Shown here in pieces: positions 1 through 54,556 of a stretch of 54,556 bases of DNA. The DNA is from an uncultured Pirellulaceae bacterium (GTDB lineage: Bacteria; Planctomycetota; Planctomycetia; Pirellulales; Pirellulaceae): contig CALHZT010000177.1 in assembly GCA_938040995.1 (NCBI GenBank), positions 1 to 54,556 on the forward strand, written 5' to 3'. Below the pieces are notes generated by a model, which was not told the origin of the DNA, did not search any database, and was given only the letters and a program-made list of their open reading frames with translations. The translations under genes were made by a program, and so were the position numbers. Every line of letters begins with the position of its first letter. Position 1 is the first letter of the stretch.

Positions 1-297
1 CGTCTTTCCCGCGCAGGCGGGAATCCATTGAATCGGATTGGCTTTTTGGTACAGGGAAAGACATTGAGCGTTAATACGCTTCGAGTGGGTCCCCGCGTTC
101 GCGGGGAAGACGGCCATAGGCCGTCAATTGAGTCGTCATGAACGGATCTTGCTCCGTCTTTCCCGCGCAGGCGGGAATCCATTGAATCGGATTCAGGGAG
201 AGACATTGAGCGTTAATACGCTTCGAATGGGTCCCCGCGTTCGCGGGGTTCGCGGGGAAGACGGCCATAGGCCGTCAATTGAGTCGTCATGAACGGA
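1..297. repeat. Tandem duplication of a ~145-bp fold-back repeat unit
   Basis: Two near-identical units lie head to tail, at 1-146 and 155-297. Each opens with CGTCTTTCCCGCGCAGG and later carries its inverted counterpart ending CGCGGGGAAGACGG, so a single unit can fold back on itself. Next comes a small perfect hairpin (GACGGCC-ATA-GGCCGTC). Copy 2 lacks about a dozen bases after GAATCGGATT and has an extra 9-bp TTCGCGGGG. The core resembles the 'PACAG'-type dispersed repeats of many bacterial genomes. It sits directly downstream of the minus-strand ATPase gene and could affect its transcript end. The true left limit may be outside the window. Confidence 0.85.
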
Positions 298-325
298 GAT
301 TCGACACGAATTGATCGAACGATCC

Positions 326-1861
326 TTAGTCACCCGACGCGGCGACTCGCTGCACTTCTTCCCAGGATACGATTCCCGACAGCGCCATTTGCGTCGCGCG
401 GATCTGCATCGCCGACATCTGGTGCCCGGAAGATTCCGCTTCCTTGCTCACCGCACCACGCGCGATACGATCTCGCAGCTCCCGGTCGAGTACAAGAATG
501 TCAAAGACACCGGTTCGACCGCCATACCCGGCATCGTGGCAATGTGTACAACCACGGGCTCCAAAGAGTGAGTCGGGATCGATGGCCTGTTTCCATAGCT
601 CGGCCTTCTCGGCGTCCGGAAATTTTTCCTTCGCTTTGCAGTGGTCGCATAGCTTGCGAACCAGGCGTTGAGAGACCACGACGTTGAGCGCCGATGCAAT
701 CAATTCGGGCTGGCACCCCAAATCGGCCAATCGCAAAATAGCCGCCATGTTGCTGCCGCTGTGAACGGTCGCAAACACAAGGTGTCCCGTCTGAGCCGCC
801 TGTAACGCAGTTTGAGCGGTCTCTGCATCCCGAATTTCACCGACAGAGATAATGTCCGGATCCTGCCTGAGCACGCTTCGCAGCGCACTTGCAAAAGTAA
901 GCCCGGCCTTTGTGTTAATCTCAATCTGGCTGGCGTTCGGAAGGATGTACTCGATCGGATCTTCGATCGTAATCACATTCCGCTGAATGCTGTCGATGGT
1001 CCGTAGCATGGCATGAACCGTCGAGCTCTTTCCGCTTCCAGTCGGACCACAAACGAGAATCATGCCCGAACCGGCGGACAGCGCCTTCTTTATTTGCGAC
1101 TGTTCCGATTGCGACAGCCCCACACTGCCAAGCGAAAACGCCGAAGCCGACTGATCCAGCACGCGAACCGAAACTTTCTCGCCATTTAGCACGCCAGCCG
1201 TTGCGACTCGAAAGGACACGTTGCCATGGGCTGCTCGCGCGGTGAAGCCGCCGTCTTGCGGGCGCCGCCGCTGGGCGATGTCCATCCCGGAGATCGCTTT
1301 GATCGAATTGACAACCGACTTGCCCTCATCATCTGAAACTTCCTGGACATTTCGCAACGTCCCGTTGATCCTGTACCGCACACCGAACGTTGTATCGTCG
1401 ACAGGATGAATCAGAATGTCACTGGCTTTTTGAGTTACGGCGCCGCTGATGATCTCGTGAGTCAAACGCAAACCCGCAGCCGCCTTTTCCGATTTCCCAA
1501 TACTCTTGCTGGAAACCGGTTGGCCGTTCGTGTCGTACATGACGAACGAGCCATCGGGATCGTAGTCCTCCACAACAACGCGGCTGACGACGAGTTCGTC
1601 ACCAGCCAAATGAGCCTTCAACGAATCCACAAAGGGTGATCGGGCTCGCAGCATGCGCCACAGCGTTCCGCCCAATAACCACGCCGGAAAAAACAGTGGC
1701 CCGATCAGGAGAAACAACAGTGAATTGATCAGCCTTTGCCCTGTGGGGGAATCACGCCGCCACGCATACATCGACGCCATCATGATCCCCAACACAAACC
1801 ATGCGGCGATGATTCCGAGAAGCAGTGGCTCGGAATACAGGTCTGTCAGAGAAAAATTCAT
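326..1861 (-). CDS. Membrane-anchored GspE/PilB-type secretion ATPase
   Basis: This 511-aa protein is a type II secretion/type IV pilus-class hexameric ATPase. Visible marks are a Walker A (GPTGSGKSS, near residue 270), the ISVGEIRD segment of the Asp box/Walker B, the ATVHS motif, and the GspE zinc tetracysteine (CDHC...CTHCH) near the C-terminus. It lacks the usual long cytoplasmic N1 domain. Instead the first ~70 residues hold two hydrophobic segments (about 12-33 and 45-68), so it is probably anchored in the inner membrane by itself. It is the last gene of a three-gene minus-strand operon, 16 nt after the J-like membrane protein. No other pilus or secretion gene lies alongside. The family call is firm; the machine it powers is unknown. 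Confidence 0.9.
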   Translation of the reverse strand: MNFSLTDLYSEPLLLGIIAAWFVLGIMMASMYAWRRDSPTGQRLINSLLFLLIGPLFFPAWLLGGTLWRMLRARSPFVDSLKAHLAGDELVVSRVVVEDYDPDGSFVMYDTNGQPVSSKSIGKSEKAAAGLRLTHEIISGAVTQKASDILIHPVDDTTFGVRYRINGTLRNVQEVSDDEGKSVVNSIKAISGMDIAQRRRPQDGGFTARAAHGNVSFRVATAGVLNGEKVSVRVLDQSASAFSLGSVGLSQSEQSQIKKALSAGSGMILVCGPTGSGKSSTVHAMLRTIDSIQRNVITIEDPIEYILPNASQIEINTKAGLTFASALRSVLRQDPDIISVGEIRDAETAQTALQAAQTGHLVFATVHSGSNMAAILRLADLGCQPELIASALNVVVSQRLVRKLCDHCKAKEKFPDAEKAELWKQAIDPDSLFGARGCTHCHDAGYGGRTGVFDILVLDRELRDRIARGAVSKEAESSGHQMSAMQIRATQMALSGIVSWEEVQRVAASGD

Positions 1862-1877
1862 AGGTTGAGCTGATCGG

Positions 1878-2723
1878 TTAGCGGGTGGGCAAACTGGAGT
1901 CTTTAGAGTCTGGTATCGGTAACTTTACCTTGCGGCCTTTTAGCATCTGCAAGTTCCTGGGGTTGATATACCGCAACGGCTGATCAAAGCCGGCCTCGTT
2001 CCACTGTTTTCCATCGCCGACCGAAAAACGGACTTCGAAGTTACCACGAGGTATGTTCACCGATGTATCGAGCCCCTCCCGGACGAGAACAGACATGACA
2101 CGCTGTTCGGTCCCCGATTCAAAGAACTCGACAAAGACGTTGCCGCGTTGAGAATTCGAATTCGTAATTTCAATACTACAGTCGGCTGGCCAATCAACAT
2201 ACCTTTCGACGTGGCCGTGAGCCGGCAGCTCCGCCTTTGAGTCGCCCAGCAACGTCACCAATGTAACGATCACGATTCCAAGCACTGCTACAACAATGCC
2301 AGCCAGTGCAAATTTCGCCCAGTCAACGGTTCCCGGGCCACCCCGCGTCGGTCCGCCGTCCACGACGGTCGAACCAGAGTACCCGGTGGCGTCTTCGTCC
2401 ATCATGCCAACGTCGCCCAACATGTCCGTCAGATCCGCGAACGGTGTGTGCTGATTCGTATGATCAACGGCCAGATCGAATTCTTCGACTTGTAACGCGT
2501 TCCATGCCGACGACTCGGGAATATCGAGATTGGCGCGAATCTGACCGATGGTCGTTAGCAACCGATGGTGCATATCGTAATATTGCCGACGCTTTGGTTC
2601 GAGCAGGATATGCTCGGCGGCTTGCGCGATCCCGTCATCCGGACACGTTGCGATCGCCATTCGGATATCTTCCGAATCGCTGGATTGCCTTTGAAGGTTG
2701 AGACGCTGGTAGAGATCTTTCAT
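1878..2723 (-). CDS. Membrane protein with a degenerate J-like N-terminus
   Basis: This is a 281-aa protein. Its first ~70 residues look like a J domain (LYQRLNL at the start, RRQYYD in the last helix), but the HPD tripeptide is missing and CPDDG stands near that place. A linker rich in D, G and T follows. One strong transmembrane segment lies near residues 135-160 (FALAGIVVAVLGIVIVTLV), then a ~110-residue domain that is probably extracytoplasmic and beta-rich. The ATG overlaps the stop of the upstream DjlA-like gene by 4 bp (ATGA), so the two are translationally coupled; the GspE-like ATPase follows after 16 nt. I do not recognise the family beyond the J-like start. The context suggests a membrane adaptor between a chaperone and the ATPase. 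Confidence 0.75.
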   Translation of the reverse strand: MKDLYQRLNLQRQSSDSEDIRMAIATCPDDGIAQAAEHILLEPKRRQYYDMHHRLLTTIGQIRANLDIPESSAWNALQVEEFDLAVDHTNQHTPFADLTDMLGDVGMMDEDATGYSGSTVVDGGPTRGGPGTVDWAKFALAGIVVAVLGIVIVTLVTLLGDSKAELPAHGHVERYVDWPADCSIEITNSNSQRGNVFVEFFESGTEQRVMSVLVREGLDTSVNIPRGNFEVRFSVGDGKQWNEAGFDQPLRYINPRNLQMLKGRKVKLPIPDSKDSSLPTR

Positions 2724-3499
2724 TTTTGAGTGAGCACCTCAAACGCCTGACGGATCTTCGCAAAATTTCTCGCAGCCACCTGTTGCTGTTCTGCGTCTCG
2801 GTGCGCGTGCCGATCGGGATGATGAATGCTCGCCAGCTTGCGGAACGCGGATGCAATTTCCGCCTCATCTGTGCCGGGCTTGAGATTGAGAATCGCCAGC
2901 GCTTCCGCTTCTGTCAGTCCTCCCTTCTTCTTTTTCACCGATCGCTGCTTACCCTTCTGCTTACCCTTCTGCTTACCCTTCTGCTCGCCCTTCTGCTCGC
3001 CCTTCTGCTCGCCCTTCTTCGTTCCACTCCCTTCGAATGCTTGCCACCATTCCAGACAACTCGGGTCTCCCGGCACCGGAATATTCTTGCCGGCAGTACG
3101 ACAGAATTCATCAAGCGGAACCCCAAGCAGGTCAGAGAGAAACCGCAGCAGATAGTTCGTCGAACTTGGCAACCGATTCTCGGCGGTTGCGACATTCAAC
3201 GCCCACGTCATGAGTGCAAGCTTGCCCTGCCCGGACAAGCCGCGAACCACCACGCAAGCCATCTCCAGTTCACGAGTCTGTGCGGACTGAATCACACCCA
3301 TCGCGAGTTCGAGAATGCCTGGAGTCTGACGTGCGGTTGCAAAGTCGCCCAACAGTTTTTTTTGAGCGGGAGAAATCTTGCCACCACTACTTGCAACCCA
3401 CGCCAGTATTGTGAGCGAGCCAAGGGCTCGGTTGCCGGACCGGGACATCGCCTGCTGGTAACGAGACTGTTGGTCGCTGTTCACGATTCGCTTTTCCAA
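2720..3499 (-). CDS. DjlA-like J-domain co-chaperone with a charged repeat linker
   Basis: This is a 259-aa protein. The N-terminal ~110 residues (SGGKISPAQKKLLGDF...) resemble the TerB-like helical domain of DjlA. The C-terminal ~65 residues form a complete J domain with an intact HPD (IHHPDRHAHRD), so it should stimulate a DnaK ATPase. Between them is a lysine/glutamine-rich linker of 4-residue repeats (GEQK/GKQK) made by a 12-bp DNA repeat. No transmembrane segment is seen, unlike classical DjlA. The TTG at 3499 was chosen because AAGG lies a few bases upstream; a GTG at 3484 is an alternative. It is the first gene of an operon with the J-like membrane protein and the GspE-type ATPase. Confidence 0.85.
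   Translation of the reverse strand: MEKRIVNSDQQSRYQQAMSRSGNRALGSLTILAWVASSGGKISPAQKKLLGDFATARQTPGILELAMGVIQSAQTRELEMACVVVRGLSGQGKLALMTWALNVATAENRLPSSTNYLLRFLSDLLGVPLDEFCRTAGKNIPVPGDPSCLEWWQAFEGSGTKKGEQKGEQKGEQKGKQKGKQKGKQRSVKKKKGGLTEAEALAILNLKPGTDEAEIASAFRKLASIHHPDRHAHRDAEQQQVAARNFAKIRQAFEVLTQK
2946..3020 (-). repeat. In-frame 12-bp tandem repeat in the J-protein linker
   Basis: Six consecutive 12-bp units (CTTCTGCTTACC or CTTCTGCTCGCC read on the plus strand) encode alternating GKQK and GEQK tetrapeptides. Units are identical within two blocks, which suggests recent expansion by slippage. Unit length is a multiple of three, so copy-number change alters linker length without breaking the frame. 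Confidence 0.9.
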
Positions 3500-3620
3500 A
3501 TTCCACCTTGCGATTGGCGGACTAAGCCGATCCCCACGCTTCCATCATAGCGTCAACAGGCTTCCGAATCGATTGCTACCTTGCAATTGTCCTAATGCCC
3601 TCGTTCAATTCGGACAGCAA

Positions 3621-4664
3621 TCAGGCAGTCGCAGCGGGTGCGCCAAGTCGCTTGATCACGGCGTCGGCAAATCCATCAGTATTCAGGTCGCCGCCGATAT
3701 CACCCGTTTTCTCGCCATCACGCAACGCGGCCCTGTAACCCGACTCAATCAAAGCCGCCGCCGCCTTGCATTCTTCGTTGCTCCGCTCGTCTGCAAGATG
3801 TTCCAGCATCATCACCGCCGACATCAGAAGCGCCAAAGGATTCGCAATTCCCTTGCCGGCGATATCCGGAGCCGACCCGTGGACCGCTTCGAATACGGCT
3901 TGTTCATCACCAAAGTTTGCGCCGGGAACAACACCCAGCCCGCCGACGAGCCCTGCACACAAATCGCTCACGACATCGCCGTAGAGATTCTCGAGAAGCA
4001 GCACATCAAAGTTATTCGGATCCTGAACGATCTTCATGCAACCAGCGTCAATGATAGCTTCGTCATAGTCGATATTCGGATAATCTTTCTGATGCACTGA
4101 CCGGGAGCACTTCAGGAAAAGCCCGTCGCTCATTTTCATGATGTTGGCTTTATGAAAGACAGTGATCCGCTTGCGGCGCCGCTGAGTCGCGAAGCGAAAC
4201 GCCCAATGCGACATGCGCATGCAAGCCGTCTGCGTGGCGACTTTCATGCTCATGACCACATCATCCGTCACCTGATTTTCGACTCCGCTATAGAGGCCTT
4301 CAGTATTTTCCCGAAGAATAATCAGATCGACGTCTTCGAACCTTGTCGGAACACCTTCGAGTGAGCGAACGGGGCGAACTGCAGCGTAAAGATTCAGCCG
4401 CTTCCGCAGTTGAACATTGACCGAAGTGAATCCTTCGCCGACTGGAGTCGTGCAGGGCCCCTTCAAAGCCACCGCGCATTTCTTGATCGCCTCCACGGTG
4501 CCTTCGGGCATGACCTCGCCACTCGATTCAATCGCAGCCAGACCAGCGTGATGCTCTAACCAGTCGATCGGCGCTTTTGCCGCCTTGAGTATTTTCTGAA
4601 CGGCCTTGGTGACTTCGGGGCCGATTCCGTCACCCGGGATTGCTACGACAGGAATGTTGGCCAT
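3621..4664 (-). CDS. icd: NAD-type isocitrate dehydrogenase (isocitrate/isopropylmalate dehydrogenase family)
   Basis: This 347-aa enzyme oxidatively decarboxylates isocitrate to 2-oxoglutarate in the TCA cycle. Visible marks are the family start (VVAIPGDGIGPEV), the substrate loop SVNVQLRKRLNLYAAVRPV, the RENTEGLYSGVE segment and the HGSAPDIAGKGIANP nucleotide-binding region. These resemble eukaryotic IDH3-type NAD enzymes more than E. coli Icd, and the length fits. The ATG at 4664 is preferred over one three codons upstream because GAGGAG lies 9 nt before it and abuts the upstream ATG. NAD rather than NADP use is inferred. Homoisocitrate or isopropylmalate dehydrogenase is less likely given the loop sequence. 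Confidence 0.9.
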   Translation of the reverse strand: MANIPVVAIPGDGIGPEVTKAVQKILKAAKAPIDWLEHHAGLAAIESSGEVMPEGTVEAIKKCAVALKGPCTTPVGEGFTSVNVQLRKRLNLYAAVRPVRSLEGVPTRFEDVDLIILRENTEGLYSGVENQVTDDVVMSMKVATQTACMRMSHWAFRFATQRRRKRITVFHKANIMKMSDGLFLKCSRSVHQKDYPNIDYDEAIIDAGCMKIVQDPNNFDVLLLENLYGDVVSDLCAGLVGGLGVVPGANFGDEQAVFEAVHGSAPDIAGKGIANPLALLMSAVMMLEHLADERSNEECKAAAALIESGYRAALRDGEKTGDIGGDLNTDGFADAVIKRLGAPAATA

Positions 4665-5040
4665 GAACGACATCTCCTCAATAGTTGGTCAAATCACCAG
4701 GCAGGTAGCTCGTCGGTGCGAATACCATCGATCCGGGCGGACATTGTGCCAACCGTACAGATACTTACGAATGGTTGGTGTAGATAAACTTTAGCGACTG
4801 GCAAAGAAATTGGGCAGCGGGCAAGTTCTCAAAGATCAAAACGCCAGGCTTTTCGCAGGAAAGACGCTGTGGCAGTCGCCAGGATATCGACTTTGCGAAG
4901 CTGTGACAGTTGCGGAGGGTGTTTCGAAGTTTCCTCCCAGGTACAGCCGTGATGAATTCGTGACTGTTTGGCGCAAGCGTCGCCGATTGTTGGGTTATCA
5001 AGCAACCTACCAACAAAACGCGGTACGCCGCGTCCTACCA

Positions 5041-5151
5041 CGAATAGCCGGCTTTCTCAGGCTGATGCCTGCCCGCCGAAACGCCGCTATTCGATACAAA
5101 TTCCTGCCCTGCGAGACCGTGTGCTGATCCCCGCAGCCACGGTCTCTTTTT
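5041..5151 (+). ncRNA. Candidate small RNA ending in an intrinsic terminator
   Basis: The ~500-bp gap between icd and the PEP-CTERM gene, both on the minus strand, holds no convincing coding sequence. It does hold an ordered plus-strand structure. A hairpin with 8-bp outer arms (CGAATAGC at 5041-5048, GCTATTCG at 5086-5093) encloses a 5-bp hairpin (CAGGC/GCCTG, 5058-5071). A strong terminator follows at 5113-5151. No plus-strand gene precedes it, so a non-coding transcript is the simplest reading. The 5' end is unknown and could lie as far up as about 4670. I see no 6S, SRP, tmRNA or RNase P signature. Confidence 0.35.
5113..5151 (+). terminator. Orphan plus-strand intrinsic terminator
   Basis: A perfect 9-bp stem (GAGACCGTG at 5113-5121 with CACGGTCTC at 5138-5146) is followed directly by TTTTT. 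On the minus strand no T-tract follows, so it works only for plus-strand transcription. The nearest protein genes on both sides are on the minus strand. Confidence 0.75.
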
Positions 5152-5166
5152 ATGCGCCGACGTCAA

Positions 5167-6039
5167 CTACGTCCACGATCTCTTCGCGGTGGACGAACGG
5201 CGGAGTACAACGATCCCACTCAAGGCCATCGCCAGCAACCCGAATGCCGTCGGCTCGGGAACAGATTTGGAGAACATCCAGTCGTACATTTCCGGCGTGT
5301 TGTACACTCGTCCCCAGATTCCATGCCCGCCGGTCGGCCATTCGGTGTACCGCAAGTCGGGATCGTCACTCACAAACTCTAACGTCGTTGTCTGATCTGA
5401 GTCCGGTGGAAACTCGGGGGATTCCTGGCCAGCAGCAAGAAGAATGCGGCCCACCGCTCGACGGGTAGTAATCCTGTTAACAACGGAATCGTTTCTTGCA
5501 TGAAAAGCCCAAGATGACATATCGGTCATCACATCGGGGTCAAAGTCCCCCGCGGGACTCACGCCAGCAATCGGAACCGTTGCCGCAAAATCGTCGGAAT
5601 AACGGCTGGCCATGTTCCACGCACCGCCGCCGCCCATCGACAGGCCCGTCACGTACAGTCGATTGGGATCCACATTTTCATTCGCCACGAGCTGATCAAT
5701 CATCGTCATGACAAGATCTGTCCGGGCACGGCCATCCCATCCGAAAGTGACTGCTTGGGGCGCGTAGATGAATGCGCCACGATTGCGGGCTTCGCGAAAC
5801 AGGTTGTTAATGTTCCCGTTGATTTGAGAGAGATTGTTGCTGCCAACTTCTCCGGCTCCATGAAGAAACAGGATCGCTGGACGCGCGCTGTCAGCGGCTT
5901 CGTCGGGAACGAACAAACGACCGGGAAGATTGGCTGTACTAAAGTCATCAAAGAATTCCGCGAGCGGTTGCGCAGAAGCGAGTCCGCAAAGAATCGCGGC
6001 AATCAAAAGCGATTGCAGGAACAGGGTTGTCTTTCTCAT
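5167..6039 (-). CDS. Exported PHB-depolymerase-like esterase with a PEP-CTERM sorting signal
   Basis: This is a 290-aa alpha/beta hydrolase. It has a signal peptide (MRKTTLFLQSLLIAAILCGL), an HGAGEVG oxyanion-loop segment, the nucleophile elbow GLSMGGGGAW and a late His in TGGHGIW; this pattern fits poly(3-hydroxybutyrate) depolymerase/feruloyl-esterase-like enzymes. The C-terminus is a PEP-CTERM signal: VPEPTAFG, a hydrophobic helix and a basic tail. The protein should therefore be handled by an exosortase encoded elsewhere. The ATG at 6039 follows AGAGG; a longer frame upstream lacks a ribosome site and would bury the signal peptide. The substrate is unknown. It stands alone on the minus strand, after the guaA terminator. 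Confidence 0.8.
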   Translation of the reverse strand: MRKTTLFLQSLLIAAILCGLASAQPLAEFFDDFSTANLPGRLFVPDEAADSARPAILFLHGAGEVGSNNLSQINGNINNLFREARNRGAFIYAPQAVTFGWDGRARTDLVMTMIDQLVANENVDPNRLYVTGLSMGGGGAWNMASRYSDDFAATVPIAGVSPAGDFDPDVMTDMSSWAFHARNDSVVNRITTRRAVGRILLAAGQESPEFPPDSDQTTTLEFVSDDPDLRYTEWPTGGHGIWGRVYNTPEMYDWMFSKSVPEPTAFGLLAMALSGIVVLRRSSTAKRSWT

Positions 6040-6123
6040 CAGATCGGACCTCTGGTTTTGCGCCTGCCCTTCACGACATTCGTTCAGGACAAACAAAGCG
6101 GTTACTGGATATGCCTGATACAA

Positions 6124-6201
6124 CAAAAAAAGGCATCCGCCGACTCACACTCACCAACCATTTCTCATGGTCGGAAGAGTACTTGAGTCAGCGGATGCCT
6201 T
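6124..6201 (-). terminator. Long-stem intrinsic terminator of guaA
   Basis: The arms at 6130-6147 and 6184-6201 pair over 18 bp with one mismatch. On the minus strand they are followed by a run of seven T. The 36-nt loop holds a further small hairpin (ACCAT/ATGGT). It lies 130 bp after the guaA stop and insulates the PEP-CTERM gene. Confidence 0.8.
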
Positions 6202-6323
6202 ATTGGCGTTGCCTCAGTCGCGGAGATTGTTCGTTTCAGCCACTATTGTAGCGGGCCGCATCCAGCTTTAGCAAGAAAACCTGCCATGGCCCCGCAAATC
6301 CACGGCGACAAGCCTATTCCCGC

Positions 6324-6341
6324 TACTCCCACTACTCCCAC
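6324..6341. repeat. 9-bp tandem duplication over the guaA stop codon
   Basis: TACTCCCAC occurs twice in a row. On the minus strand this makes the gene end WE-stop, followed in frame by a second WE-stop. The duplication adds a back-up stop. Confidence 0.8.
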
Positions 6342-7918
6342 TCGATCGTGGCGGGCGGTTTGCTACTGATATCGTAGGCGACGCGGTTGACGCCTTTGAC
6401 TTCGTTGATGATGCGGGTGGATATATTCGCCAGAAGATCGAACGGCAGCCGGCTCCAGTCGGCGGTCATGAAATCATCCGAATCGACGCATCGTACTACG
6501 ATCGTGCTTTCGTACGTGCGGGCATCGCCCATCACGCCAACGCTTTGGACCGGCAACAGCACGGCAAATGCCTGGGCAGTGGAACGATAAAGTCCGGCTG
6601 CCTTGATCTCTTCGACAACGATCGCATCGGCGGCTCGTAAAGTCACCAGGCGTTCTTTCTCAACGTTGCCCAGACATCGAACCGCGAGCCCTGGTCCAGG
6701 GAACGGGTGACGCCAGACAATTTCTTCGGGAAGTCCCAGTTCAAGGCCAAGTCGCCGGACTTCGTCCTTGAACAAGTCGCGAAGCGGCTCGATCAGTTTG
6801 AATCCAAGCTCCTCAGGCAAGCCGCCGACGTTGTGGTGAAGTTTAATCGTGGCCGCTGGCCCATCAGGTGCGGCTCCGCTTTCGATAACGTCGGGGTAAA
6901 GCGTGCCCTGGGCGAGAAATTCTGCGCCGTCGATATCGGCGGCTTGGGCCTTGAAGCACTCGATAAATGTATGGCCAATGCGGCGGCGCTTTTCCTGAGG
7001 TTCCGTGATACCGTCGAGAGCGTCCAGGAATTTGACCTCGGCTTCGTCGACTCGCAAGTCAGCTTTGAAATGGTCCGTAAACTCTTCGACCACCAGCTCG
7101 CGCTCATTTTTTCGCAGCAAACCATTGTCGACAAGAATACAAGTCAGCTGCGATCCAATCGCCTGGTAAAGCATCGCTGCCGTGACGGCCGAATCGACTC
7201 CGCCGGACAGACCACAAATCACACGAGCGTCGCCGACTTGATCCTTGATCCTCCTGATCGATTCTTCGGCGAAGTTGCCCATCGTCCACAAGCCCGAACA
7301 GCCGCAAACTTGCTTGACGAAGTTACCAAGAACTTTGGAACCTTCCGGCGTGTGCGTCACCTCGGGATGAAATTGCAATCCGAACACCGGCAAGTCGCGA
7401 TGCCTGACGGCGGCGATCGGACAAGTCCCGGTGGTCGCCAGCGGAACGAACTGCTCCGAAACATCGGTCACCTGATCCCCGTGACTCATCCAGACGTCGA
7501 TCTCTTCCGGAACTCCGTCGAAGATCCCCTGCCCCGTTTCGGTGACAGTACATTTGGCTCGCCCATATTCCTGGGACGGCGTATTTTGAACGTCGCCGCC
7601 GAGCGTTTTGCAGGCCAGCTGCATCCCATAACAAATCCCGAGCACAGGAATGCCCATTTCAAATATGCCGGGATCGCACTGCGGCGCGCCCGAGTCATAA
7701 ACGCTCGAAGGTCCACCCGAAAGAATCAGGCCCCTGGCATTGTGATTTTTAATCTGTTCAACCGTGATGTCGTGTCGAACGATTTCGCAGTAAACATTCT
7801 GGTCCCTGACACGGCGGGCAATTAGCTGCGAATACTGCCCACCAAAATCGAGTACGAGGATTCTCTCATCAGCGACGCGAACCGCCTGATCAGGATTGTC
7901 TGTCACCATGGAACTCAT
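6332..7918 (-). CDS. guaA: GMP synthase (glutamine-hydrolysing)
   Basis: This 528-aa enzyme makes GMP from XMP, ATP and glutamine, the last step of guanine nucleotide synthesis. The N-terminal class I amidotransferase domain has the nucleophile Cys96 in GICYGMQ and the His-Glu pair in GLQFHPEV. The ATP-pyrophosphatase domain has the P-loop [10 protein letters not shown]. The C-terminal dimerisation domain has PGPGLAVR and ends in the usual KPPATIEWE. Length is normal. The ATG at 7918 is used; a second ATG three codons later is possible, and neither has a strong ribosome site. Divergent surE starts 255 bp away, so both promoters lie between. Confidence 0.97.
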
Positions 7919-8173
7919 GTTAGAACCGAACTGCGAAATGGCCACGGCAACGCAATTCTTCAAAGAGGTGTGAAATCTGTCCCCCGGCGGACACTCTTCC
8001 TGCGTTACCAAAAGGCAAATTATAAACCTCGTCACACGCGACTCCTAGGAGCCATAAACTCTCGACACCCAGCCGCGATCAGGCGATTGCCCGCCTCTGG
8101 TTGGCATGAAATTGAGTTGGTTTATAGTGCGGGTCGACTCAAGCTACACGAAAACAAAATCAACAACCGGTTC

Positions 8174-8959
8174 GTGAATTCTGTGCAAATACTCCTGACA
8201 AATGACGATGGCATTCACGCACCCGGCATCGCAGCTCTTGAAAAACGGCTAAAAAATCTTGGTGATGTCTGCGTCGTCTCCCCGTCGACTGAACAAAGCG
8301 GCGTTGGACATTCGATCACTTTCCTGACTCCGCTGACCGCCAGTCCGGTCTACGAAGGCGATACCCTGCGAGGGCATGCCGTGAACGGAACTCCTGCCGA
8401 TTGTGTGAAACTGGCAGTCGCCGAGTTCTGCCCTTCACGCCCCGATGTGGTTGTAAGCGGGATCAATGGCGGCCTGAATGCCGGCATCAATGTGCTCTAT
8501 TCTGGAACAGTTGCCGCCGCGATCGAAGGCGCATTTTTTGGGATCACCAGCATTGCCGTTTCGCTCGAATCGAACGACACCCCAAAGTTTGATGTGGCGG
8601 CCGGGATCGCAGGAGATTTGATCGCGCAGATCCTGGAGCAAAAATCGTCTGCGCCGCAACTGTTCAATATCAATATCCCCACGGCGGCGACAGAGAATCC
8701 AGGTGCACCGGTCAAGGTTGTGCCGATGGGACTTGAGAGGTACGGGCAAGCTTTCATTAAACGGGAAGACCCCAAAGGCCGGACTTACTACTGGGCAACG
8801 GGGAACCCGCCTCCCGCTGAGACTTCCCACGAGACAGATGTCTCCGCGCTCAAGTCCGGCAATATCACCATCACACCACTGGCGTACGATATGACTTGCC
8901 AGCCCTCGCTTGCCGAGATGGAATCGTGGAATTTCAAGTCGCCGTCGATTCCGTCGTAG
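8174..8959 (+). CDS. surE: 5'/3'-nucleotidase SurE
   Basis: This 261-aa protein of the SurE family is a metal-dependent nucleoside monophosphate phosphatase linked to stationary-phase survival. The metal site is visible at the start (ILLTNDDGIHAPG), with PSTEQSGVGHSIT, VNGTPADCVKLA and VSGINGGLNAG(I)N further on. SurE proteins begin a few residues before the LLTNDDG motif, so the GTG at 8174 (or 8183) was chosen. The frame stays open upstream to 7970, but that stretch does not resemble the family. No clear ribosome site precedes the GTG, so the exact start is uncertain. Confidence 0.93.
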   Translation: MNSVQILLTNDDGIHAPGIAALEKRLKNLGDVCVVSPSTEQSGVGHSITFLTPLTASPVYEGDTLRGHAVNGTPADCVKLAVAEFCPSRPDVVVSGINGGLNAGINVLYSGTVAAAIEGAFFGITSIAVSLESNDTPKFDVAAGIAGDLIAQILEQKSSAPQLFNINIPTAATENPGAPVKVVPMGLERYGQAFIKREDPKGRTYYWATGNPPPAETSHETDVSALKSGNITITPLAYDMTCQPSLAEMESWNFKSPSIPS

Positions 8960-8980
8960 CGTTAGTGCGGGTCGCGCGAA

Positions 8981-9027
8981 GGTGTTGCGTCTCTGGCGGC
9001 GTGGATCCCGAGCGAGAACGACGAATT
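8981..9027 (-). repeat. Dispersed ~47-bp repeat, copy 1
   Basis: Read on the minus strand this matches 24911-24960 (AATTCGTCGTTNTCGCTCGG, then ACGCCGCCAGA) in about 40 of 47 positions. It also matches, less well, 49441-49486. It lies between the surE stop and the next minus-strand gene. Confidence 0.7.
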
Positions 9028-9053
9028 GACGCTCCACAAAAGTCGAGTGCGCT

Positions 9054-9623
9054 CTAGCGCGGGAGTTTGATTCCCTCTGTTGGCGACCGGCGTGAGTAAT
9101 CGACGACTCTCCACGCGTCGCCTTCTTTCACAAAGTCGACGATGAATAGCATCGGAACGGTCTGGTTGCGAATCGTTCCCGACTTTTCCGAACCGACGAT
9201 TACCGCGTTGAAGGTCGCTTTGGCGCGGTTTCCGTCCGGGTCGGAACCGAAATCTACCGTCAAATTGTTCTTTACGACGACTCGATGAATCTCAACGGGT
9301 TTGAGTGCTCGCTCCGCTTTCTTTTGAAGTCTCGGAACGGTAGTCGAAACATGTTGCAGAATTGCCTGCGTGTTGTTTGACTCGAGATCAGCCGCGATCA
9401 CCTGAAGCGTCTGCGCAATCTCTTCCCTGGGAGTCACGACTCGCCGCTCGACAGCGACCAACAGGCAGGTGAGAACGGCGATGCCGATGGCGAGATAAAG
9501 GAATCGAATGACTCCGGTCTTGAGCAGCCCAATGAGCGAAATGACTGCGAAGAAAATTCCGCCGAGGACAATCGAAAGCGGATTTTCGAAGAGAAAATTC
9601 ATGCCAAACAACAACTGAACCAT
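9054..9623 (-). CDS. Hypothetical membrane protein with an NTF2-like C-terminal part
   Basis: I do not recognise this 189-aa protein by name. Two hydrophobic segments near the N-terminus (around 15-35 and 40-60) are followed by a ~120-residue soluble part with a helical start (EEIAQTLQVIAADLES) and alternating strands that end in GDAWRVVDYSR. That pattern is seen in NTF2-like/nuclear-transport-factor folds. The ATG at 9623 follows GGGAG at good distance; an ATG at 9656 overlaps the upstream gene and has no such site. It is the second of two small membrane genes on this strand. Confidence 0.65.
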   Translation of the reverse strand: MVQLLFGMNFLFENPLSIVLGGIFFAVISLIGLLKTGVIRFLYLAIGIAVLTCLLVAVERRVVTPREEIAQTLQVIAADLESNNTQAILQHVSTTVPRLQKKAERALKPVEIHRVVVKNNLTVDFGSDPDGNRAKATFNAVIVGSEKSGTIRNQTVPMLFIVDFVKEGDAWRVVDYSRRSPTEGIKLPR

Positions 9624-9645
9624 GGCAATGCTCCCTTCGATGGAA

Positions 9646-9984
9646 TCAAACCTCATCCACAGACCGTCGTGCCTGCATCTTCCAAATCCTCTGCCCCCAA
9701 AAAACTATTGTGAGCAAGACGAGTGCGCCGGTAAAGAAAACGAAGAATGGCCGCAATGTCAGCATCGAATTGTTGGTAGTCGACAGGGGTGAATAACCTC
9801 CATGCGCTGAAACCGCATGGCCCGACCTTTCCCGCGCCTGAAACTGGCGTTCGATCTGCGGCTGCCGCCAGTTGTACTTCGGAGCCGTCAGAACGAGAGC
9901 AGCAAGGGCACCGACTAAAAAAATATTCAGCCAGAACCACGGTGAATCCGTGGGGCTCTGTCGTACGGCACTTTCATTATTCAT
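9646..9984 (-). CDS. Hypothetical small protein with two membrane segments
   Basis: This 112-aa protein has one transmembrane helix near the N-terminus (WFWLNIFLVGALAALVL) and a second near the C-terminus (FFVFFTGALVLLTIVFWG). A polar stretch rich in Q and R lies between, followed by a short basic tail. The ATG at 9984 (MNNES) starts the conserved-looking part. It lies just upstream of the other membrane gene on the same strand and probably shares its transcript. The function is unknown. Confidence 0.6.
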   Translation of the reverse strand: MNNESAVRQSPTDSPWFWLNIFLVGALAALVLTAPKYNWRQPQIERQFQARERSGHAVSAHGGYSPLSTTNNSMLTLRPFFVFFTGALVLLTIVFWGQRIWKMQARRSVDEV

Positions 9985-10032
9985 CGGTGTAGTATAGCGA
10001 ACCATGGACGATCTGATTATCCACAGTGCCCC

Positions 10033-10063
10033 GGCGAAAGAGCGAGTGTGTCGCTCTTTCGCC
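10033..10063. terminator. Perfect 13-bp hairpin, possible terminator
   Basis: GGCGAAAGAGCGA and TCGCTCTTTCGCC pair fully around a GTGTG loop. It lies just after the 10087-10863 minus-strand gene. No T-tract follows on either side, so termination would not be of the classical intrinsic kind. Confidence 0.5.
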
Positions 10064-10086
10064 TGACATGAACGTCAGCAATACGA

Positions 10087-10863
10087 TCAATCTTCGTCGA
10101 AATCATAGTCAATTGTTTCGGAAATCTGATTTCCGCCGCTATCAAACGCGGTTGTGCTAAAGCCCTGATTCAAGTCAGACACTGTTCCCGTGTGCGAAAA
10201 TGAGCCGTCATCTGCCACGATAGCAGTCCCTGACATCCCTCCACCGAATTGAATCTCCGCGGCATCTGACTCCCCATCATCCGGTGTAGAGTCATGAAAC
10301 GTCCCCGTGACGGTCCATGTACCATCACTATTCGGAGTAGCGACAACGCCGACGAAAGAAACTTCACTGGACGAGTCAGTATCAAAATCAACGTCGGCTG
10401 TGGCGGAGGCACCATGTGCATCCATTGCAATTATCGACAGCGCAGCCTGACCACTCGCGCCTGATTGCAGTACGACGCTCATCGTTCCCGTAGCCGTATC
10501 AATAGAAACACTTTGAAATATCGCTGGATCCGGGGTCCCGTCGATCGCAAAAACGAGATCCGTTACGCTCCCATCAGGATCTGAAAAAGCGTCGTGCAGT
10601 TCGACGGCATAATTCTGACTGTCGCTACTCGACAGTCCTGCAACACCGGTCGCAGCGGGCGCATCATTGGTTGCACTGCCTCCCTGAGAAGCACCTGAAA
10701 TAACATTAATTTGAGCGGCAGCAGAACCAACGATTTCGCCTGCGGCAAACACCGGTTGGGACGCAATCATCGCACCAGTAACTGCCACCGCATTCGCAGT
10801 TAACGTCAGACGATCTTCCAGTTGCTGTATTGCCAACGAACGTGAACTTTTCTGTTTGCGCAT
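10087..10863 (-). CDS. Exported planctomycete protein with an LEDR-type N-terminal motif
   Basis: This 258-aa protein opens with a basic stretch followed by IQQLEDRLTLTAN, a version of the planctomycete LEPR-XLL/'LEDRLLLS' export motif. The body is rich in A, D, G, S and T. It includes a cadherin/BID-like repeat segment (HDAFSDPDGSVTDLVFAID) and ends in a second beta-rich unit with DSTPDDGESDAAEI and an acidic tail. It is probably a small cell-surface protein. The ATG at 10863 follows GGAGAGGG; an upstream codon at 10884 does not. It appears to be a single-gene unit with its own hairpin downstream. The exact role is unknown. Confidence 0.75.
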   Translation of the reverse strand: MRKQKSSRSLAIQQLEDRLTLTANAVAVTGAMIASQPVFAAGEIVGSAAAQINVISGASQGGSATNDAPAATGVAGLSSSDSQNYAVELHDAFSDPDGSVTDLVFAIDGTPDPAIFQSVSIDTATGTMSVVLQSGASGQAALSIIAMDAHGASATADVDFDTDSSSEVSFVGVVATPNSDGTWTVTGTFHDSTPDDGESDAAEIQFGGGMSGTAIVADDGSFSHTGTVSDLNQGFSTTAFDSGGNQISETIDYDFDED

Positions 10864-11199
10864 AACGATCCCTCTCCGTAACACGAGTGCTGAATGAACT
10901 AACTCCCCATTTGCTAGGTCGAAATCGCGCGACTAAAGCGGACGCGCGAAATGAGACAATTCGTAAACCGACTCGCCCCAAGAGAGGGGATGCAAGATTG
11001 AGATCGCTGGACGTCAACGAAATGAAATCTGCTGCGACACGAAACCAGAAAAGAACTCAACAGCCGACGTAAAACACGCAACCTGCGCGTTCAATCGCGC
11101 GTGATGATAACGAGATAACAGCAACGAGTGGCGCGGCGATTATCGACGAGAAAAGAATGCAATCGAAAATGAGCTGAACCAGGATCAACCGAACCGCTT
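10864..11199. other. 336-bp intergenic region
   Basis: This lies between the exported protein's start and the 3' end of the kinase operon. I see only a small hairpin (GCGCG/CGCGC, 11085-11100) and no convincing gene or T-tract terminator. Confidence 0.5.
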
Positions 11200-13383
11200 T
11201 CACTTCGTGCTAAAGCGGCGCCATTGACTTTCGTCTAGCGGGTCCATGGTTGTAGAAAAACGATGCCCAACGGTGGCGTCCGTTTCCAGCTCAAGAATCT
11301 CCTGATACCGCGGATCATCGCGCAGCCAGCTGAAATTCCCATGTCGGAGCGACGTGGGTGTGAAGTTGCCAGCAAGCCTCCCATCCCTAAGCGCGCGCAG
11401 TAGCTCGTCACGATAGCGGTCATCATATTTCGCAAGTTCCGCAAGAATATATGCAGTCCGTGCGGCAATCCTTCCGTTCTCTGGAAATCGTTCCCGGACG
11501 CGCAGGATGTCGGCGGCAGCTGCATAAGGGAGGTAGAAACGATTCATCGGAATCGTGACTGAACCGCGTGGAGAAGGCCCATTGTTTGCCAAATATCTGG
11601 CGATATCCATATATGCGCGGAGACAATACGGCGCGACCACATCCGGATCGCGAGCGATTGCCGTATCGAGCAAACGTTGCTTAACCTCATAGTCTTTCAT
11701 ATGCGCATATGCGGCAGAATAGTTCGAAAGTACGGCAACATTTTCGAACCCACAAGCGATCGCCATCTCTGAGTGGTGGCGAATAAGATCCTTTCGCATG
11801 AGCACACTACTACGTTTCGCAAGAGAAGCGAGCGCGGCGTGTGCCGGCCCTGCATCTATTTCAATGCATGTGTCAAGGATTGTCGCACCCTCGTTGTACT
11901 TACCTTCTTCGATCTGCAGCTTGGCCTCGGCGAATTTAACGCCAAACCGCGCCCAGCCTTGCTGCGACGCTGCGGAGTCAGCTGGCGCGAGTGCGCCTTG
12001 TTGAACGCTTGGAACCGCAGGGCCGTTATCACGATTGTCGAATGCGCCCGAGGCCCACCACAAGCCGGCGGTCATCACGATGACAGCGACAATGCCCACC
12101 GAGAGTATTGCCCAACCTGCCGGCCACCTTCGCGTCACCGATTTTCGACGAGTGCGGAATTCCTCTAACTCGCTCCGCAACGACTGCATGTCCGGATAGC
12201 GATCTTCAGGGCGAAAACGCAAGCATCGCCGAATGATGTTGTCCAACGCTTCGTCGACGTCACTGTTATAAGTCGACGGAGCTACGAACTTACCCGTTTC
12301 CAGATGCTCAACGTGCTCCGCCAACTGAGCCGCATTCGGAGCATTCACCGGATCTCGAAACGGTCTCCGGCCGGCCAGCAGCTCGTAGAGCAGAATTCCA
12401 AACGAGAAAATGTCGCTGCGATTGTCAATGACCTGTTCTGGCGAGTGAATCCGGCGAACCTGTTCCGGAGACATGTAAGGAAGCGTTCCCCCGCAATAAT
12501 CGCGCCCCTCGTCGTGACTGGAGAGATTGAAGTCAAGTAGCATTGCGCGACCATGTACCCCCACCAGAATATTGGACGGTTTGAGGTCGTCGTGGCGGAC
12601 TCCACGATCATGGGAATGTACAAGGGCACCTGCCAACTCCAGACCAATTCGCAGAACCATATCCACATAATCTTTATCCGGATCTACGGTCTTCGCCGTC
12701 TTTTCAACGCGGTCAGATTCCTGCGTCCAGCGTCGGGAAGCCAACCCAATCAAGTCGCCGTTGCGTGGGACGGTTTCGTCTTTCCATGCGAGGTCCATCA
12801 CATCGCAAAGTGTGCTGCGACCATAAAATGGCATGCAAATGCCACTTCGCTGCGTCTCTCTGTTTTCGTGAACCGAATAGACCGGCATGATGTTCGGATG
12901 GCTGAGCCGGCCCTGTGTCTCCGCCTCGTAGGCTCCGCGAAAAGCGACTTTGACGACCGCTTGACGATTCCCGAGCCCCTCCTGCTCGCAGAGAAAAACA
13001 TGCCCCAATGCTCCATGCCCCAGTTTCTCAATCACGCGAAACGAGGAAAAAAGTGTGTCACCCGGCTCAACCTCTTTGAGGTCCGATTCTTCGAGGCCAA
13101 AATCTACGTCGGCGAGATACTCGTGGACTTCGATACGCCGAATCAGCGAGTGCTTGATATCCGGATAGCGATCTACAAACATCGACTTGTCAACTGAATC
13201 GTCGTTCTCACGAAGCTCGCAATACTCTTCGTAAGCCTGATCGAGAAGGTGGCTATTCGTACTCGCAGCACCGACGTTCGCAGCCATTGCCAATTTTGAA
13301 ACCTTGCGGGCCTGCCGACCGGGACCCTCAATCAGCGGATCATGGCGAGTGGACCGGCGATGCTGGCTACGGGATGTGTCCAT
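11200..13383 (-). CDS. Transmembrane Ser/Thr protein kinase with C-terminal TPR-like region (kinase 1)
   Basis: This 727-aa protein has a ~115-residue N-terminal region and then a Hanks-type kinase domain. The glycine loop is LGHGALGHVF, the ATP lysine is in VVKVAF, the catalytic loop is RHDDLKPSN (near residue 262), the metal motif is LDFNLS, and GTLPYMSPEQ and DIFSFGILLYEL follow. The loop reads HDD instead of HRD and DFN instead of DFG, but all catalytic residues remain. One transmembrane helix lies near 425-445, followed by a tetratricopeptide-like region of ~260 residues, probably periplasmic. It starts 2 nt after its paralogue's stop and is the last gene of the sigma factor/kinase operon. 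Confidence 0.92.
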   Translation of the reverse strand: MDTSRSQHRRSTRHDPLIEGPGRQARKVSKLAMAANVGAASTNSHLLDQAYEEYCELRENDDSVDKSMFVDRYPDIKHSLIRRIEVHEYLADVDFGLEESDLKEVEPGDTLFSSFRVIEKLGHGALGHVFLCEQEGLGNRQAVVKVAFRGAYEAETQGRLSHPNIMPVYSVHENRETQRSGICMPFYGRSTLCDVMDLAWKDETVPRNGDLIGLASRRWTQESDRVEKTAKTVDPDKDYVDMVLRIGLELAGALVHSHDRGVRHDDLKPSNILVGVHGRAMLLDFNLSSHDEGRDYCGGTLPYMSPEQVRRIHSPEQVIDNRSDIFSFGILLYELLAGRRPFRDPVNAPNAAQLAEHVEHLETGKFVAPSTYNSDVDEALDNIIRRCLRFRPEDRYPDMQSLRSELEEFRTRRKSVTRRWPAGWAILSVGIVAVIVMTAGLWWASGAFDNRDNGPAVPSVQQGALAPADSAASQQGWARFGVKFAEAKLQIEEGKYNEGATILDTCIEIDAGPAHAALASLAKRSSVLMRKDLIRHHSEMAIACGFENVAVLSNYSAAYAHMKDYEVKQRLLDTAIARDPDVVAPYCLRAYMDIARYLANNGPSPRGSVTIPMNRFYLPYAAAADILRVRERFPENGRIAARTAYILAELAKYDDRYRDELLRALRDGRLAGNFTPTSLRHGNFSWLRDDPRYQEILELETDATVGHRFSTTMDPLDESQWRRFSTK

Positions 13384-13385
13384 AA

Positions 13386-15590
13386 TCAGTATTCCTGCTC
13401 GTTCCGGTCGGTTGTTCGGTTTGTAAACGGGTCCATCGCAGTCTCAAACGAATCGAAAGACGCTCCTGTCTCAGCGTCAATCTTGAGCAATTCCTGAAAC
13501 TCGAAATCATCGGACAACCAACGGAGATACGAGTATCCGTTGCCGTCACGGTAGCCCTCAAGATAACCAGTCTTCCTGGCGGCAATCAGTGCATCAAACA
13601 TTTCCTGTCGGTACGATGCGTTGCATCTTGCAAACCAGGAGAGAATTTCAGCCGCTACGCGCGCAACCCGACCGTTATCTGGAAATCCACGGCGTACAAG
13701 CCGGATGTCTTCCAGCGCCTGATATGGAAAGCACATCGCCACGAAGGGAATCGCCCCATCCGTGCCGATTTTGAAACTGTTGATTCGCCTGAGTTCAAAT
13801 GTGGCGCGATTGTGACGGACGGTTAGTGCGTTTGGTTCGAGTTCGACTGCCCGGTCCCAGGCCAGCTGTTTTGTACGCCACTCTTTCGCTTTCTCACGCC
13901 GCAACTCCTCACCTTTCCGACGCATGGGCGCCAAATAGGATAACGCGTAGTTATTCCAGTTCGCCGCGTTTTCAAGCCCCAAATCGATCGCCACTTTGCA
14001 ATGCTCGCTCGAAATATTCCGTTCCGCGCTTCCCTTTAGAGCTACATACCCAAGGCATGCATGGGCTGCTTTCGGGTTTTGATCAAGAAGGGGCTCAAGA
14101 ATACGGACCGCTTCGCGGTAATTTTCCTTGGCAACCAACGTGCCGGCTTCGGAAAACCCGGGACCGAGATGCGACCAACTGTTTGTCGTTTCCGCCGTGT
14201 CCTTCTGGATCGACCGATGATTCGCGCGCCCGCCCAGGAGGTAATTGATGCCAGCGGCGCACAGCATCAGGCCGACGCCAACGACAACCAATCCAGCCAG
14301 CCACTTGAGCGCCTGTTTACTACGATCCTGAATTGCTTGCAGGCGTGTGCGTCGCTCTGCCCGGTAGCTCGAGAGAGCTTCCAACACTGACGAAACGTCG
14401 CGGTATCGGTCGTCGGGATGAAACTCAAAACAACGACGAACCAATTGGTCAAGCTCCCGATCGACCTCGTGGTTATGACTCGATATCGGAGCGACCTTTT
14501 CGCTTCGCAGCACATCAAGGCGTTTTCCGGCTTGCTTCCTGTTCGGACTGTTTGCCGGATCCAGATAGGGCCGTTGGCCGGCGAGCAACTCATAGAGCAA
14601 AATTCCCAACGAAAAAATGTCGCTACGATTGTCGATCTTGGCGCGCGTAGAATGGATGCGACGAATCTGCTCAGGCGACATGTACGGCAGTGTCCCCCCG
14701 CATTGGCCAGGCGTTCCTTCGTGGCTGGAGAGATTAAAGTCAAGCAGCTTCGTCTGGCCACCAACGCCAACAAGGATGTTGGAGGGTTTCAGGTCATCAT
14801 GACGAACGCCCCGTAGGTGCGAGTGCTCCAACGCGCTTGCCAGTTCGATGCCAACGCGAACGACCGAATCCACGTAGTCCCAATCCAGGATGTCCAGGGC
14901 AATTGAGCTTTCGACACGATCAGAGTCCTGAGTCCACCGGATTGCAGCCTGACCAACCAGCTCGCTGTCACGCGTAACCTCCTCATCCTTCCAGGCAAGA
15001 TCCAGCACATCGCAAAGCGTGCTCCGACCATGAAACGGCATGCAAATGCCACTTCGCCTTGTCACTTCTTCCTCGTGAACAGAATACACCGGCATGATGT
15101 TCGGATGACTGAGCTTGCCCTGCGTTTCGGCTTCGTAGGCACCCTGAAAAGCGACCTTTACAACCGTCTGACGATCACCGACACCCAGCTGCTCACAAAG
15201 AAAGACATGACCAAGCGCGCCATGACCGAGTTTTTCGATCACGCGGAACGATGAAAACAGAATGTCGCCGTATTCGATCTGTTGAAGATCCGTTTCGGCA
15301 AAATCAAAATCGACGTCTTCGAGAAATTCGTGGACTTCGATTCGTCGAATCAGAGAATGCCTGATGTCCGGGAATCTGCCGGCGAATAGTGACTTGTCGA
15401 CCGCTCCATTTTTTTTGCAGAGCTCACAGTACTCTTCGTACGCAAGATCGAGAAGAAAGCTGTGAGTACACTCGATGCCAGTTTTCGCAGCCACCGCGCG
15501 TTTCAGACCATCGGGTTCCCGCGGCACGTGTGAACGTATAGCCAGATCATGTTGGGTCGACCGACGATGCTGACTGCGGGACGTGTCCAT
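13386..15590 (-). CDS. Transmembrane Ser/Thr protein kinase with C-terminal TPR-like region (kinase 2)
   Basis: This 734-aa protein is a tandem paralogue of the next gene. Both begin MDTSRSQHRRST and share the same order: N-terminal region (YEEYCEL...RRIEVHEFLEDVDFDF), kinase domain with RHDDLKPSN and LDFNLSS, a transmembrane helix near 425-450, and a helical repeat C-terminus. The non-standard HDD and DFN motifs occur in both copies and so predate the duplication. It begins 1 nt after the sigma factor's stop, so the genes are almost certainly co-transcribed and coupled. In planctomycetes such kinases commonly lie beside ECF sigma factors; phosphorylation-based control of the sigma factor is inferred. 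Confidence 0.92.
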   Translation of the reverse strand: MDTSRSQHRRSTQHDLAIRSHVPREPDGLKRAVAAKTGIECTHSFLLDLAYEEYCELCKKNGAVDKSLFAGRFPDIRHSLIRRIEVHEFLEDVDFDFAETDLQQIEYGDILFSSFRVIEKLGHGALGHVFLCEQLGVGDRQTVVKVAFQGAYEAETQGKLSHPNIMPVYSVHEEEVTRRSGICMPFHGRSTLCDVLDLAWKDEEVTRDSELVGQAAIRWTQDSDRVESSIALDILDWDYVDSVVRVGIELASALEHSHLRGVRHDDLKPSNILVGVGGQTKLLDFNLSSHEGTPGQCGGTLPYMSPEQIRRIHSTRAKIDNRSDIFSLGILLYELLAGQRPYLDPANSPNRKQAGKRLDVLRSEKVAPISSHNHEVDRELDQLVRRCFEFHPDDRYRDVSSVLEALSSYRAERRTRLQAIQDRSKQALKWLAGLVVVGVGLMLCAAGINYLLGGRANHRSIQKDTAETTNSWSHLGPGFSEAGTLVAKENYREAVRILEPLLDQNPKAAHACLGYVALKGSAERNISSEHCKVAIDLGLENAANWNNYALSYLAPMRRKGEELRREKAKEWRTKQLAWDRAVELEPNALTVRHNRATFELRRINSFKIGTDGAIPFVAMCFPYQALEDIRLVRRGFPDNGRVARVAAEILSWFARCNASYRQEMFDALIAARKTGYLEGYRDGNGYSYLRWLSDDFEFQELLKIDAETGASFDSFETAMDPFTNRTTDRNEQEY

Positions 15591-15591
15591 G

Positions 15592-16143
15592 TCAAGAATT
15601 TGAGTCTTTTTGCATCCGTTCCAATACGCGACTTACCGTACGTTCACTGACGCCGATCAGTTCAGCTATCGCGTGAATGTTTTCGCCACTCATACGAAGG
15701 ATGGCAATTTCCCGATCACGCTCTGAACTTCCCTCCATCATTTTTTCGAAGGTCTCGTGGGCAATGGCGAGATGGCTGGGAGTGTCCCCGGCCCGTACAC
15801 GAGTGTTGTTGACATCGGAAAGCCATTGTTCCTCCCGACGAATGTCATGCTTCTGGGTATTCAGCCGACGACGGGTCTCGTCCGTCAGCTTGTTGCGCGC
15901 CATCACGGCGAGATAGCCGATGAGCTGCGCGGGCGACGAAGCTTTCAGTAGCTCGTCGCGTTCACGAAAGAAGCTGACCCAGACGGCCTGGGCAAAATCC
16001 TGTGAGTCAAACTTCTGTCGCATCTCTCGATGCATCTTCCGTCGAATCACTGAAAGGACATGCGGCTGGTACCGCTCGACAATAATTCGAGCGGCAAGCT
16101 CAGATCCCCCTCGGGCCTCTTCGATTAACCCTTCGAAGGGCAT
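15592..16143 (-). CDS. ECF-type RNA polymerase sigma factor
   Basis: This 183-aa protein has sigma region 2 near the N-terminus (RYQPHVLSVIRRKM then FDSQDFAQAVWVSFF) and region 4 at the C-terminus, with a helix-turn-helix (HAIAELIGVSERTVSRVLERM). Length and layout fit the planctomycete ECF groups found with protein kinases. It is the first gene of an operon with two paralogous membrane kinases. No anti-sigma gene is beside it, so the kinases may take that role. The ATG at 16143 begins the family-like part; a TTG nine codons upstream is an alternative, and neither has a clear ribosome site. Confidence 0.9.
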   Translation of the reverse strand: MPFEGLIEEARGGSELAARIIVERYQPHVLSVIRRKMHREMRQKFDSQDFAQAVWVSFFRERDELLKASSPAQLIGYLAVMARNKLTDETRRRLNTQKHDIRREEQWLSDVNNTRVRAGDTPSHLAIAHETFEKMMEGSSERDREIAILRMSGENIHAIAELIGVSERTVSRVLERMQKDSNS

Positions 16144-16288
16144 GGCGGCTAATGTGGCTGGAGATTTCAAAGCGATTCGACCAGGGGAAAACGTTCAAGG
16201 AAAAACGCTACAGTTGCCCCCCAATCTTACCACTACGAAAACCGCCTCGCAAATGTCATGGTTTTCGTCTGACCAGCAATCCCGCAAT

Positions 16289-17596
<1,308 letters not shown>

Positions 17597-17816
17597 TTAG
17601 ATTTGCTGAGGTTGTGATTGGAAGTGCAATGTATGACGCAACTTGTGGCAACGCAACGAGGTTTTACGCGACTTCCACACCCTATACCTGACCAACCGTC
17701 ATTTCGTAACAATAAGGCAGACATTACTTGCTGCTCTGGCTGCGTCACGGCGCCCGTCCGGCAATCTTTCACGGTCGATCAAGAACTTCAGATGTAGGCA
17801 CAGGAAACGGATTCAA

Positions 17817-18569
17817 ATGCAATTCACAAAACAGACTTTCCAGACGTTCCAGACTTTCGCGAACCGGTTCTTCACACTGTCCTTCGCGGCAGGAGTCCTG
17901 CTGGCGACCGCGTCACTCCACGCACAAGACGGAACTGCCCAAATCGCCCCGGGCACAGCGGACGGCTCCGGGACAAAACACCCAGCGATGCTTGATCCCT
18001 CCAAGGCCACGGAAAAAGCGCCTGCGAAGTTCGAGGTGAAATTTTCTACCACCAAAGGCGACTTTATTGTCGAAGCCAACCGGGACTGGTCACCCAACGG
18101 AGTCGACCGGTTTTACAACATGGTAAAGATTGGTTACTTCCAGGACATCGTGATTTTCCGCGCGATCCCCGGATTTATGTGGCAGTTTGGAATCCATGGC
18201 GATCCAGCCGTCAATGCGAAGTGGGGAGAATCGAAAATCAAGGACGATCCATCCAAAGCCGGAGTGAGTAACCAGATGGGCTTCCTCACGTTCGCAAAAA
18301 CGGGCATGCCGAACAGTCGCTCGGTTCAGTTCTTCGTCAACCTTGGCAACAACCAGTCGCTCGACGCCCAGAAATTCACTCCATTCGCCCGCGTCACCAA
18401 GGGGCTGGATGTGATCAAGAAAATCAACACGGAGTATGGCGAGAACGCGCCCGACGTGCAGGGCAACTTTCAGGCGAAAGGCAATGAGTACATCCTTGGA
18501 GTTTATCCCAACCTGGACAAGATCAAGTCGGTTACGCTTGTCACTGCACCGGCAACAGCGAACGAGTAG
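17817..18569 (+). CDS. Exported peptidyl-prolyl cis-trans isomerase (cyclophilin type)
   Basis: This 250-aa protein begins with a signal peptide (FFTLSFAAGVLLATASLHA, cleavage likely before QDG). The cyclophilin domain starts near residue 75 (FEVKFSTTKGDFIVEANRD) and carries the family core FYNMVKIGYFQDIVIFRAI, PGFMWQFGIHGDP, GFLTFAKTGMPNSRSVQFF and PFARVTKGLDVI. The usual R-x-x-F-M-x-Q-G reads R-A-I-P-G-F-M-W-Q-F-G, so the core is present. It probably helps folding outside the cytoplasm. The ATG at 17817 follows AGGAAA. RibE begins 3 nt after its stop, which suggests co-transcription. Confidence 0.9.
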   Translation: MQFTKQTFQTFQTFANRFFTLSFAAGVLLATASLHAQDGTAQIAPGTADGSGTKHPAMLDPSKATEKAPAKFEVKFSTTKGDFIVEANRDWSPNGVDRFYNMVKIGYFQDIVIFRAIPGFMWQFGIHGDPAVNAKWGESKIKDDPSKAGVSNQMGFLTFAKTGMPNSRSVQFFVNLGNNQSLDAQKFTPFARVTKGLDVIKKINTEYGENAPDVQGNFQAKGNEYILGVYPNLDKIKSVTLVTAPATANE

Positions 18570-18572
18570 CCG

Positions 18573-19169
18573 ATGTTCACTGGACTTGTACAGGCGATCG
18601 GAGTCGTCGAGCAAATCAGTCAACAAGGCCCCGGCGCCTTGTTGACGATCAAATCGGCGGTCCTTGAAGGAATCGCGATCGGCGACAGCATTTGCGTGAA
18701 TGGCTGTTGCCTGACCGCTGTCTCGCTGGATGGCGACTGTGCAAGTTTCGAAGCCGGCACGGAGACGCTTTCGAGAACGAACCTCGGCAGCCTGGCGACT
18801 GGATCCCACGTCAACCTGGAACGATCGTTGCGGCCCCAGGATCCGATGGGAGGACACTTTGTGACGGGACACATCGATTGTGTGGGGAACGTTGCGGCCC
18901 GTGACGATGATGGAGAATGGTGCCACATGCGTTTCTCGATTCCGGCACCATTCCACAGCCAGGTGGCCGCCAAGGGATCGATTACGATCGACGGGATCAG
19001 CCTGACCGTCGTGGATGTGGTCGATCAGGAGTTTGGCGTCGCACTGATCCCGCATACGCTGGAGAATACAACGCTTGGCAAACGCCGGGCGGGCGATGAA
19101 GTCAACCTCGAGACGGATATCCTCGCCAAGTACGTAGAACGGGCAATTCACTACCGCGCGAGTCCATAG
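18573..19169 (+). CDS. ribE: Riboflavin synthase (alpha chain)
   Basis: This 198-aa enzyme dismutates two molecules of 6,7-dimethyl-8-ribityllumazine into riboflavin and the pyrimidinedione precursor. Two lumazine-binding barrels in tandem are visible: MFTGLVQAIG with VNGCCLTAV in the first, and HFVTGHIDCVG with ITIDGISLTVV in the second. The helical trimerisation tail (LETDILAKYVER) is present. Length is typical. It lies 3 nt after the cyclophilin gene and 61 nt before rsmA, on the same strand. Confidence 0.96.
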   Translation: MFTGLVQAIGVVEQISQQGPGALLTIKSAVLEGIAIGDSICVNGCCLTAVSLDGDCASFEAGTETLSRTNLGSLATGSHVNLERSLRPQDPMGGHFVTGHIDCVGNVAARDDDGEWCHMRFSIPAPFHSQVAAKGSITIDGISLTVVDVVDQEFGVALIPHTLENTTLGKRRAGDEVNLETDILAKYVERAIHYRASP

Positions 19170-19230
19170 CGACTAGAATCGAAACTCACCCGTCACCTTT
19201 ATCGCCTCGCGCGTTTCCCAAAGTTCATTC

Positions 19231-20163
19231 ATGCCCATCAATCGACAAACCGCTTCGTTCCTGCAGCAGCGATTCAACGAAGTCGGTATTTACCCCAAAG
19301 GCCGACACGGCCAGAACTTCCTCGTCGATTTGAATCTGGTCGATGTTCTGGTTCGAGCCGCACAACTTGAAAAGCAGGATGTCGTTCTCGAGGTTGGCAC
19401 AGGGACAGGCGCGCTCACCGGACAAATGGCGGCTCAGGCTGGCCACGTTGTGACGATTGAAATCGACCGTCAGCTGCACCAGCTGGCTTCCGAAGAATTG
19501 ATCGACGTGCCCAACGTGACGATGGTGCTACAGGATGTATTGCGGAACAAGAACAACATCCATGACACGATCATTTCCACCGTCGAAGAGCAGTTACAGA
19601 AAATCGAAGGCAGTCGGTTCAAGCTCGCGGCGAACCTGCCGTACAACATTGCAACGCCACTGATATCCAACCTGTTGCTGACTCGCATCACACCGTACTC
19701 GATGACGGTGACGATCCAGAAGGAGCTCGCCGACAGAATTGTCGCGGTGCCAAGAACCAAGGACTATAGTGCACTCAGCATCTGGATCCAGAGTTTGTGC
19801 TCGGCTGAAATCGTTCGCATCATGCCGCCCACGGTTTTCTGGCCTCGCCCCAAAGTCGACTCAGCGATCATTCACATTGTGCCCGACGAAAAAAAGCGGG
19901 CAGCCATTCCTGACATTGCCGCCTATCAGAAATTTGTCCGCTCACTGTTTTTCCATCGACGCAAGTTCCTGCGAAGCGTATTGATCAGTTCCTTCAAGGA
20001 AGAATTGGGGAAACCCGATATCGACCGTATTATGGCAATGGTAAAAATGGGCGCGGAAACGCGAGCCGAAGAATTGCCCGTCGAGAGGATTCTTGAGTTA
20101 TATAATGCGTCTCGGGTTGTCCTCACGGAGTCCGGGAAAATCGACGACTGGAAGTGCCGTTAA
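19231..20163 (+). CDS. rsmA: 16S rRNA (adenine1518-N6/adenine1519-N6)-dimethyltransferase
   Basis: This 310-aa SAM-dependent enzyme (KsgA) dimethylates two adjacent adenines near the 3' end of 16S rRNA during ribosome assembly. It shows GRHGQNFLVD, the SAM-binding LEVGTGTGALTGQMA, the acidic VTIEIDRQL, the catalytic NLPYNIATP and the C-terminal helical lobe with RSLFFHRRKFLRSVL. It is slightly longer than E. coli KsgA because of an insert around NKNNIHDTIISTVEE. It is followed after 24 nt by a 75-aa gene and then by selC. Confidence 0.95.
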   Translation: MPINRQTASFLQQRFNEVGIYPKGRHGQNFLVDLNLVDVLVRAAQLEKQDVVLEVGTGTGALTGQMAAQAGHVVTIEIDRQLHQLASEELIDVPNVTMVLQDVLRNKNNIHDTIISTVEEQLQKIEGSRFKLAANLPYNIATPLISNLLLTRITPYSMTVTIQKELADRIVAVPRTKDYSALSIWIQSLCSAEIVRIMPPTVFWPRPKVDSAIIHIVPDEKKRAAIPDIAAYQKFVRSLFFHRRKFLRSVLISSFKEELGKPDIDRIMAMVKMGAETRAEELPVERILELYNASRVVLTESGKIDDWKCR

Positions 20164-20187
20164 GCCCAAACACTTCGAAAGAAGACC

Positions 20188-20415
20188 ATGCAATTTATTG
20201 AAATGACTGGAAGCACCCTCAAATCACTGCTTTCCAGTGATGAGATGGACGAATCCGAGCTAACCGCGGCTGGCGTCGAGGACACCAGCATTGTTCGAAT
20301 CAACCAACATGGAGATATCGAAGTGCGGCGGCCCGACAGCTGGGATGTTGTTGGCGGGCTCATCGGCGACTTTGCCGAACGTATTACAAAGAACACAGGA
20401 TTTGACTGGGCGTAA
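20188..20415 (+). CDS. Small acidic conserved-looking protein of unknown function
   Basis: This 75-aa protein begins MQFIEMTGSTLKSLL, has a charged middle (SSDEMDESELTAAGVED), a short strand segment (SIVRINQHGDIEVR) and ends near NTGFDWA with TAA. It has no signal peptide or membrane segment. AGAAGA precedes the ATG. It lies 24 nt after rsmA and 19 nt before the tRNA-Sec gene, so it probably shares the rsmA transcript. I do not recognise the family. Confidence 0.65.
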   Translation: MQFIEMTGSTLKSLLSSDEMDESELTAAGVEDTSIVRINQHGDIEVRRPDSWDVVGGLIGDFAERITKNTGFDWA

Positions 20416-20434
20416 TTGCGTTCAGTCTGCCTAA

Positions 20435-20531
20435 GGAAGTGCTTGCTCGTCTGGTGGCGGCCGCGGTCTTCAAAACCGTTGGGACCTGCGTCAAACGCTG
20501 GTTCGGTGGGTTCGATTCCCATGCACTTCCG
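20435..20531 (+). tRNA. selC: tRNA-Sec (anticodon UCA)
   Basis: This 97-nt gene has the selenocysteine-tRNA architecture. The acceptor stem is 8 bp (GGAAGTGC with GCACTTCC) with discriminator G. The anticodon loop is CTTCAAA with TCA, on a 5-bp stem. The long extra arm is ACCTGCG/CGCTGGT, and the T arm is GTGGG-TTCGATT-CCCAT. The D region (GCTCGTCTGGTGGCGGC) resembles E. coli selC. CCA is not encoded. Its presence implies that the organism reads certain UGA codons as selenocysteine and should carry selA, selB and selD elsewhere. No selenoprotein or SECIS was recognised in this window. Confidence 0.95.
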
Positions 20532-20549
20532 TTTTATCTATTCGCCACT

Positions 20550-20602
20550 CGACTCCGTCATTCCGACCGCCATAAACCGCCCCCATTAGGGGAGTCGATT
20601 TT
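20550..20602 (+). terminator. Possible terminator after selC
   Basis: CGACTCC (20550-20556) pairs with GGAGTCG (20591-20597), followed by ATTTT. A smaller CCCC/GGGG hairpin lies inside the loop. The T-tract is short, so this is a moderate call. Confidence 0.45.
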
Positions 20603-20713
20603 GCTATTTCCTTCAATACTTGCACTGCATGCGGTGATAGCGGGCGATATGCGTTGATCGCGGTATTCCGCGGGTAAAACGCAGTTTCACGTCGGGGAAA
20701 TATGTTCCCGAAG

Positions 20714-20733
20714 AGGTTAATTCCTGTTAACCT
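20714..20733. promoter_or_regulatory. Perfect inverted repeat, possible operator
   Basis: AGGTTAA-TTCCTG-TTAACCT has two perfect 7-bp arms around a 6-bp spacer, the usual geometry of a dimeric regulator site. It lies 165 bp upstream of the acyl-AMP ligase fusion gene, in a region without other genes. The cognate regulator is unknown. Confidence 0.4.
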
Positions 20734-20813
20734 AGTGAGACTTGTCGTTTCTACGGGTTAATCGTGACAGCCTCAAAATCCTGACGGAATGTTACACGAC
20801 TGACGAATATCCA

Positions 20814-20886
20814 TGAGTCTGTGAGTTTTCCCGGAACGACAGTTTTACGGGACGCTCGCTTCACACGACTCGCTCTCACAGACTCA
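20814..20886. promoter_or_regulatory. Leader hairpin next to the start of the acyl-AMP ligase fusion gene
   Basis: TGAGTCTGTGAG (20814-20825) pairs perfectly with CTCACAGACTCA (20875-20886) across a 49-nt loop. The 3' arm ends 11 nt before the ATG at 20898, where a ribosome site would be expected, and no clear Shine-Dalgarno motif is present. In RNA the stem could limit translation initiation. Confidence 0.45.
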
Positions 20887-20897
20887 CCTTTGATTGA

Positions 20898-23800
20898 ATG
20901 CCTACAAGAAAGCCGAACAGTCTGGTGAGACGCTCGGCTGGAGTGACTTCGTTGCTCGATAGACTATCTCCCCCGCCACCAGTCGCCGTCGACTTTGTCG
21001 AGCGATTGCGTCAACTTTCCGCCGACTGGCCGGAACGTATTGCGTATACCTATCTGGTAGACGGGGAAGACCGCGAACTTGTCTATACATACAGCGAGCT
21101 CGACCGGCGGGCGCGAGCCATTGGCCAGCGACTGATCGACATGGGCATGACCGGTGAGCGTGCCTTGCTACTCTTCCCTCCCGGGCTGGACTTTGTAAGC
21201 ACGATCTTTGGTTGCTTTTACGCAGGCGTTGTCGCCGTGCCGGCTTTCCCGCCCAGGCGTAACCGCAATATGGCTCGCATTGAAGCCATCTCAAAAGACG
21301 CTCAGGCCAAAGTGGCCATTACGATCGACGACCACATTCAGCGAGTCGCAAGGTTCTCCGACGATGCGCCTGAATTGCAAACACTCGAATGGATTGCCGC
21401 AGACAAGATCGAAGTCGGCGACGCCGACGACTGGAAACGGCCAAATTTTGACTCGGAGTCGCTGGCGGTTCTCCAGTACACGTCCGGTTCGACGGGCAAG
21501 CCGAAGGGCGTCATGCTGACGCATGGCAATTTGATCCGGAATTGCCAGTACATCACACATGCTTTCGGTGCCAAGCCGCACGATGTTGGCATGTCCTGGC
21601 TGCCGGCTTACCACGACATGGGCCTGATTGGGGGCATCCTCAATCCGATCTACATTTCATGCACCAACGTGCTGATGTCCCCCGTGGCATTCCTGCAAAA
21701 TCCACTGCGCTGGATGAAGGCGGTCACCAAGTACAAAGTCTCGATTTCTGGCGGCCCCAATTTCGCCTACGACTACTGCACCAAAAAAGTCGCCGAGGAA
21801 GACCTCAACGATCTGAATCTGGAATCGTGGGCAGTCGCATATAACGGCGCGGAACCTGTTCGCGACTCAACGATCGAAGAGTTCATTCGCAAGTTTGGTC
21901 CGTGCGGATTCAGGCGTGAAGCGTTCTACCCCTGCTACGGCATGGCCGAGTCGACGTTGATGATCACGGGCGGCCACCGCGACGAATCGCCAGTTTCGCG
22001 TGCATTCGAATCGGCCAGCCTCGACATTCAGGTTGTCAAACCGGCCTCCGCGAGCGACAGGCATTCCCGACGACTGGTCGCTTGCGGCAAGCAGCCACCG
22101 AACGGGACGGTTCTCGTTGTCGATCCAGACAAGATGACCCGGTGTGCGCCGGATGAGATCGGCGAGATCTGGGTTTCCAGCCCGAGCGTCGGTATCGGCT
22201 ATTTCAACAAGCCGGTAGAGACACAAGAAACGTTCCAGGCACAACTGATTGACGGCAGTCGCGAAACATTTCTGCGAACGGGCGACCTCGGGTTTTGGCG
22301 CGATGGCCAGCTGTTCGTTACGGGACGCATCAAGGATCTGATCACCATTCGTGGCGTCAATCGCTACCCGCAAGATATCGAGATGACGGTTGAACAGTCG
22401 GACAAGCGACTTCGCACCGGCGCGGCGGCGGCTTTCGCTGTTGAAATCGACGGTCGCGAGCAGCTGATCATTGTCAGCGAAGCCGAACGGGTGAAAGAAA
22501 ACAACTGGGACGAAGTCATCAGTGCCATCCGGCGTGATGTTACGCGAGTCCACGAGCTTGCCCCGGATGGTATTATCCTGATCCGCACGGGTTCAATCCC
22601 CAAAACATCGAGCGGAAAAATTCAGCGGCATGCGTGTCGAAACGGATTCCAGGATGACAGCCTGCTGATTATTGCCAAATGGTTCAGGCCAGAAGAGGAA
22701 TCGCCTGAGATGCAGCCGAATGGATATCATGCGGTCGGCGGAAAGAATGGCCATCCCGCCGTGAATGGAAATGGACAGAACGGCTCTGGCCGTTCCAGCA
22801 TTCACAGCAACGGCCACACCAACGTTCACAACAATGGCCAGCACCACCCCGCGACAAACGGCAGCAACGGTTCGCCAGGCAGCCTGTCCAACGGTCAACG
22901 ATCAAGATTGCAGATTGTCTTCAACACGGTGCGTAGCATCGCCCAGGATCGAGCCGGCAATCTTACCGCAGAAACAAACATCCTTGATCTTGGACTCGAC
23001 TCGCTTGAGCGACTGGAAATCGTAAGCCGCCTGGAAGATCACTTTGGTGGTTCCTTCCCGGAATACGTGCTGCAGGAGATGGAAACCTGCCAACAAGTCG
23101 CAGCGGCTGTCGAAACTCACCTGATTCCTTTCACGGAAGGTCGGGACAACGCCGTTGAGACATCGGCCTATCGCTTCGAAGAGTTTGCCGAATTCAAACG
23201 ACTGGAGCAGTCCAAAGAAGCACTGGCATCCACGGGGCTCGGCAATCCATACTTTCCGGTCCATAGCGGGACGGCTCGCGACACGACAACGATCGACGGC
23301 CGCAGCTATATCAACTTCGCCAGCTACAACTACATCGGCATGTCTGGCGACCCTGCTGTCAACGCGAGTACAGCCGCAGCCGTCGAGCAGTTCGGAACCA
23401 GCTGCTCTGCCAGCCGTCTGGTGTCTGGTGAAAAACAGATTCATCGCGAACTCGAAAAAGAGATCGCCGATTTTCTTGGCGTAGACGACTCGATTACCTT
23501 CGTTGGCGGACACGCGACCAACCAGACAACGATCGGCCATCTGGTCGAAGCCGGCGACCTGATCATTCACGACTCGTTGGCCCACAACAGCATCGTTCAG
23601 GGAGCCATTTTGTCCGGGGCACGCCGCCGGCAGTTCCCACACAACGACTGGAACAGCCTTGACCAGATCCTGACAACACAACGATCCAGGTTTCGCCGCG
23701 TGCTTGTCGCCATCGAAGGCGCATACAGCATGGACGGTGACTATCCGGACCTGGCGAAATTCGTCGACATCAAGGAACGCCACAAAGCGTTGCTCATGGT

Positions 23801-24488
23801 CGACGAAGCCCATTCGCTCGGCACGATGGGTGCCACAGGAAGAGGAATTAGCGAGTTTGCAAACGTCGATACCTCGCGAGTCGACATCTGGATGGGGACT
23901 CTCAGTAAGTCGCTGGGAAGTTGCGGTGGCTACATCGCCGGCTCGAAACCTCTTGTCGAGTTGCTGCGTTATACCGCCCCTGGCTTTGTTTACAGCGTCG
24001 GACTCTCTCCACCAGATACAGCTGCGGCACTCGCGGCTTTACGAGAACTGAAGCGTCACCCCGAACGGGTGATCAAGTGCCAAAAAAACGCTGAGCTATT
24101 CTTGCGACTTGCTCGCGAAGCCGGCCTGGACACGGGAGCGAGCGGAAGCACACCAATCGTGCCCGTCATCCTCGGAAACTCTGTGAAGTGTCTCTGGCTC
24201 TCTCAGAAGCTCTTTGAGCGTGGTATCAATGTCCAGCCAATCATGTATCCAGCCGTTGCAGAAGCTGAATCACGATTGAGATTCTTCATCACGTCAGAGC
24301 ATTCGGTCGAGCAGATCAGGCAGACAGTGGATGCCATGAGGGAATTGCTACCGGGGTTTTCCGAATTCGTTGCCGGGAATGAATTGCGGATGGACCAGGC
24401 GGCAACTAGTCTGAAAGGACGGGTAAACGGATTCGGCAATTCCGTCAAGACAAGTCAACAGGCTGGCGGTTACGAAACCGAAGCGTAG
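20898..24488 (+). CDS. Fatty acyl-AMP ligase / acyl carrier / alpha-oxoamine synthase fusion protein
   Basis: This 1196-aa protein joins three enzymes. Residues ~30-600 are an adenylating ligase of the fatty acyl-AMP ligase type (YTSGSTGKPKG at 194, WLPAYHDMGLIGG, PCYGMAESTL, FLRTGDLGF, IRGVNRYPQDIE). A ~65-residue linker rich in N, G and H follows. Next is an acyl carrier domain whose phosphopantetheine Ser702 sits in LGLDSLERLE. Residues ~770-1160 form a PLP-dependent alpha-oxoamine synthase (SPT/BioF/KBL family) with VDEAHSLGTMG and Lys1004 in TLSKSLGSCGG. The likely chemistry is to activate a fatty acid, load it on the carrier and condense it with an amino acid, giving a long-chain amino ketone. 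This is inferred; product and amino acid are unknown. Serine palmitoyltransferase-like sphingoid synthesis is one candidate. Confidence 0.9.
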   Translation: MPTRKPNSLVRRSAGVTSLLDRLSPPPPVAVDFVERLRQLSADWPERIAYTYLVDGEDRELVYTYSELDRRARAIGQRLIDMGMTGERALLLFPPGLDFVSTIFGCFYAGVVAVPAFPPRRNRNMARIEAISKDAQAKVAITIDDHIQRVARFSDDAPELQTLEWIAADKIEVGDADDWKRPNFDSESLAVLQYTSGSTGKPKGVMLTHGNLIRNCQYITHAFGAKPHDVGMSWLPAYHDMGLIGGILNPIYISCTNVLMSPVAFLQNPLRWMKAVTKYKVSISGGPNFAYDYCTKKVAEEDLNDLNLESWAVAYNGAEPVRDSTIEEFIRKFGPCGFRREAFYPCYGMAESTLMITGGHRDESPVSRAFESASLDIQVVKPASASDRHSRRLVACGKQPPNGTVLVVDPDKMTRCAPDEIGEIWVSSPSVGIGYFNKPVETQETFQAQLIDGSRETFLRTGDLGFWRDGQLFVTGRIKDLITIRGVNRYPQDIEMTVEQSDKRLRTGAAAAFAVEIDGREQLIIVSEAERVKENNWDEVISAIRRDVTRVHELAPDGIILIRTGSIPKTSSGKIQRHACRNGFQDDSLLIIAKWFRPEEESPEMQPNGYHAVGGKNGHPAVNGNGQNGSGRSSIHSNGHTNVHNNGQHHPATNGSNGSPGSLSNGQRSRLQIVFNTVRSIAQDRAGNLTAETNILDLGLDSLERLEIVSRLEDHFGGSFPEYVLQEMETCQQVAAAVETHLIPFTEGRDNAVETSAYRFEEFAEFKRLEQSKEALASTGLGNPYFPVHSGTARDTTTIDGRSYINFASYNYIGMSGDPAVNASTAAAVEQFGTSCSASRLVSGEKQIHRELEKEIADFLGVDDSITFVGGHATNQTTIGHLVEAGDLIIHDSLAHNSIVQGAILSGARRRQFPHNDWNSLDQILTTQRSRFRRVLVAIEGAYSMDGDYPDLAKFVDIKERHKALLMVDEAHSLGTMGATGRGISEFANVDTSRVDIWMGTLSKSLGSCGGYIAGSKPLVELLRYTAPGFVYSVGLSPPDTAAALAALRELKRHPERVIKCQKNAELFLRLAREAGLDTGASGSTPIVPVILGNSVKCLWLSQKLFERGINVQPIMYPAVAEAESRLRFFITSEHSVEQIRQTVDAMRELLPGFSEFVAGNELRMDQAATSLKGRVNGFGNSVKTSQQAGGYETEA

Positions 24489-24629
24489 TTCATACGCTGT
24501 CAGCCGGACTTTTTCCCAGTCGGTCTTGCAGAAAGCGACAGCCGCGCTAAAATCGAAGTACGGCGTTGAGCTTGTCGCGTATGCCAACACTCACGCGCTA
24601 TTCATTCAGTTTTTGACAGGAGGAATCGG

Positions 24630-24812
24630 GTGCTCACCGAATCACAGGTACAGAGAAGCTTTCGTGGACTATTCACCAACGGCAACATCACTGAGGACGC
24701 TTTGACCAAGGGGGAAGAACTTCTGGATGAGTTGCGACCAGAAAGTCCACTCCGACACCGTCTTTCGGATGAACTCGAAGAGCTGAGAAAAATTGCAGTG
24801 GCCGAGAGCTAG
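24630..24812 (+). CDS. Small acidic helical protein (60 aa)
   Basis: This 60-aa protein starts at a GTG preceded at ideal distance by AGGAGG, one of the best ribosome sites in the window. It is followed by a strong terminator, so it forms a compact unit. The sequence is predicted largely helical and acidic (ITEDALTKGEELLDELRPES, then HRLSDELEELRKIA). It has no membrane segment, signal peptide or cysteine. It lies 141 bp after the acyl-AMP ligase fusion and may have its own promoter. I do not recognise the family. Confidence 0.7.
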   Translation: MLTESQVQRSFRGLFTNGNITEDALTKGEELLDELRPESPLRHRLSDELEELRKIAVAES

Positions 24813-24847
24813 AAAAAAGCTCCCTTCAGCACAGAGACTTCCAGTAT

Positions 24848-24885
24848 AAAAAGCGGCCCGAGCCTTGAAGCTCGGGCCGCTTTTT
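24848..24885. terminator. Bidirectional intrinsic terminator
   Basis: A perfect 16-bp inverted repeat (AAAAAGCGGCCCGAGC with GCTCGGGCCGCTTTTT) surrounds a 6-nt loop. It gives a T-tract on both strands. It separates the plus-strand 60-aa gene from the convergent BBP7-like gene. Confidence 0.92.
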
Positions 24886-24910
24886 GATTCTGTCACCGCG
24901 ATCGTCTGAA

Positions 24911-24960
24911 AATTCGTCGTTTTCGCTCGGGGTTTACGCCGCCAGAAACGCTACACGTCC
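24911..24960 (+). repeat. Dispersed ~50-bp repeat, copy 2
   Basis: This begins AATTCGTCGTTTTCGCTCGG and ends ACGCTACACGTCC. It matches 8981-9027 read in reverse and 49441-49486 in the same orientation. It lies between the terminator and the BBP7-like gene end. Confidence 0.7.
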
Positions 24961-24972
24961 TTGCGGCCCACT

Positions 24973-26469
24973 CTAGCGATTCATTTCCACGCCGATGGAA
25001 ATGCTGTGTGCAAACAGGTCTTCCGAGCGGTTGATAATTCCCAATGTTGGAATCTGATAGAGAACGGTATTGGCAGCTCTACCGATTCCGCCAGCGACCA
25101 TCCCCGTCCAGCGTGTCTTGAGTTTCAGCTGCGAAGTAATTTGGTATCCAGCATCAAAGCTGAACTCACCAACAGGACTAAATCGTTCGGTCAACAGTCG
25201 ATGCTGCAAATCGGCACCACCAAAAGTATTTGGAAATCCTGCGAGGGGAGTTCCAGCGATTCCACTGCCTGCCGAGAGATGGTCACCAATGACTCCGGTT
25301 TGACGAATCGAAGCGAAGTTTGCACCGGCCATAAATTTCGCCTGTACTGCCGTCGACCAGCGATTTGTCTTCTTCGAGATTCGAAATCCAAACTGTGGAC
25401 CAATAATCCGGTTCAGGGCGTTGTTGTTGAGCACCATGTCGGACAGGACGCCGCCCAGACCGTTTAACTGAAAGCGATCATCCATCTCGAGAAATCGCAT
25501 TCCAAGGTAAGCTTCGGCATTCGCTCCGCCTTGTAGCTGTTTCTTGCGCCGAATGGTCATCACCTCGACACTATTCTGGTCCATGCGGTTGTTGACCGAC
25601 AGGCGGTCAAACACGACGCCGATTCTGAATTGATCTCCTCCAGGAAACGCACCTGCCGTAATTACTCCATCGCCGTTGAGATCATCCGGAAGAAGATCAG
25701 AGTTCGTATCAGTAAAACCAAGCAGCAGCCCCAGTGGATCAGCAAAGTTAACATGTACAGACGTCAGGCCCTGGATTGCGGGAATGGACTGAAAACCGGG
25801 CACCGGCGCAGTTGGAGCGACGGCAGCAACCAGCATGACTCCATTCTCGTCGATGACCGCCGGTGAACCTTCACTACCCGGAACACCCTGAATGGACGGC
25901 ACCTGATCGATCCTTTTGTCGTCCACGCCATAGACGCGATCCTGCGTCATGTTTCCATTCTCGATCCCCACCATCCAGCCAACGCCTTCGTCAACCCAAC
26001 CGAACTCGATTCGATTGCCGTTGCCGTCGGATGTCTGCGGTAGAGCGTCGTCAATACTGTTCAACTGGAATCCGAAACTGCCGCCGCCGACGATTGGGAG
26101 CAGGAACGAAGTGCTCGTAACCGGCACAACGGCTGGTGATCCGGGGTTCGGCACTACAAACAGATAGTCGATGTGACTCGGCAGGAATGCCGGAGTTGGT
26201 GCCGCTCCCGCAAGGTTACCAATGGAGGCTTGATTCGGACGCAGCAACCACATGTTCATGCGCTCGACGCTGCCAAAATAGCCTTCGCCCCGTGGAGACC
26301 TTTCAACATCGTGCTCTCCGACAGGCGCAAAAAGCTGCCAGTCAAAATAGTTCGGCGGTGGCGAGTAATCGTGCCACGCCTGACCGTTCGCATTCACGCA
26401 ACTCAAAAGAATTACGCCAAGCGACAAGACATATTGAACAAACCGTGTTCTTTTTGAATTTGTATTCAT
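24973..26469 (-). CDS. BBP7-like outer-membrane beta-barrel protein
   Basis: This 498-aa exported protein has a signal peptide (FVQYVLSLGVILLSCVNANGQ). It has the pattern of the planctomycete BBP7 family: an early aromatic segment with GYFGSVERMNMWLLRP, alternating amphipathic strands throughout (FGFQLNSIDDALPQ, EFGWVDEGVGWMVG), and a barrel-like C-terminus with GEFSFDAGYQITSQLK and a final HSISIGVEMNR. Location in the outer membrane is inferred. A tandem 18-bp duplication abuts its start codon. It ends toward a bidirectional terminator and is a single-gene unit. BBP7 is my best match from memory, not from a profile search. Confidence 0.75.
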   Translation of the reverse strand: MNTNSKRTRFVQYVLSLGVILLSCVNANGQAWHDYSPPPNYFDWQLFAPVGEHDVERSPRGEGYFGSVERMNMWLLRPNQASIGNLAGAAPTPAFLPSHIDYLFVVPNPGSPAVVPVTSTSFLLPIVGGGSFGFQLNSIDDALPQTSDGNGNRIEFGWVDEGVGWMVGIENGNMTQDRVYGVDDKRIDQVPSIQGVPGSEGSPAVIDENGVMLVAAVAPTAPVPGFQSIPAIQGLTSVHVNFADPLGLLLGFTDTNSDLLPDDLNGDGVITAGAFPGGDQFRIGVVFDRLSVNNRMDQNSVEVMTIRRKKQLQGGANAEAYLGMRFLEMDDRFQLNGLGGVLSDMVLNNNALNRIIGPQFGFRISKKTNRWSTAVQAKFMAGANFASIRQTGVIGDHLSAGSGIAGTPLAGFPNTFGGADLQHRLLTERFSPVGEFSFDAGYQITSQLKLKTRWTGMVAGGIGRAANTVLYQIPTLGIINRSEDLFAHSISIGVEMNR

Positions 26470-26505
26470 AGCTCGATTTCGTCTACCAGCTCGATTTCGT
26501 CTACC
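26470..26505. repeat. 18-bp tandem duplication abutting the BBP7-like start codon
   Basis: AGCTCGATTTCGTCTACC occurs twice in a row, at 26470-26487 and 26488-26505. On the minus strand the second copy ends immediately before the ATG, so the presumed ribosome-binding region itself is duplicated. Confidence 0.85.
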
Positions 26506-26757
26506 AATTCTGCCTGAAGCGATGCTCGCTGTGGTTTCCCCCTACAGCGGAGACCTCTATCGTGCTCGTTTTATCGACCCTGCTTCCTGCGTAAGTTGAG
26601 TAAGAACGGGAGACATTGACGAAATTGATGATTCTGTCGGTCGGTAAGGCCTTTACACCGCTAGCGAAAGCCGTTGCAATGAAGTCGCCGAGAGCGGAAT
26701 TTCCCGCTTGGCAAGCGATTCTGTAACATCCACGCACATCAAAATCTGGAGCCAACC

Positions 26758-27702
26758 GTGCGAACGAATAACCGACCGAAATTGCAATCGCATTCACAAT
26801 GGCGACTGATCGTAGTGCTGTTGCTGCTAGCCTCGAATCACCTGATGAACGTGAGCGTTGCCCAGGAATCTGACGATCCTGCCAGGAAGAATGATTCGCA
26901 ATACGTTCGGTTGTTGAAAGAGGGTGAAGAGCCTGTCGCCCTGCAAACTTCCATCACGACTTTTCAGTCATCGGATAGCAAAAAGCTGACTGTCGACTTG
27001 ATCGGGGCGATCCACGTCGGAGAAGCATCCTATTACAAGCTGCTCAATGAGCGATTCAGGAACTACGACGTGGTACTGTACGAACTGGTGGCTCCCAAAG
27101 GCACCAGGATCCCGAAGGGTGGCACTGGCGAAGCCCCGTCGTCTCCCGTTTCATACATGCAGAACGGCATGACGGAAGCGCTCGGCCTTGAGTTTCAGCT
27201 GGACAGTATCGACTATACGGTGGCGAACTTCGTGCACGCCGATATGACACCTGAAGAGTTTGCTCAAAGCATGAAGAAGCGCGAAGAAAGCCTTGGAAAA
27301 ATGCTCTTTCGTGCGATCGGACAATCGCTCGTCAAAAGCAGCTCCGGTGAATCGTCGACGGACCTCAAGCTGATGCAGGCTTTGCTCGCCAAAGAAACCG
27401 ATGACCGGCAGTTCAAGCTGAAGCGGGCTTTTGCAGAGCAATTTGCCGATCTCGATGGCGCGATGCTCGTATTCGAAGGCCCGAATGGATCGACGCTCGT
27501 AACCGAACGCAACAAGAAAGCCCTGGAGGTCCTTTCAGAAGTAACCAAAGACGGCAAAACGTCGATTGGCATCTTTTACGGCGCCGGCCATATGAAAGAC
27601 ATGGCGAAGCGATTGACGGACGACTTTCAAATGACACTCAAAGGTACGTCCTGGGTAACCGCCTGGGATCTGGCGAGTGCCGGCAATCCGGAGCGCGAGT
27701 AA
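26758..27702 (+). CDS. TraB/GumN/TIKI-type exported protein
   Basis: This 314-aa protein has an N-terminal hydrophobic signal segment (LIVVLLLLASNHLMNVSVAQ). The TraB/GumN fold is marked by LIGAIHVGEASYY near the start of the mature part, the conserved acid in VVLYELVAP, and the late GAGHMKDMAKRL. TIKI relatives are metal-dependent proteases with GxxH motifs; whether this one is active is not known. The GTG at 26758 follows GGAG at 7 nt. It is not clearly in an operon; the next gene begins 157 bp downstream. Confidence 0.8.
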   Translation: MRTNNRPKLQSHSQWRLIVVLLLLASNHLMNVSVAQESDDPARKNDSQYVRLLKEGEEPVALQTSITTFQSSDSKKLTVDLIGAIHVGEASYYKLLNERFRNYDVVLYELVAPKGTRIPKGGTGEAPSSPVSYMQNGMTEALGLEFQLDSIDYTVANFVHADMTPEEFAQSMKKREESLGKMLFRAIGQSLVKSSSGESSTDLKLMQALLAKETDDRQFKLKRAFAEQFADLDGAMLVFEGPNGSTLVTERNKKALEVLSEVTKDGKTSIGIFYGAGHMKDMAKRLTDDFQMTLKGTSWVTAWDLASAGNPERE

Positions 27703-27859
27703 TTTATTTCAAATTCGTCAAGTGGAATTATTGCACGGTCAATCAAGCCGTTATGGCGGCTGCAAGCGTGTACAACGATCTTTCTTTACACGAATTGCCG
27801 GATGCAACATACTGACTGCCTCACCGACCTGATGTGTCGTTTATATAGAGGCTACCAGC

Positions 27860-28672
27860 ATGCTGCGACTCGCCGTCAACGAACTTACGACTTACCGTTG
27901 GACGCTCGAAGAGGATCTCGAAACCTACCGACGAGCAGGCATCACCGGAATTGGTGTATGGCGTCAAAAACTCACCGACTATGGCGAACACGAGGGCGTC
28001 GATCTCGTTTTTGACAGTGGACTCGAAGTCTCAAGCCTGCAATGGGCCGGCGGCTTTACTGGCAACGATGGATGCTCGCACCGCGACAGTATCCACGATG
28101 GCTTCGAAGCCGTCGAACTTGCGGCCGCCATTCAGGCTGGTTGTCTTGCGACATACACGGGAGGTCGGGGTGGTCACACGAAAAGCCACGCCAGACGCCT
28201 GGCCCTCTCCGCGATCCGGGAACTCGCCCAATACGCGGCGGAACTCGATGTCACTCTTGCCATCGAACCAATGCACAGCGGCTGCGGAAGAGACTGGACG
28301 TTCCTGCACGACCTGGACCGAACGATCGACTTCATCGACCAGGTCGACAGTGACAACGTCAAACTCCTGTTCGACACCTATCATTTCGGCGGCCAAGCCA
28401 ACATCCTCAATCAGATTTCTTCACTGGCGGATCGCATTGGACTGGTACAGCTTGGCGACGCTTTGACTCAGCCATTTGGCGAGCAGGATCGGTGCCCTTT
28501 GGGACAAGGGATGCTGCCTCTCCAGGATATCGTTCAATGCCTTCAGGAGTCCGGCTATGCCGGATTTTATGAGATCGAACTCCTTGGGCAGGAAATTGAA
28601 GTGCTCGACTACCACGAGCTCCTGGATCAGTCATGCAATGCAATTTTCGACTTTGCTCGAGTCGCAAGCTAG
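27860..28672 (+). CDS. Sugar-phosphate isomerase/epimerase-like TIM barrel
   Basis: This 270-aa protein is of the xylose isomerase-like superfamily. Candidate metal ligands are the Glu in LAIEPMHSG, the Asp and His in LLFDTYHFGG, the His in HKSH-like TKSHARR and the Glu in FYEIELLG. The start is LRLAVNELTTYRWTLEEDLE, typical of planctomycete family members with a helix-1 'TW/RW' segment. Known relatives include hydroxypyruvate isomerase, tagatose 3-epimerase and inosose dehydratase; the substrate cannot be decided here. It lies 130 bp before arfB on the same strand. Confidence 0.85.
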   Translation: MLRLAVNELTTYRWTLEEDLETYRRAGITGIGVWRQKLTDYGEHEGVDLVFDSGLEVSSLQWAGGFTGNDGCSHRDSIHDGFEAVELAAAIQAGCLATYTGGRGGHTKSHARRLALSAIRELAQYAAELDVTLAIEPMHSGCGRDWTFLHDLDRTIDFIDQVDSDNVKLLFDTYHFGGQANILNQISSLADRIGLVQLGDALTQPFGEQDRCPLGQGMLPLQDIVQCLQESGYAGFYEIELLGQEIEVLDYHELLDQSCNAIFDFARVAS

Positions 28673-28802
28673 ATACAGTCCGGCCGGGCCAACGCTTCTT
28701 CTCGCAGAGAACGAGGTAGCATCCTGAAAACGGGAACCGGGGCCGAACCTGAGCCATCCGATTCTGTCATTCCAGCGAACAATGAATGAACTGGATTGAA
28801 TC

Positions 28803-29225
28803 ATGCTGACAGTGAACAGCAAAATCAAAATACCGCTGCGAGAATTTGAATTCTCCTTTTCACGCAGCAGCGGCCCCGGCGGGCAGAATGTCAACAAGCT
28901 CAATACGAAAGCGCTACTGCGCTGGCCTGTCAGGTCAACGCGGTCTCTCCCGCCCGGTGTACGCGAGAGATTTCTCGAAAAGTACAAACGCAGAATTACC
29001 GGCGACGGTGACATCCTTGTCACAAGCCAGAGATTCCGCGACCAGGGCAGAAACGTTGCCGACTGTCTTACGAAGCTTCGCGAGATGATTTTGACCGTAG
29101 AAGCTCCCCCCAAAACTCGCCGAGCCACCAAGCCCTCGCGAGGATCCAAAGTTCGTCGCCGCAAGGCGAAGGAAATCAACTCCAGGAAGAAGCAGATGCG
29201 TAGGCCACCGTCCAAAGACGATTGA
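28803..29225 (+). CDS. arfB: Peptidyl-tRNA hydrolase ArfB-type ribosome rescue factor
   Basis: This 140-aa protein has the class I release factor catalytic motif GGQ (residues 26-28, within SSGPGGQNVNK) and ends in a highly basic tail (SKVRRRKAKEINSRKKQM). In ArfB/YaeJ such a tail enters the empty mRNA channel of stalled ribosomes. It lacks the codon-recognition domains of RF1 and RF2, and its length matches ArfB. It probably frees ribosomes stalled on mRNAs without stop codons. It appears to be a single-gene unit. Confidence 0.92.
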   Translation: MLTVNSKIKIPLREFEFSFSRSSGPGGQNVNKLNTKALLRWPVRSTRSLPPGVRERFLEKYKRRITGDGDILVTSQRFRDQGRNVADCLTKLREMILTVEAPPKTRRATKPSRGSKVRRRKAKEINSRKKQMRRPPSKDD

Positions 29226-29466
29226 CCAGCATAGTTAGCTATGGCAGGGCAGCTATGGCACCGGCTCTGCGTCAAACCTCTGCGATCATGCCGCCCTGTA
29301 CCATTACTCTATTGCCATTGAAAACGCTCGGCATAGGTCGTTCATCAAGCCGATGATATAATCGCGAACCGGTTGTCTGCGAAGGCCGTATGACCAATCG
29401 CATCAATATTCAACACTAATGCCGATGTGGTTCAGGAAACAACCTGCGGCAGTACACGGAAGCGAC

Positions 29467-30210
29467 ATGAGTGACCGCTCACACCTGGACAACATCTTTC
29501 AGGACTGGCCGTACGACCCAAAGTCTATCAGCGTGAGGCTGGTCAACGGTAACGACGAACGAGAAGTCATTCAAATGCGGATCGAGCTGGGCCTTCTCCA
29601 ACTGGAAACCACCGGGCGGCCGGATGGCGAACGGCCGGAGGGCGAAGAATCATTCTACGGCCACCTCTTGCAACTCGAGATCGCCCAGTCCGGCGATTTT
29701 GAACTGACGGACGAACAGTGTTTCGAATGCGATCGCGAATTCGTCCAGTACTACCATCGTCGAATCTGCTGGCTGGCGATGCAAGAATACTCAAAGGCTG
29801 TCCTGGATGCCGATCACACGCTTGGATTGATGAATTTTTGCAGCCGGCACTCGAGCGACCAACAGTGGGTTCTTTCCCACGAGCAGTACCGCCCATTCGT
29901 CATGTATCACCGGATTCAGTCGTATGCGATGAGCCTGCTGCTGGACGATGTGCCGGAGGATGCGATCGAGGCGATTAATCGCGGCCTCAGTCAACTGAAA
30001 GGGCTTTATACCCAACAAGGTCTCGAAGACGATTTTGACGAGGACGACCTTGTTTCAAAATTGGTCGAACTCCGGGAGTCGCTAAGAGATCAGTTCGAGG
30101 TGGGGCGTACGCTTCGCGAGCAACTTTCCGATGCCATTGCCGCTGAGCAGTACGAACTTGCAGCAAGAATCCGTGACGAGATTCAGAAAAAGCGTCGCGG
30201 CCCACGGTAA
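29467..30210 (+). CDS. UVR-motif protein of unknown function
   Basis: This 247-aa cytoplasmic protein ends in a UvrB/UvrC (UVR) motif (LSDAIAAEQYELAARIRDEI), a helical hairpin known to mediate protein contacts in UvrB/UvrC and in ClpC/McsA-type proteins. The rest is helical, with a TPR-like middle (RICWLAMQEYSKAVLDADHT, then VMYHRIQSYAMSLLLDD) and an acidic stretch EDDFDEDD. No zinc CxxC repeats like those of McsA are present. The ATG at 29467 follows GGAAG; an ATG at 29419 has no ribosome site. It is probably single-gene, ending at a terminator. Confidence 0.75.
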   Translation: MSDRSHLDNIFQDWPYDPKSISVRLVNGNDEREVIQMRIELGLLQLETTGRPDGERPEGEESFYGHLLQLEIAQSGDFELTDEQCFECDREFVQYYHRRICWLAMQEYSKAVLDADHTLGLMNFCSRHSSDQQWVLSHEQYRPFVMYHRIQSYAMSLLLDDVPEDAIEAINRGLSQLKGLYTQQGLEDDFDEDDLVSKLVELRESLRDQFEVGRTLREQLSDAIAAEQYELAARIRDEIQKKRRGPR

Positions 30211-30249
30211 GGCCACCAGGTCCGGCAACGACATCAAACATCAACAGGA

Positions 30250-30281
30250 AAGAGCCCCGCTGGAACACCAGCGGGGCTCTT
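30250..30281. terminator. Strong hairpin terminator between convergent genes
   Basis: A perfect 14-bp stem (AAGAGCCCCGCTGG with CCAGCGGGGCTCTT) has a 4-nt loop, AACA. It serves the UVR-motif gene and possibly the convergent metallopeptidase gene. The T-tract is short. Confidence 0.8.
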
Positions 30282-30312
30282 GTCGATGAGTTCGAGTGCT
30301 GTCAGTTGAGAC

Positions 30313-32958
30313 TTACCAGGCGAAGAAATCTCTTTCGTCCTGATCGTCCTCATCTTCGGACACATCGTCAAGAAATGCCAAATCGATCACAGCGGGTCGC
30401 AAGGCCCTTGCCGAACCACTGCGACGATCAAGATACTGATCGGCGGAACTGAAAGGGGTAACGACTGGCGTCAATTCGGATTCCTGGCCAACTTCCTTTT
30501 CGACCGGGAGTTCGACTTGCCCGGCTGCTGAATCTGTCAGGCCGCCGGCGGCATACGTCACCACGGGAGCAATGATTTCGTCACCGACAATCGCCGCCCC
30601 CTGAAACTTGTTTGAGTTCCAGACATTAAAGTCGGACGCGTCAACTGATCCATCGGCCGTAAAATCACCGGAACACCATGCTGCAGTCGCGGTAAACTTG
30701 TTCTGGTTCCACAAATTAAAATCAGACGCGTCTACGAACCCGTCCAGATCTGCGTCGCCCGGCAGGTACGCGTTTCCGGATGACAAATTGTTTGCGCCCG
30801 CTTCGGCCAGCCATTCACTGACGTCATTCGAGTCGAGGACACCGTTGGAATCGAGATCATAAGCGGCGTCGAAGGTTCCACCAGCAATGCGGCTGACGAG
30901 ACCGTCGATATCGGCACAGTCCCAGTCACCATCGGAATCAAAGTCACCACTCATCGGCACGAGCGACGATTCGATCTCAAGCGAGTAAGGGCCTGTCCGG
31001 ATGTCGTTGTAGCCTCGCACCGCCACGAAAAACGTTCCAGATGAAGGCGCCGTCCAGTCTATCCTTGAGGAAAACCCGGCCCCACCGTCATCGTCGAACG
31101 AAAGCTGCGAGGTACCATTCGTTCCAAACAGAGTCAACGTCGTATCGGTACCTGAACTGGACATGGTCTCAATTCGGACCTGCGCCGTTGCCGGCACTGT
31201 AAAGCTGAAGTAGTCAACGTCGCCGTTCTGGTCGAGCCGACCTGTTTGCGTCGTGTTCAGAGGAAATGGAGTCGCTGATGCAGCGGAATTGCCGTGGTCA
31301 TCCACGATCTCCATGATCCCACGTGCTTCAAACGTGTCAGTAATGACCGCCTGGTTTGCTCCGCCATTCAGGTTCATATCCGCCTGAAGAATCGACTGAA
31401 ATGCGGTGAACATGTTGGAACCGCCAGGCAACCCAAAGTGCGATTCGAGAACCAGCTGGTCCGTCGCCGCACCGCCAAGCTCTCCTCGAAGATCCCACAA
31501 AGCCGCCGACCAGATCTCGCCATCGGCGTGCACCTGTCCAGAGAGGTCATCGGGATACATTTTGTTCCCGTCAACACGGCGAAGATTTGGAGGAGAGTCG
31601 TTGCTGTAAGAGACGGCATCCCACTCGCCCACTGCTGCAGCGTGCTGATTCTGGAATGCCGTGTCACCTACGTCCGCATAAAAAGAAGCCGCGAGGTAGT
31701 CGCCAAACCCTTCTCCCATGGCTCCCATCTCGCCACCACCCCAGTTGGGATTCTGGTCATGCTGAACTGCATGACCGTACTCGTGGGCAATGATGTCAGC
31801 GTCTTCGCCATCATCAACTCCGCCGTCGCCAAAGTGAATTGCGTCGTTGCCGAGCGAATAGAACGACTGGTCATCGTTGAACCAGTGAGCATGCGCCATC
31901 GTTGGGAAGTCCCGAATTCCATTGGGCGTGCCGGCATCGTCATCAAAACCAAGCGAGTGAAAATACTCCTGAAGCTGGTCTACCGTGTAGTAAACGACAA
32001 CTTGCTCAAACCTTGGATCGTCGCGATCGTATTCATAGACCCTGTCCGGTTCGTTGGCATCTGGCACGTTCAGCCCGCCCGGGAGAGTCAGGTCAACCCA
32101 CTCGCCTTTCAAGAGCCCAGTACCTTCGTCCAGTCGCTCAAGCGTGACGCTAACCATCTGGGCTTCGAGTGCTGCACTCGTTGCATCATTATTGTCGACC
32201 ATGTTCGCGCCGCTGCCCTGCGTTTGATAAGGATTGGGCTCGAACACATCACCCGTCCCTGTCGCGTGTGCCGACCTGTCTTCGTGAAAAACGACTTCTC
32301 CATCAACCGCGCTCACAACCATCAGGAGATCCTGCAGCCGGGGAGCCGATGCGTGAACCATCATTTCCCAGGCGGGCTCCAGCGAGCCGTCCTTGTTAAC
32401 CGACCAGACCGCTTCCGCGCGTCCATCCATCCATGTTTCATCAACACCAGCGTGCCGTTCGGCCAGTTCAATCGACGCTTCAAGCCCGACCGTACGATGC
32501 TGACTTGAACCAGTATGTTCCGTGAAACTGGTATGTACGGTTTGAATCGATCCACTATCGTTCATCGAAACCGTAATCTGCGCTCCGGCAACAGGAAGCC
32601 CCTGGTAAGTCTGCTGGAGGTAGGCGTGACCGCTGGCGATCCCATATTTGGTATCGATCACTTCGAGCGATTCGACAACATCGGCAGGAAGTCCAAGCGA
32701 CTGGCCGTGGTCGGAAAGGAAACTTAATGCCGCAACATCTGGAGCGCTGTCATACCCGGCAACATCCAGGCCGCGAAAAGTCGTACGGTCATCAACGACA
32801 TCGATTTTCGCGTCCGAACCGAACAGCTCCGCAAAGTCCTCAGGAGCCTCGAACGTGACGGTATTCACCGAGAGCACTCTTCTCGCATCAAGCGGCTCGA
32901 AATGGAGCTTGCGTTTCTGGCTCTTCTTACTCTTGCGATTCATTTCAAACATGCCCAT
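30313..32958 (-). CDS. Exported M36-type (fungalysin-like) metallopeptidase with PPC and dockerin-like domains
   Basis: This 881-aa cell-surface protease opens with a basic stretch and HFEPLDARRVLSV, a planctomycete LEPR-type export motif. An FTP-like propeptide follows (VVESLEVIDTKYGIASGHAYL). The catalytic domain has the zinc site HEYGH (first His at residue 392) with the downstream acid in MGEGFGDYLA, which fits M36. Then come a pre-peptidase C-terminal (PPC) domain (VDYFSFTVPATAQVRIE), an EF-hand/dockerin region with three Asp-rich loops including two DASDFN copies, and an acidic tail. GGGGA precedes the ATG at 32958; inner ATGs are possible. It is probably secreted and calcium-binding. 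Confidence 0.9.
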   Translation of the reverse strand: MGMFEMNRKSKKSQKRKLHFEPLDARRVLSVNTVTFEAPEDFAELFGSDAKIDVVDDRTTFRGLDVAGYDSAPDVAALSFLSDHGQSLGLPADVVESLEVIDTKYGIASGHAYLQQTYQGLPVAGAQITVSMNDSGSIQTVHTSFTEHTGSSQHRTVGLEASIELAERHAGVDETWMDGRAEAVWSVNKDGSLEPAWEMMVHASAPRLQDLLMVVSAVDGEVVFHEDRSAHATGTGDVFEPNPYQTQGSGANMVDNNDATSAALEAQMVSVTLERLDEGTGLLKGEWVDLTLPGGLNVPDANEPDRVYEYDRDDPRFEQVVVYYTVDQLQEYFHSLGFDDDAGTPNGIRDFPTMAHAHWFNDDQSFYSLGNDAIHFGDGGVDDGEDADIIAHEYGHAVQHDQNPNWGGGEMGAMGEGFGDYLAASFYADVGDTAFQNQHAAAVGEWDAVSYSNDSPPNLRRVDGNKMYPDDLSGQVHADGEIWSAALWDLRGELGGAATDQLVLESHFGLPGGSNMFTAFQSILQADMNLNGGANQAVITDTFEARGIMEIVDDHGNSAASATPFPLNTTQTGRLDQNGDVDYFSFTVPATAQVRIETMSSSGTDTTLTLFGTNGTSQLSFDDDGGAGFSSRIDWTAPSSGTFFVAVRGYNDIRTGPYSLEIESSLVPMSGDFDSDGDWDCADIDGLVSRIAGGTFDAAYDLDSNGVLDSNDVSEWLAEAGANNLSSGNAYLPGDADLDGFVDASDFNLWNQNKFTATAAWCSGDFTADGSVDASDFNVWNSNKFQGAAIVGDEIIAPVVTYAAGGLTDSAAGQVELPVEKEVGQESELTPVVTPFSSADQYLDRRSGSARALRPAVIDLAFLDDVSEDEDDQDERDFFAW

Positions 32959-33312
32959 CCATCTGTCCCCAAAAGTTCTTGGATAAAAAACAAACTTTGC
33001 CTTTTTCGCACATTGGATGCTAATTCCTGTGCGAGATGACCTTCCATGTTAGCAGACGCTACGGAAGGTTCCATGTAATTGCGTCCACAGATGAAATCGG
33101 TATGTTATCCACCAGGCCGTCGGACTTTTCCGACAGAGTTCAGCCTCCAATGACACTTACTTTTGGACCGCGTGTTGGTCAGTCGAAAATTTTCGCTGTG
33201 ACTGAACCAGATGGTCGTTTCGGCAGAATGCCCGGCGAAAGCCGCGATCTGTCCGAGTAGCTGGATTAAACACTCTATTTTGACGCAAACGAAATCCGAT
33301 TTAGGTAGGACG
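32959..33312. other. 354-bp divergent intergenic region
   Basis: This lies between the starts of the metallopeptidase (minus) and the HEAT-like protein (plus), so both promoters should be here. I see a small hairpin GTCGGA/TCCGAC (33119-33134) and an A/T-rich stretch near 32985-33010, but no firm operator or promoter. Confidence 0.5.
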
Positions 33313-34401
33313 ATGAGATTTCAGACTGCTCTCGCCATGGTTCTGTTCACGAGTGCATGGTCATTCGCTGACGTCGCATCAGACATCACGACAATTCAGT
33401 CCGTTGGCGCAAAAGCCACCGGGCACGTTGCGGCGGTCGAGGCGGCTGCCAGACTCGCCACCGCTGATGCAGACTCAATAGTCCCCCTGCTGAATGGGAT
33501 GAAACCTGAAAATCCGCTCGGAAACAACTGGTTGCGGGGAGCAATCGCTGCCGTTGTTGATCGGGCGCTTGCAAGCGGCAAAGAGATTCCTGCAGACACT
33601 CTCGTCGCGTACGTGAAGCAGACGGAAAACTCATCCGTCGCAAGGTTCGTCGCATTTCAGACGATCAAGTCGCTTGATGAAAAATCCGCAACCGCCCTGG
33701 TTCCGACGATGACGAATGATCCGTGTCTCGACCTTCGTCGAATGGCTGTCCAGGATTTGATCGAAAAAGCACCAGCCGCAGACAACGAGGCCGTCGCGTG
33801 GCAGTCAGCACTTGGATTTGCGAGAGATGTTGACCAAATCGAGACCATTGCGGAAAAGCTCCAGTCGCTTGAAGCGCCGGCAAATCTGGTCAAACATTTC
33901 GGTTTCCTGACGAAGTGGCATCTCGTTGGCCCATTCGATAACGTTGGGTCGAAGTCATTCGACGTCGCTTATCCGCCAGAAAAGAACGTGGATCTGTCGG
34001 CGACTTATGACGGTCAGGCCGACAAGGTCAAGTGGATCGAGCACACAACGGATGACAAATTTGGAACCGTCGATTTGAATGAAGCCCTCGACAAACACAA
34101 GGGAGCAATCGCCTACGCATTCACCGAGTTTGAACCCTCAAGCGACAAACCGCTCCCGGTTGAATTGCGAGTCGGCTGTATCAACGCGAACAAAGTCTGG
34201 CTGAACGGTGAATTGCTTTTCTCCAACGAGGTCTACCACTCAGGTACGGTCATTGATCAGTATGTCGGCAAGGGCATGCTCAAGCCGGGCAAGAACTCCA
34301 TCCTTGTAAAAATCGCCCAAAACGAGCAAAGCGAATCGTGGGCGCAACGTTGGCAATTTCAACTGCGCGTGTGTGACTCACTCGGAACTGCGATTCAATA
34401 G
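33313..34401 (+). CDS. Exported protein with HEAT-like and galactose-binding-like regions
   Basis: This 362-aa protein has a signal peptide (TALAMVLFTSAWSFADV). The first ~190 residues are helical with HEAT-like periodicity (VARFVAFQTIKSLDEKSATA, LDLRRMAVQDLIEKAP). The second half is a beta-rich, galactose-binding-like fold marked by WHLVGPFDN, ELRVGCINANKVWLNGELLF and KPGKNSILVKI, as seen in planctomycete carbohydrate-binding proteins. The ATG at 33313 follows TAGGTAGGA. It lies 31 bp upstream of the PQQ-propeller gene and is probably co-transcribed. The role is unknown; its partner suggests a surface or periplasmic task. Confidence 0.75.
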   Translation: MRFQTALAMVLFTSAWSFADVASDITTIQSVGAKATGHVAAVEAAARLATADADSIVPLLNGMKPENPLGNNWLRGAIAAVVDRALASGKEIPADTLVAYVKQTENSSVARFVAFQTIKSLDEKSATALVPTMTNDPCLDLRRMAVQDLIEKAPAADNEAVAWQSALGFARDVDQIETIAEKLQSLEAPANLVKHFGFLTKWHLVGPFDNVGSKSFDVAYPPEKNVDLSATYDGQADKVKWIEHTTDDKFGTVDLNEALDKHKGAIAYAFTEFEPSSDKPLPVELRVGCINANKVWLNGELLFSNEVYHSGTVIDQYVGKGMLKPGKNSILVKIAQNEQSESWAQRWQFQLRVCDSLGTAIQ

Positions 34402-34424
34402 TACATCGAGAATAGTACATCGAG
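34397..34424. repeat. 14-bp tandem duplication between two genes
   Basis: AATAGTACATCGAG occurs twice in a row. The first copy contains the upstream gene's TAG stop. The second copy's end supplies the GAGG that serves as ribosome site for the PQQ-propeller gene. Confidence 0.85.
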
Positions 34425-34432
34425 GCAATATC

Positions 34433-35692
34433 ATGTCGACCTGCCATTCAACGACTTACCAACCGTTGTCGTATCTCTTTGCGATCGTGCTATTGCTCGC
34501 TCTTGCATCGAGCGGCATGGCGGAGGAATCCACGTGGCCGCAATTCCGTGGCCACAGTCACAGAGACCAGCACCCCGACGAGAACGCGAAGATCCCTCTG
34601 GCATTCAGCGTCGACGAGGGACAGGAAAAGAATCTTTCCTGGCAAGCCGATTTGCCGGGGCGCGGCCCTTCCAGCCCGATTGTGGCGGGCGGCCGCGTGA
34701 TCGTGACCGCAAGTGGTGGCCGGGAACAGTCAGAACTGCATACGATCGCATTCGACTCGGGAACCGGATCGAAGCTTTGGCAACGAACCCTCTACGCGAC
34801 TGGACGAACGCTTACGCACGCCACCAGCGCCAACGCTGCACCGACTCCAGCGACGGACGGTGAATACATCATCGCTTTCTATTCGTCCAACGACGTCATT
34901 TGCTACGACATGGATGGTAACCTCAAGTGGTACCGCGGGCTCGGGCTCGACTACCCCAAGGTCGGCAACGACATTGGAATGGCGTCCTCACCGCTAATTG
35001 TCGATTCAGTCGTAGTCGTCCAGGCCGAAAGCCAGGGCGATTCGTTCGCCATCGGCCTCGACATCGAAACCGGCAAGAACATCTGGAAGATTGCACGTAA
35101 GCGAGAGGGCAGCTGGTCCTCACCTGCCATCTTTCATGATGCCGACGGCACCAAGCTTGTCCTCCTTCAGTCGGGCGATGTCGTTTCCGCGGTGGCCCCA
35201 GCCACGGGTGAAGAGAAGTGGCGGCTCGAGACCGAATGCAACCGAATACCTTCGCCGCTTGCGGTGGGCAATCGCGTCTTCGTTGCCTCGGAAGGGCTGT
35301 CGGCGTTCGAGGTTGAGGGTGACGAGCCAGACCTGCTTTGGCAGTCGGGGAAACTGGCTCCCGGCTCGCCCAGCCCCGTGTTTCATGATGGCAAAATCTA
35401 CGTCGTCAAAAGAAATGGCATCCTGAATTGTGCGGATGCTAACGACGGCCAAATACTCTGGAAGTTGCGATTGGGGACGGACAGCCAATGGGCCACGCCA
35501 GTCATCGCAGGCAACCACATGGTTTGCGTTGGGACGAATGGCAAAGTCGCGATTGTGAACATCGTGACCGAGAAAGAAATCGCCAGCCCTGATCTTGGTC
35601 AGACAATCACGGCGTCTCCTGCCCTCGCAGACAACGCAATCTACATCCGGTCCGACGCACGCCTGTGGAAATTCGCGGCGGAAGGAAATTGA
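34433..35692 (+). CDS. Exported PQQ-like beta-propeller repeat protein
   Basis: This 419-aa protein has a signal peptide (LSYLFAIVLLLALASSGMAE) and then repeating WD/PQQ-like blades. The planctomycete start WPQFRGHSHRD is followed by units such as SSPIVAGGRVIVTAS, GNLKWYRGLG, SSPLIVDSVVVVQAES and ATPVIAGNHMVCVG. Such proteins rarely bind PQQ; most are scaffolds. The ATG at 34433 follows GAGG at 8 nt, and a longer frame upstream overlaps the previous gene. The preceding HEAT/galactose-binding-like gene lies 31 bp away. Enzymatic function is not evident. Confidence 0.88.
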   Translation: MSTCHSTTYQPLSYLFAIVLLLALASSGMAEESTWPQFRGHSHRDQHPDENAKIPLAFSVDEGQEKNLSWQADLPGRGPSSPIVAGGRVIVTASGGREQSELHTIAFDSGTGSKLWQRTLYATGRTLTHATSANAAPTPATDGEYIIAFYSSNDVICYDMDGNLKWYRGLGLDYPKVGNDIGMASSPLIVDSVVVVQAESQGDSFAIGLDIETGKNIWKIARKREGSWSSPAIFHDADGTKLVLLQSGDVVSAVAPATGEEKWRLETECNRIPSPLAVGNRVFVASEGLSAFEVEGDEPDLLWQSGKLAPGSPSPVFHDGKIYVVKRNGILNCADANDGQILWKLRLGTDSQWATPVIAGNHMVCVGTNGKVAIVNIVTEKEIASPDLGQTITASPALADNAIYIRSDARLWKFAAEGN

Positions 35693-35799
35693 CTATTCAG
35701 CCGCGGATCGAATGCAATAGATTCGCTTGTCGGTTCGTATCAACAGCCGATCACCGACGAGAGCTTGCGGAGCCGACTCGCGAGGCCAACTCACGAGGC

Positions 35800-36267
35800 C
35801 TATGGCTTGCCAGATTCGACTTCTTCGATCTCCCAATCGCCTTTTGTGGTCGACTTGGGATCGTTGACATCCGTCTGCTCTCCCGGCGTGCCTGAAGAAT
35901 TGGACTCTACTTCTTCAATCGTCCAGTCGCCCTCGGTGGTCGAAGTTGCCCCGGATCGCCCGGAAGCCTGCGAGCGGTTCGAGTTCGTTGTTTCGACTTG
36001 TTCAATGGACCAGTCACCGGAATCAGCGCGCGGATTCGCCGGCTGACGGGGATTCACCGGATCGATCTGAAAATCGCTACCCTGCTGCACAGCACCTTGC
36101 GGCGTGCGCTGCGGTTGCGACCGGTCCTCTGGAGGAGCCATCCGTCGCATCAGCCACATCGCAACCATGGCGATGATGAGCATCGGCAGCAATTTTCCGA
36201 TACAGCCGCCCTTCGGGCGACGAGCACCTCGGGCGTTCGGGTAGGTTTCAAAGTCTTCAAAGCTCAC
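35800..36267 (-). CDS. Membrane protein with three GDW-IE-VE repeats
   Basis: This 155-aa protein has one transmembrane helix near residues 25-46 (LLPMLIIAMVAMWLM) and then a disordered, polar tail. The tail holds three copies of a short motif: GDWSIEQVE, GDWTIEEVE and GDWEIEEVE. They are spaced by 25-30 low-complexity residues rich in S, T, N and G, and the last copy lies almost at the C-terminus. The GTG at 36267 was chosen because AGAGGGA lies 7 nt upstream; a TTG at 36294 is weaker. It is 41 bp downstream of the S1C protease on the same strand, so the repeats may be that protease's partner or substrate. I do not know the family. Confidence 0.75.
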   Translation of the reverse strand: MSFEDFETYPNARGARRPKGGCIGKLLPMLIIAMVAMWLMRRMAPPEDRSQPQRTPQGAVQQGSDFQIDPVNPRQPANPRADSGDWSIEQVETTNSNRSQASGRSGATSTTEGDWTIEEVESNSSGTPGEQTDVNDPKSTTKGDWEIEEVESGKP

Positions 36268-36308
36268 GGCGCAGTCCCTCTGGTGCGTTGGCAACGAACA
36301 GCATTTTG

Positions 36309-37901
36309 CTAGGCACGCTCAAGTTCAAGTTTGCCGATGTCTGCGGTTTCCGGCGCATCCGTGCCGACTCGCAAAGCGCCTTCGACAGCCACCGGTCGGT
36401 ATCCGGGGGCCGCAGCGACAAGGCTGTACGCTTGCCCCTTCGGAAGTTGCTCCGGAAACTGAAAATCTCCGTCGCGCTTGGTACGCGTTGAAGAAAAGAC
36501 CAGCGACTCGTCCTGAGTACGCATGAACGAACGCAGCGAAGCCCCAGGCTTGAGCACAATCACGACGCCGTCGTCGATGGCTCGTCCGGTACTGCCATCA
36601 ACCAGCCGGCCACTGACAACGGAGTCCCTGTCATCGACTGGTGTTCCCACGATGACCTTTCCTTCGAGTGCAACAGAGCTGCCGATACCCAGCACCAGAT
36701 GATACTCACCCGCCGGCAACCCCTTGCGATTGGAAATCTTCACGGCCTTCTGACCATCCGATTCATCATCCCACGAATCCTTCTGGTCAATCACGACATC
36801 GCCGTTACTCATCCAGACAACACTCCATGGCGTCCCGGTTGTGAGGTTATCGTGCTCAAAAGTCGCGTAAATCGTATCGACGCCCGCCGGGATTCTCGTC
36901 GTCGGATTCACCGGACGGCCGTCCTCCGTGATTCGAGTGCTAAAAAACAGATTGGAGAATTCCGGTTTCTCACGGCGACCGAACGGGCTATCCGGGAACG
37001 CAACCGACCGGCGGGACGATTGACGAGTCGTCGGTTCAATCTCGACTCCAGCTTCCTTGAGCAGCGGCAAGGCAAGGTTGACTGGTCGAAGCCCGTTAAT
37101 AAAACCACCGACAGCCATCGGCGTATCGCGACGGTCGACTCGACCATCCCGGTTGGTATCAAGAACCGGCCTCGCATCGACGGGCGTGATGCCCGAACCC
37201 GCGGCTGCCTGAGTCGGCACACCAACAAGTTGACCGGCTTCGTTCACTGCCGCGCCACCGCTGTTCCCGCCCGCAATAGTGGCGTCGGTCTTGATCCAGG
37301 CCCGTGGCGATCGCACTCGCTGCTCACCCGAAAATCCGGACACGTTCCCCGAAGTAAACGTTACCGTTTCGCCACCGATCCCCGGGTAACCGAAAATCGA
37401 AAGACGTTCACCAAGTTCCAGCTGATCAGAATCACCAACCGGCACATAGGGCAGGTTTAGCTCGCGCAACCGCCGACCCTTACTGTCCGCGACAATCTGC
37501 AACACGGCGAGATCGAGTTCTGGCAATTGACCAATCAGTTGCGCGTAGTATGTGATCGCTGGCGGCTGGTCCGAACGTTCCGTGATTGCGATCCCAAGCC
37601 GGTCGGCCGGCGGCGACGACATCCCCATCGCTCTTGGATTCGCGACGTGGCAATTCGTCAGGATGATCCCTGACGAATCAACAATGGTGCCCGAACCTGT
37701 CCAGGCGGATGACATGCCGCCAAGAAAGCCCTTCTTCAGCGCGACGACCTGAACAACGGAGCGCATGACACGGGCGACGCCGCTCAGTTCTTCCGGTGCG
37801 GCGGACTGCCCACCCAGATCAGGCAAGCGAGGCATTTCAGGTGGTTGATGTTTCTCAAATGCTTCGCGGAGAACTCCGTCTAGCAGATCTTCCAAACCCA
37901 T
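36309..37901 (-). CDS. Trypsin-like S1C (HtrA-type) protease with an EF-hand-like loop
   Basis: This 530-aa protein has a chymotrypsin-fold protease domain with the full triad: His in LTNCHVANP, Asp in LPELDLAVLQI and Ser in AGGNSGGAAVN. After it comes an EF-hand-like loop DTNRDGRVDRRD, not usual in HtrA. A ~200-residue C-terminal region of beta-rich domains follows, including a carboxypeptidase-regulatory-like unit. No PDZ domain and no signal peptide or membrane helix are evident at the start (MGLEDLLDGVLREAFEKHQ), so location is uncertain. GAGGAG precedes the ATG at 37901. It is the first gene of a pair with the GDW-repeat membrane protein. Confidence 0.85.
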   Translation of the reverse strand: MGLEDLLDGVLREAFEKHQPPEMPRLPDLGGQSAAPEELSGVARVMRSVVQVVALKKGFLGGMSSAWTGSGTIVDSSGIILTNCHVANPRAMGMSSPPADRLGIAITERSDQPPAITYYAQLIGQLPELDLAVLQIVADSKGRRLRELNLPYVPVGDSDQLELGERLSIFGYPGIGGETVTFTSGNVSGFSGEQRVRSPRAWIKTDATIAGGNSGGAAVNEAGQLVGVPTQAAAGSGITPVDARPVLDTNRDGRVDRRDTPMAVGGFINGLRPVNLALPLLKEAGVEIEPTTRQSSRRSVAFPDSPFGRREKPEFSNLFFSTRITEDGRPVNPTTRIPAGVDTIYATFEHDNLTTGTPWSVVWMSNGDVVIDQKDSWDDESDGQKAVKISNRKGLPAGEYHLVLGIGSSVALEGKVIVGTPVDDRDSVVSGRLVDGSTGRAIDDGVVIVLKPGASLRSFMRTQDESLVFSSTRTKRDGDFQFPEQLPKGQAYSLVAAAPGYRPVAVEGALRVGTDAPETADIGKLELERA

Positions 37902-38089
37902 GATGAGGGCTCCTCTTCGATGTTGAATACCGACTTTGTTGTCACGAATTCATCGCTCATCGTCAATCACGCAAATTGGCTCCGCAGCAACTTTCACTAC
38001 TTAAATTGGCCGCGAAAGCGTGTTGCTGAGAGCGGATCGCACACCAAAATGCGACTTCGCTGCTGGATACACATTTGGTGACCAGACAC

Positions 38090-38122
38090 AAAAAAAGCCA
38101 CCTGGGCGCGAGCCAAGGTGGC
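38090..38122 (-). terminator. Intrinsic terminator of the zinc-ribbon gene
   Basis: On the minus strand GCCACCTTGG pairs with CCCAGGTGGC (one mismatch), followed by seven T. It lies 22 bp after the stop of the 38144-38581 gene. Confidence 0.85.
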
Positions 38123-38143
38123 GAATTTATGACCTTGAAGACG

Positions 38144-38581
38144 CTACGCTTCCGGCGCCTTTTCTTCGGCAGCAGGCTCAGCTGCTGCTGGCGTTTCTTC
38201 AGCCGGCTTTGCTTCCGCTGCCGCTGGTGTTTCTTCTGCTGCCTTGGTTTCGGCAGGAGCGGAACCTGTCGCTTCAGCCGATGCCGCAGGAGTCGCCGTT
38301 GCTTCTACCGTTTCGACGACTTCGACTGGAAGAGCAATCACTTCTGCTTCGTGTTGCTTTGCCGCACAAGTCGGACAAGCCGATACTTCCTGCGCGATCT
38401 CGATTCCCTTCCCGCCATGATCCTGCACAGCACCTTCGCGAGAGCGGAATCGACCGCCGCCACGACCACCTTTGGCTTCACGCCGTCGGGTTGGATAGTG
38501 CTTTTCGCGCTTGGAAATAGTTACGCTGTGCCGGGGCGTTTTCGCCGGGGTGATCTGGTTACAGAAATAACATCGAAACAT
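38144..38581 (-). CDS. Zinc-ribbon protein with an Ala/Glu/Pro-rich tail
   Basis: This 145-aa protein starts MFRCYFCNQITPAKTPRH, with two CxxC pairs (CYFC near residue 4 and CPTC near residue 70) that could bind one zinc. Between them is a basic stretch rich in R, K and G (KGGRGGGRFRSREG), suited to nucleic-acid binding. The last ~60 residues are low-complexity, with repeats of EETPAAAE and KPAEE. The ATG at 38581 gives the CxxC at the very N-terminus and follows GGAG; the frame extends upstream without family-like sequence. It lies downstream of the cold-shock gene on the same strand. RNA or ribosome association is a guess. Confidence 0.75.
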   Translation of the reverse strand: MFRCYFCNQITPAKTPRHSVTISKREKHYPTRRREAKGGRGGGRFRSREGAVQDHGGKGIEIAQEVSACPTCAAKQHEAEVIALPVEVVETVEATATPAASAEATGSAPAETKAAEETPAAAEAKPAEETPAAAEPAAEEKAPEA

Positions 38582-38684
38582 GAACTTCGGTTCTCCAATC
38601 CTGTTCTGGCGCTGCCGCGTTCCCTGGCAGTCCGACCTCTTCCTGGAGCGACTGGACCCTGACGGAACCAACCGCAATAAACTG

Positions 38685-38708
38685 GCAGGCGAACGTCGGT
38701 TCGCCTGC
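38685..38708. terminator. Perfect 10-bp hairpin after the cold-shock gene
   Basis: GCAGGCGAAC and GTTCGCCTGC pair fully around a GTCG loop, 22 bp after the cold-shock stop. On the minus strand the following bases are only moderately T-rich, so this may be a weak terminator or a 3' stabiliser. Confidence 0.5.
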
Positions 38709-38730
38709 AATAAATTATCTCGTCCGAGAC

Positions 38731-38931
38731 CTAGTCAAGCACACGAACATTGTCGGCGCGTGGGCCCTTTGGTCCGGTGCCTTCGGAAAATTCGACTTTT
38801 TGTCCTTCGCGAAGCGACTCAAATGCTCCGCCCTCAACCGCCGAGTGATGGAAGAACAACTCGCCGTTATCACCGGCGATAAATCCGAAACCTTTATCGG
38901 ATACCAACTTTTTGATTGTGCCTTCTGGCAT
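38731..38931 (-). CDS. Cold-shock domain protein (CspA family)
   Basis: This 66-aa single OB-fold protein has the RNA-binding motifs KGFGFIAG (RNP1) and LFFHHSAV (RNP2), and matches CspA-family length. It probably binds single-stranded RNA as a chaperone. The ATG at 38931 follows GAGGAG at ideal distance. The open frame reaches further up to 39036, but that part is not family-like and probably belongs to the 5' leader. Divergent csrA starts 465 bp away. Cold-shock messages often have long regulatory leaders; none can be defined here. Confidence 0.95.
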   Translation of the reverse strand: MPEGTIKKLVSDKGFGFIAGDNGELFFHHSAVEGGAFESLREGQKVEFSEGTGPKGPRADNVRVLD

Positions 38932-39292
38932 AACAAACTCCTCGAAAAACTGACTGCAGCCAGGTCGCAACCTCGAACCGCGGCTGATCGCACTTGCGAA
39001 GAGTGGCGTCTCAAAAGTCAAAATGGCCGGGTTCAAACTCCCAAAACCGGGGCTTGTAGCTTATCCGACGTGTCGCCGGCAATCCAGCCCTGCCAGCCAG
39101 CAATGCCCCGAGGAGCGATTGACTCCCGGTTCGCCCACGCGGGCATTCCCCCTCAGCTTTAGCTGACCGTTACAACTGGATTTCAAACGGTTTTGTAGAT
39201 TTTGGGTAACCAATTGTCCCAGCGAATTGCTAGCGACCAAAAGGATGCGAAAACAGGGCGGATGCAGCCTCCTGGACGCAATTACTGGCCAA

Positions 39293-39310
39293 TTGGCACG
39301 CCCACTGCAT
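39293..39310 (+). promoter_or_regulatory. Sigma-54-like (-24/-12) promoter upstream of csrA
   Basis: TTGGCACG-CCCA-CTGCAT has GG and GC separated by exactly 10 bases and differs from the TGGCACG-N4-TTGC consensus by one base in the -12 element. The -12 GC lies 89 nt before the csrA ATG. No enhancer-binding site was identified. Confidence 0.5.
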
Positions 39311-39396
39311 ATGGTTCCTTGCAGCTTGAAGGCTGCGAACGGGATTAACAGTTCGATGGTCGAAGCTGGTCTCATCTGAACAAAGGAGTGTGCAAA

Positions 39397-39867
39397 ATGT
39401 TGGTACTTACGCGAAAGCCTCGAGAAGAAATCCGAATCGGCAACGGAATCACAATTACGATCCTTCGAGTCAAAGGACAGCAAGTCCGAGTCGGCATCGA
39501 AGCACCGAACGACGTTCGCATCGTTCGCGGCGAACTCGACTCGAACATTGACGAAGAAGATCCTGAAAAAGAAGAAGTGTCTGCGCCCAACACGAAAGTC
39601 GCCGGATCACTGCCCTGCACTGCGACCGAATCGCGTATCAAATCCGATGCGAAACCTGCTCCTTCGAATAATCCGCAATGCCAATCGTCGATCACGACTG
39701 ACGCCAGCGGCTCGAAGGCAACGGTTTTGCACTGCAGAATTGAGCGTCCTGCCGGAAGTGGCAATTCGATGTTGCAAATCCTGGCGGAACGCCACAAGGC
39801 CCGGGCGCAAATCAATCGGCAATCGCTCAACAATGCCGATATGAATTCGCAGTTGCCGCCACGTTAA
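39397..39867 (+). CDS. csrA: CsrA-type RNA-binding regulator with a long C-terminal extension
   Basis: This 156-aa protein has a complete CsrA domain in its first ~55 residues ([41 protein letters not shown]). CsrA binds GGA-containing hairpins over ribosome sites of target mRNAs. Usual length is 60-75 residues; here ~100 more follow, polar and low-complexity at first ([16 protein letters not shown]) and ending in a helical segment ([19 protein letters not shown]). The ATG at 39397 follows AAGGAG at 8 nt. A sigma-54-like promoter lies upstream. The extension might bind a FliW-like antagonist or another partner; that is speculation. Confidence 0.9.
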
Positions 39868-39983
39868 AGTCGGCTGTTCACGCGACAATCTGGCAAAATT
39901 GTTCAGCAGGTTTGAATGGAGTCGAACATGGAGCAATCATCCAACGCAACACCCGGCGATGGCCAATGGCTGTCGCCTTTTTT

Positions 39984-40012
39984 ATTGGACACCCGCATGC
40001 GCGGGGAGGACG
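39984..40012. repeat. Degenerate third copy of the window-start repeat core
   Basis: ACCCGCATGCGCGGGGAGGACG here matches the reverse complement of the repeat core at position 1 (about 22 of 29 bases). It shows that this repeat family is dispersed and not confined to the tandem pair at 1-297. Confidence 0.6.
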
Positions 40013-40118
40013 CCTGGAAGCTATTTTCAAAACCTGAAGCTGAAAGTTTGTAGTACCACCTTTAGGCCAACACTGATCAATTGCGACCAACGCGCCTGCC
40101 TGCCCTGAAAGGGCCCCG

Positions 40119-40393
40119 ACAAGTCAGCCTGGGGCAAACGCCACGAGCCTCGGCGAGTCGCGAGTCGCCTCAGGTTCCTGAATCCCGAAGGTTGGGCGAT
40201 CGAGCATTGTGCTTGAAACTTTTGGGATGATCCGAGATCGCAAGAAGAAAGGTTGGCCACTTCAATTTCGGTCTCGGTACGATGAAGACGTATTGCGCAT
40301 TTTGGCTCGACCAATACTCATCTTGGCATCCGGATTCCTGGGGCGTCGCTCAAACTCGCAAGCTCGTTTTTGCTGTGCCCCAGGCTGACTTGT
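40119..40393. repeat. 275-bp fold-back element with perfect 18-bp terminal inverted repeats
   Basis: ACAAGTCAGCCTGGGGCA (40119-40136) is the exact reverse complement of 40376-40393. The sequence inward from each arm is also related in inverted form (for example ACGAGC...GCGAGT...CAGG...GAATCC in both), so the unit is a decayed long palindrome. No target duplication is obvious. No open frame inside is convincing. It could be a non-autonomous transposable element or a structured RNA. Confidence 0.65.
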
Positions 40394-40574
40394 TTTGCCA
40401 CTTCGTGGCGAAGACACAACCGTCAAATGTGATCTTTGTCTCGTCTGCTGATAGCCACGCCGGACTGATTAGAAGCCATGCTGGCCACTCAATTGAGCAA
40501 TATTGGCCATTAGGCGGAAAGTTCGTACTCAATTCGGGTTAAAGCCGGAACTACGAGCAGCTTTGAAATAACAT

Positions 40575-42509
40575 CTAAAGTCCCTCTAACGATCCGAGAT
40601 GCTCAAGCAGGATTCGCTTCACTTCAAGGATTGCCCTTGGATGCCGGTGTACATTCACGTGATCGGACGGCACCACAATCTCAGATTCCGCATCAGGATT
40701 ATGCGCACTTTGCGTTTTCACAATGCCATCAGAATCCTGAGCAAACGCTTTCACGACGCGGCTGTCACTTTCAACGCGCCCAATGATATTGTGAAACGGA
40801 ATCCACTCCGGCTGAGGCATTTCATCCAGCCGACGTAACATCCTCGACTGGGGAGCCAGCGAATCAACGCTTGTCGTAATGTGCATCACGCTGTCTTCCG
40901 GAAAGAATCCGGGATTTCTCTCCAGCAACTGCTTGCGAGCCTGCGTGATCATATCCGGCTCACTGATCAGACGACGACCCAACCACTGCGTTGCGACGTT
41001 GGAAAAGTTGCTGCCACGAAATGGCGACGCGATCGTAATCACACGCCGCACCGACGGGTTCGGTTCAAAATAGAACGCACGACGGATCTGTGATTTCAGG
41101 TTCGGATCGGCTTGCAACCCTTCCAGAGAATTGGAGCTCATCATGTTCCAGAAATGATCACCGCCACGAATCGTCTGCATCTTGGACAACAAGCCGCCCA
41201 TACTGTGACCAACCAAAACCATCTCGTCGAGCGCAACTGCTTGCCTTTGAGGATCGAGCACGCGGCGAGCATCCACCAGTTGATCACGAAAGTGCGACGC
41301 GCTGTACCAGAACGGGCCGCCAGTCGGATAAAGATAAAACCAGAACTGGTAGTTATCACGAATCTCCGAGGAACTCCGGAGGTCGTTGAACATTTCCATC
41401 CAGGTCACCAGGCTCGACCAGAACCCATGCACCATCACCACGGGAATCTTTTCCGGATCGTACGGTTCGAGCATGTACAACCCGCTAACCGCGAGCGACT
41501 TTTCCGGATGTGTCAGACCGCGGCTGGGCACGTTGGCTCGTTTGAAGGCCGGGTTGTCCAGCGAGTACGCAAGAGGAGTCGTCAAATCGGTTTCCAGCGG
41601 AACGTTCTGGCCTTCGACAACCACGTTCTGTTTTTTTAGCGGATCATGCAATTCGATCACACAACGGTGACGGACGTTTCCATCGTCCGCCGCTCCGGAA
41701 GCTACTATTCGCATGAACGCAGTCACCGGGAAGCTCATACCGATCGGATAAAAACGATCCACCGCCGATTTGGTTTGCGGTTCGTATACGGCGACCAGCG
41801 GAACACCCAGACCGAATCGCTGATTCAGATTTTTGAGTTCTTCGACTTTAAAATCGGAAACGAATTTTAGCTCGGAGAAGTTCTGCTCGTGCCACGTACC
41901 TCTTGCCGCGATTTCAAAATCAAACGACTGTTCCTCCAGATCGACGGAGTGCACAGTCCCCGGTTTGAGTTTGCCTTCCTTCTGAAGAAACCGCAAAGCC
42001 GACTCGAGCGATTCGTTATACAAATCGCAGGCACGTCGAAAGCGTGGATCGTACGGGTTACGTCCGTAGTCAAACGACTTGTCAAACAAGTAGAAGTACG
42101 CATTCGCCGCCGCAGTCGCATACATATCGAGGGCGCGAGCCGGGCTCTCTTCTTCGACTCGCTTCGCCGCGATGTACGCGACTTCGGCAATCGAATAAAC
42201 GTTGTCTGCCGACGGTTCGCTATACGCGACTTCCTGAACGTGCGACACAAGCCGCGCGGGAGCGACGTCCAGGTGCTGCTCGAGATCGTTGCGACGAAGC
42301 ATCTGCAGGGTACGGTCAGTCGGTTGCGGTCCTTGCTTCGAGTCAAGTTCCAGCTGCATTGCCAACGGGTTCGCCGGCACGGTTCGCATGCGTGCCCAAC
42401 GGCTGTTGGCACATCCAAAGTTCGAACACACAGTCGCCAGGCCCAGCACGCAAGTTGCGAGCAGGCGCAGCCGGCTTTGGCATTCGTTCCTGGATGGTTG
42501 CATTCGCAT
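40575..42509 (-). CDS. Exported lipase-like alpha/beta hydrolase
   Basis: This 644-aa protein has an N-terminal hydrophobic segment (LRLLATCVLGLATVCSNFGC) that could be a lipoprotein signal, although NFGC is an imperfect lipobox. Residues ~60-330 are a mostly helical region of unknown kind. The hydrolase domain begins near VVMVHGFWSS, with the nucleophile in VGHSMGG and a later segment TIASPFRGSNFSNVATQWLG typical of PGAP1/triacylglycerol-lipase-like folds. The His is likely in SDHVNVHRHP. It is a single gene on the minus strand. The substrate is unknown; a surface lipid or ester is likely. Confidence 0.82.
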   Translation of the reverse strand: MRMQPSRNECQSRLRLLATCVLGLATVCSNFGCANSRWARMRTVPANPLAMQLELDSKQGPQPTDRTLQMLRRNDLEQHLDVAPARLVSHVQEVAYSEPSADNVYSIAEVAYIAAKRVEEESPARALDMYATAAANAYFYLFDKSFDYGRNPYDPRFRRACDLYNESLESALRFLQKEGKLKPGTVHSVDLEEQSFDFEIAARGTWHEQNFSELKFVSDFKVEELKNLNQRFGLGVPLVAVYEPQTKSAVDRFYPIGMSFPVTAFMRIVASGAADDGNVRHRCVIELHDPLKKQNVVVEGQNVPLETDLTTPLAYSLDNPAFKRANVPSRGLTHPEKSLAVSGLYMLEPYDPEKIPVVMVHGFWSSLVTWMEMFNDLRSSSEIRDNYQFWFYLYPTGGPFWYSASHFRDQLVDARRVLDPQRQAVALDEMVLVGHSMGGLLSKMQTIRGGDHFWNMMSSNSLEGLQADPNLKSQIRRAFYFEPNPSVRRVITIASPFRGSNFSNVATQWLGRRLISEPDMITQARKQLLERNPGFFPEDSVMHITTSVDSLAPQSRMLRRLDEMPQPEWIPFHNIIGRVESDSRVVKAFAQDSDGIVKTQSAHNPDAESEIVVPSDHVNVHRHPRAILEVKRILLEHLGSLEGL

Positions 42510-42780
42510 ACGCTACGACGATCCGTGTCAGTAGACCCGCAATGATTCAAACCGGGAACATTAGGAAGGCAGGACAAGAGCGTCAATTGAGAATTCGGCG
42601 ACGCCTACGGTTGCGGTGCGCGCAGCGGTGCACCGTGGCAACGATCTTTGGGCTTATGGCGATAACCACCGGTTTCCTGCCAGATTCGCCGCCGGTTGTT
42701 GGTGAGAGTGCGGCGCGGCAACGGCAGGTTATCCCTTCCGTCCGCTCCGTAATCGCGGGCTGATCCAACCACAATGGGCG

Positions 42781-42794
42781 ATGCCAATTGGCAT
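42781..42794. repeat. Perfect 14-bp palindrome at the CobW stop
   Basis: ATGCCAATTGGCAT is fully palindromic and touches the stop codon of the CobW-type gene (42794-42796). It could be a protein-binding site for the lipase promoter region downstream or a chance palindrome. Confidence 0.4.
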
Positions 42795-43906
42795 TACTCG
42801 CTAGCACCCATTCGATGCGTCGGCGTCGGACGGCCGGGGCGAAAGCTCTGTTTGCTGACCTCCACCGAGGTACACGCGAGTTCTTGTGAGAGTTTTCCCA
42901 CGGCCTGATCAACGATCGTCGACAAATTCCCGGGCCCTGTGGCGACTCGCGCATTCACGGTCAACTCGACCTCGTTGGCTTGCGATTCATTGGAAACCGA
43001 TAGCTCGACATCGACGTCGGAACCAACAAGATTCGCCAGCGCCGCCGTCCCGTCGGCTGCTTCCGCCAACGTCTTTAAATGAGCCGGCTCAACGTCCGCC
43101 TGCTTCATCAAGTCGCGACAGATGGCAACAAACTGCTTCGCGACGGCATTGATAGCCAACATCCCGTCGCCATTCGCGGTCAGCTTGTAGCTCGCGTTTA
43201 GCCAACCAAGTTCCGCCTCGCCTTCCGCGTAAATGTCATAGTCAACATCCATGTACTCGACGGTTGGACGGCGCTCGCCTGCCAATGCTTCCACCAGCGA
43301 ATCGAATCCTTCGCCATTCTGCGAACTGTGTTCAATGACGGTGCGGCCGGGAAAACGCGATTTGATAAGCGAGCCGAGCTCTTCGCGCCGTTCTGCGTCG
43401 AGCTTGTCGACTTTGTTGATAACAATGACGTCGGCTTCTTCGAGTTGTTTGAGAAAAATGTACGCGGCCTTGGGTGAAAAGCCCTGCCCCGATTCGTCCC
43501 GAAGAATTTTTAAGCCGTGCCCAGGTTTGAGCAACACAGCCAACGGTGCAATCTCATACTCGTCACCGTGCAAATGTCGAAGCGGTTCGATCACCGTCGC
43601 GACAAGATCCGTGCAGCTACCGACCGGCTCGGTAATAATGACGTCCGGAATCTGATCTTCGCGGAGAGATGCCGACACGGAAATGAGATCATCGAATTTG
43701 CAGCAAAAGCAGGCCCCGGGGACTTCGCCAACCGCGAACCCTTGCGCCTTGAGCGACATCGTATCCACCAACCCGAAAGCCTGATCGTTGGTAACCACGG
43801 CAACCTTCAGCCCGGAATCGGTATAATGGCGGGCCAGCCGACCAATGGCCGTTGTCTTGCCGGCACCGAGAAATCCTCCGACCATGATGAAACGAATTGG
43901 TTGCAT
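42794..43906 (-). CDS. CobW/COG0523-type metal-handling GTPase
   Basis: This 370-aa protein of the G3E family shows Walker A GGFLGAGKTTAIG, the metal-binding CxCC motif (GACFCCKFDDL), VIITEPVGSCTD, and the guanine-specificity motif INKVDKL. Such proteins deliver Co, Zn, Ni or Fe to enzymes or act in metal sparing. The C-terminal ~100 residues (VELSVSNESQANEVELTV...RPGRPTPTHRMG) are unlike standard CobW C-domains. The ATG at 43906 follows AGGA; the frame extends upstream without similarity. It is divergent from the DegT-type gene. The metal cannot be read from sequence. Confidence 0.9.
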   Translation of the reverse strand: MQPIRFIMVGGFLGAGKTTAIGRLARHYTDSGLKVAVVTNDQAFGLVDTMSLKAQGFAVGEVPGACFCCKFDDLISVSASLREDQIPDVIITEPVGSCTDLVATVIEPLRHLHGDEYEIAPLAVLLKPGHGLKILRDESGQGFSPKAAYIFLKQLEEADVIVINKVDKLDAERREELGSLIKSRFPGRTVIEHSSQNGEGFDSLVEALAGERRPTVEYMDVDYDIYAEGEAELGWLNASYKLTANGDGMLAINAVAKQFVAICRDLMKQADVEPAHLKTLAEAADGTAALANLVGSDVDVELSVSNESQANEVELTVNARVATGPGNLSTIVDQAVGKLSQELACTSVEVSKQSFRPGRPTPTHRMGASE

Positions 43907-44087
43907 GCTCTTCCTGCTCGTGTGACGATATTTAATCTGACGCAACTCGCCCAACATTGTACGAAAAACAATGCCCTTCCGCTGAAGAGTTTTAACGGAA
44001 CAGAATTTGAACAAGCCAACTGTCAATTCCGAACACAATTTTGAGCGCCATTCTGAGCGTCATTCTGAGCAAGACGCAGAACTCGCG

Positions 44088-45239
44088 ATGAATGATGGAC
44101 CGGCGGCATTTCCCGACGGCCCACCTGGCTGGCCGCTGCCCAATGAGGAAATCCTCGCCAGCCTGAATGCGGCTTACGCATCAGGAGACTGGGGCAAGTA
44201 TCACGGCGAGGGCATCGCCAAAGTCGAGCGTTGCGTGCAAAAGCTGACGCAGCAGGAACACGCGCGGCTTTGCAGTTCCGGGACGATTGCGGTTGAACTC
44301 GCGTTACGTGCGGCTCAAGTCGAACCCGGTGACGAAGTCATTCTTGCTGGCTACGATTTCCCCGGAAACTTTCGCTCGATCGAAGCCTGCAAGGCGTTGC
44401 CGGTGCTTGTTGATGTCGAGCTGGACACGCTGGCTCCTTCGGCGGCCATGATTCAGTCGGCGATCACGCCACAAACGAAGGCAATTCTTGTTTCGCATCT
44501 GCATGGCGGGCTGGCGGCCATGGAACAAGTCGCCGGGCTGGCGAAAGAAAACAGGATCATGCTGATCGAAGACGCATGTCAGGCTCCCGGCGCTATCGTG
44601 GACGGCCAGCCAGCCGGAAGTTGGGGTGACATTTGTGTCTTGAGCTTTGGCGGAAGCAAGTTGTTGACGGCTGGGCGCGGTGGTGCGATCGCAACGAACC
44701 ATGCGGGCTGTATTCAGCGCGCGAAAATTTTTGCCGATCGTGGCAATGACGCGTTCCCAATGAGCGAGTTGCAGGCTGCCGTGTTACCTTGCCAGTTCGA
44801 GTCACTGGCGAAACAGAATGCCCAGCGGCAGAAAAACGCGGCTCTGTTGACCGCGGCGCTTTCGACAGCGTTTTCCAACGAACAGAATAGCTGGGCGATT
44901 CGACCGCTTGACCGCGCCGACTCCAGCAGCAACCTGCCAGGTTACTACAAGTATTCGATGCTGCTTCACCCCGAACGCTTCGATGCCGGCGCAAGAGCCG
45001 AATGTGTCAACGCAATTCGTGCGGAAGGAATCGCATTTGACGCTGGATTCCGGGGGTTCGTCCGACGAGGCAGCAGGCGTTGCCGCAAGATTGGCGACTT
45101 GGCAAACGCCCAGTTGTTAAGCGAGTTCGGCGTCATCCTGCATCACCCGATACTGCTGACTGAAAACGAATCATCCATCGCGATCATCGCCGACCGAATC
45201 TTGCGAGTCACTAACGCAATCGCTCGTCAGGCGTCGTGA
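44088..45239 (+). CDS. DegT/DnrJ/EryC1-type PLP aminotransferase-like protein
   Basis: This 383-aa PLP enzyme of the sugar aminotransferase family shows CSSGTIAVELALRAA, GDEVILAGYDFPGN, LIEDACQAPGA and the PLP lysine in SFGGSKLLTAGRGG. Members usually aminate nucleotide-sugar keto groups for surface polysaccharides; some are dehydratases or act in antibiotic sugar synthesis. The ATG at 44088 was chosen. The open frame reaches up to a TTG at 44007 through a 12-bp duplicated stretch (ATTCTGAGCG, twice) and past the divergent CobW start. It is not next to other sugar genes, so the substrate is unknown. Confidence 0.85.
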   Translation: MNDGPAAFPDGPPGWPLPNEEILASLNAAYASGDWGKYHGEGIAKVERCVQKLTQQEHARLCSSGTIAVELALRAAQVEPGDEVILAGYDFPGNFRSIEACKALPVLVDVELDTLAPSAAMIQSAITPQTKAILVSHLHGGLAAMEQVAGLAKENRIMLIEDACQAPGAIVDGQPAGSWGDICVLSFGGSKLLTAGRGGAIATNHAGCIQRAKIFADRGNDAFPMSELQAAVLPCQFESLAKQNAQRQKNAALLTAALSTAFSNEQNSWAIRPLDRADSSSNLPGYYKYSMLLHPERFDAGARAECVNAIRAEGIAFDAGFRGFVRRGSRRCRKIGDLANAQLLSEFGVILHHPILLTENESSIAIIADRILRVTNAIARQAS

Positions 45240-45249
45240 ACAGGAACAA

Positions 45250-45906
45250 TCATACTTCGCGGATCTTGCCGTCGAGATCGGCCTGAATGACTGTCTGCGT
45301 GCCAGTATTCAGCGCCGTCAGCCAGCCGCCGCCGTAGCAATACGTATCAATACAGATGAGATGATCTTTCACGAGAAGAACCTCACCATCCTTTTGCGGC
45401 GTATGACCAACGACTGCTTTTTTGCCGGACACGTGCTTCTTCGGCAGATGGCTTGTCAGATGTTCCCAGAGAAGAACATAGTCCTGCTGCTTCTCGAGCG
45501 GCTTGTCAGCAGAATAGTTCGCGTGGACAAAAAAATAGTCGTCGGTTTCGAAATGCAATTCACAAGCATCAAGAAACTCAAGATGAGTCGGCGGGATCTT
45601 TTCGACTTCACCACCATACGACTTGAGAGTTTCGCGGCCGCCGCATGACAACCAGAAATCGAGCTCCGACGGTTCTCGCAACGCCATAATCATCATGGCT
45701 TCGTGATTTCCGAGCAGCGGTTTAACCGTGCACTTATTCTGCAGCTCGATCAGCTGCTCGATGACATCCGCAGAATCGGGGCCGCGATCCACGTAATCAC
45801 CAAGCGCAACAATCGTGTCCTCTTTTTGCGGATCAATTTCCTTGAGCACCGCGCGGAGCGCTTCATTGCACCCATGAATATCGCCAATTGCAAACGTTCG
45901 AGCCAT
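45250..45906 (-). CDS. Calcineurin-like phosphoprotein phosphatase (PrpA/PP1-type)
   Basis: This 218-aa metallophosphoesterase has the family motifs GDIHGC, GDYVDRGPDS, GNHEAM, a later His in FFVHANYSAD and VVGHTPQ. It resembles bacteriophage lambda phosphatase and PrpA-type enzymes that act on Ser/Thr/Tyr phosphate or diadenosine polyphosphates. It could counter the kinases in this genome, but no link is shown here. It lies 25 bp after algH on the minus strand and probably shares its transcript. Confidence 0.92.
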   Translation of the reverse strand: MARTFAIGDIHGCNEALRAVLKEIDPQKEDTIVALGDYVDRGPDSADVIEQLIELQNKCTVKPLLGNHEAMMIMALREPSELDFWLSCGGRETLKSYGGEVEKIPPTHLEFLDACELHFETDDYFFVHANYSADKPLEKQQDYVLLWEHLTSHLPKKHVSGKKAVVGHTPQKDGEVLLVKDHLICIDTYCYGGGWLTALNTGTQTVIQADLDGKIREV

Positions 45907-45931
45907 GTCCGCCTATCGCACTTTCTTTCAG

Positions 45932-46504
45932 CTAGTTCAGCTGAGGATCTTCGGGAAAGTGCGAAATCTTCAGCGCTTCGCGCAGAATCTCGCGACCATT
46001 CCGGGATACCACCCGATTCCAGAGCGTACCGACATCGTCATCAAAAATGAGTGACAACGAAGCTTCGCCGGTTAGCCAGCCGCCGACTTTCAGTTCGCGT
46101 TCCAGTTGACCGGCTCCCCAACCTGCATACCCCCAAAAGACGCGCGACGACACATCATCGAGAGAGATGATCTCCCGGATTTGATCTGGTTCGGTTGCGA
46201 GGAACACACCGTCAATCACCTCCGGCTCACCAAAACCACCATTGGTATACAGACACATGATGTGCCCTTCGACGGGCCCACCCAGCCGCAGGAACTTCGA
46301 CATTTCGGCTTCGGTATCCTGCAGTGGCATGTCATCCACGAACTTCCAGATATCTTTCAACCTCGCATTCGTCGGCTTGTTGAGTATCAGGCCCAGCGCA
46401 CCATCCTCGTGATGCTCCACCATGAAGACGACAGCGCGGGAGAAGTTGCTGTCCGGCAGATGAGGCGACGCGATAAGAAAACGGCCTGTCAAATAGTCAG
46501 TCAT
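45932..46504 (-). CDS. algH: AlgH/YqgE (UPF0301) family protein
   Basis: This 190-aa protein starts with LTGRFLIASPHLPDSNFSRAV-type sequence, followed by GALGLILNKPTN and RVFWGYAGWGAGQLE, all standard for the UPF0301 family. Its molecular role is not settled; it was first linked to transcriptional control of alginate in Pseudomonas. Length matches. It lies 62 bp after fabH and 25 bp before the phosphatase on the minus strand, so the three genes may form one unit. Confidence 0.95.
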   Translation of the reverse strand: MTDYLTGRFLIASPHLPDSNFSRAVVFMVEHHEDGALGLILNKPTNARLKDIWKFVDDMPLQDTEAEMSKFLRLGGPVEGHIMCLYTNGGFGEPEVIDGVFLATEPDQIREIISLDDVSSRVFWGYAGWGAGQLERELKVGGWLTGEASLSLIFDDDVGTLWNRVVSRNGREILREALKISHFPEDPQLN

Positions 46505-46566
46505 GATTGGTCATTACTCACCAGCATCGCGGAATCACCAGGAAGCTCCCAGCCACTCAATCTTGA

Positions 46567-47574
46567 TTATCCCGACTTCCACGTTTCCTGCCAAACGCAG
46601 CCAGCCCACGACCAGCCAACTCCAAAGCCGATCAACATCGACCGCGTATCGGTCGTCACCGTCCCTTTGGATCGCATCTCGTCGATCAAAATCGGAATCG
46701 TCGAAGATACCGTGTTTCCAAAACGCTCCAGAGATATTGGCATCCGCGTATCGTCCAATTCTAGACGTTCTTGCAGTTGCTGTAACATCTTTTTTGTCGC
46801 CTGATGCAACAGAAACAGATCAATATCTTCGTTTCGCAGTTGCGAAGATGTCAAAACCTGGTCAATCAATTCTGGAACCGCCGCCACGGTAAAGTTGATT
46901 AACGCCGGGCCGTCCATGTAGAGCGAGCTTTTCCACCGCTGTCGATGGCGAGGCGAATGCGCGTCTTCGGCTGGCCGAGCCCCACCTTCGGTGACCAACA
47001 ATGTGTCCGCACCGCTTCCGTCGGTTCCAAAACGGAATCCGGAAAGCGACTGGGTTTCCGCTGCGTCAATCAGTGTCGCAGCGGCTCCATCGCCAAATAT
47101 CGTTCGCAAGCTGCGATCGTCCTTGTCGATGTACTTCGAATAAGTTTCCGCAGTGACAAGCAAAACCCGGTTCACGGCGCCGGTTCGAATCAGACCATCG
47201 GCAATCGCCAGTCCATAAACGAATCCGGAACAACCGAGGTTAAAGTCCATCGCGCCGCACGACGTCTTTAGCCCAAGACGCTCCTGCATCAGGCAAGCCG
47301 TCGTGGGAAGTGGATAATCAGGCGTCTGTGTGCACAGAAGAATAAAGTCGATGGATTGCGGATCGATGTCGAAATCGTGAAACAGCTTTTTGCATGCCGC
47401 TACGCCGAGATCCGATGCGCACTCTTCCGGTTTGGCGATATGGCGACTGGCGATACCCGTCTTTGAAAAAATCAGGTCCAGATCCCAACGCTTGTGCTCT
47501 TTCGCCAAGTCATCATTGGTTTCCACTCGTTCAGGGAGATGGATGGCGATAGGGCCAATCGATGCGTATTTCAC
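46567..47574 (-). CDS. fabH: 3-oxoacyl-ACP synthase III (FabH family)
   Basis: This 335-aa thiolase-fold enzyme has the triad Cys115 in FNLGCSGF, His in LFLLHQATKKM and Asn in RFGNTVSSTIP. FabH starts fatty-acid synthesis by joining acetyl-CoA and malonyl-ACP; relatives act in secondary metabolism. The late GVGWSWAGCVWQ segment resembles the family's SFGGGLTWG motif but is altered, so substrate choice may differ. The GTG at 47574 (MKYASIGPIA) matches the family start; a TTG at 47607 is less likely. It is followed by algH. Confidence 0.85.
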   Translation of the reverse strand: MKYASIGPIAIHLPERVETNDDLAKEHKRWDLDLIFSKTGIASRHIAKPEECASDLGVAACKKLFHDFDIDPQSIDFILLCTQTPDYPLPTTACLMQERLGLKTSCGAMDFNLGCSGFVYGLAIADGLIRTGAVNRVLLVTAETYSKYIDKDDRSLRTIFGDGAAATLIDAAETQSLSGFRFGTDGSGADTLLVTEGGARPAEDAHSPRHRQRWKSSLYMDGPALINFTVAAVPELIDQVLTSSQLRNEDIDLFLLHQATKKMLQQLQERLELDDTRMPISLERFGNTVSSTIPILIDEMRSKGTVTTDTRSMLIGFGVGWSWAGCVWQETWKSG

Positions 47575-47925
47575 GTTTGTTCCGTGTCCGTTCGTTCGAA
47601 CCGTCAAAAATACCTAACAGCCGTCGATGCTTGATGATTGGCTGCAAATCAGGATTTCGTCACCACCAGACTGAGTGACGCAAGACGACGTACCTTGGGT
47701 CAAAATAGCTGGATGGGGGCAAATGGTCAATTGCACGTTAGCTTCGTCAACGCGGTTTGAATGCCTTAAGCCCCTACAACCAGAACGTACATCCAATGGG
47801 GAGTCTCTCCGAAATGTATTGACCTCTGTTACAGCGCATGGATACCCTTCTCGCCACGATGTATCCCATGGCGATTGCCCGATGATCGCAATACAAAATC
47901 TCTCAGACCCAACTTGGTGACGACG
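47575..47925. other. 351-bp divergent intergenic region
   Basis: This lies between the starts of fabH (minus) and the PHP phosphatase (plus). Both promoters should be here. I see no strong inverted repeat, RNA element or open frame. Confidence 0.5.
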
Positions 47926-48759
47926 ATGCCATCAGAACCAACGACTTATCCGGATCGCCCGTTTGTGGACATCCACTGCCACCTGATGCCGGGCATCGAC
48001 GACGGGTCCAAGTCGTGGGAACAAACTGCCCTCATGGCGGAGCTTGCCTGCGAAGACGGCACGGGCACGATCGTCATGACGCCTCACCAGCTGGGCAATT
48101 TCGGTCACAATCTCGGCGACGACATTCGCTACTACACTGGCGAAGTCCAGGAGTTCCTCAACGAACAACAGATTCCATTGAAGGTTTTGCCCGGCGGCGA
48201 CGTTCGCATCGAAGACGGCATGGTGCGCAAGATCCTTGCTGGCGAAGTCATGACGCTCGCGGATCAGGGCAAGCATGTCCTGCTGGAACTGCCGCACGAA
48301 TTGTATTTTCCACTCGAGCCAATCCTGGACGAGCTTCAGCGAAACGGGATGCAGGGCATTCTGTCTCACCCGGAACGAAATCACGGGCTGCTTCAGCAAC
48401 CTCAGTTGCTACCAATGCTAGTAGACTACGGCTGCCTGATGCAGGTAACTTCGGGGAGTCTTGTCGGTGGCTTTGGTCCGGCCAGCCAACAACTTGCTGA
48501 GTCGATGATGATGGATGGCCTTGTGCATTTTCTCGCGAGCGACGGGCACAGTCACAAATCACGCCGCCCTCGCATGGGACGCTCCTTCCAAAAAGCCGCC
48601 GAGATGGTGGGAGTCGAACTTGCGACGGAGCTTTGCTGCGACAATCCACTATCTGTTGTCCAAGGTGCTTTCGTCGAACCTGGCAGGCGCTCGTTCGCCA
48701 GCACGACGACGTCATCCGGACGCGGTTTTGGCGGATGGTTTTCGCGACGCGCAGCTTGA
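47926..48759 (+). CDS. CpsB/CapC-like PHP-fold tyrosine phosphatase
   Basis: This 277-aa protein has PHP metal motifs: DIHCHLMPGIDDGS at the start, MTPHQLGN, a Glu/His pair in GILSHPERN and SDGHSHKSR near the end. It matches CpsB/YwqE-type protein-tyrosine phosphatases that control polysaccharide-synthesis kinases. The C-terminal ~25 residues (TTTSSGRGFGGWFSRRAA) are a short basic tail. The ATG at 47926 places the first metal motif near the N-terminus; a frame start at 47875 is less likely. No capsule genes are adjacent. Confidence 0.85.
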   Translation: MPSEPTTYPDRPFVDIHCHLMPGIDDGSKSWEQTALMAELACEDGTGTIVMTPHQLGNFGHNLGDDIRYYTGEVQEFLNEQQIPLKVLPGGDVRIEDGMVRKILAGEVMTLADQGKHVLLELPHELYFPLEPILDELQRNGMQGILSHPERNHGLLQQPQLLPMLVDYGCLMQVTSGSLVGGFGPASQQLAESMMMDGLVHFLASDGHSHKSRRPRMGRSFQKAAEMVGVELATELCCDNPLSVVQGAFVEPGRRSFASTTTSSGRGFGGWFSRRAA

Positions 48760-48946
48760 CAATAGCGGCGTGCTGCCAGCGTAGTACTTGTCGAAAAGAC
48801 AAAAAGTTGCATCACAAGGACGCAGCGAATTGAACAAGCAAGGGACAATCCGACATCGGCGGTTAGAGACGAATGCACTGCGCCGGCCGAGAATCGAGGT
48901 TGTACCCAGCGGACAAGACCATCGTTTTTGCGACATCATAACCCGA

Positions 48947-49221
48947 CGCGTAAGTTTTGAAGTTGCACACTTTTCGTTTGCGAGCGGAAAATGGGACTGG
49001 CTCCGACCCGAAAACGCTTCAAATTGCCAGTTCGATTCCGTCGTCGGTGCCTGTCCCATTTCTCCGCGGATTGGGCTCTTTCGAGTGGTCCGTCGAAAAA
49101 TGGTACAGGCACCGATGCGGCGAATTCGCTTGATTCAAAGGCAACGCACTTCTCGCCGAACACCGGAGCCAGTCCCTTTTTTACGACTTGTTGAAAACAC
49201 TGCAACTTCAAAACGCGTAAG
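48947..49221. mobile_element. 259-bp MITE-like fold-back element with 8-bp target duplications
   Basis: The direct repeat CGCGTAAG flanks the element at 48947-48954 and 49214-49221. Just inside are perfect 13-bp terminal inverted repeats, TTTTGAAGTTGCA (48955-48967) and TGCAACTTCAAAA (49201-49213). Nested inside is a 17-bp inverted pair with one mismatch (49045-49061 with 49098-49114, CGGTGCCTGT/ACAGGCACCG), and the sequence between the outer and inner arms also pairs in part, so nearly the whole unit can form one long hairpin. It codes for no protein. This is the structure expected of a non-autonomous transposon copy moved by a transposase that makes 8-bp duplications. Confidence 0.75.
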
Positions 49222-49440
49222 CGAGGAAGCCTATAGGGGATGAACTTCTTCCAACACATTCCTCACTTCTGGCAACGTCGAGAAACGCTTTCCAGTCGAC
49301 TGGTGCGATGGAATGGCCGCCTTTGCAAATGTGGCAACCCAAGTGGCCATCGAAATGCCCACGGTTGGCAATGCTCCTGATTCCTGTCCTTTCTTTCCTG
49401 TCAATCGATAGAGCGCATTCAACTTTTGTGTAGCGTCATT

Positions 49441-49486
49441 TCGTCTCTCTCGGTCGGGATTCACGCCGCCCGGGACGCTACACGTC
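49441..49486 (+). repeat. Dispersed ~50-bp repeat, copy 3
   Basis: The core CTCGG...ACGCCGCC...ACGCTACACGTCC is shared with 24911-24960. Its end also pairs with GTAGCGTC at 49430-49437, giving a local hairpin. It is the most diverged of the three copies. Confidence 0.6.
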
Positions 49487-49528
49487 CGTCGGACACCGAC
49501 GAGTGAATTGTGGCATCTTAATTTCAGG

Positions 49529-49595
49529 GTAGTGGACGAGGCAACGAGTCCGTTTTCTGCGTATATCCCACGGGACTCGTGCCCTCGCCCACTAC
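49529..49595. repeat. 23-bp imperfect inverted repeat (REP-like hairpin)
   Basis: GTAGTGGACGAGGCAACGAG at the left pairs with the reverse complement of 49573-49595 in 20 of 23 positions, around a 21-nt loop. No gene is adjacent within 400 bp on either side. It looks like a dispersed intergenic hairpin. Confidence 0.65.
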
Positions 49596-49981
49596 ATCTC
49601 GCCTTGACTCTGAGTTGTCACGCAGCACTAGACTTCGCTCGCGTGATTGGCAGACAGATGTTCGTTTCGCGGATTTGTATTCGCGTACTCGTCACGATGA
49701 AGCGTGCGAGATGGTCGACGACTGCTCTCCCGGCCATTGGTTCGAAACAATCAATGTGAATTTCCTGTTAGGGATTTGGTTAAGTCGTTTTGTTGATGGG
49801 CAAATGTGAAGAACCGTTTGTCGAAATATGAAGGTATGTCGAAATGAGTTTCGAATCCGTTGCTGAGGATTGTGTCGAACGATGAATTCCTGAGACTGTG
49901 GCTTCTTCGTTTTACTGAAGGCGATTGAAAGCTGTAGTTGACATTTTTTTGCCTCGCACGGTTTGCAAACAGGGGATATCT

Positions 49982-51052
49982 ATGACAAAAAAGGCGGATT
50001 CACTCTCGTAGAATTGTTGGTCGTGATCGCGATCATCGGAATTCTGGTGGCACTGTTGCTGCCCGCGGTACAAACGGCTCGTGAAGCCGCGCGGCGAACG
50101 CAGTGTACGAACAACTTACGGCAGATTGGCCTCGCGATGCTCAACTATGAGAGTTCGCTGGGGCGATTGCCCCGATCTGGCGAGCATCTCGTCGAAGAAA
50201 ATGGTACTACCCGGAAAACGCAGTGTTTTCACAGCCCTCTGACGCTGATTCTTCCCTACATGGAAGAAGCTGCGGCCAGCGACAGCATGGACATGAAGCT
50301 GCGTCACAACGAAGGCTCCAATGTGGCGGCCGCCGCCAACGGCGTCGGGCCGGGTGCCGTCGTTAGCGGATATATCTGTCCTTCCAACTCACTTCGTGAT
50401 GAAGACCGCGACAGTGAAGGCTACGCCTGTTCGGATTACGCGGCGATACCTTACGTGCAAGTCAAGTCATCCACGACTGAAGAAGCCGGCATGCCGATCG
50501 GGTTTTACAAGACGGCACTGACTGCGAGAGCCTATCTTGCCAACTTTTATCAGCGATACTCCGCCTCTGACGGAGCCGTCAGTTCATCGAAGTCCTACCA
50601 GCTAAAGCCCAGCGAAGAGCTGAACCGGATGGGCTTCAGCTTCTCGAAAGGCGGCAGCAAGATCGGTCAGATCAAGGATGGAACAAGTAAGTCGATTCTT
50701 GTCTACGAAGACGTTGGCAGGAATGAGAATATGGACGGATCGGGCGGCCCGCCCAACAGTTATCTGGACCCGATCGACGGTCAGGGCCGTCGCCACTGGC
50801 GATGGGCCGAGCCGGACAATACGTCGGGTGCTTCCCGCCCGATCAACAACAACGCGACTCCATTTGGTGGTCCGCCATCGTGCCCATGGACGGCTCATGA
50901 CTGCGGCCCCAACAACGAGATGTTCAGTTTCCATCCACGCGGCCATGGCTGACAACAGCGTTCGTCTGCTTGGAGAGGGAATGTCACTGCGAGTCTTCTA
51001 CGCACTGGGGACTCGTGACAACGGTGAAATTGTCAGCGTGGACCAGAACTAG
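49982..51052 (+). pseudogene. DUF1559 prepilin-like gene with two apparent frameshifts
   Basis: DUF1559 proteins are planctomycete type IV-prepilin-like surface proteins. The ATG at 49982 has AGGGG at ideal distance and would start MTKK, but the prepilin motif [16 protein letters not shown] is in another frame. One more A in the A6 run (49987-49992) would join them. Reading from there gives [20 protein letters not shown] and the rest of the domain up to FSFHPRGHG and a stop at 50952. The expected C-terminal part ([20 protein letters not shown]...GEIVSVDQN) continues in a different frame and stops at 51052. A TTG at 49963 would give an in-frame start. This is either a decayed gene or sequencing error at two places. 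Confidence 0.75.
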
Positions 51053-51073
51053 AGCTTGGACCAGAACTAGAGC
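51039..51073. repeat. Tandem duplication (period 18) over the DUF1559 stop codon
   Basis: TGGACCAGAACTAGAGC occurs at 51039-51055 and 51057-51073. Each copy holds the TAG, so the stop codon is duplicated, as at the guaA end. Confidence 0.85.
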
Positions 51074-51190
51074 GTGTTACTTGTTGGTAAGTCGCGTCCT
51101 GAATTCCAACCCGCTGCGTGAGCGAGGGAAAAACTGGTCGTTCGACGCCTTATCAAACAGAACAACGCTCAAAGAAGGAGTTTCGAATAG

Positions 51191-51622
51191 ATGAATGCAA
51201 AATTACGACTGATCGTTGGCGCATTGGCGCTCGCTGGTGTGGCGAGTCTTGTTGGGTGTGGTACCGAAGCCGGGGTTGCGCAGGTAAAAGGAAAAGTCGC
51301 TTTTGAAGATGGCTCGCCGCTGCCTGAGCGAACCATGCTTGTGCTGAGTTCAACCACAGGTGGTGTGGACGACGCATATGGCGTGGTCGATTCGAATGGT
51401 GAGTTCGAACTGCAGAGAGCCGCTGGTGGTAGCGGCGCGCACTTCGGCAGGTATGCGGTTTCCGTTCGCGCACCGGAAGGAAGCGGACACGAATTTTACG
51501 AGAAGTTTGAAAAAGCCTACATCGACGGCAGTCTGTTGTCGGTTGAAGTCAACGAAGGGACGGAGAGTCTGGACCTTGTGTTGAAGAGCAGGGCGAAGGG
51601 CAAGAAGTCCCGTAGAAGCTGA
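51191..51622 (+). CDS. Small lipoprotein with a carboxypeptidase-regulatory-like domain
   Basis: This 143-aa protein has a signal peptide ending in the lipobox SLVGC, then one beta-sandwich of the carboxypeptidase regulatory-like kind (VKGKVAFEDGSPLPERTML, VVDSNGEFELQ, GRYAVSVRAP). It ends in a basic tail (KSRAKGKKSRRS). Planctomycetes commonly place such lipoproteins right after DUF1559 genes, as here. The ATG at 51191 follows AAGAAGGAG. It ends at a strong terminator. It is intact although its partner is frameshifted. Confidence 0.85.
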   Translation: MNAKLRLIVGALALAGVASLVGCGTEAGVAQVKGKVAFEDGSPLPERTMLVLSSTTGGVDDAYGVVDSNGEFELQRAAGGSGAHFGRYAVSVRAPEGSGHEFYEKFEKAYIDGSLLSVEVNEGTESLDLVLKSRAKGKKSRRS

Positions 51623-51665
51623 ACTGAAGTTAAACATCAATCTTCACGTCTCCCCATGCGTGAGC

Positions 51666-51702
51666 GCACGCCGCCGACGAATGTCGCCGGCGTGCTTCTT
51701 TT
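51666..51702 (+). terminator. Intrinsic terminator of the lipoprotein gene
   Basis: GCACGCCGCCGAC pairs with GTCGCCGGCGTGC (one C/C mismatch) around a GAAT loop, followed by TTCTTTT. It lies 44 bp after the stop. Confidence 0.88.
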
Positions 51703-51794
51703 GTAGATCAGGTTCTTGTAGATCAGTTGTCCCAACTGATTACGCGTACGCTGACGGCGTACATGAGCAAACATTTGAGGCAAATGTTCTACAA
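51702..51794. repeat. Cloverleaf-like intergenic repeat
   Basis: An outer stem TTGTAGA/TCTACAA (51716-51722 with 51788-51794) encloses three hairpins. These are ATCAGTTG-TCC-CAACTGAT (8 bp), GTACGC-TGACG-GCGTAC (6 bp) and AACATTTG-AGG-CAAATGTT (8 bp). The first bases (TTGTAGATCAG) are also present once more just upstream at 51702. There is no tRNA anticodon or T-loop signature. The layout resembles a REP-type element able to form a cruciform or structured RNA. Confidence 0.65.
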
Positions 51795-51919
51795 AGTCCA
51801 CGCAACGATTGCTTCATGTGTCTGTTCCTGGGCAATGCGATTATGCTATCGTCCGCCTTTTACGCCCGTTAAGTCGGCAGGGCGATAATCCATGCAGAAA
51901 TTGAATGGTGGAACAATAA

Positions 51920-53818
51920 ATGTCCTCTCTCAAGTTCGACGGTTTGCACGTAGATGTGCCTGGTTTCGCATTTCCCTTCCTTTTCTTTCTTTTCGCATTG
52001 CCTTTGTTCGGAGCTGAACCGAATAGTGGCGGTTTGCCGCAGGGACGGTTGCTGCACTCCCATGCGCGGCCGGATCAAGCCGTAGTGAAACATCTCTCAC
52101 TTGATCTGGTTGTGGATTTCGAATCGAAGAAACTGACCGGTTCGGCGACGTTAAAATTCGAGCGAAAGGATGACGCGAAGGAACTGCGACTGGATTCACA
52201 TGGCCTCGAAATTCGCAAGGTCTCCGATCAATCGGGCGCGGAGCTCGCATTCAAGGTCGGTGAAAAGAACCAGTTGTTGGGTGAAGGATTGACGGTGACG
52301 CTGGGAGAGGCAACGACGGCGGTGCGAGTCGAATACGCGACAACGGATGCGGCGGAAGCCGTGCAATGGTTGACTCCGAAGCAAACGAGTGGCGGCAAGC
52401 AACCGTTTTTGTTCACACAATCGCAGGCGATCCTTGCCAGGACATGGGTGCCGTGTCAGGACACGCCCGCAGTGCGAATAACTTATGACGCGAAGATCAA
52501 AGTGCCGTCCAGGTTGTTGGCCGTGATGAGCGCAACGAATCCCCAGTCTCGCAACGAGAGCGGCGTTTACGAGTTTGAAATGAAGCAGCCAATTCCAGCG
52601 TACCTGTTGGCACTGGCGGTTGGTGATCTCAAATTCAAGTCGCTAGGTGACCGAAGCGGCGTCTATGCCGAGCCGGACGTGTTGCCGAAGGCGACCTGGG
52701 AGTTTGCTGATACCGAGCGAATGATTGAAGCAGCCGAAAAGTTGTATGGGCCCTATCGTTGGGAACGCTATGACCTCGTTGTGTTGCCCCCCAGCTTTCC
52801 TTTCGGTGGCATGGAGAATCCGCGGCTGACGTTTGCGACGCCGACGATTCTGGCCGGCGACCGGTCATTGGTAGCTCTGGTGGCTCATGAGTTGGCGCAT
52901 TCCTGGTCGGGGAATCTGGTGACGAATGCGACATGGAATGACTTTTGGCTGAACGAGGGTTTTACGGTCTACTTCGAGCAGCGAATCATGGAAGCTATCT
53001 ACGGCCGGAATTATTCAGAGATGTTGGCGAAGCTTAACCTGGCGTCGCTTCGCGAAGAGATGGAAGACCTGTCACCCCGGGATACCTGGCTAAAGCTGGA
53101 CTTGCGCGATCGTAACCCGGACGACGGGATGACGGGAGTCGCTTATGACAAAGGGTACTTTTTCCTTCGACGGTTGGAGGAAGTGTTTGGCCGTGAGGCG
53201 TGGGACGCTTTTCTAAAGTCGTATTTTGACCGGTTCTCATTCAAAAGCATGACGACGGAGGGATTTATTGCCCATCTCAAAAAGGAGCTGCTTGATAAAG
53301 ACAGCGAAAAGTCGGCAAGTGTGAACCTCGACGCATGGGTCTTTGGACCGGGTGTGCCGGAGAGTTGTCCAACCGTCGATTCCGACGAATTGCTAAAGGT
53401 GACTGGACACGCGAAGGCATTTCTTGAGGGAACGAGCCTTTCCGTGGTTGATGCGAAAGACTGGTCGACTCATCACTGGTTGCACTTCCTGCGGTCGTTT
53501 GAGAAACCTCTTCCGGTGACTCGGATGAAACAGCTGGATGGTCAGTTCGGTTTGAGCAAGCAAGGCAACTCGGAGATTCTTCACGACTGGTTGTTGCTTT
53601 CCGTGCGATCGCAGTACGAGCCGGCTTATCCGGCACTCGAGCGATTTTTGACTGAGCAAGGGCGTCGCAAGTTTCTCGAACCGCTTTATCGGGCCTTGAT
53701 CAAGACGGAAAGTGGGCGGGAGCTGGCGAGAAAGATCTATCGCAAGGCGCGGCCGACGTATCACCCCATTTCCCAGGCGACGGTGGATGGTCTCCTCGAA
53801 TGGAAAGCGTCTGAGTAG
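51920..53818 (+). CDS. M1-family zinc aminopeptidase (leukotriene A4 hydrolase-like)
   Basis: This 632-aa metallopeptidase shows the M1 exopeptidase motif GGMENP and the zinc site HELAHSWSGN (His323, His327) with Glu346 in LNEGFTVYFE. It continues through the alpha-helical C-terminal domain of leukotriene A4 hydrolase-like members (HHWLHFLRSFEKPLP, then LTEQGRRKFLEPLYRAL). An N-terminal hydrophobic stretch (FAFPFLFFLFALPLFG) suggests export. It removes N-terminal residues from peptides; a second epoxide hydrolase activity seen in LTA4H cannot be assumed. It is a single gene on the plus strand, convergent with the DUF2807 gene. Confidence 0.93.
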   Translation: MSSLKFDGLHVDVPGFAFPFLFFLFALPLFGAEPNSGGLPQGRLLHSHARPDQAVVKHLSLDLVVDFESKKLTGSATLKFERKDDAKELRLDSHGLEIRKVSDQSGAELAFKVGEKNQLLGEGLTVTLGEATTAVRVEYATTDAAEAVQWLTPKQTSGGKQPFLFTQSQAILARTWVPCQDTPAVRITYDAKIKVPSRLLAVMSATNPQSRNESGVYEFEMKQPIPAYLLALAVGDLKFKSLGDRSGVYAEPDVLPKATWEFADTERMIEAAEKLYGPYRWERYDLVVLPPSFPFGGMENPRLTFATPTILAGDRSLVALVAHELAHSWSGNLVTNATWNDFWLNEGFTVYFEQRIMEAIYGRNYSEMLAKLNLASLREEMEDLSPRDTWLKLDLRDRNPDDGMTGVAYDKGYFFLRRLEEVFGREAWDAFLKSYFDRFSFKSMTTEGFIAHLKKELLDKDSEKSASVNLDAWVFGPGVPESCPTVDSDELLKVTGHAKAFLEGTSLSVVDAKDWSTHHWLHFLRSFEKPLPVTRMKQLDGQFGLSKQGNSEILHDWLLLSVRSQYEPAYPALERFLTEQGRRKFLEPLYRALIKTESGRELARKIYRKARPTYHPISQATVDGLLEWKASE

Positions 53819-53839
53819 AGGATGTTGGAGCGACGTTTG

Positions 53840-54544
53840 CTACTCGTTGCTGTAAGACACTTTGGATGCGCCCGAACGATCTATTTTGGTGGTGTGCGGA
53901 CCTCCGGCGACCTTGATGTTCGCGGCGCCTGAGGCATCTCCTGTGACTGAGCCAGTTGCGAAGACCTGAATCTTTGCCGCGCCACTTGCGTCGACTTTGA
54001 CAGATTCCGTTTTTGCCTTCTTTGCGTCGATCGTGGCGGATCCTGATGCGTCGAGATCGAGTCGGGTTATTGCGCCTTCGAGCTGGATTTTCGCGGCACC
54101 GCTGGCATCGACAGAAAACGTGTCGCTAGCCAGGCTTTTCACATTGACATGTGTTGCGCCTGAGCAGTCGATGGCTGTCAGTTTCGGAACGGTGACAGAT
54201 ACCTCCATTCCCGTCTTGGTGTTAATCGAAGTGCGCGGCTCCAATGACAGATAGAGCGTCTTCTTTCTTACTTCTGTCTTGATGAGCGGAACGATATTGT
54301 CGTCAGCCGTGACAACGATCTTCTGGGCTCCGCCGACAGTTACGTTTGCGTGGATCACCGAGCTGACATTCAGCCTGCTGAACTTCCCGACGCTGCGCTG
54401 TTGGGTGTCTTTTACACCGCTGCCTTTGACTTTGGTCTGATTGGTGACTTGTCCGAGCATCATGCTGGCGGTGTTGCAACCGCTGCTGGCCAGAGCGCAA
54501 GTCATTGCCATGAAAACAAGAGCAGCACGGACAGATCGAGTCAT
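53840..54544 (-). CDS. DUF2807 (GIN-domain) lipoprotein
   Basis: This 234-aa exported protein has a lipobox (LASSGC) near residue 23. The body is a right-handed beta-helix of the DUF2807/GIN type, shown by repeated D-A-S-G-A units (IDCSGATHVNV, VDASGAAKIQ twice, LDASGSATID, GDASGAANIKV, IDRSGASKV). The start RSVGKFSRLNVSSVIHANVT is typical. The function of the family is not known; it is thought to bind at the cell surface. The ATG at 54544 follows GAGGAG at the window edge. It is convergent with the M1 peptidase, 21 bp away. Confidence 0.9.
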   Translation of the reverse strand: MTRSVRAALVFMAMTCALASSGCNTASMMLGQVTNQTKVKGSGVKDTQQRSVGKFSRLNVSSVIHANVTVGGAQKIVVTADDNIVPLIKTEVRKKTLYLSLEPRTSINTKTGMEVSVTVPKLTAIDCSGATHVNVKSLASDTFSVDASGAAKIQLEGAITRLDLDASGSATIDAKKAKTESVKVDASGAAKIQVFATGSVTGDASGAANIKVAGGPHTTKIDRSGASKVSYSNE

Positions 54545-54556
54545 CGCATTCTCCTC

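Follow-up and report, generated by a model that had tools for sequence, protein, structure and literature searches.

The locus raises the question of what is made by a single protein in which a fatty acyl-AMP ligase (FAAL), an acyl carrier protein (ACP) and an alpha-oxoamine synthase (AOAS) are joined, so that three steps which elsewhere belong to three proteins, namely activation, carrier loading and condensation with an amino acid, sit in one. The gene lies in a stretch of 54,556 nucleotides from an uncultured Pirellulaceae bacterium, and this whole stretch is referred to below as the window. The reading favoured here, to which we give a probability of roughly 0.6, is that the fusion is a single-chain, acyl-ACP-dependent long-chain-base synthase that would supply a ceramide-like lipid, its activities, substrate, chain length and final lipid all being predictions from sequence.

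The open reading frame begins with ATG and contains no internal stops in the ORF listing and translation; its features are collected in Table 1. A preliminary description had held that the active sites of all three domains are intact, and each was located where that description had placed it, the carrier serine within LDLGLDSLERLEIVS and the PLP lysine within GTLSKSLGS. Four Pfam matches exceed the curated cut-offs: AMP-binding at residues 42-436 (E 8e-65), the DIP2-like AMP C-domain at 480-593, PP-binding (E 8e-9), and Aminotran_1_2 (E 2e-45). The best PDB matches of the ligase part are both FAALs, 7r7e (575 bits, E 1e-171) and the Legionella structure 3kxw (461 bits), and it contains the PF00501 and PF23024 core, while the best-matching FAAL model, PRK05850, scores 425 bits, below its subfamily cut-off of 775 bits. 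The ligase part is thus FAAL-like, with rejection of CoA and transfer to holo-ACP as predicted properties.

Table 1. Positions of the fused gene, its domains and its active-site codons in the window.
Feature	Position	Strand	Basis
Whole fused gene, FAAL-ACP-AOAS, 1196 aa	20898..24488	+	ORF list and translation; same fusion in 33/40 relatives
FAAL domain, residues 42-593	21021..22676	+	PF00501 and PF23024; best PDB matches are FAALs
AMP-binding motif YTSGSTGKPKG, residues 194-204	21477..21509	+	Residue 201 alone varies among 39 orthologues
N/G/H/S-rich linker, residues 600-671	22695..22910	+	Unconserved between orthologues
ACP domain, residues 678-738	22929..23111	+	PF00550
Carrier Ser702 codon (phosphopantetheine site)	23001..23003	+	Motif position; orthologue alignment
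AOAS domain, RkpG-type clade, residues ~765-1160	23190..24377	+	PF00155 at 804-1146; trees; KBL/SPT/ALAS fold match
PLP Lys1004 codon	23907..23909	+	Residue alignment; orthologue conservation

In a sample of 40 genomes from the same family and order (Pirellulales, as inferred from kinship labels), the same one-chain architecture occurs in 33, at approximately 46-57% identity, and the fusion is therefore not an artefact of sequencing or assembly. Nor is it a rarity, given that it is near-universal in the order. Ser702, Lys1004, H896, D969, H972, S839, R840 and R1128 are invariant across 39 full-length orthologues. The N/G/H-rich linker to which the preliminary description had attached significance is present in the window's protein, but its composition is particular to the window's genome, and a functional meaning for it was rejected because the segment between FAAL and ACP ranges from 26 to 171 aa among orthologues and its sequences are unrelated.

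What the protein might make depends largely on the identity of its AOAS domain. The residues expected of the superfamily are all present (the PLP lysine K1004, D969 as the Asp to the pyridine N, the ring-contacting H972 and H896, and R1128 as the carboxylate Arg), and S839 matches SPT and BioF and differs from the Thr of ALAS, which is no more than suggestive of the use of L-serine. The domain scores well below the cut-offs of the NCBIfam SPT models (NF047600, 290 against 640; NF047599, 273 against 500; NF047603, 212 against 670), and it is also below those of the BioF, KBL and ALAS models (TIGR00858, 342 against 426; NF005394, 302 against 460; TIGR01821, 251 against 339). Among solved structures it matches AOAS of every kind, the closest by sequence being the Sphingobacterium SPT (SmSPT, 3a2b/8guh), which shares the fold and the catalytic residues and is among the best PDB matches in both sequence and structure; the identity is nevertheless only 31%, and by fold the domain resembles KBL and SmSPT alike. 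An AlphaFold model of the ACP-AOAS portion (pLDDT 73, weak in the linker region) confirms the AOAS fold, and its fold match leaves SPT, KBL and ALAS unseparated.

Phylogeny places the domain elsewhere. In an 80-domain maximum-likelihood tree, whose bootstraps had incompletely settled and which includes several long reference rows, it falls in a 100/100 clade with PKS-AOAS single chains and proteobacterial RkpG-type AOAS, among them those of loci L123, L128 and L129; a second tree recovers the same 100/100 clade and sets the SPTs apart as a separate group at 99/94. The clade contains planctomycete single chains of the forms KS-AT-DH-ER-KR-ACP-AOAS and FAAL-ACP-KS-AT-ACP-AOAS, a more distant ligase-ACP-AOAS family from other planctomycetes of the phylum, and standalone AOAS, found on plasmids of Pseudomonas and Shinella and in a Methylococcaceae MAG, which lie directly downstream of RkpA-type PKSs and among capsule genes. 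The swf sponge PKS family is without this AOAS type. The domain thus belongs to an RkpG-type clade, a label that rests on the gene context of the standalone members, rather than to the SPT, BioF, KBL or CqsA groups among which it was to have been placed. True SPT identity is rejected by the model cut-offs and by the trees, and BioF, KBL and ALAS identities are excluded by the same two lines of evidence and by the separate copies which the genome carries: a BioF scoring 463 bits against a cut-off of 426 and a KBL scoring 650 against 460, which with the fusion make up its AOAS set, an spt orthologue being absent.

The domain order suggests a route in which the FAAL domain would adenylate a free fatty acid, the acyl chain would be moved from the acyl-AMP onto the phosphopantetheine arm at Ser702 of the internal ACP, and the AOAS domain, through its PLP aldimine at Lys1004, would condense the acyl-S-ACP with an amino acid, with loss of CO2. 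The amino acid is probably serine, which is a default guess, alanine and glycine being compatible with the evidence too, and the product would be a 2-amino-3-ketone such as 3-keto-sphinganine. Two enzymes encoded elsewhere in the genome would act next: an acyltransferase of the bCerS type (aca/YghO) would add the N-acyl group to this amino ketone, and a CerR-type reductase would carry out the reduction, to yield a dihydroceramide-like lipid. The self-contained path from fatty acid to amino ketone that the preliminary description envisaged is accordingly implied by the anatomy of the protein, its chemistry remaining a prediction. Carrier loading requires a phosphopantetheinyl transferase (PPTase). 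The window's own MAG, which is 86.5% complete, yielded none, though one is present in 24 of 25 sampled genomes; the missing gene is probably a gap in the assembly.

The analogous system is the sphingolipid operon of Caulobacter crescentus and E. coli BL21, where AasR, AcpR and Spt provide the acyl-ACP synthetase, dedicated ACP and PLP-dependent condensing activities that are predicted for the fusion. In Rhodobacteria the acyl-ACP synthetase AasR, AcpR and Spt are jointly required for 3-oxo-sphinganine, and dihydroceramide requires the epimerase/dehydrogenase gene epi (E. coli ECD_02852) together with aca (yghO, ECD_02850) (PMC9386255). Homologues of aca/YghO, and putative ones of epi/CerR, also occur in fusion-bearing genomes. 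The fusion differs from the operon in being one polypeptide encoded by a solitary gene, with unlinked downstream genes, and its AOAS domain is in a different clade from E. coli Spt, with which it shares 35% identity.

A search with E. coli BL21 YghO, the ceramide-forming N-acyltransferase, found full-length aca homologues in 37 of the 40 Pirellulales genomes, mostly at 31-38% identity; that of the window's genome (G000:C269:11168-12265) is 29% identical over 363 residues (E 7e-46). All three aca-negative genomes (G026, G029 and G036) lack the fusion, and four (G022, G024, G025 and G009) possess aca without an intact fusion, a different AOAS adjoining aca in G025. The resulting table of 33/0/4/3 gives a Fisher p of 0.0035 over the 40 genomes, uncorrected for shared ancestry. 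Co-occurrence of this kind inside one order is partly a product of shared ancestry and is weak evidence when taken alone, but the case is strengthened by the anatomy of the protein, by the inventory of AOAS genes, by an adjacency in G001, and by a contrast with SPT-bearing planctomycetes.

As to the inventory, G011 (a complete genome) and G023 both carry aca, and their AOAS consist of a BioF-type copy and the fusion only. Because each of the 12 genomes tested for bioB, these two included, carries it, the BioF-type copy is needed for biotin, and the fusion is therefore the sole candidate for feeding aca in these genomes. In G001 an ACP-AOAS from the fusion's clade adjoins aca in divergent orientation. 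Nine genomes of another family in the same class (f18) have neither aca nor an AOAS of this clade. Elsewhere in the phylum aca occurs commonly, and in 34 of the 74 genomes an AOAS lies within 3 kb of it; nine of ten such aca-adjacent AOAS that were tested group with the true SPTs at 99/94. These planctomycetes therefore carry what is, judged by sequence, the classical pair of aca and SPT, while the Pirellulales, as far as examined, appear to have aca without a true SPT. The evidence for the reductase is looser, the CerR homology being weak and the superfamily broad. A CerR-like gene adjoins aca in six of the 20 Pirellulales loci examined, including that of the window's genome, where the ORF is divergent from aca and 30% identical and where a genome-wide CerR search returned nothing below 1e-12; by coordinates, such a gene also lies beside aca in further genomes, and in G026 one is present without aca. 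The sphingoid-like product put forward by the preliminary description thus gains support from the co-occurring aca/YghO and CerR homologues, though not from the AOAS domain, which lies outside the SPT clade.

It may be, then, that an RkpG-type AOAS and not a true SPT fills the long-chain-base role in Pirellulales. We consider it about an even chance that in this order the one-chain FAAL-ACP-AOAS has displaced classical SPT, and that it provides the whole base of an undescribed, order-wide ceramide-like lipid. We know of no experimental reports of ceramides in Pirellulales.

The surroundings of the gene bear both on this reading and on its competitors. The solitary location noted at the outset was borne out: ksgA lies upstream of the fusion and convergent and unrelated genes, housekeeping or structural, lie downstream, and same-strand biosynthetic neighbours are unconserved. 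No conserved biosynthetic or lipid operon was found around the fusion among 30 loci examined, only unrelated synteny, in which many genomes have, downstream of the fusion, a convergent gene of outer-membrane type together with one unannotated and one TIM-barrel gene; no aca was seen close to the fusion in any genome. Solitude had been taken to indicate a non-standard product, a step that does not follow, because the likely downstream genes lie elsewhere in the same genomes.

The competitor that survives best, although we regard it as unlikely, is that the amino ketone anchors or carries a surface polysaccharide as its lipid part, the role put forward for the rhizobial RkpA-RkpG-RkpH system, and is not a ceramide precursor. 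In Pseudomonas, Shinella and Methylococcaceae the standalone AOAS of the clade do adjoin RkpA-type PKS genes and genes for capsule formation, LTA synthase and SDRs. Moreover, the seven genomes of the phylum sample that have an RkpG-clade AOAS and lie beyond the Pirellulales are without aca, and the clade is therefore not tied to ceramide synthesis everywhere, which makes a capsule-anchor or other role a real rival. Against it, no capsule, PKS or SDR gene was found conserved beside the fusion in the loci examined, neither an RkpA-type PKS nor an RkpH SDR nor capsule genes, the context by which RkpG-type AOAS are recognized, being adjacent to it, and the co-occurrence of fusion and aca is near-perfect. 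Less probable still is a dedicated secondary metabolite or signal (a free amino ketone, a 1-deoxy base or a derived heterocycle), of which the PKS-AOAS chains would be longer versions built on the same logic. AOAS of this clade do terminate single-chain PKSs, of the two forms listed above, but the fusion is never found with tailoring genes and its near-universality in the order fits a core lipid, and the co-occurrence with aca argues in the same direction. That the partner of aca is instead another AOAS and the fusion is unconnected to ceramides seems improbable, for although a CerR-like SDR adjoins a BioF-type AOAS in G018, BioF-type AOAS are found in the three aca-negative genomes too, the copy in the window's genome exceeds the BioF cut-off, and the BioB result makes a BioF a requirement in the 12 genomes tested.

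The reading of the fusion as a long-chain-base synthase can also be set against proteins that share parts of its design. RkpG-type AOAS of the rkp-1 capsule-lipid clusters, which are known by gene context, share its 100/100 clade at identities of at most 56%, and like the fusion would be expected to use acyl-ACP; they are, however, standalone proteins fed by an RkpA-type PKS and encoded among capsule genes, whereas the AOAS of the fusion is attached to FAAL and ACP. The FAALs that head lipo-PKS/NRPS assembly lines (7r7e and the Legionella 3kxw) are likewise followed by a carrier domain, but in the fusion the acyl chain would pass straight to the AOAS, neither a KS nor a C domain lying between them. 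A PigH-like ACP-AOAS, assigned by context to a prodigiosin-like cluster on a Methylocystis plasmid, is also a fusion of carrier domain and AOAS; it differs in its AOAS clade, in having a chain without FAAL, and in its PKS partner.

No description of a FAAL-ACP-AOAS protein was found in the open-access literature searched, which covered FAAL and AOAS fusions and SPT or FAAL in Planctomycetes. Spt-like proteins were counted in 138 Planctomycetota MAGs by a Black Sea study of sphingolipids, which noted matches inside longer proteins, of which the AOAS part alone was analysed (PMC11334938). The activities themselves are known; the one-chain arrangement is new as far as this literature shows, and SPT has probably given way in it to an AOAS from a different clade.

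Which bacteria beyond Bacteroidetes and Proteobacteria produce sphingolipids is an open question, and the fusion may be the route by which abundant aquatic bacteria reach ceramide-like lipids. A solitary synthase in one chain, in an abundant aquatic order with cultured members, offers a single-gene test for planctomycete sphingolipids. If the reading is correct, the fusion would be a compact enzyme for making an amino ketone from an amino acid and an unactivated fatty acid, and it would link RkpG, the unexplained enzyme of rhizobial capsule lipids, to long-chain-base chemistry.

The fusion gene lies downstream of ksgA and a tRNA-Sec gene (see table), to which the minus-strand ORF called at 20160-20522 of the window is antisense. 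The window's genome encodes a second FAAL-ACP protein, which stands alone, with no AOAS.

In many planctomycetes outside the Pirellulales, a homologue of the ceramide-forming N-acyltransferase YghO (aca/bCerS) directly adjoins an SPT-type gene (L219-L228; 34 genomes of the phylum sample). An AOAS gene on a Legionella lytica plasmid adjoins genes for phosphosulfolactate synthase and phosphatase, which together may form a sulfonolipid-type pathway.

Coordinates of the features
Feature	Location	Strand	Remarks
tRNA-Sec gene, anticodon TCA	window 20435-20531	+	between ksgA and fusion gene
Standalone FAAL-ACP protein, 783 aa	L141:9031-11379 (C246)	-	44% identical
AOAS locus	L136:5908-10779		Legionella lytica plasmid
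FAAL-ACP-KS-AT-ACP-AOAS, one chain	L150:6153-12284	-	another planctomycete
Ligase-ACP-AOAS fusion	L140:7624-10950	-	AOAS from different clade; MMPL-type transporter adjoining
Ligase-ACP-AOAS fusion	L147:7744-11001	-	ligase without DIP2-like C-domain

The chain at L150, which an O-methyltransferase gene adjoins, is the fusion enzyme with an inserted PKS module. Three loci of Pirellulales (L061, L062 and L144) encode single-chain PKSs whose terminal AOAS belongs to the RkpG-type clade, that is, RkpA and RkpG in fused form, and at L144 a PPTase gene lies immediately upstream of the chain. Because the ligase-ACP-AOAS fusions at L140 and L147 differ, the former in the clade of its AOAS and the latter in the C-terminal part of its ligase, the comparison suggests that this type of fusion has arisen more than once.
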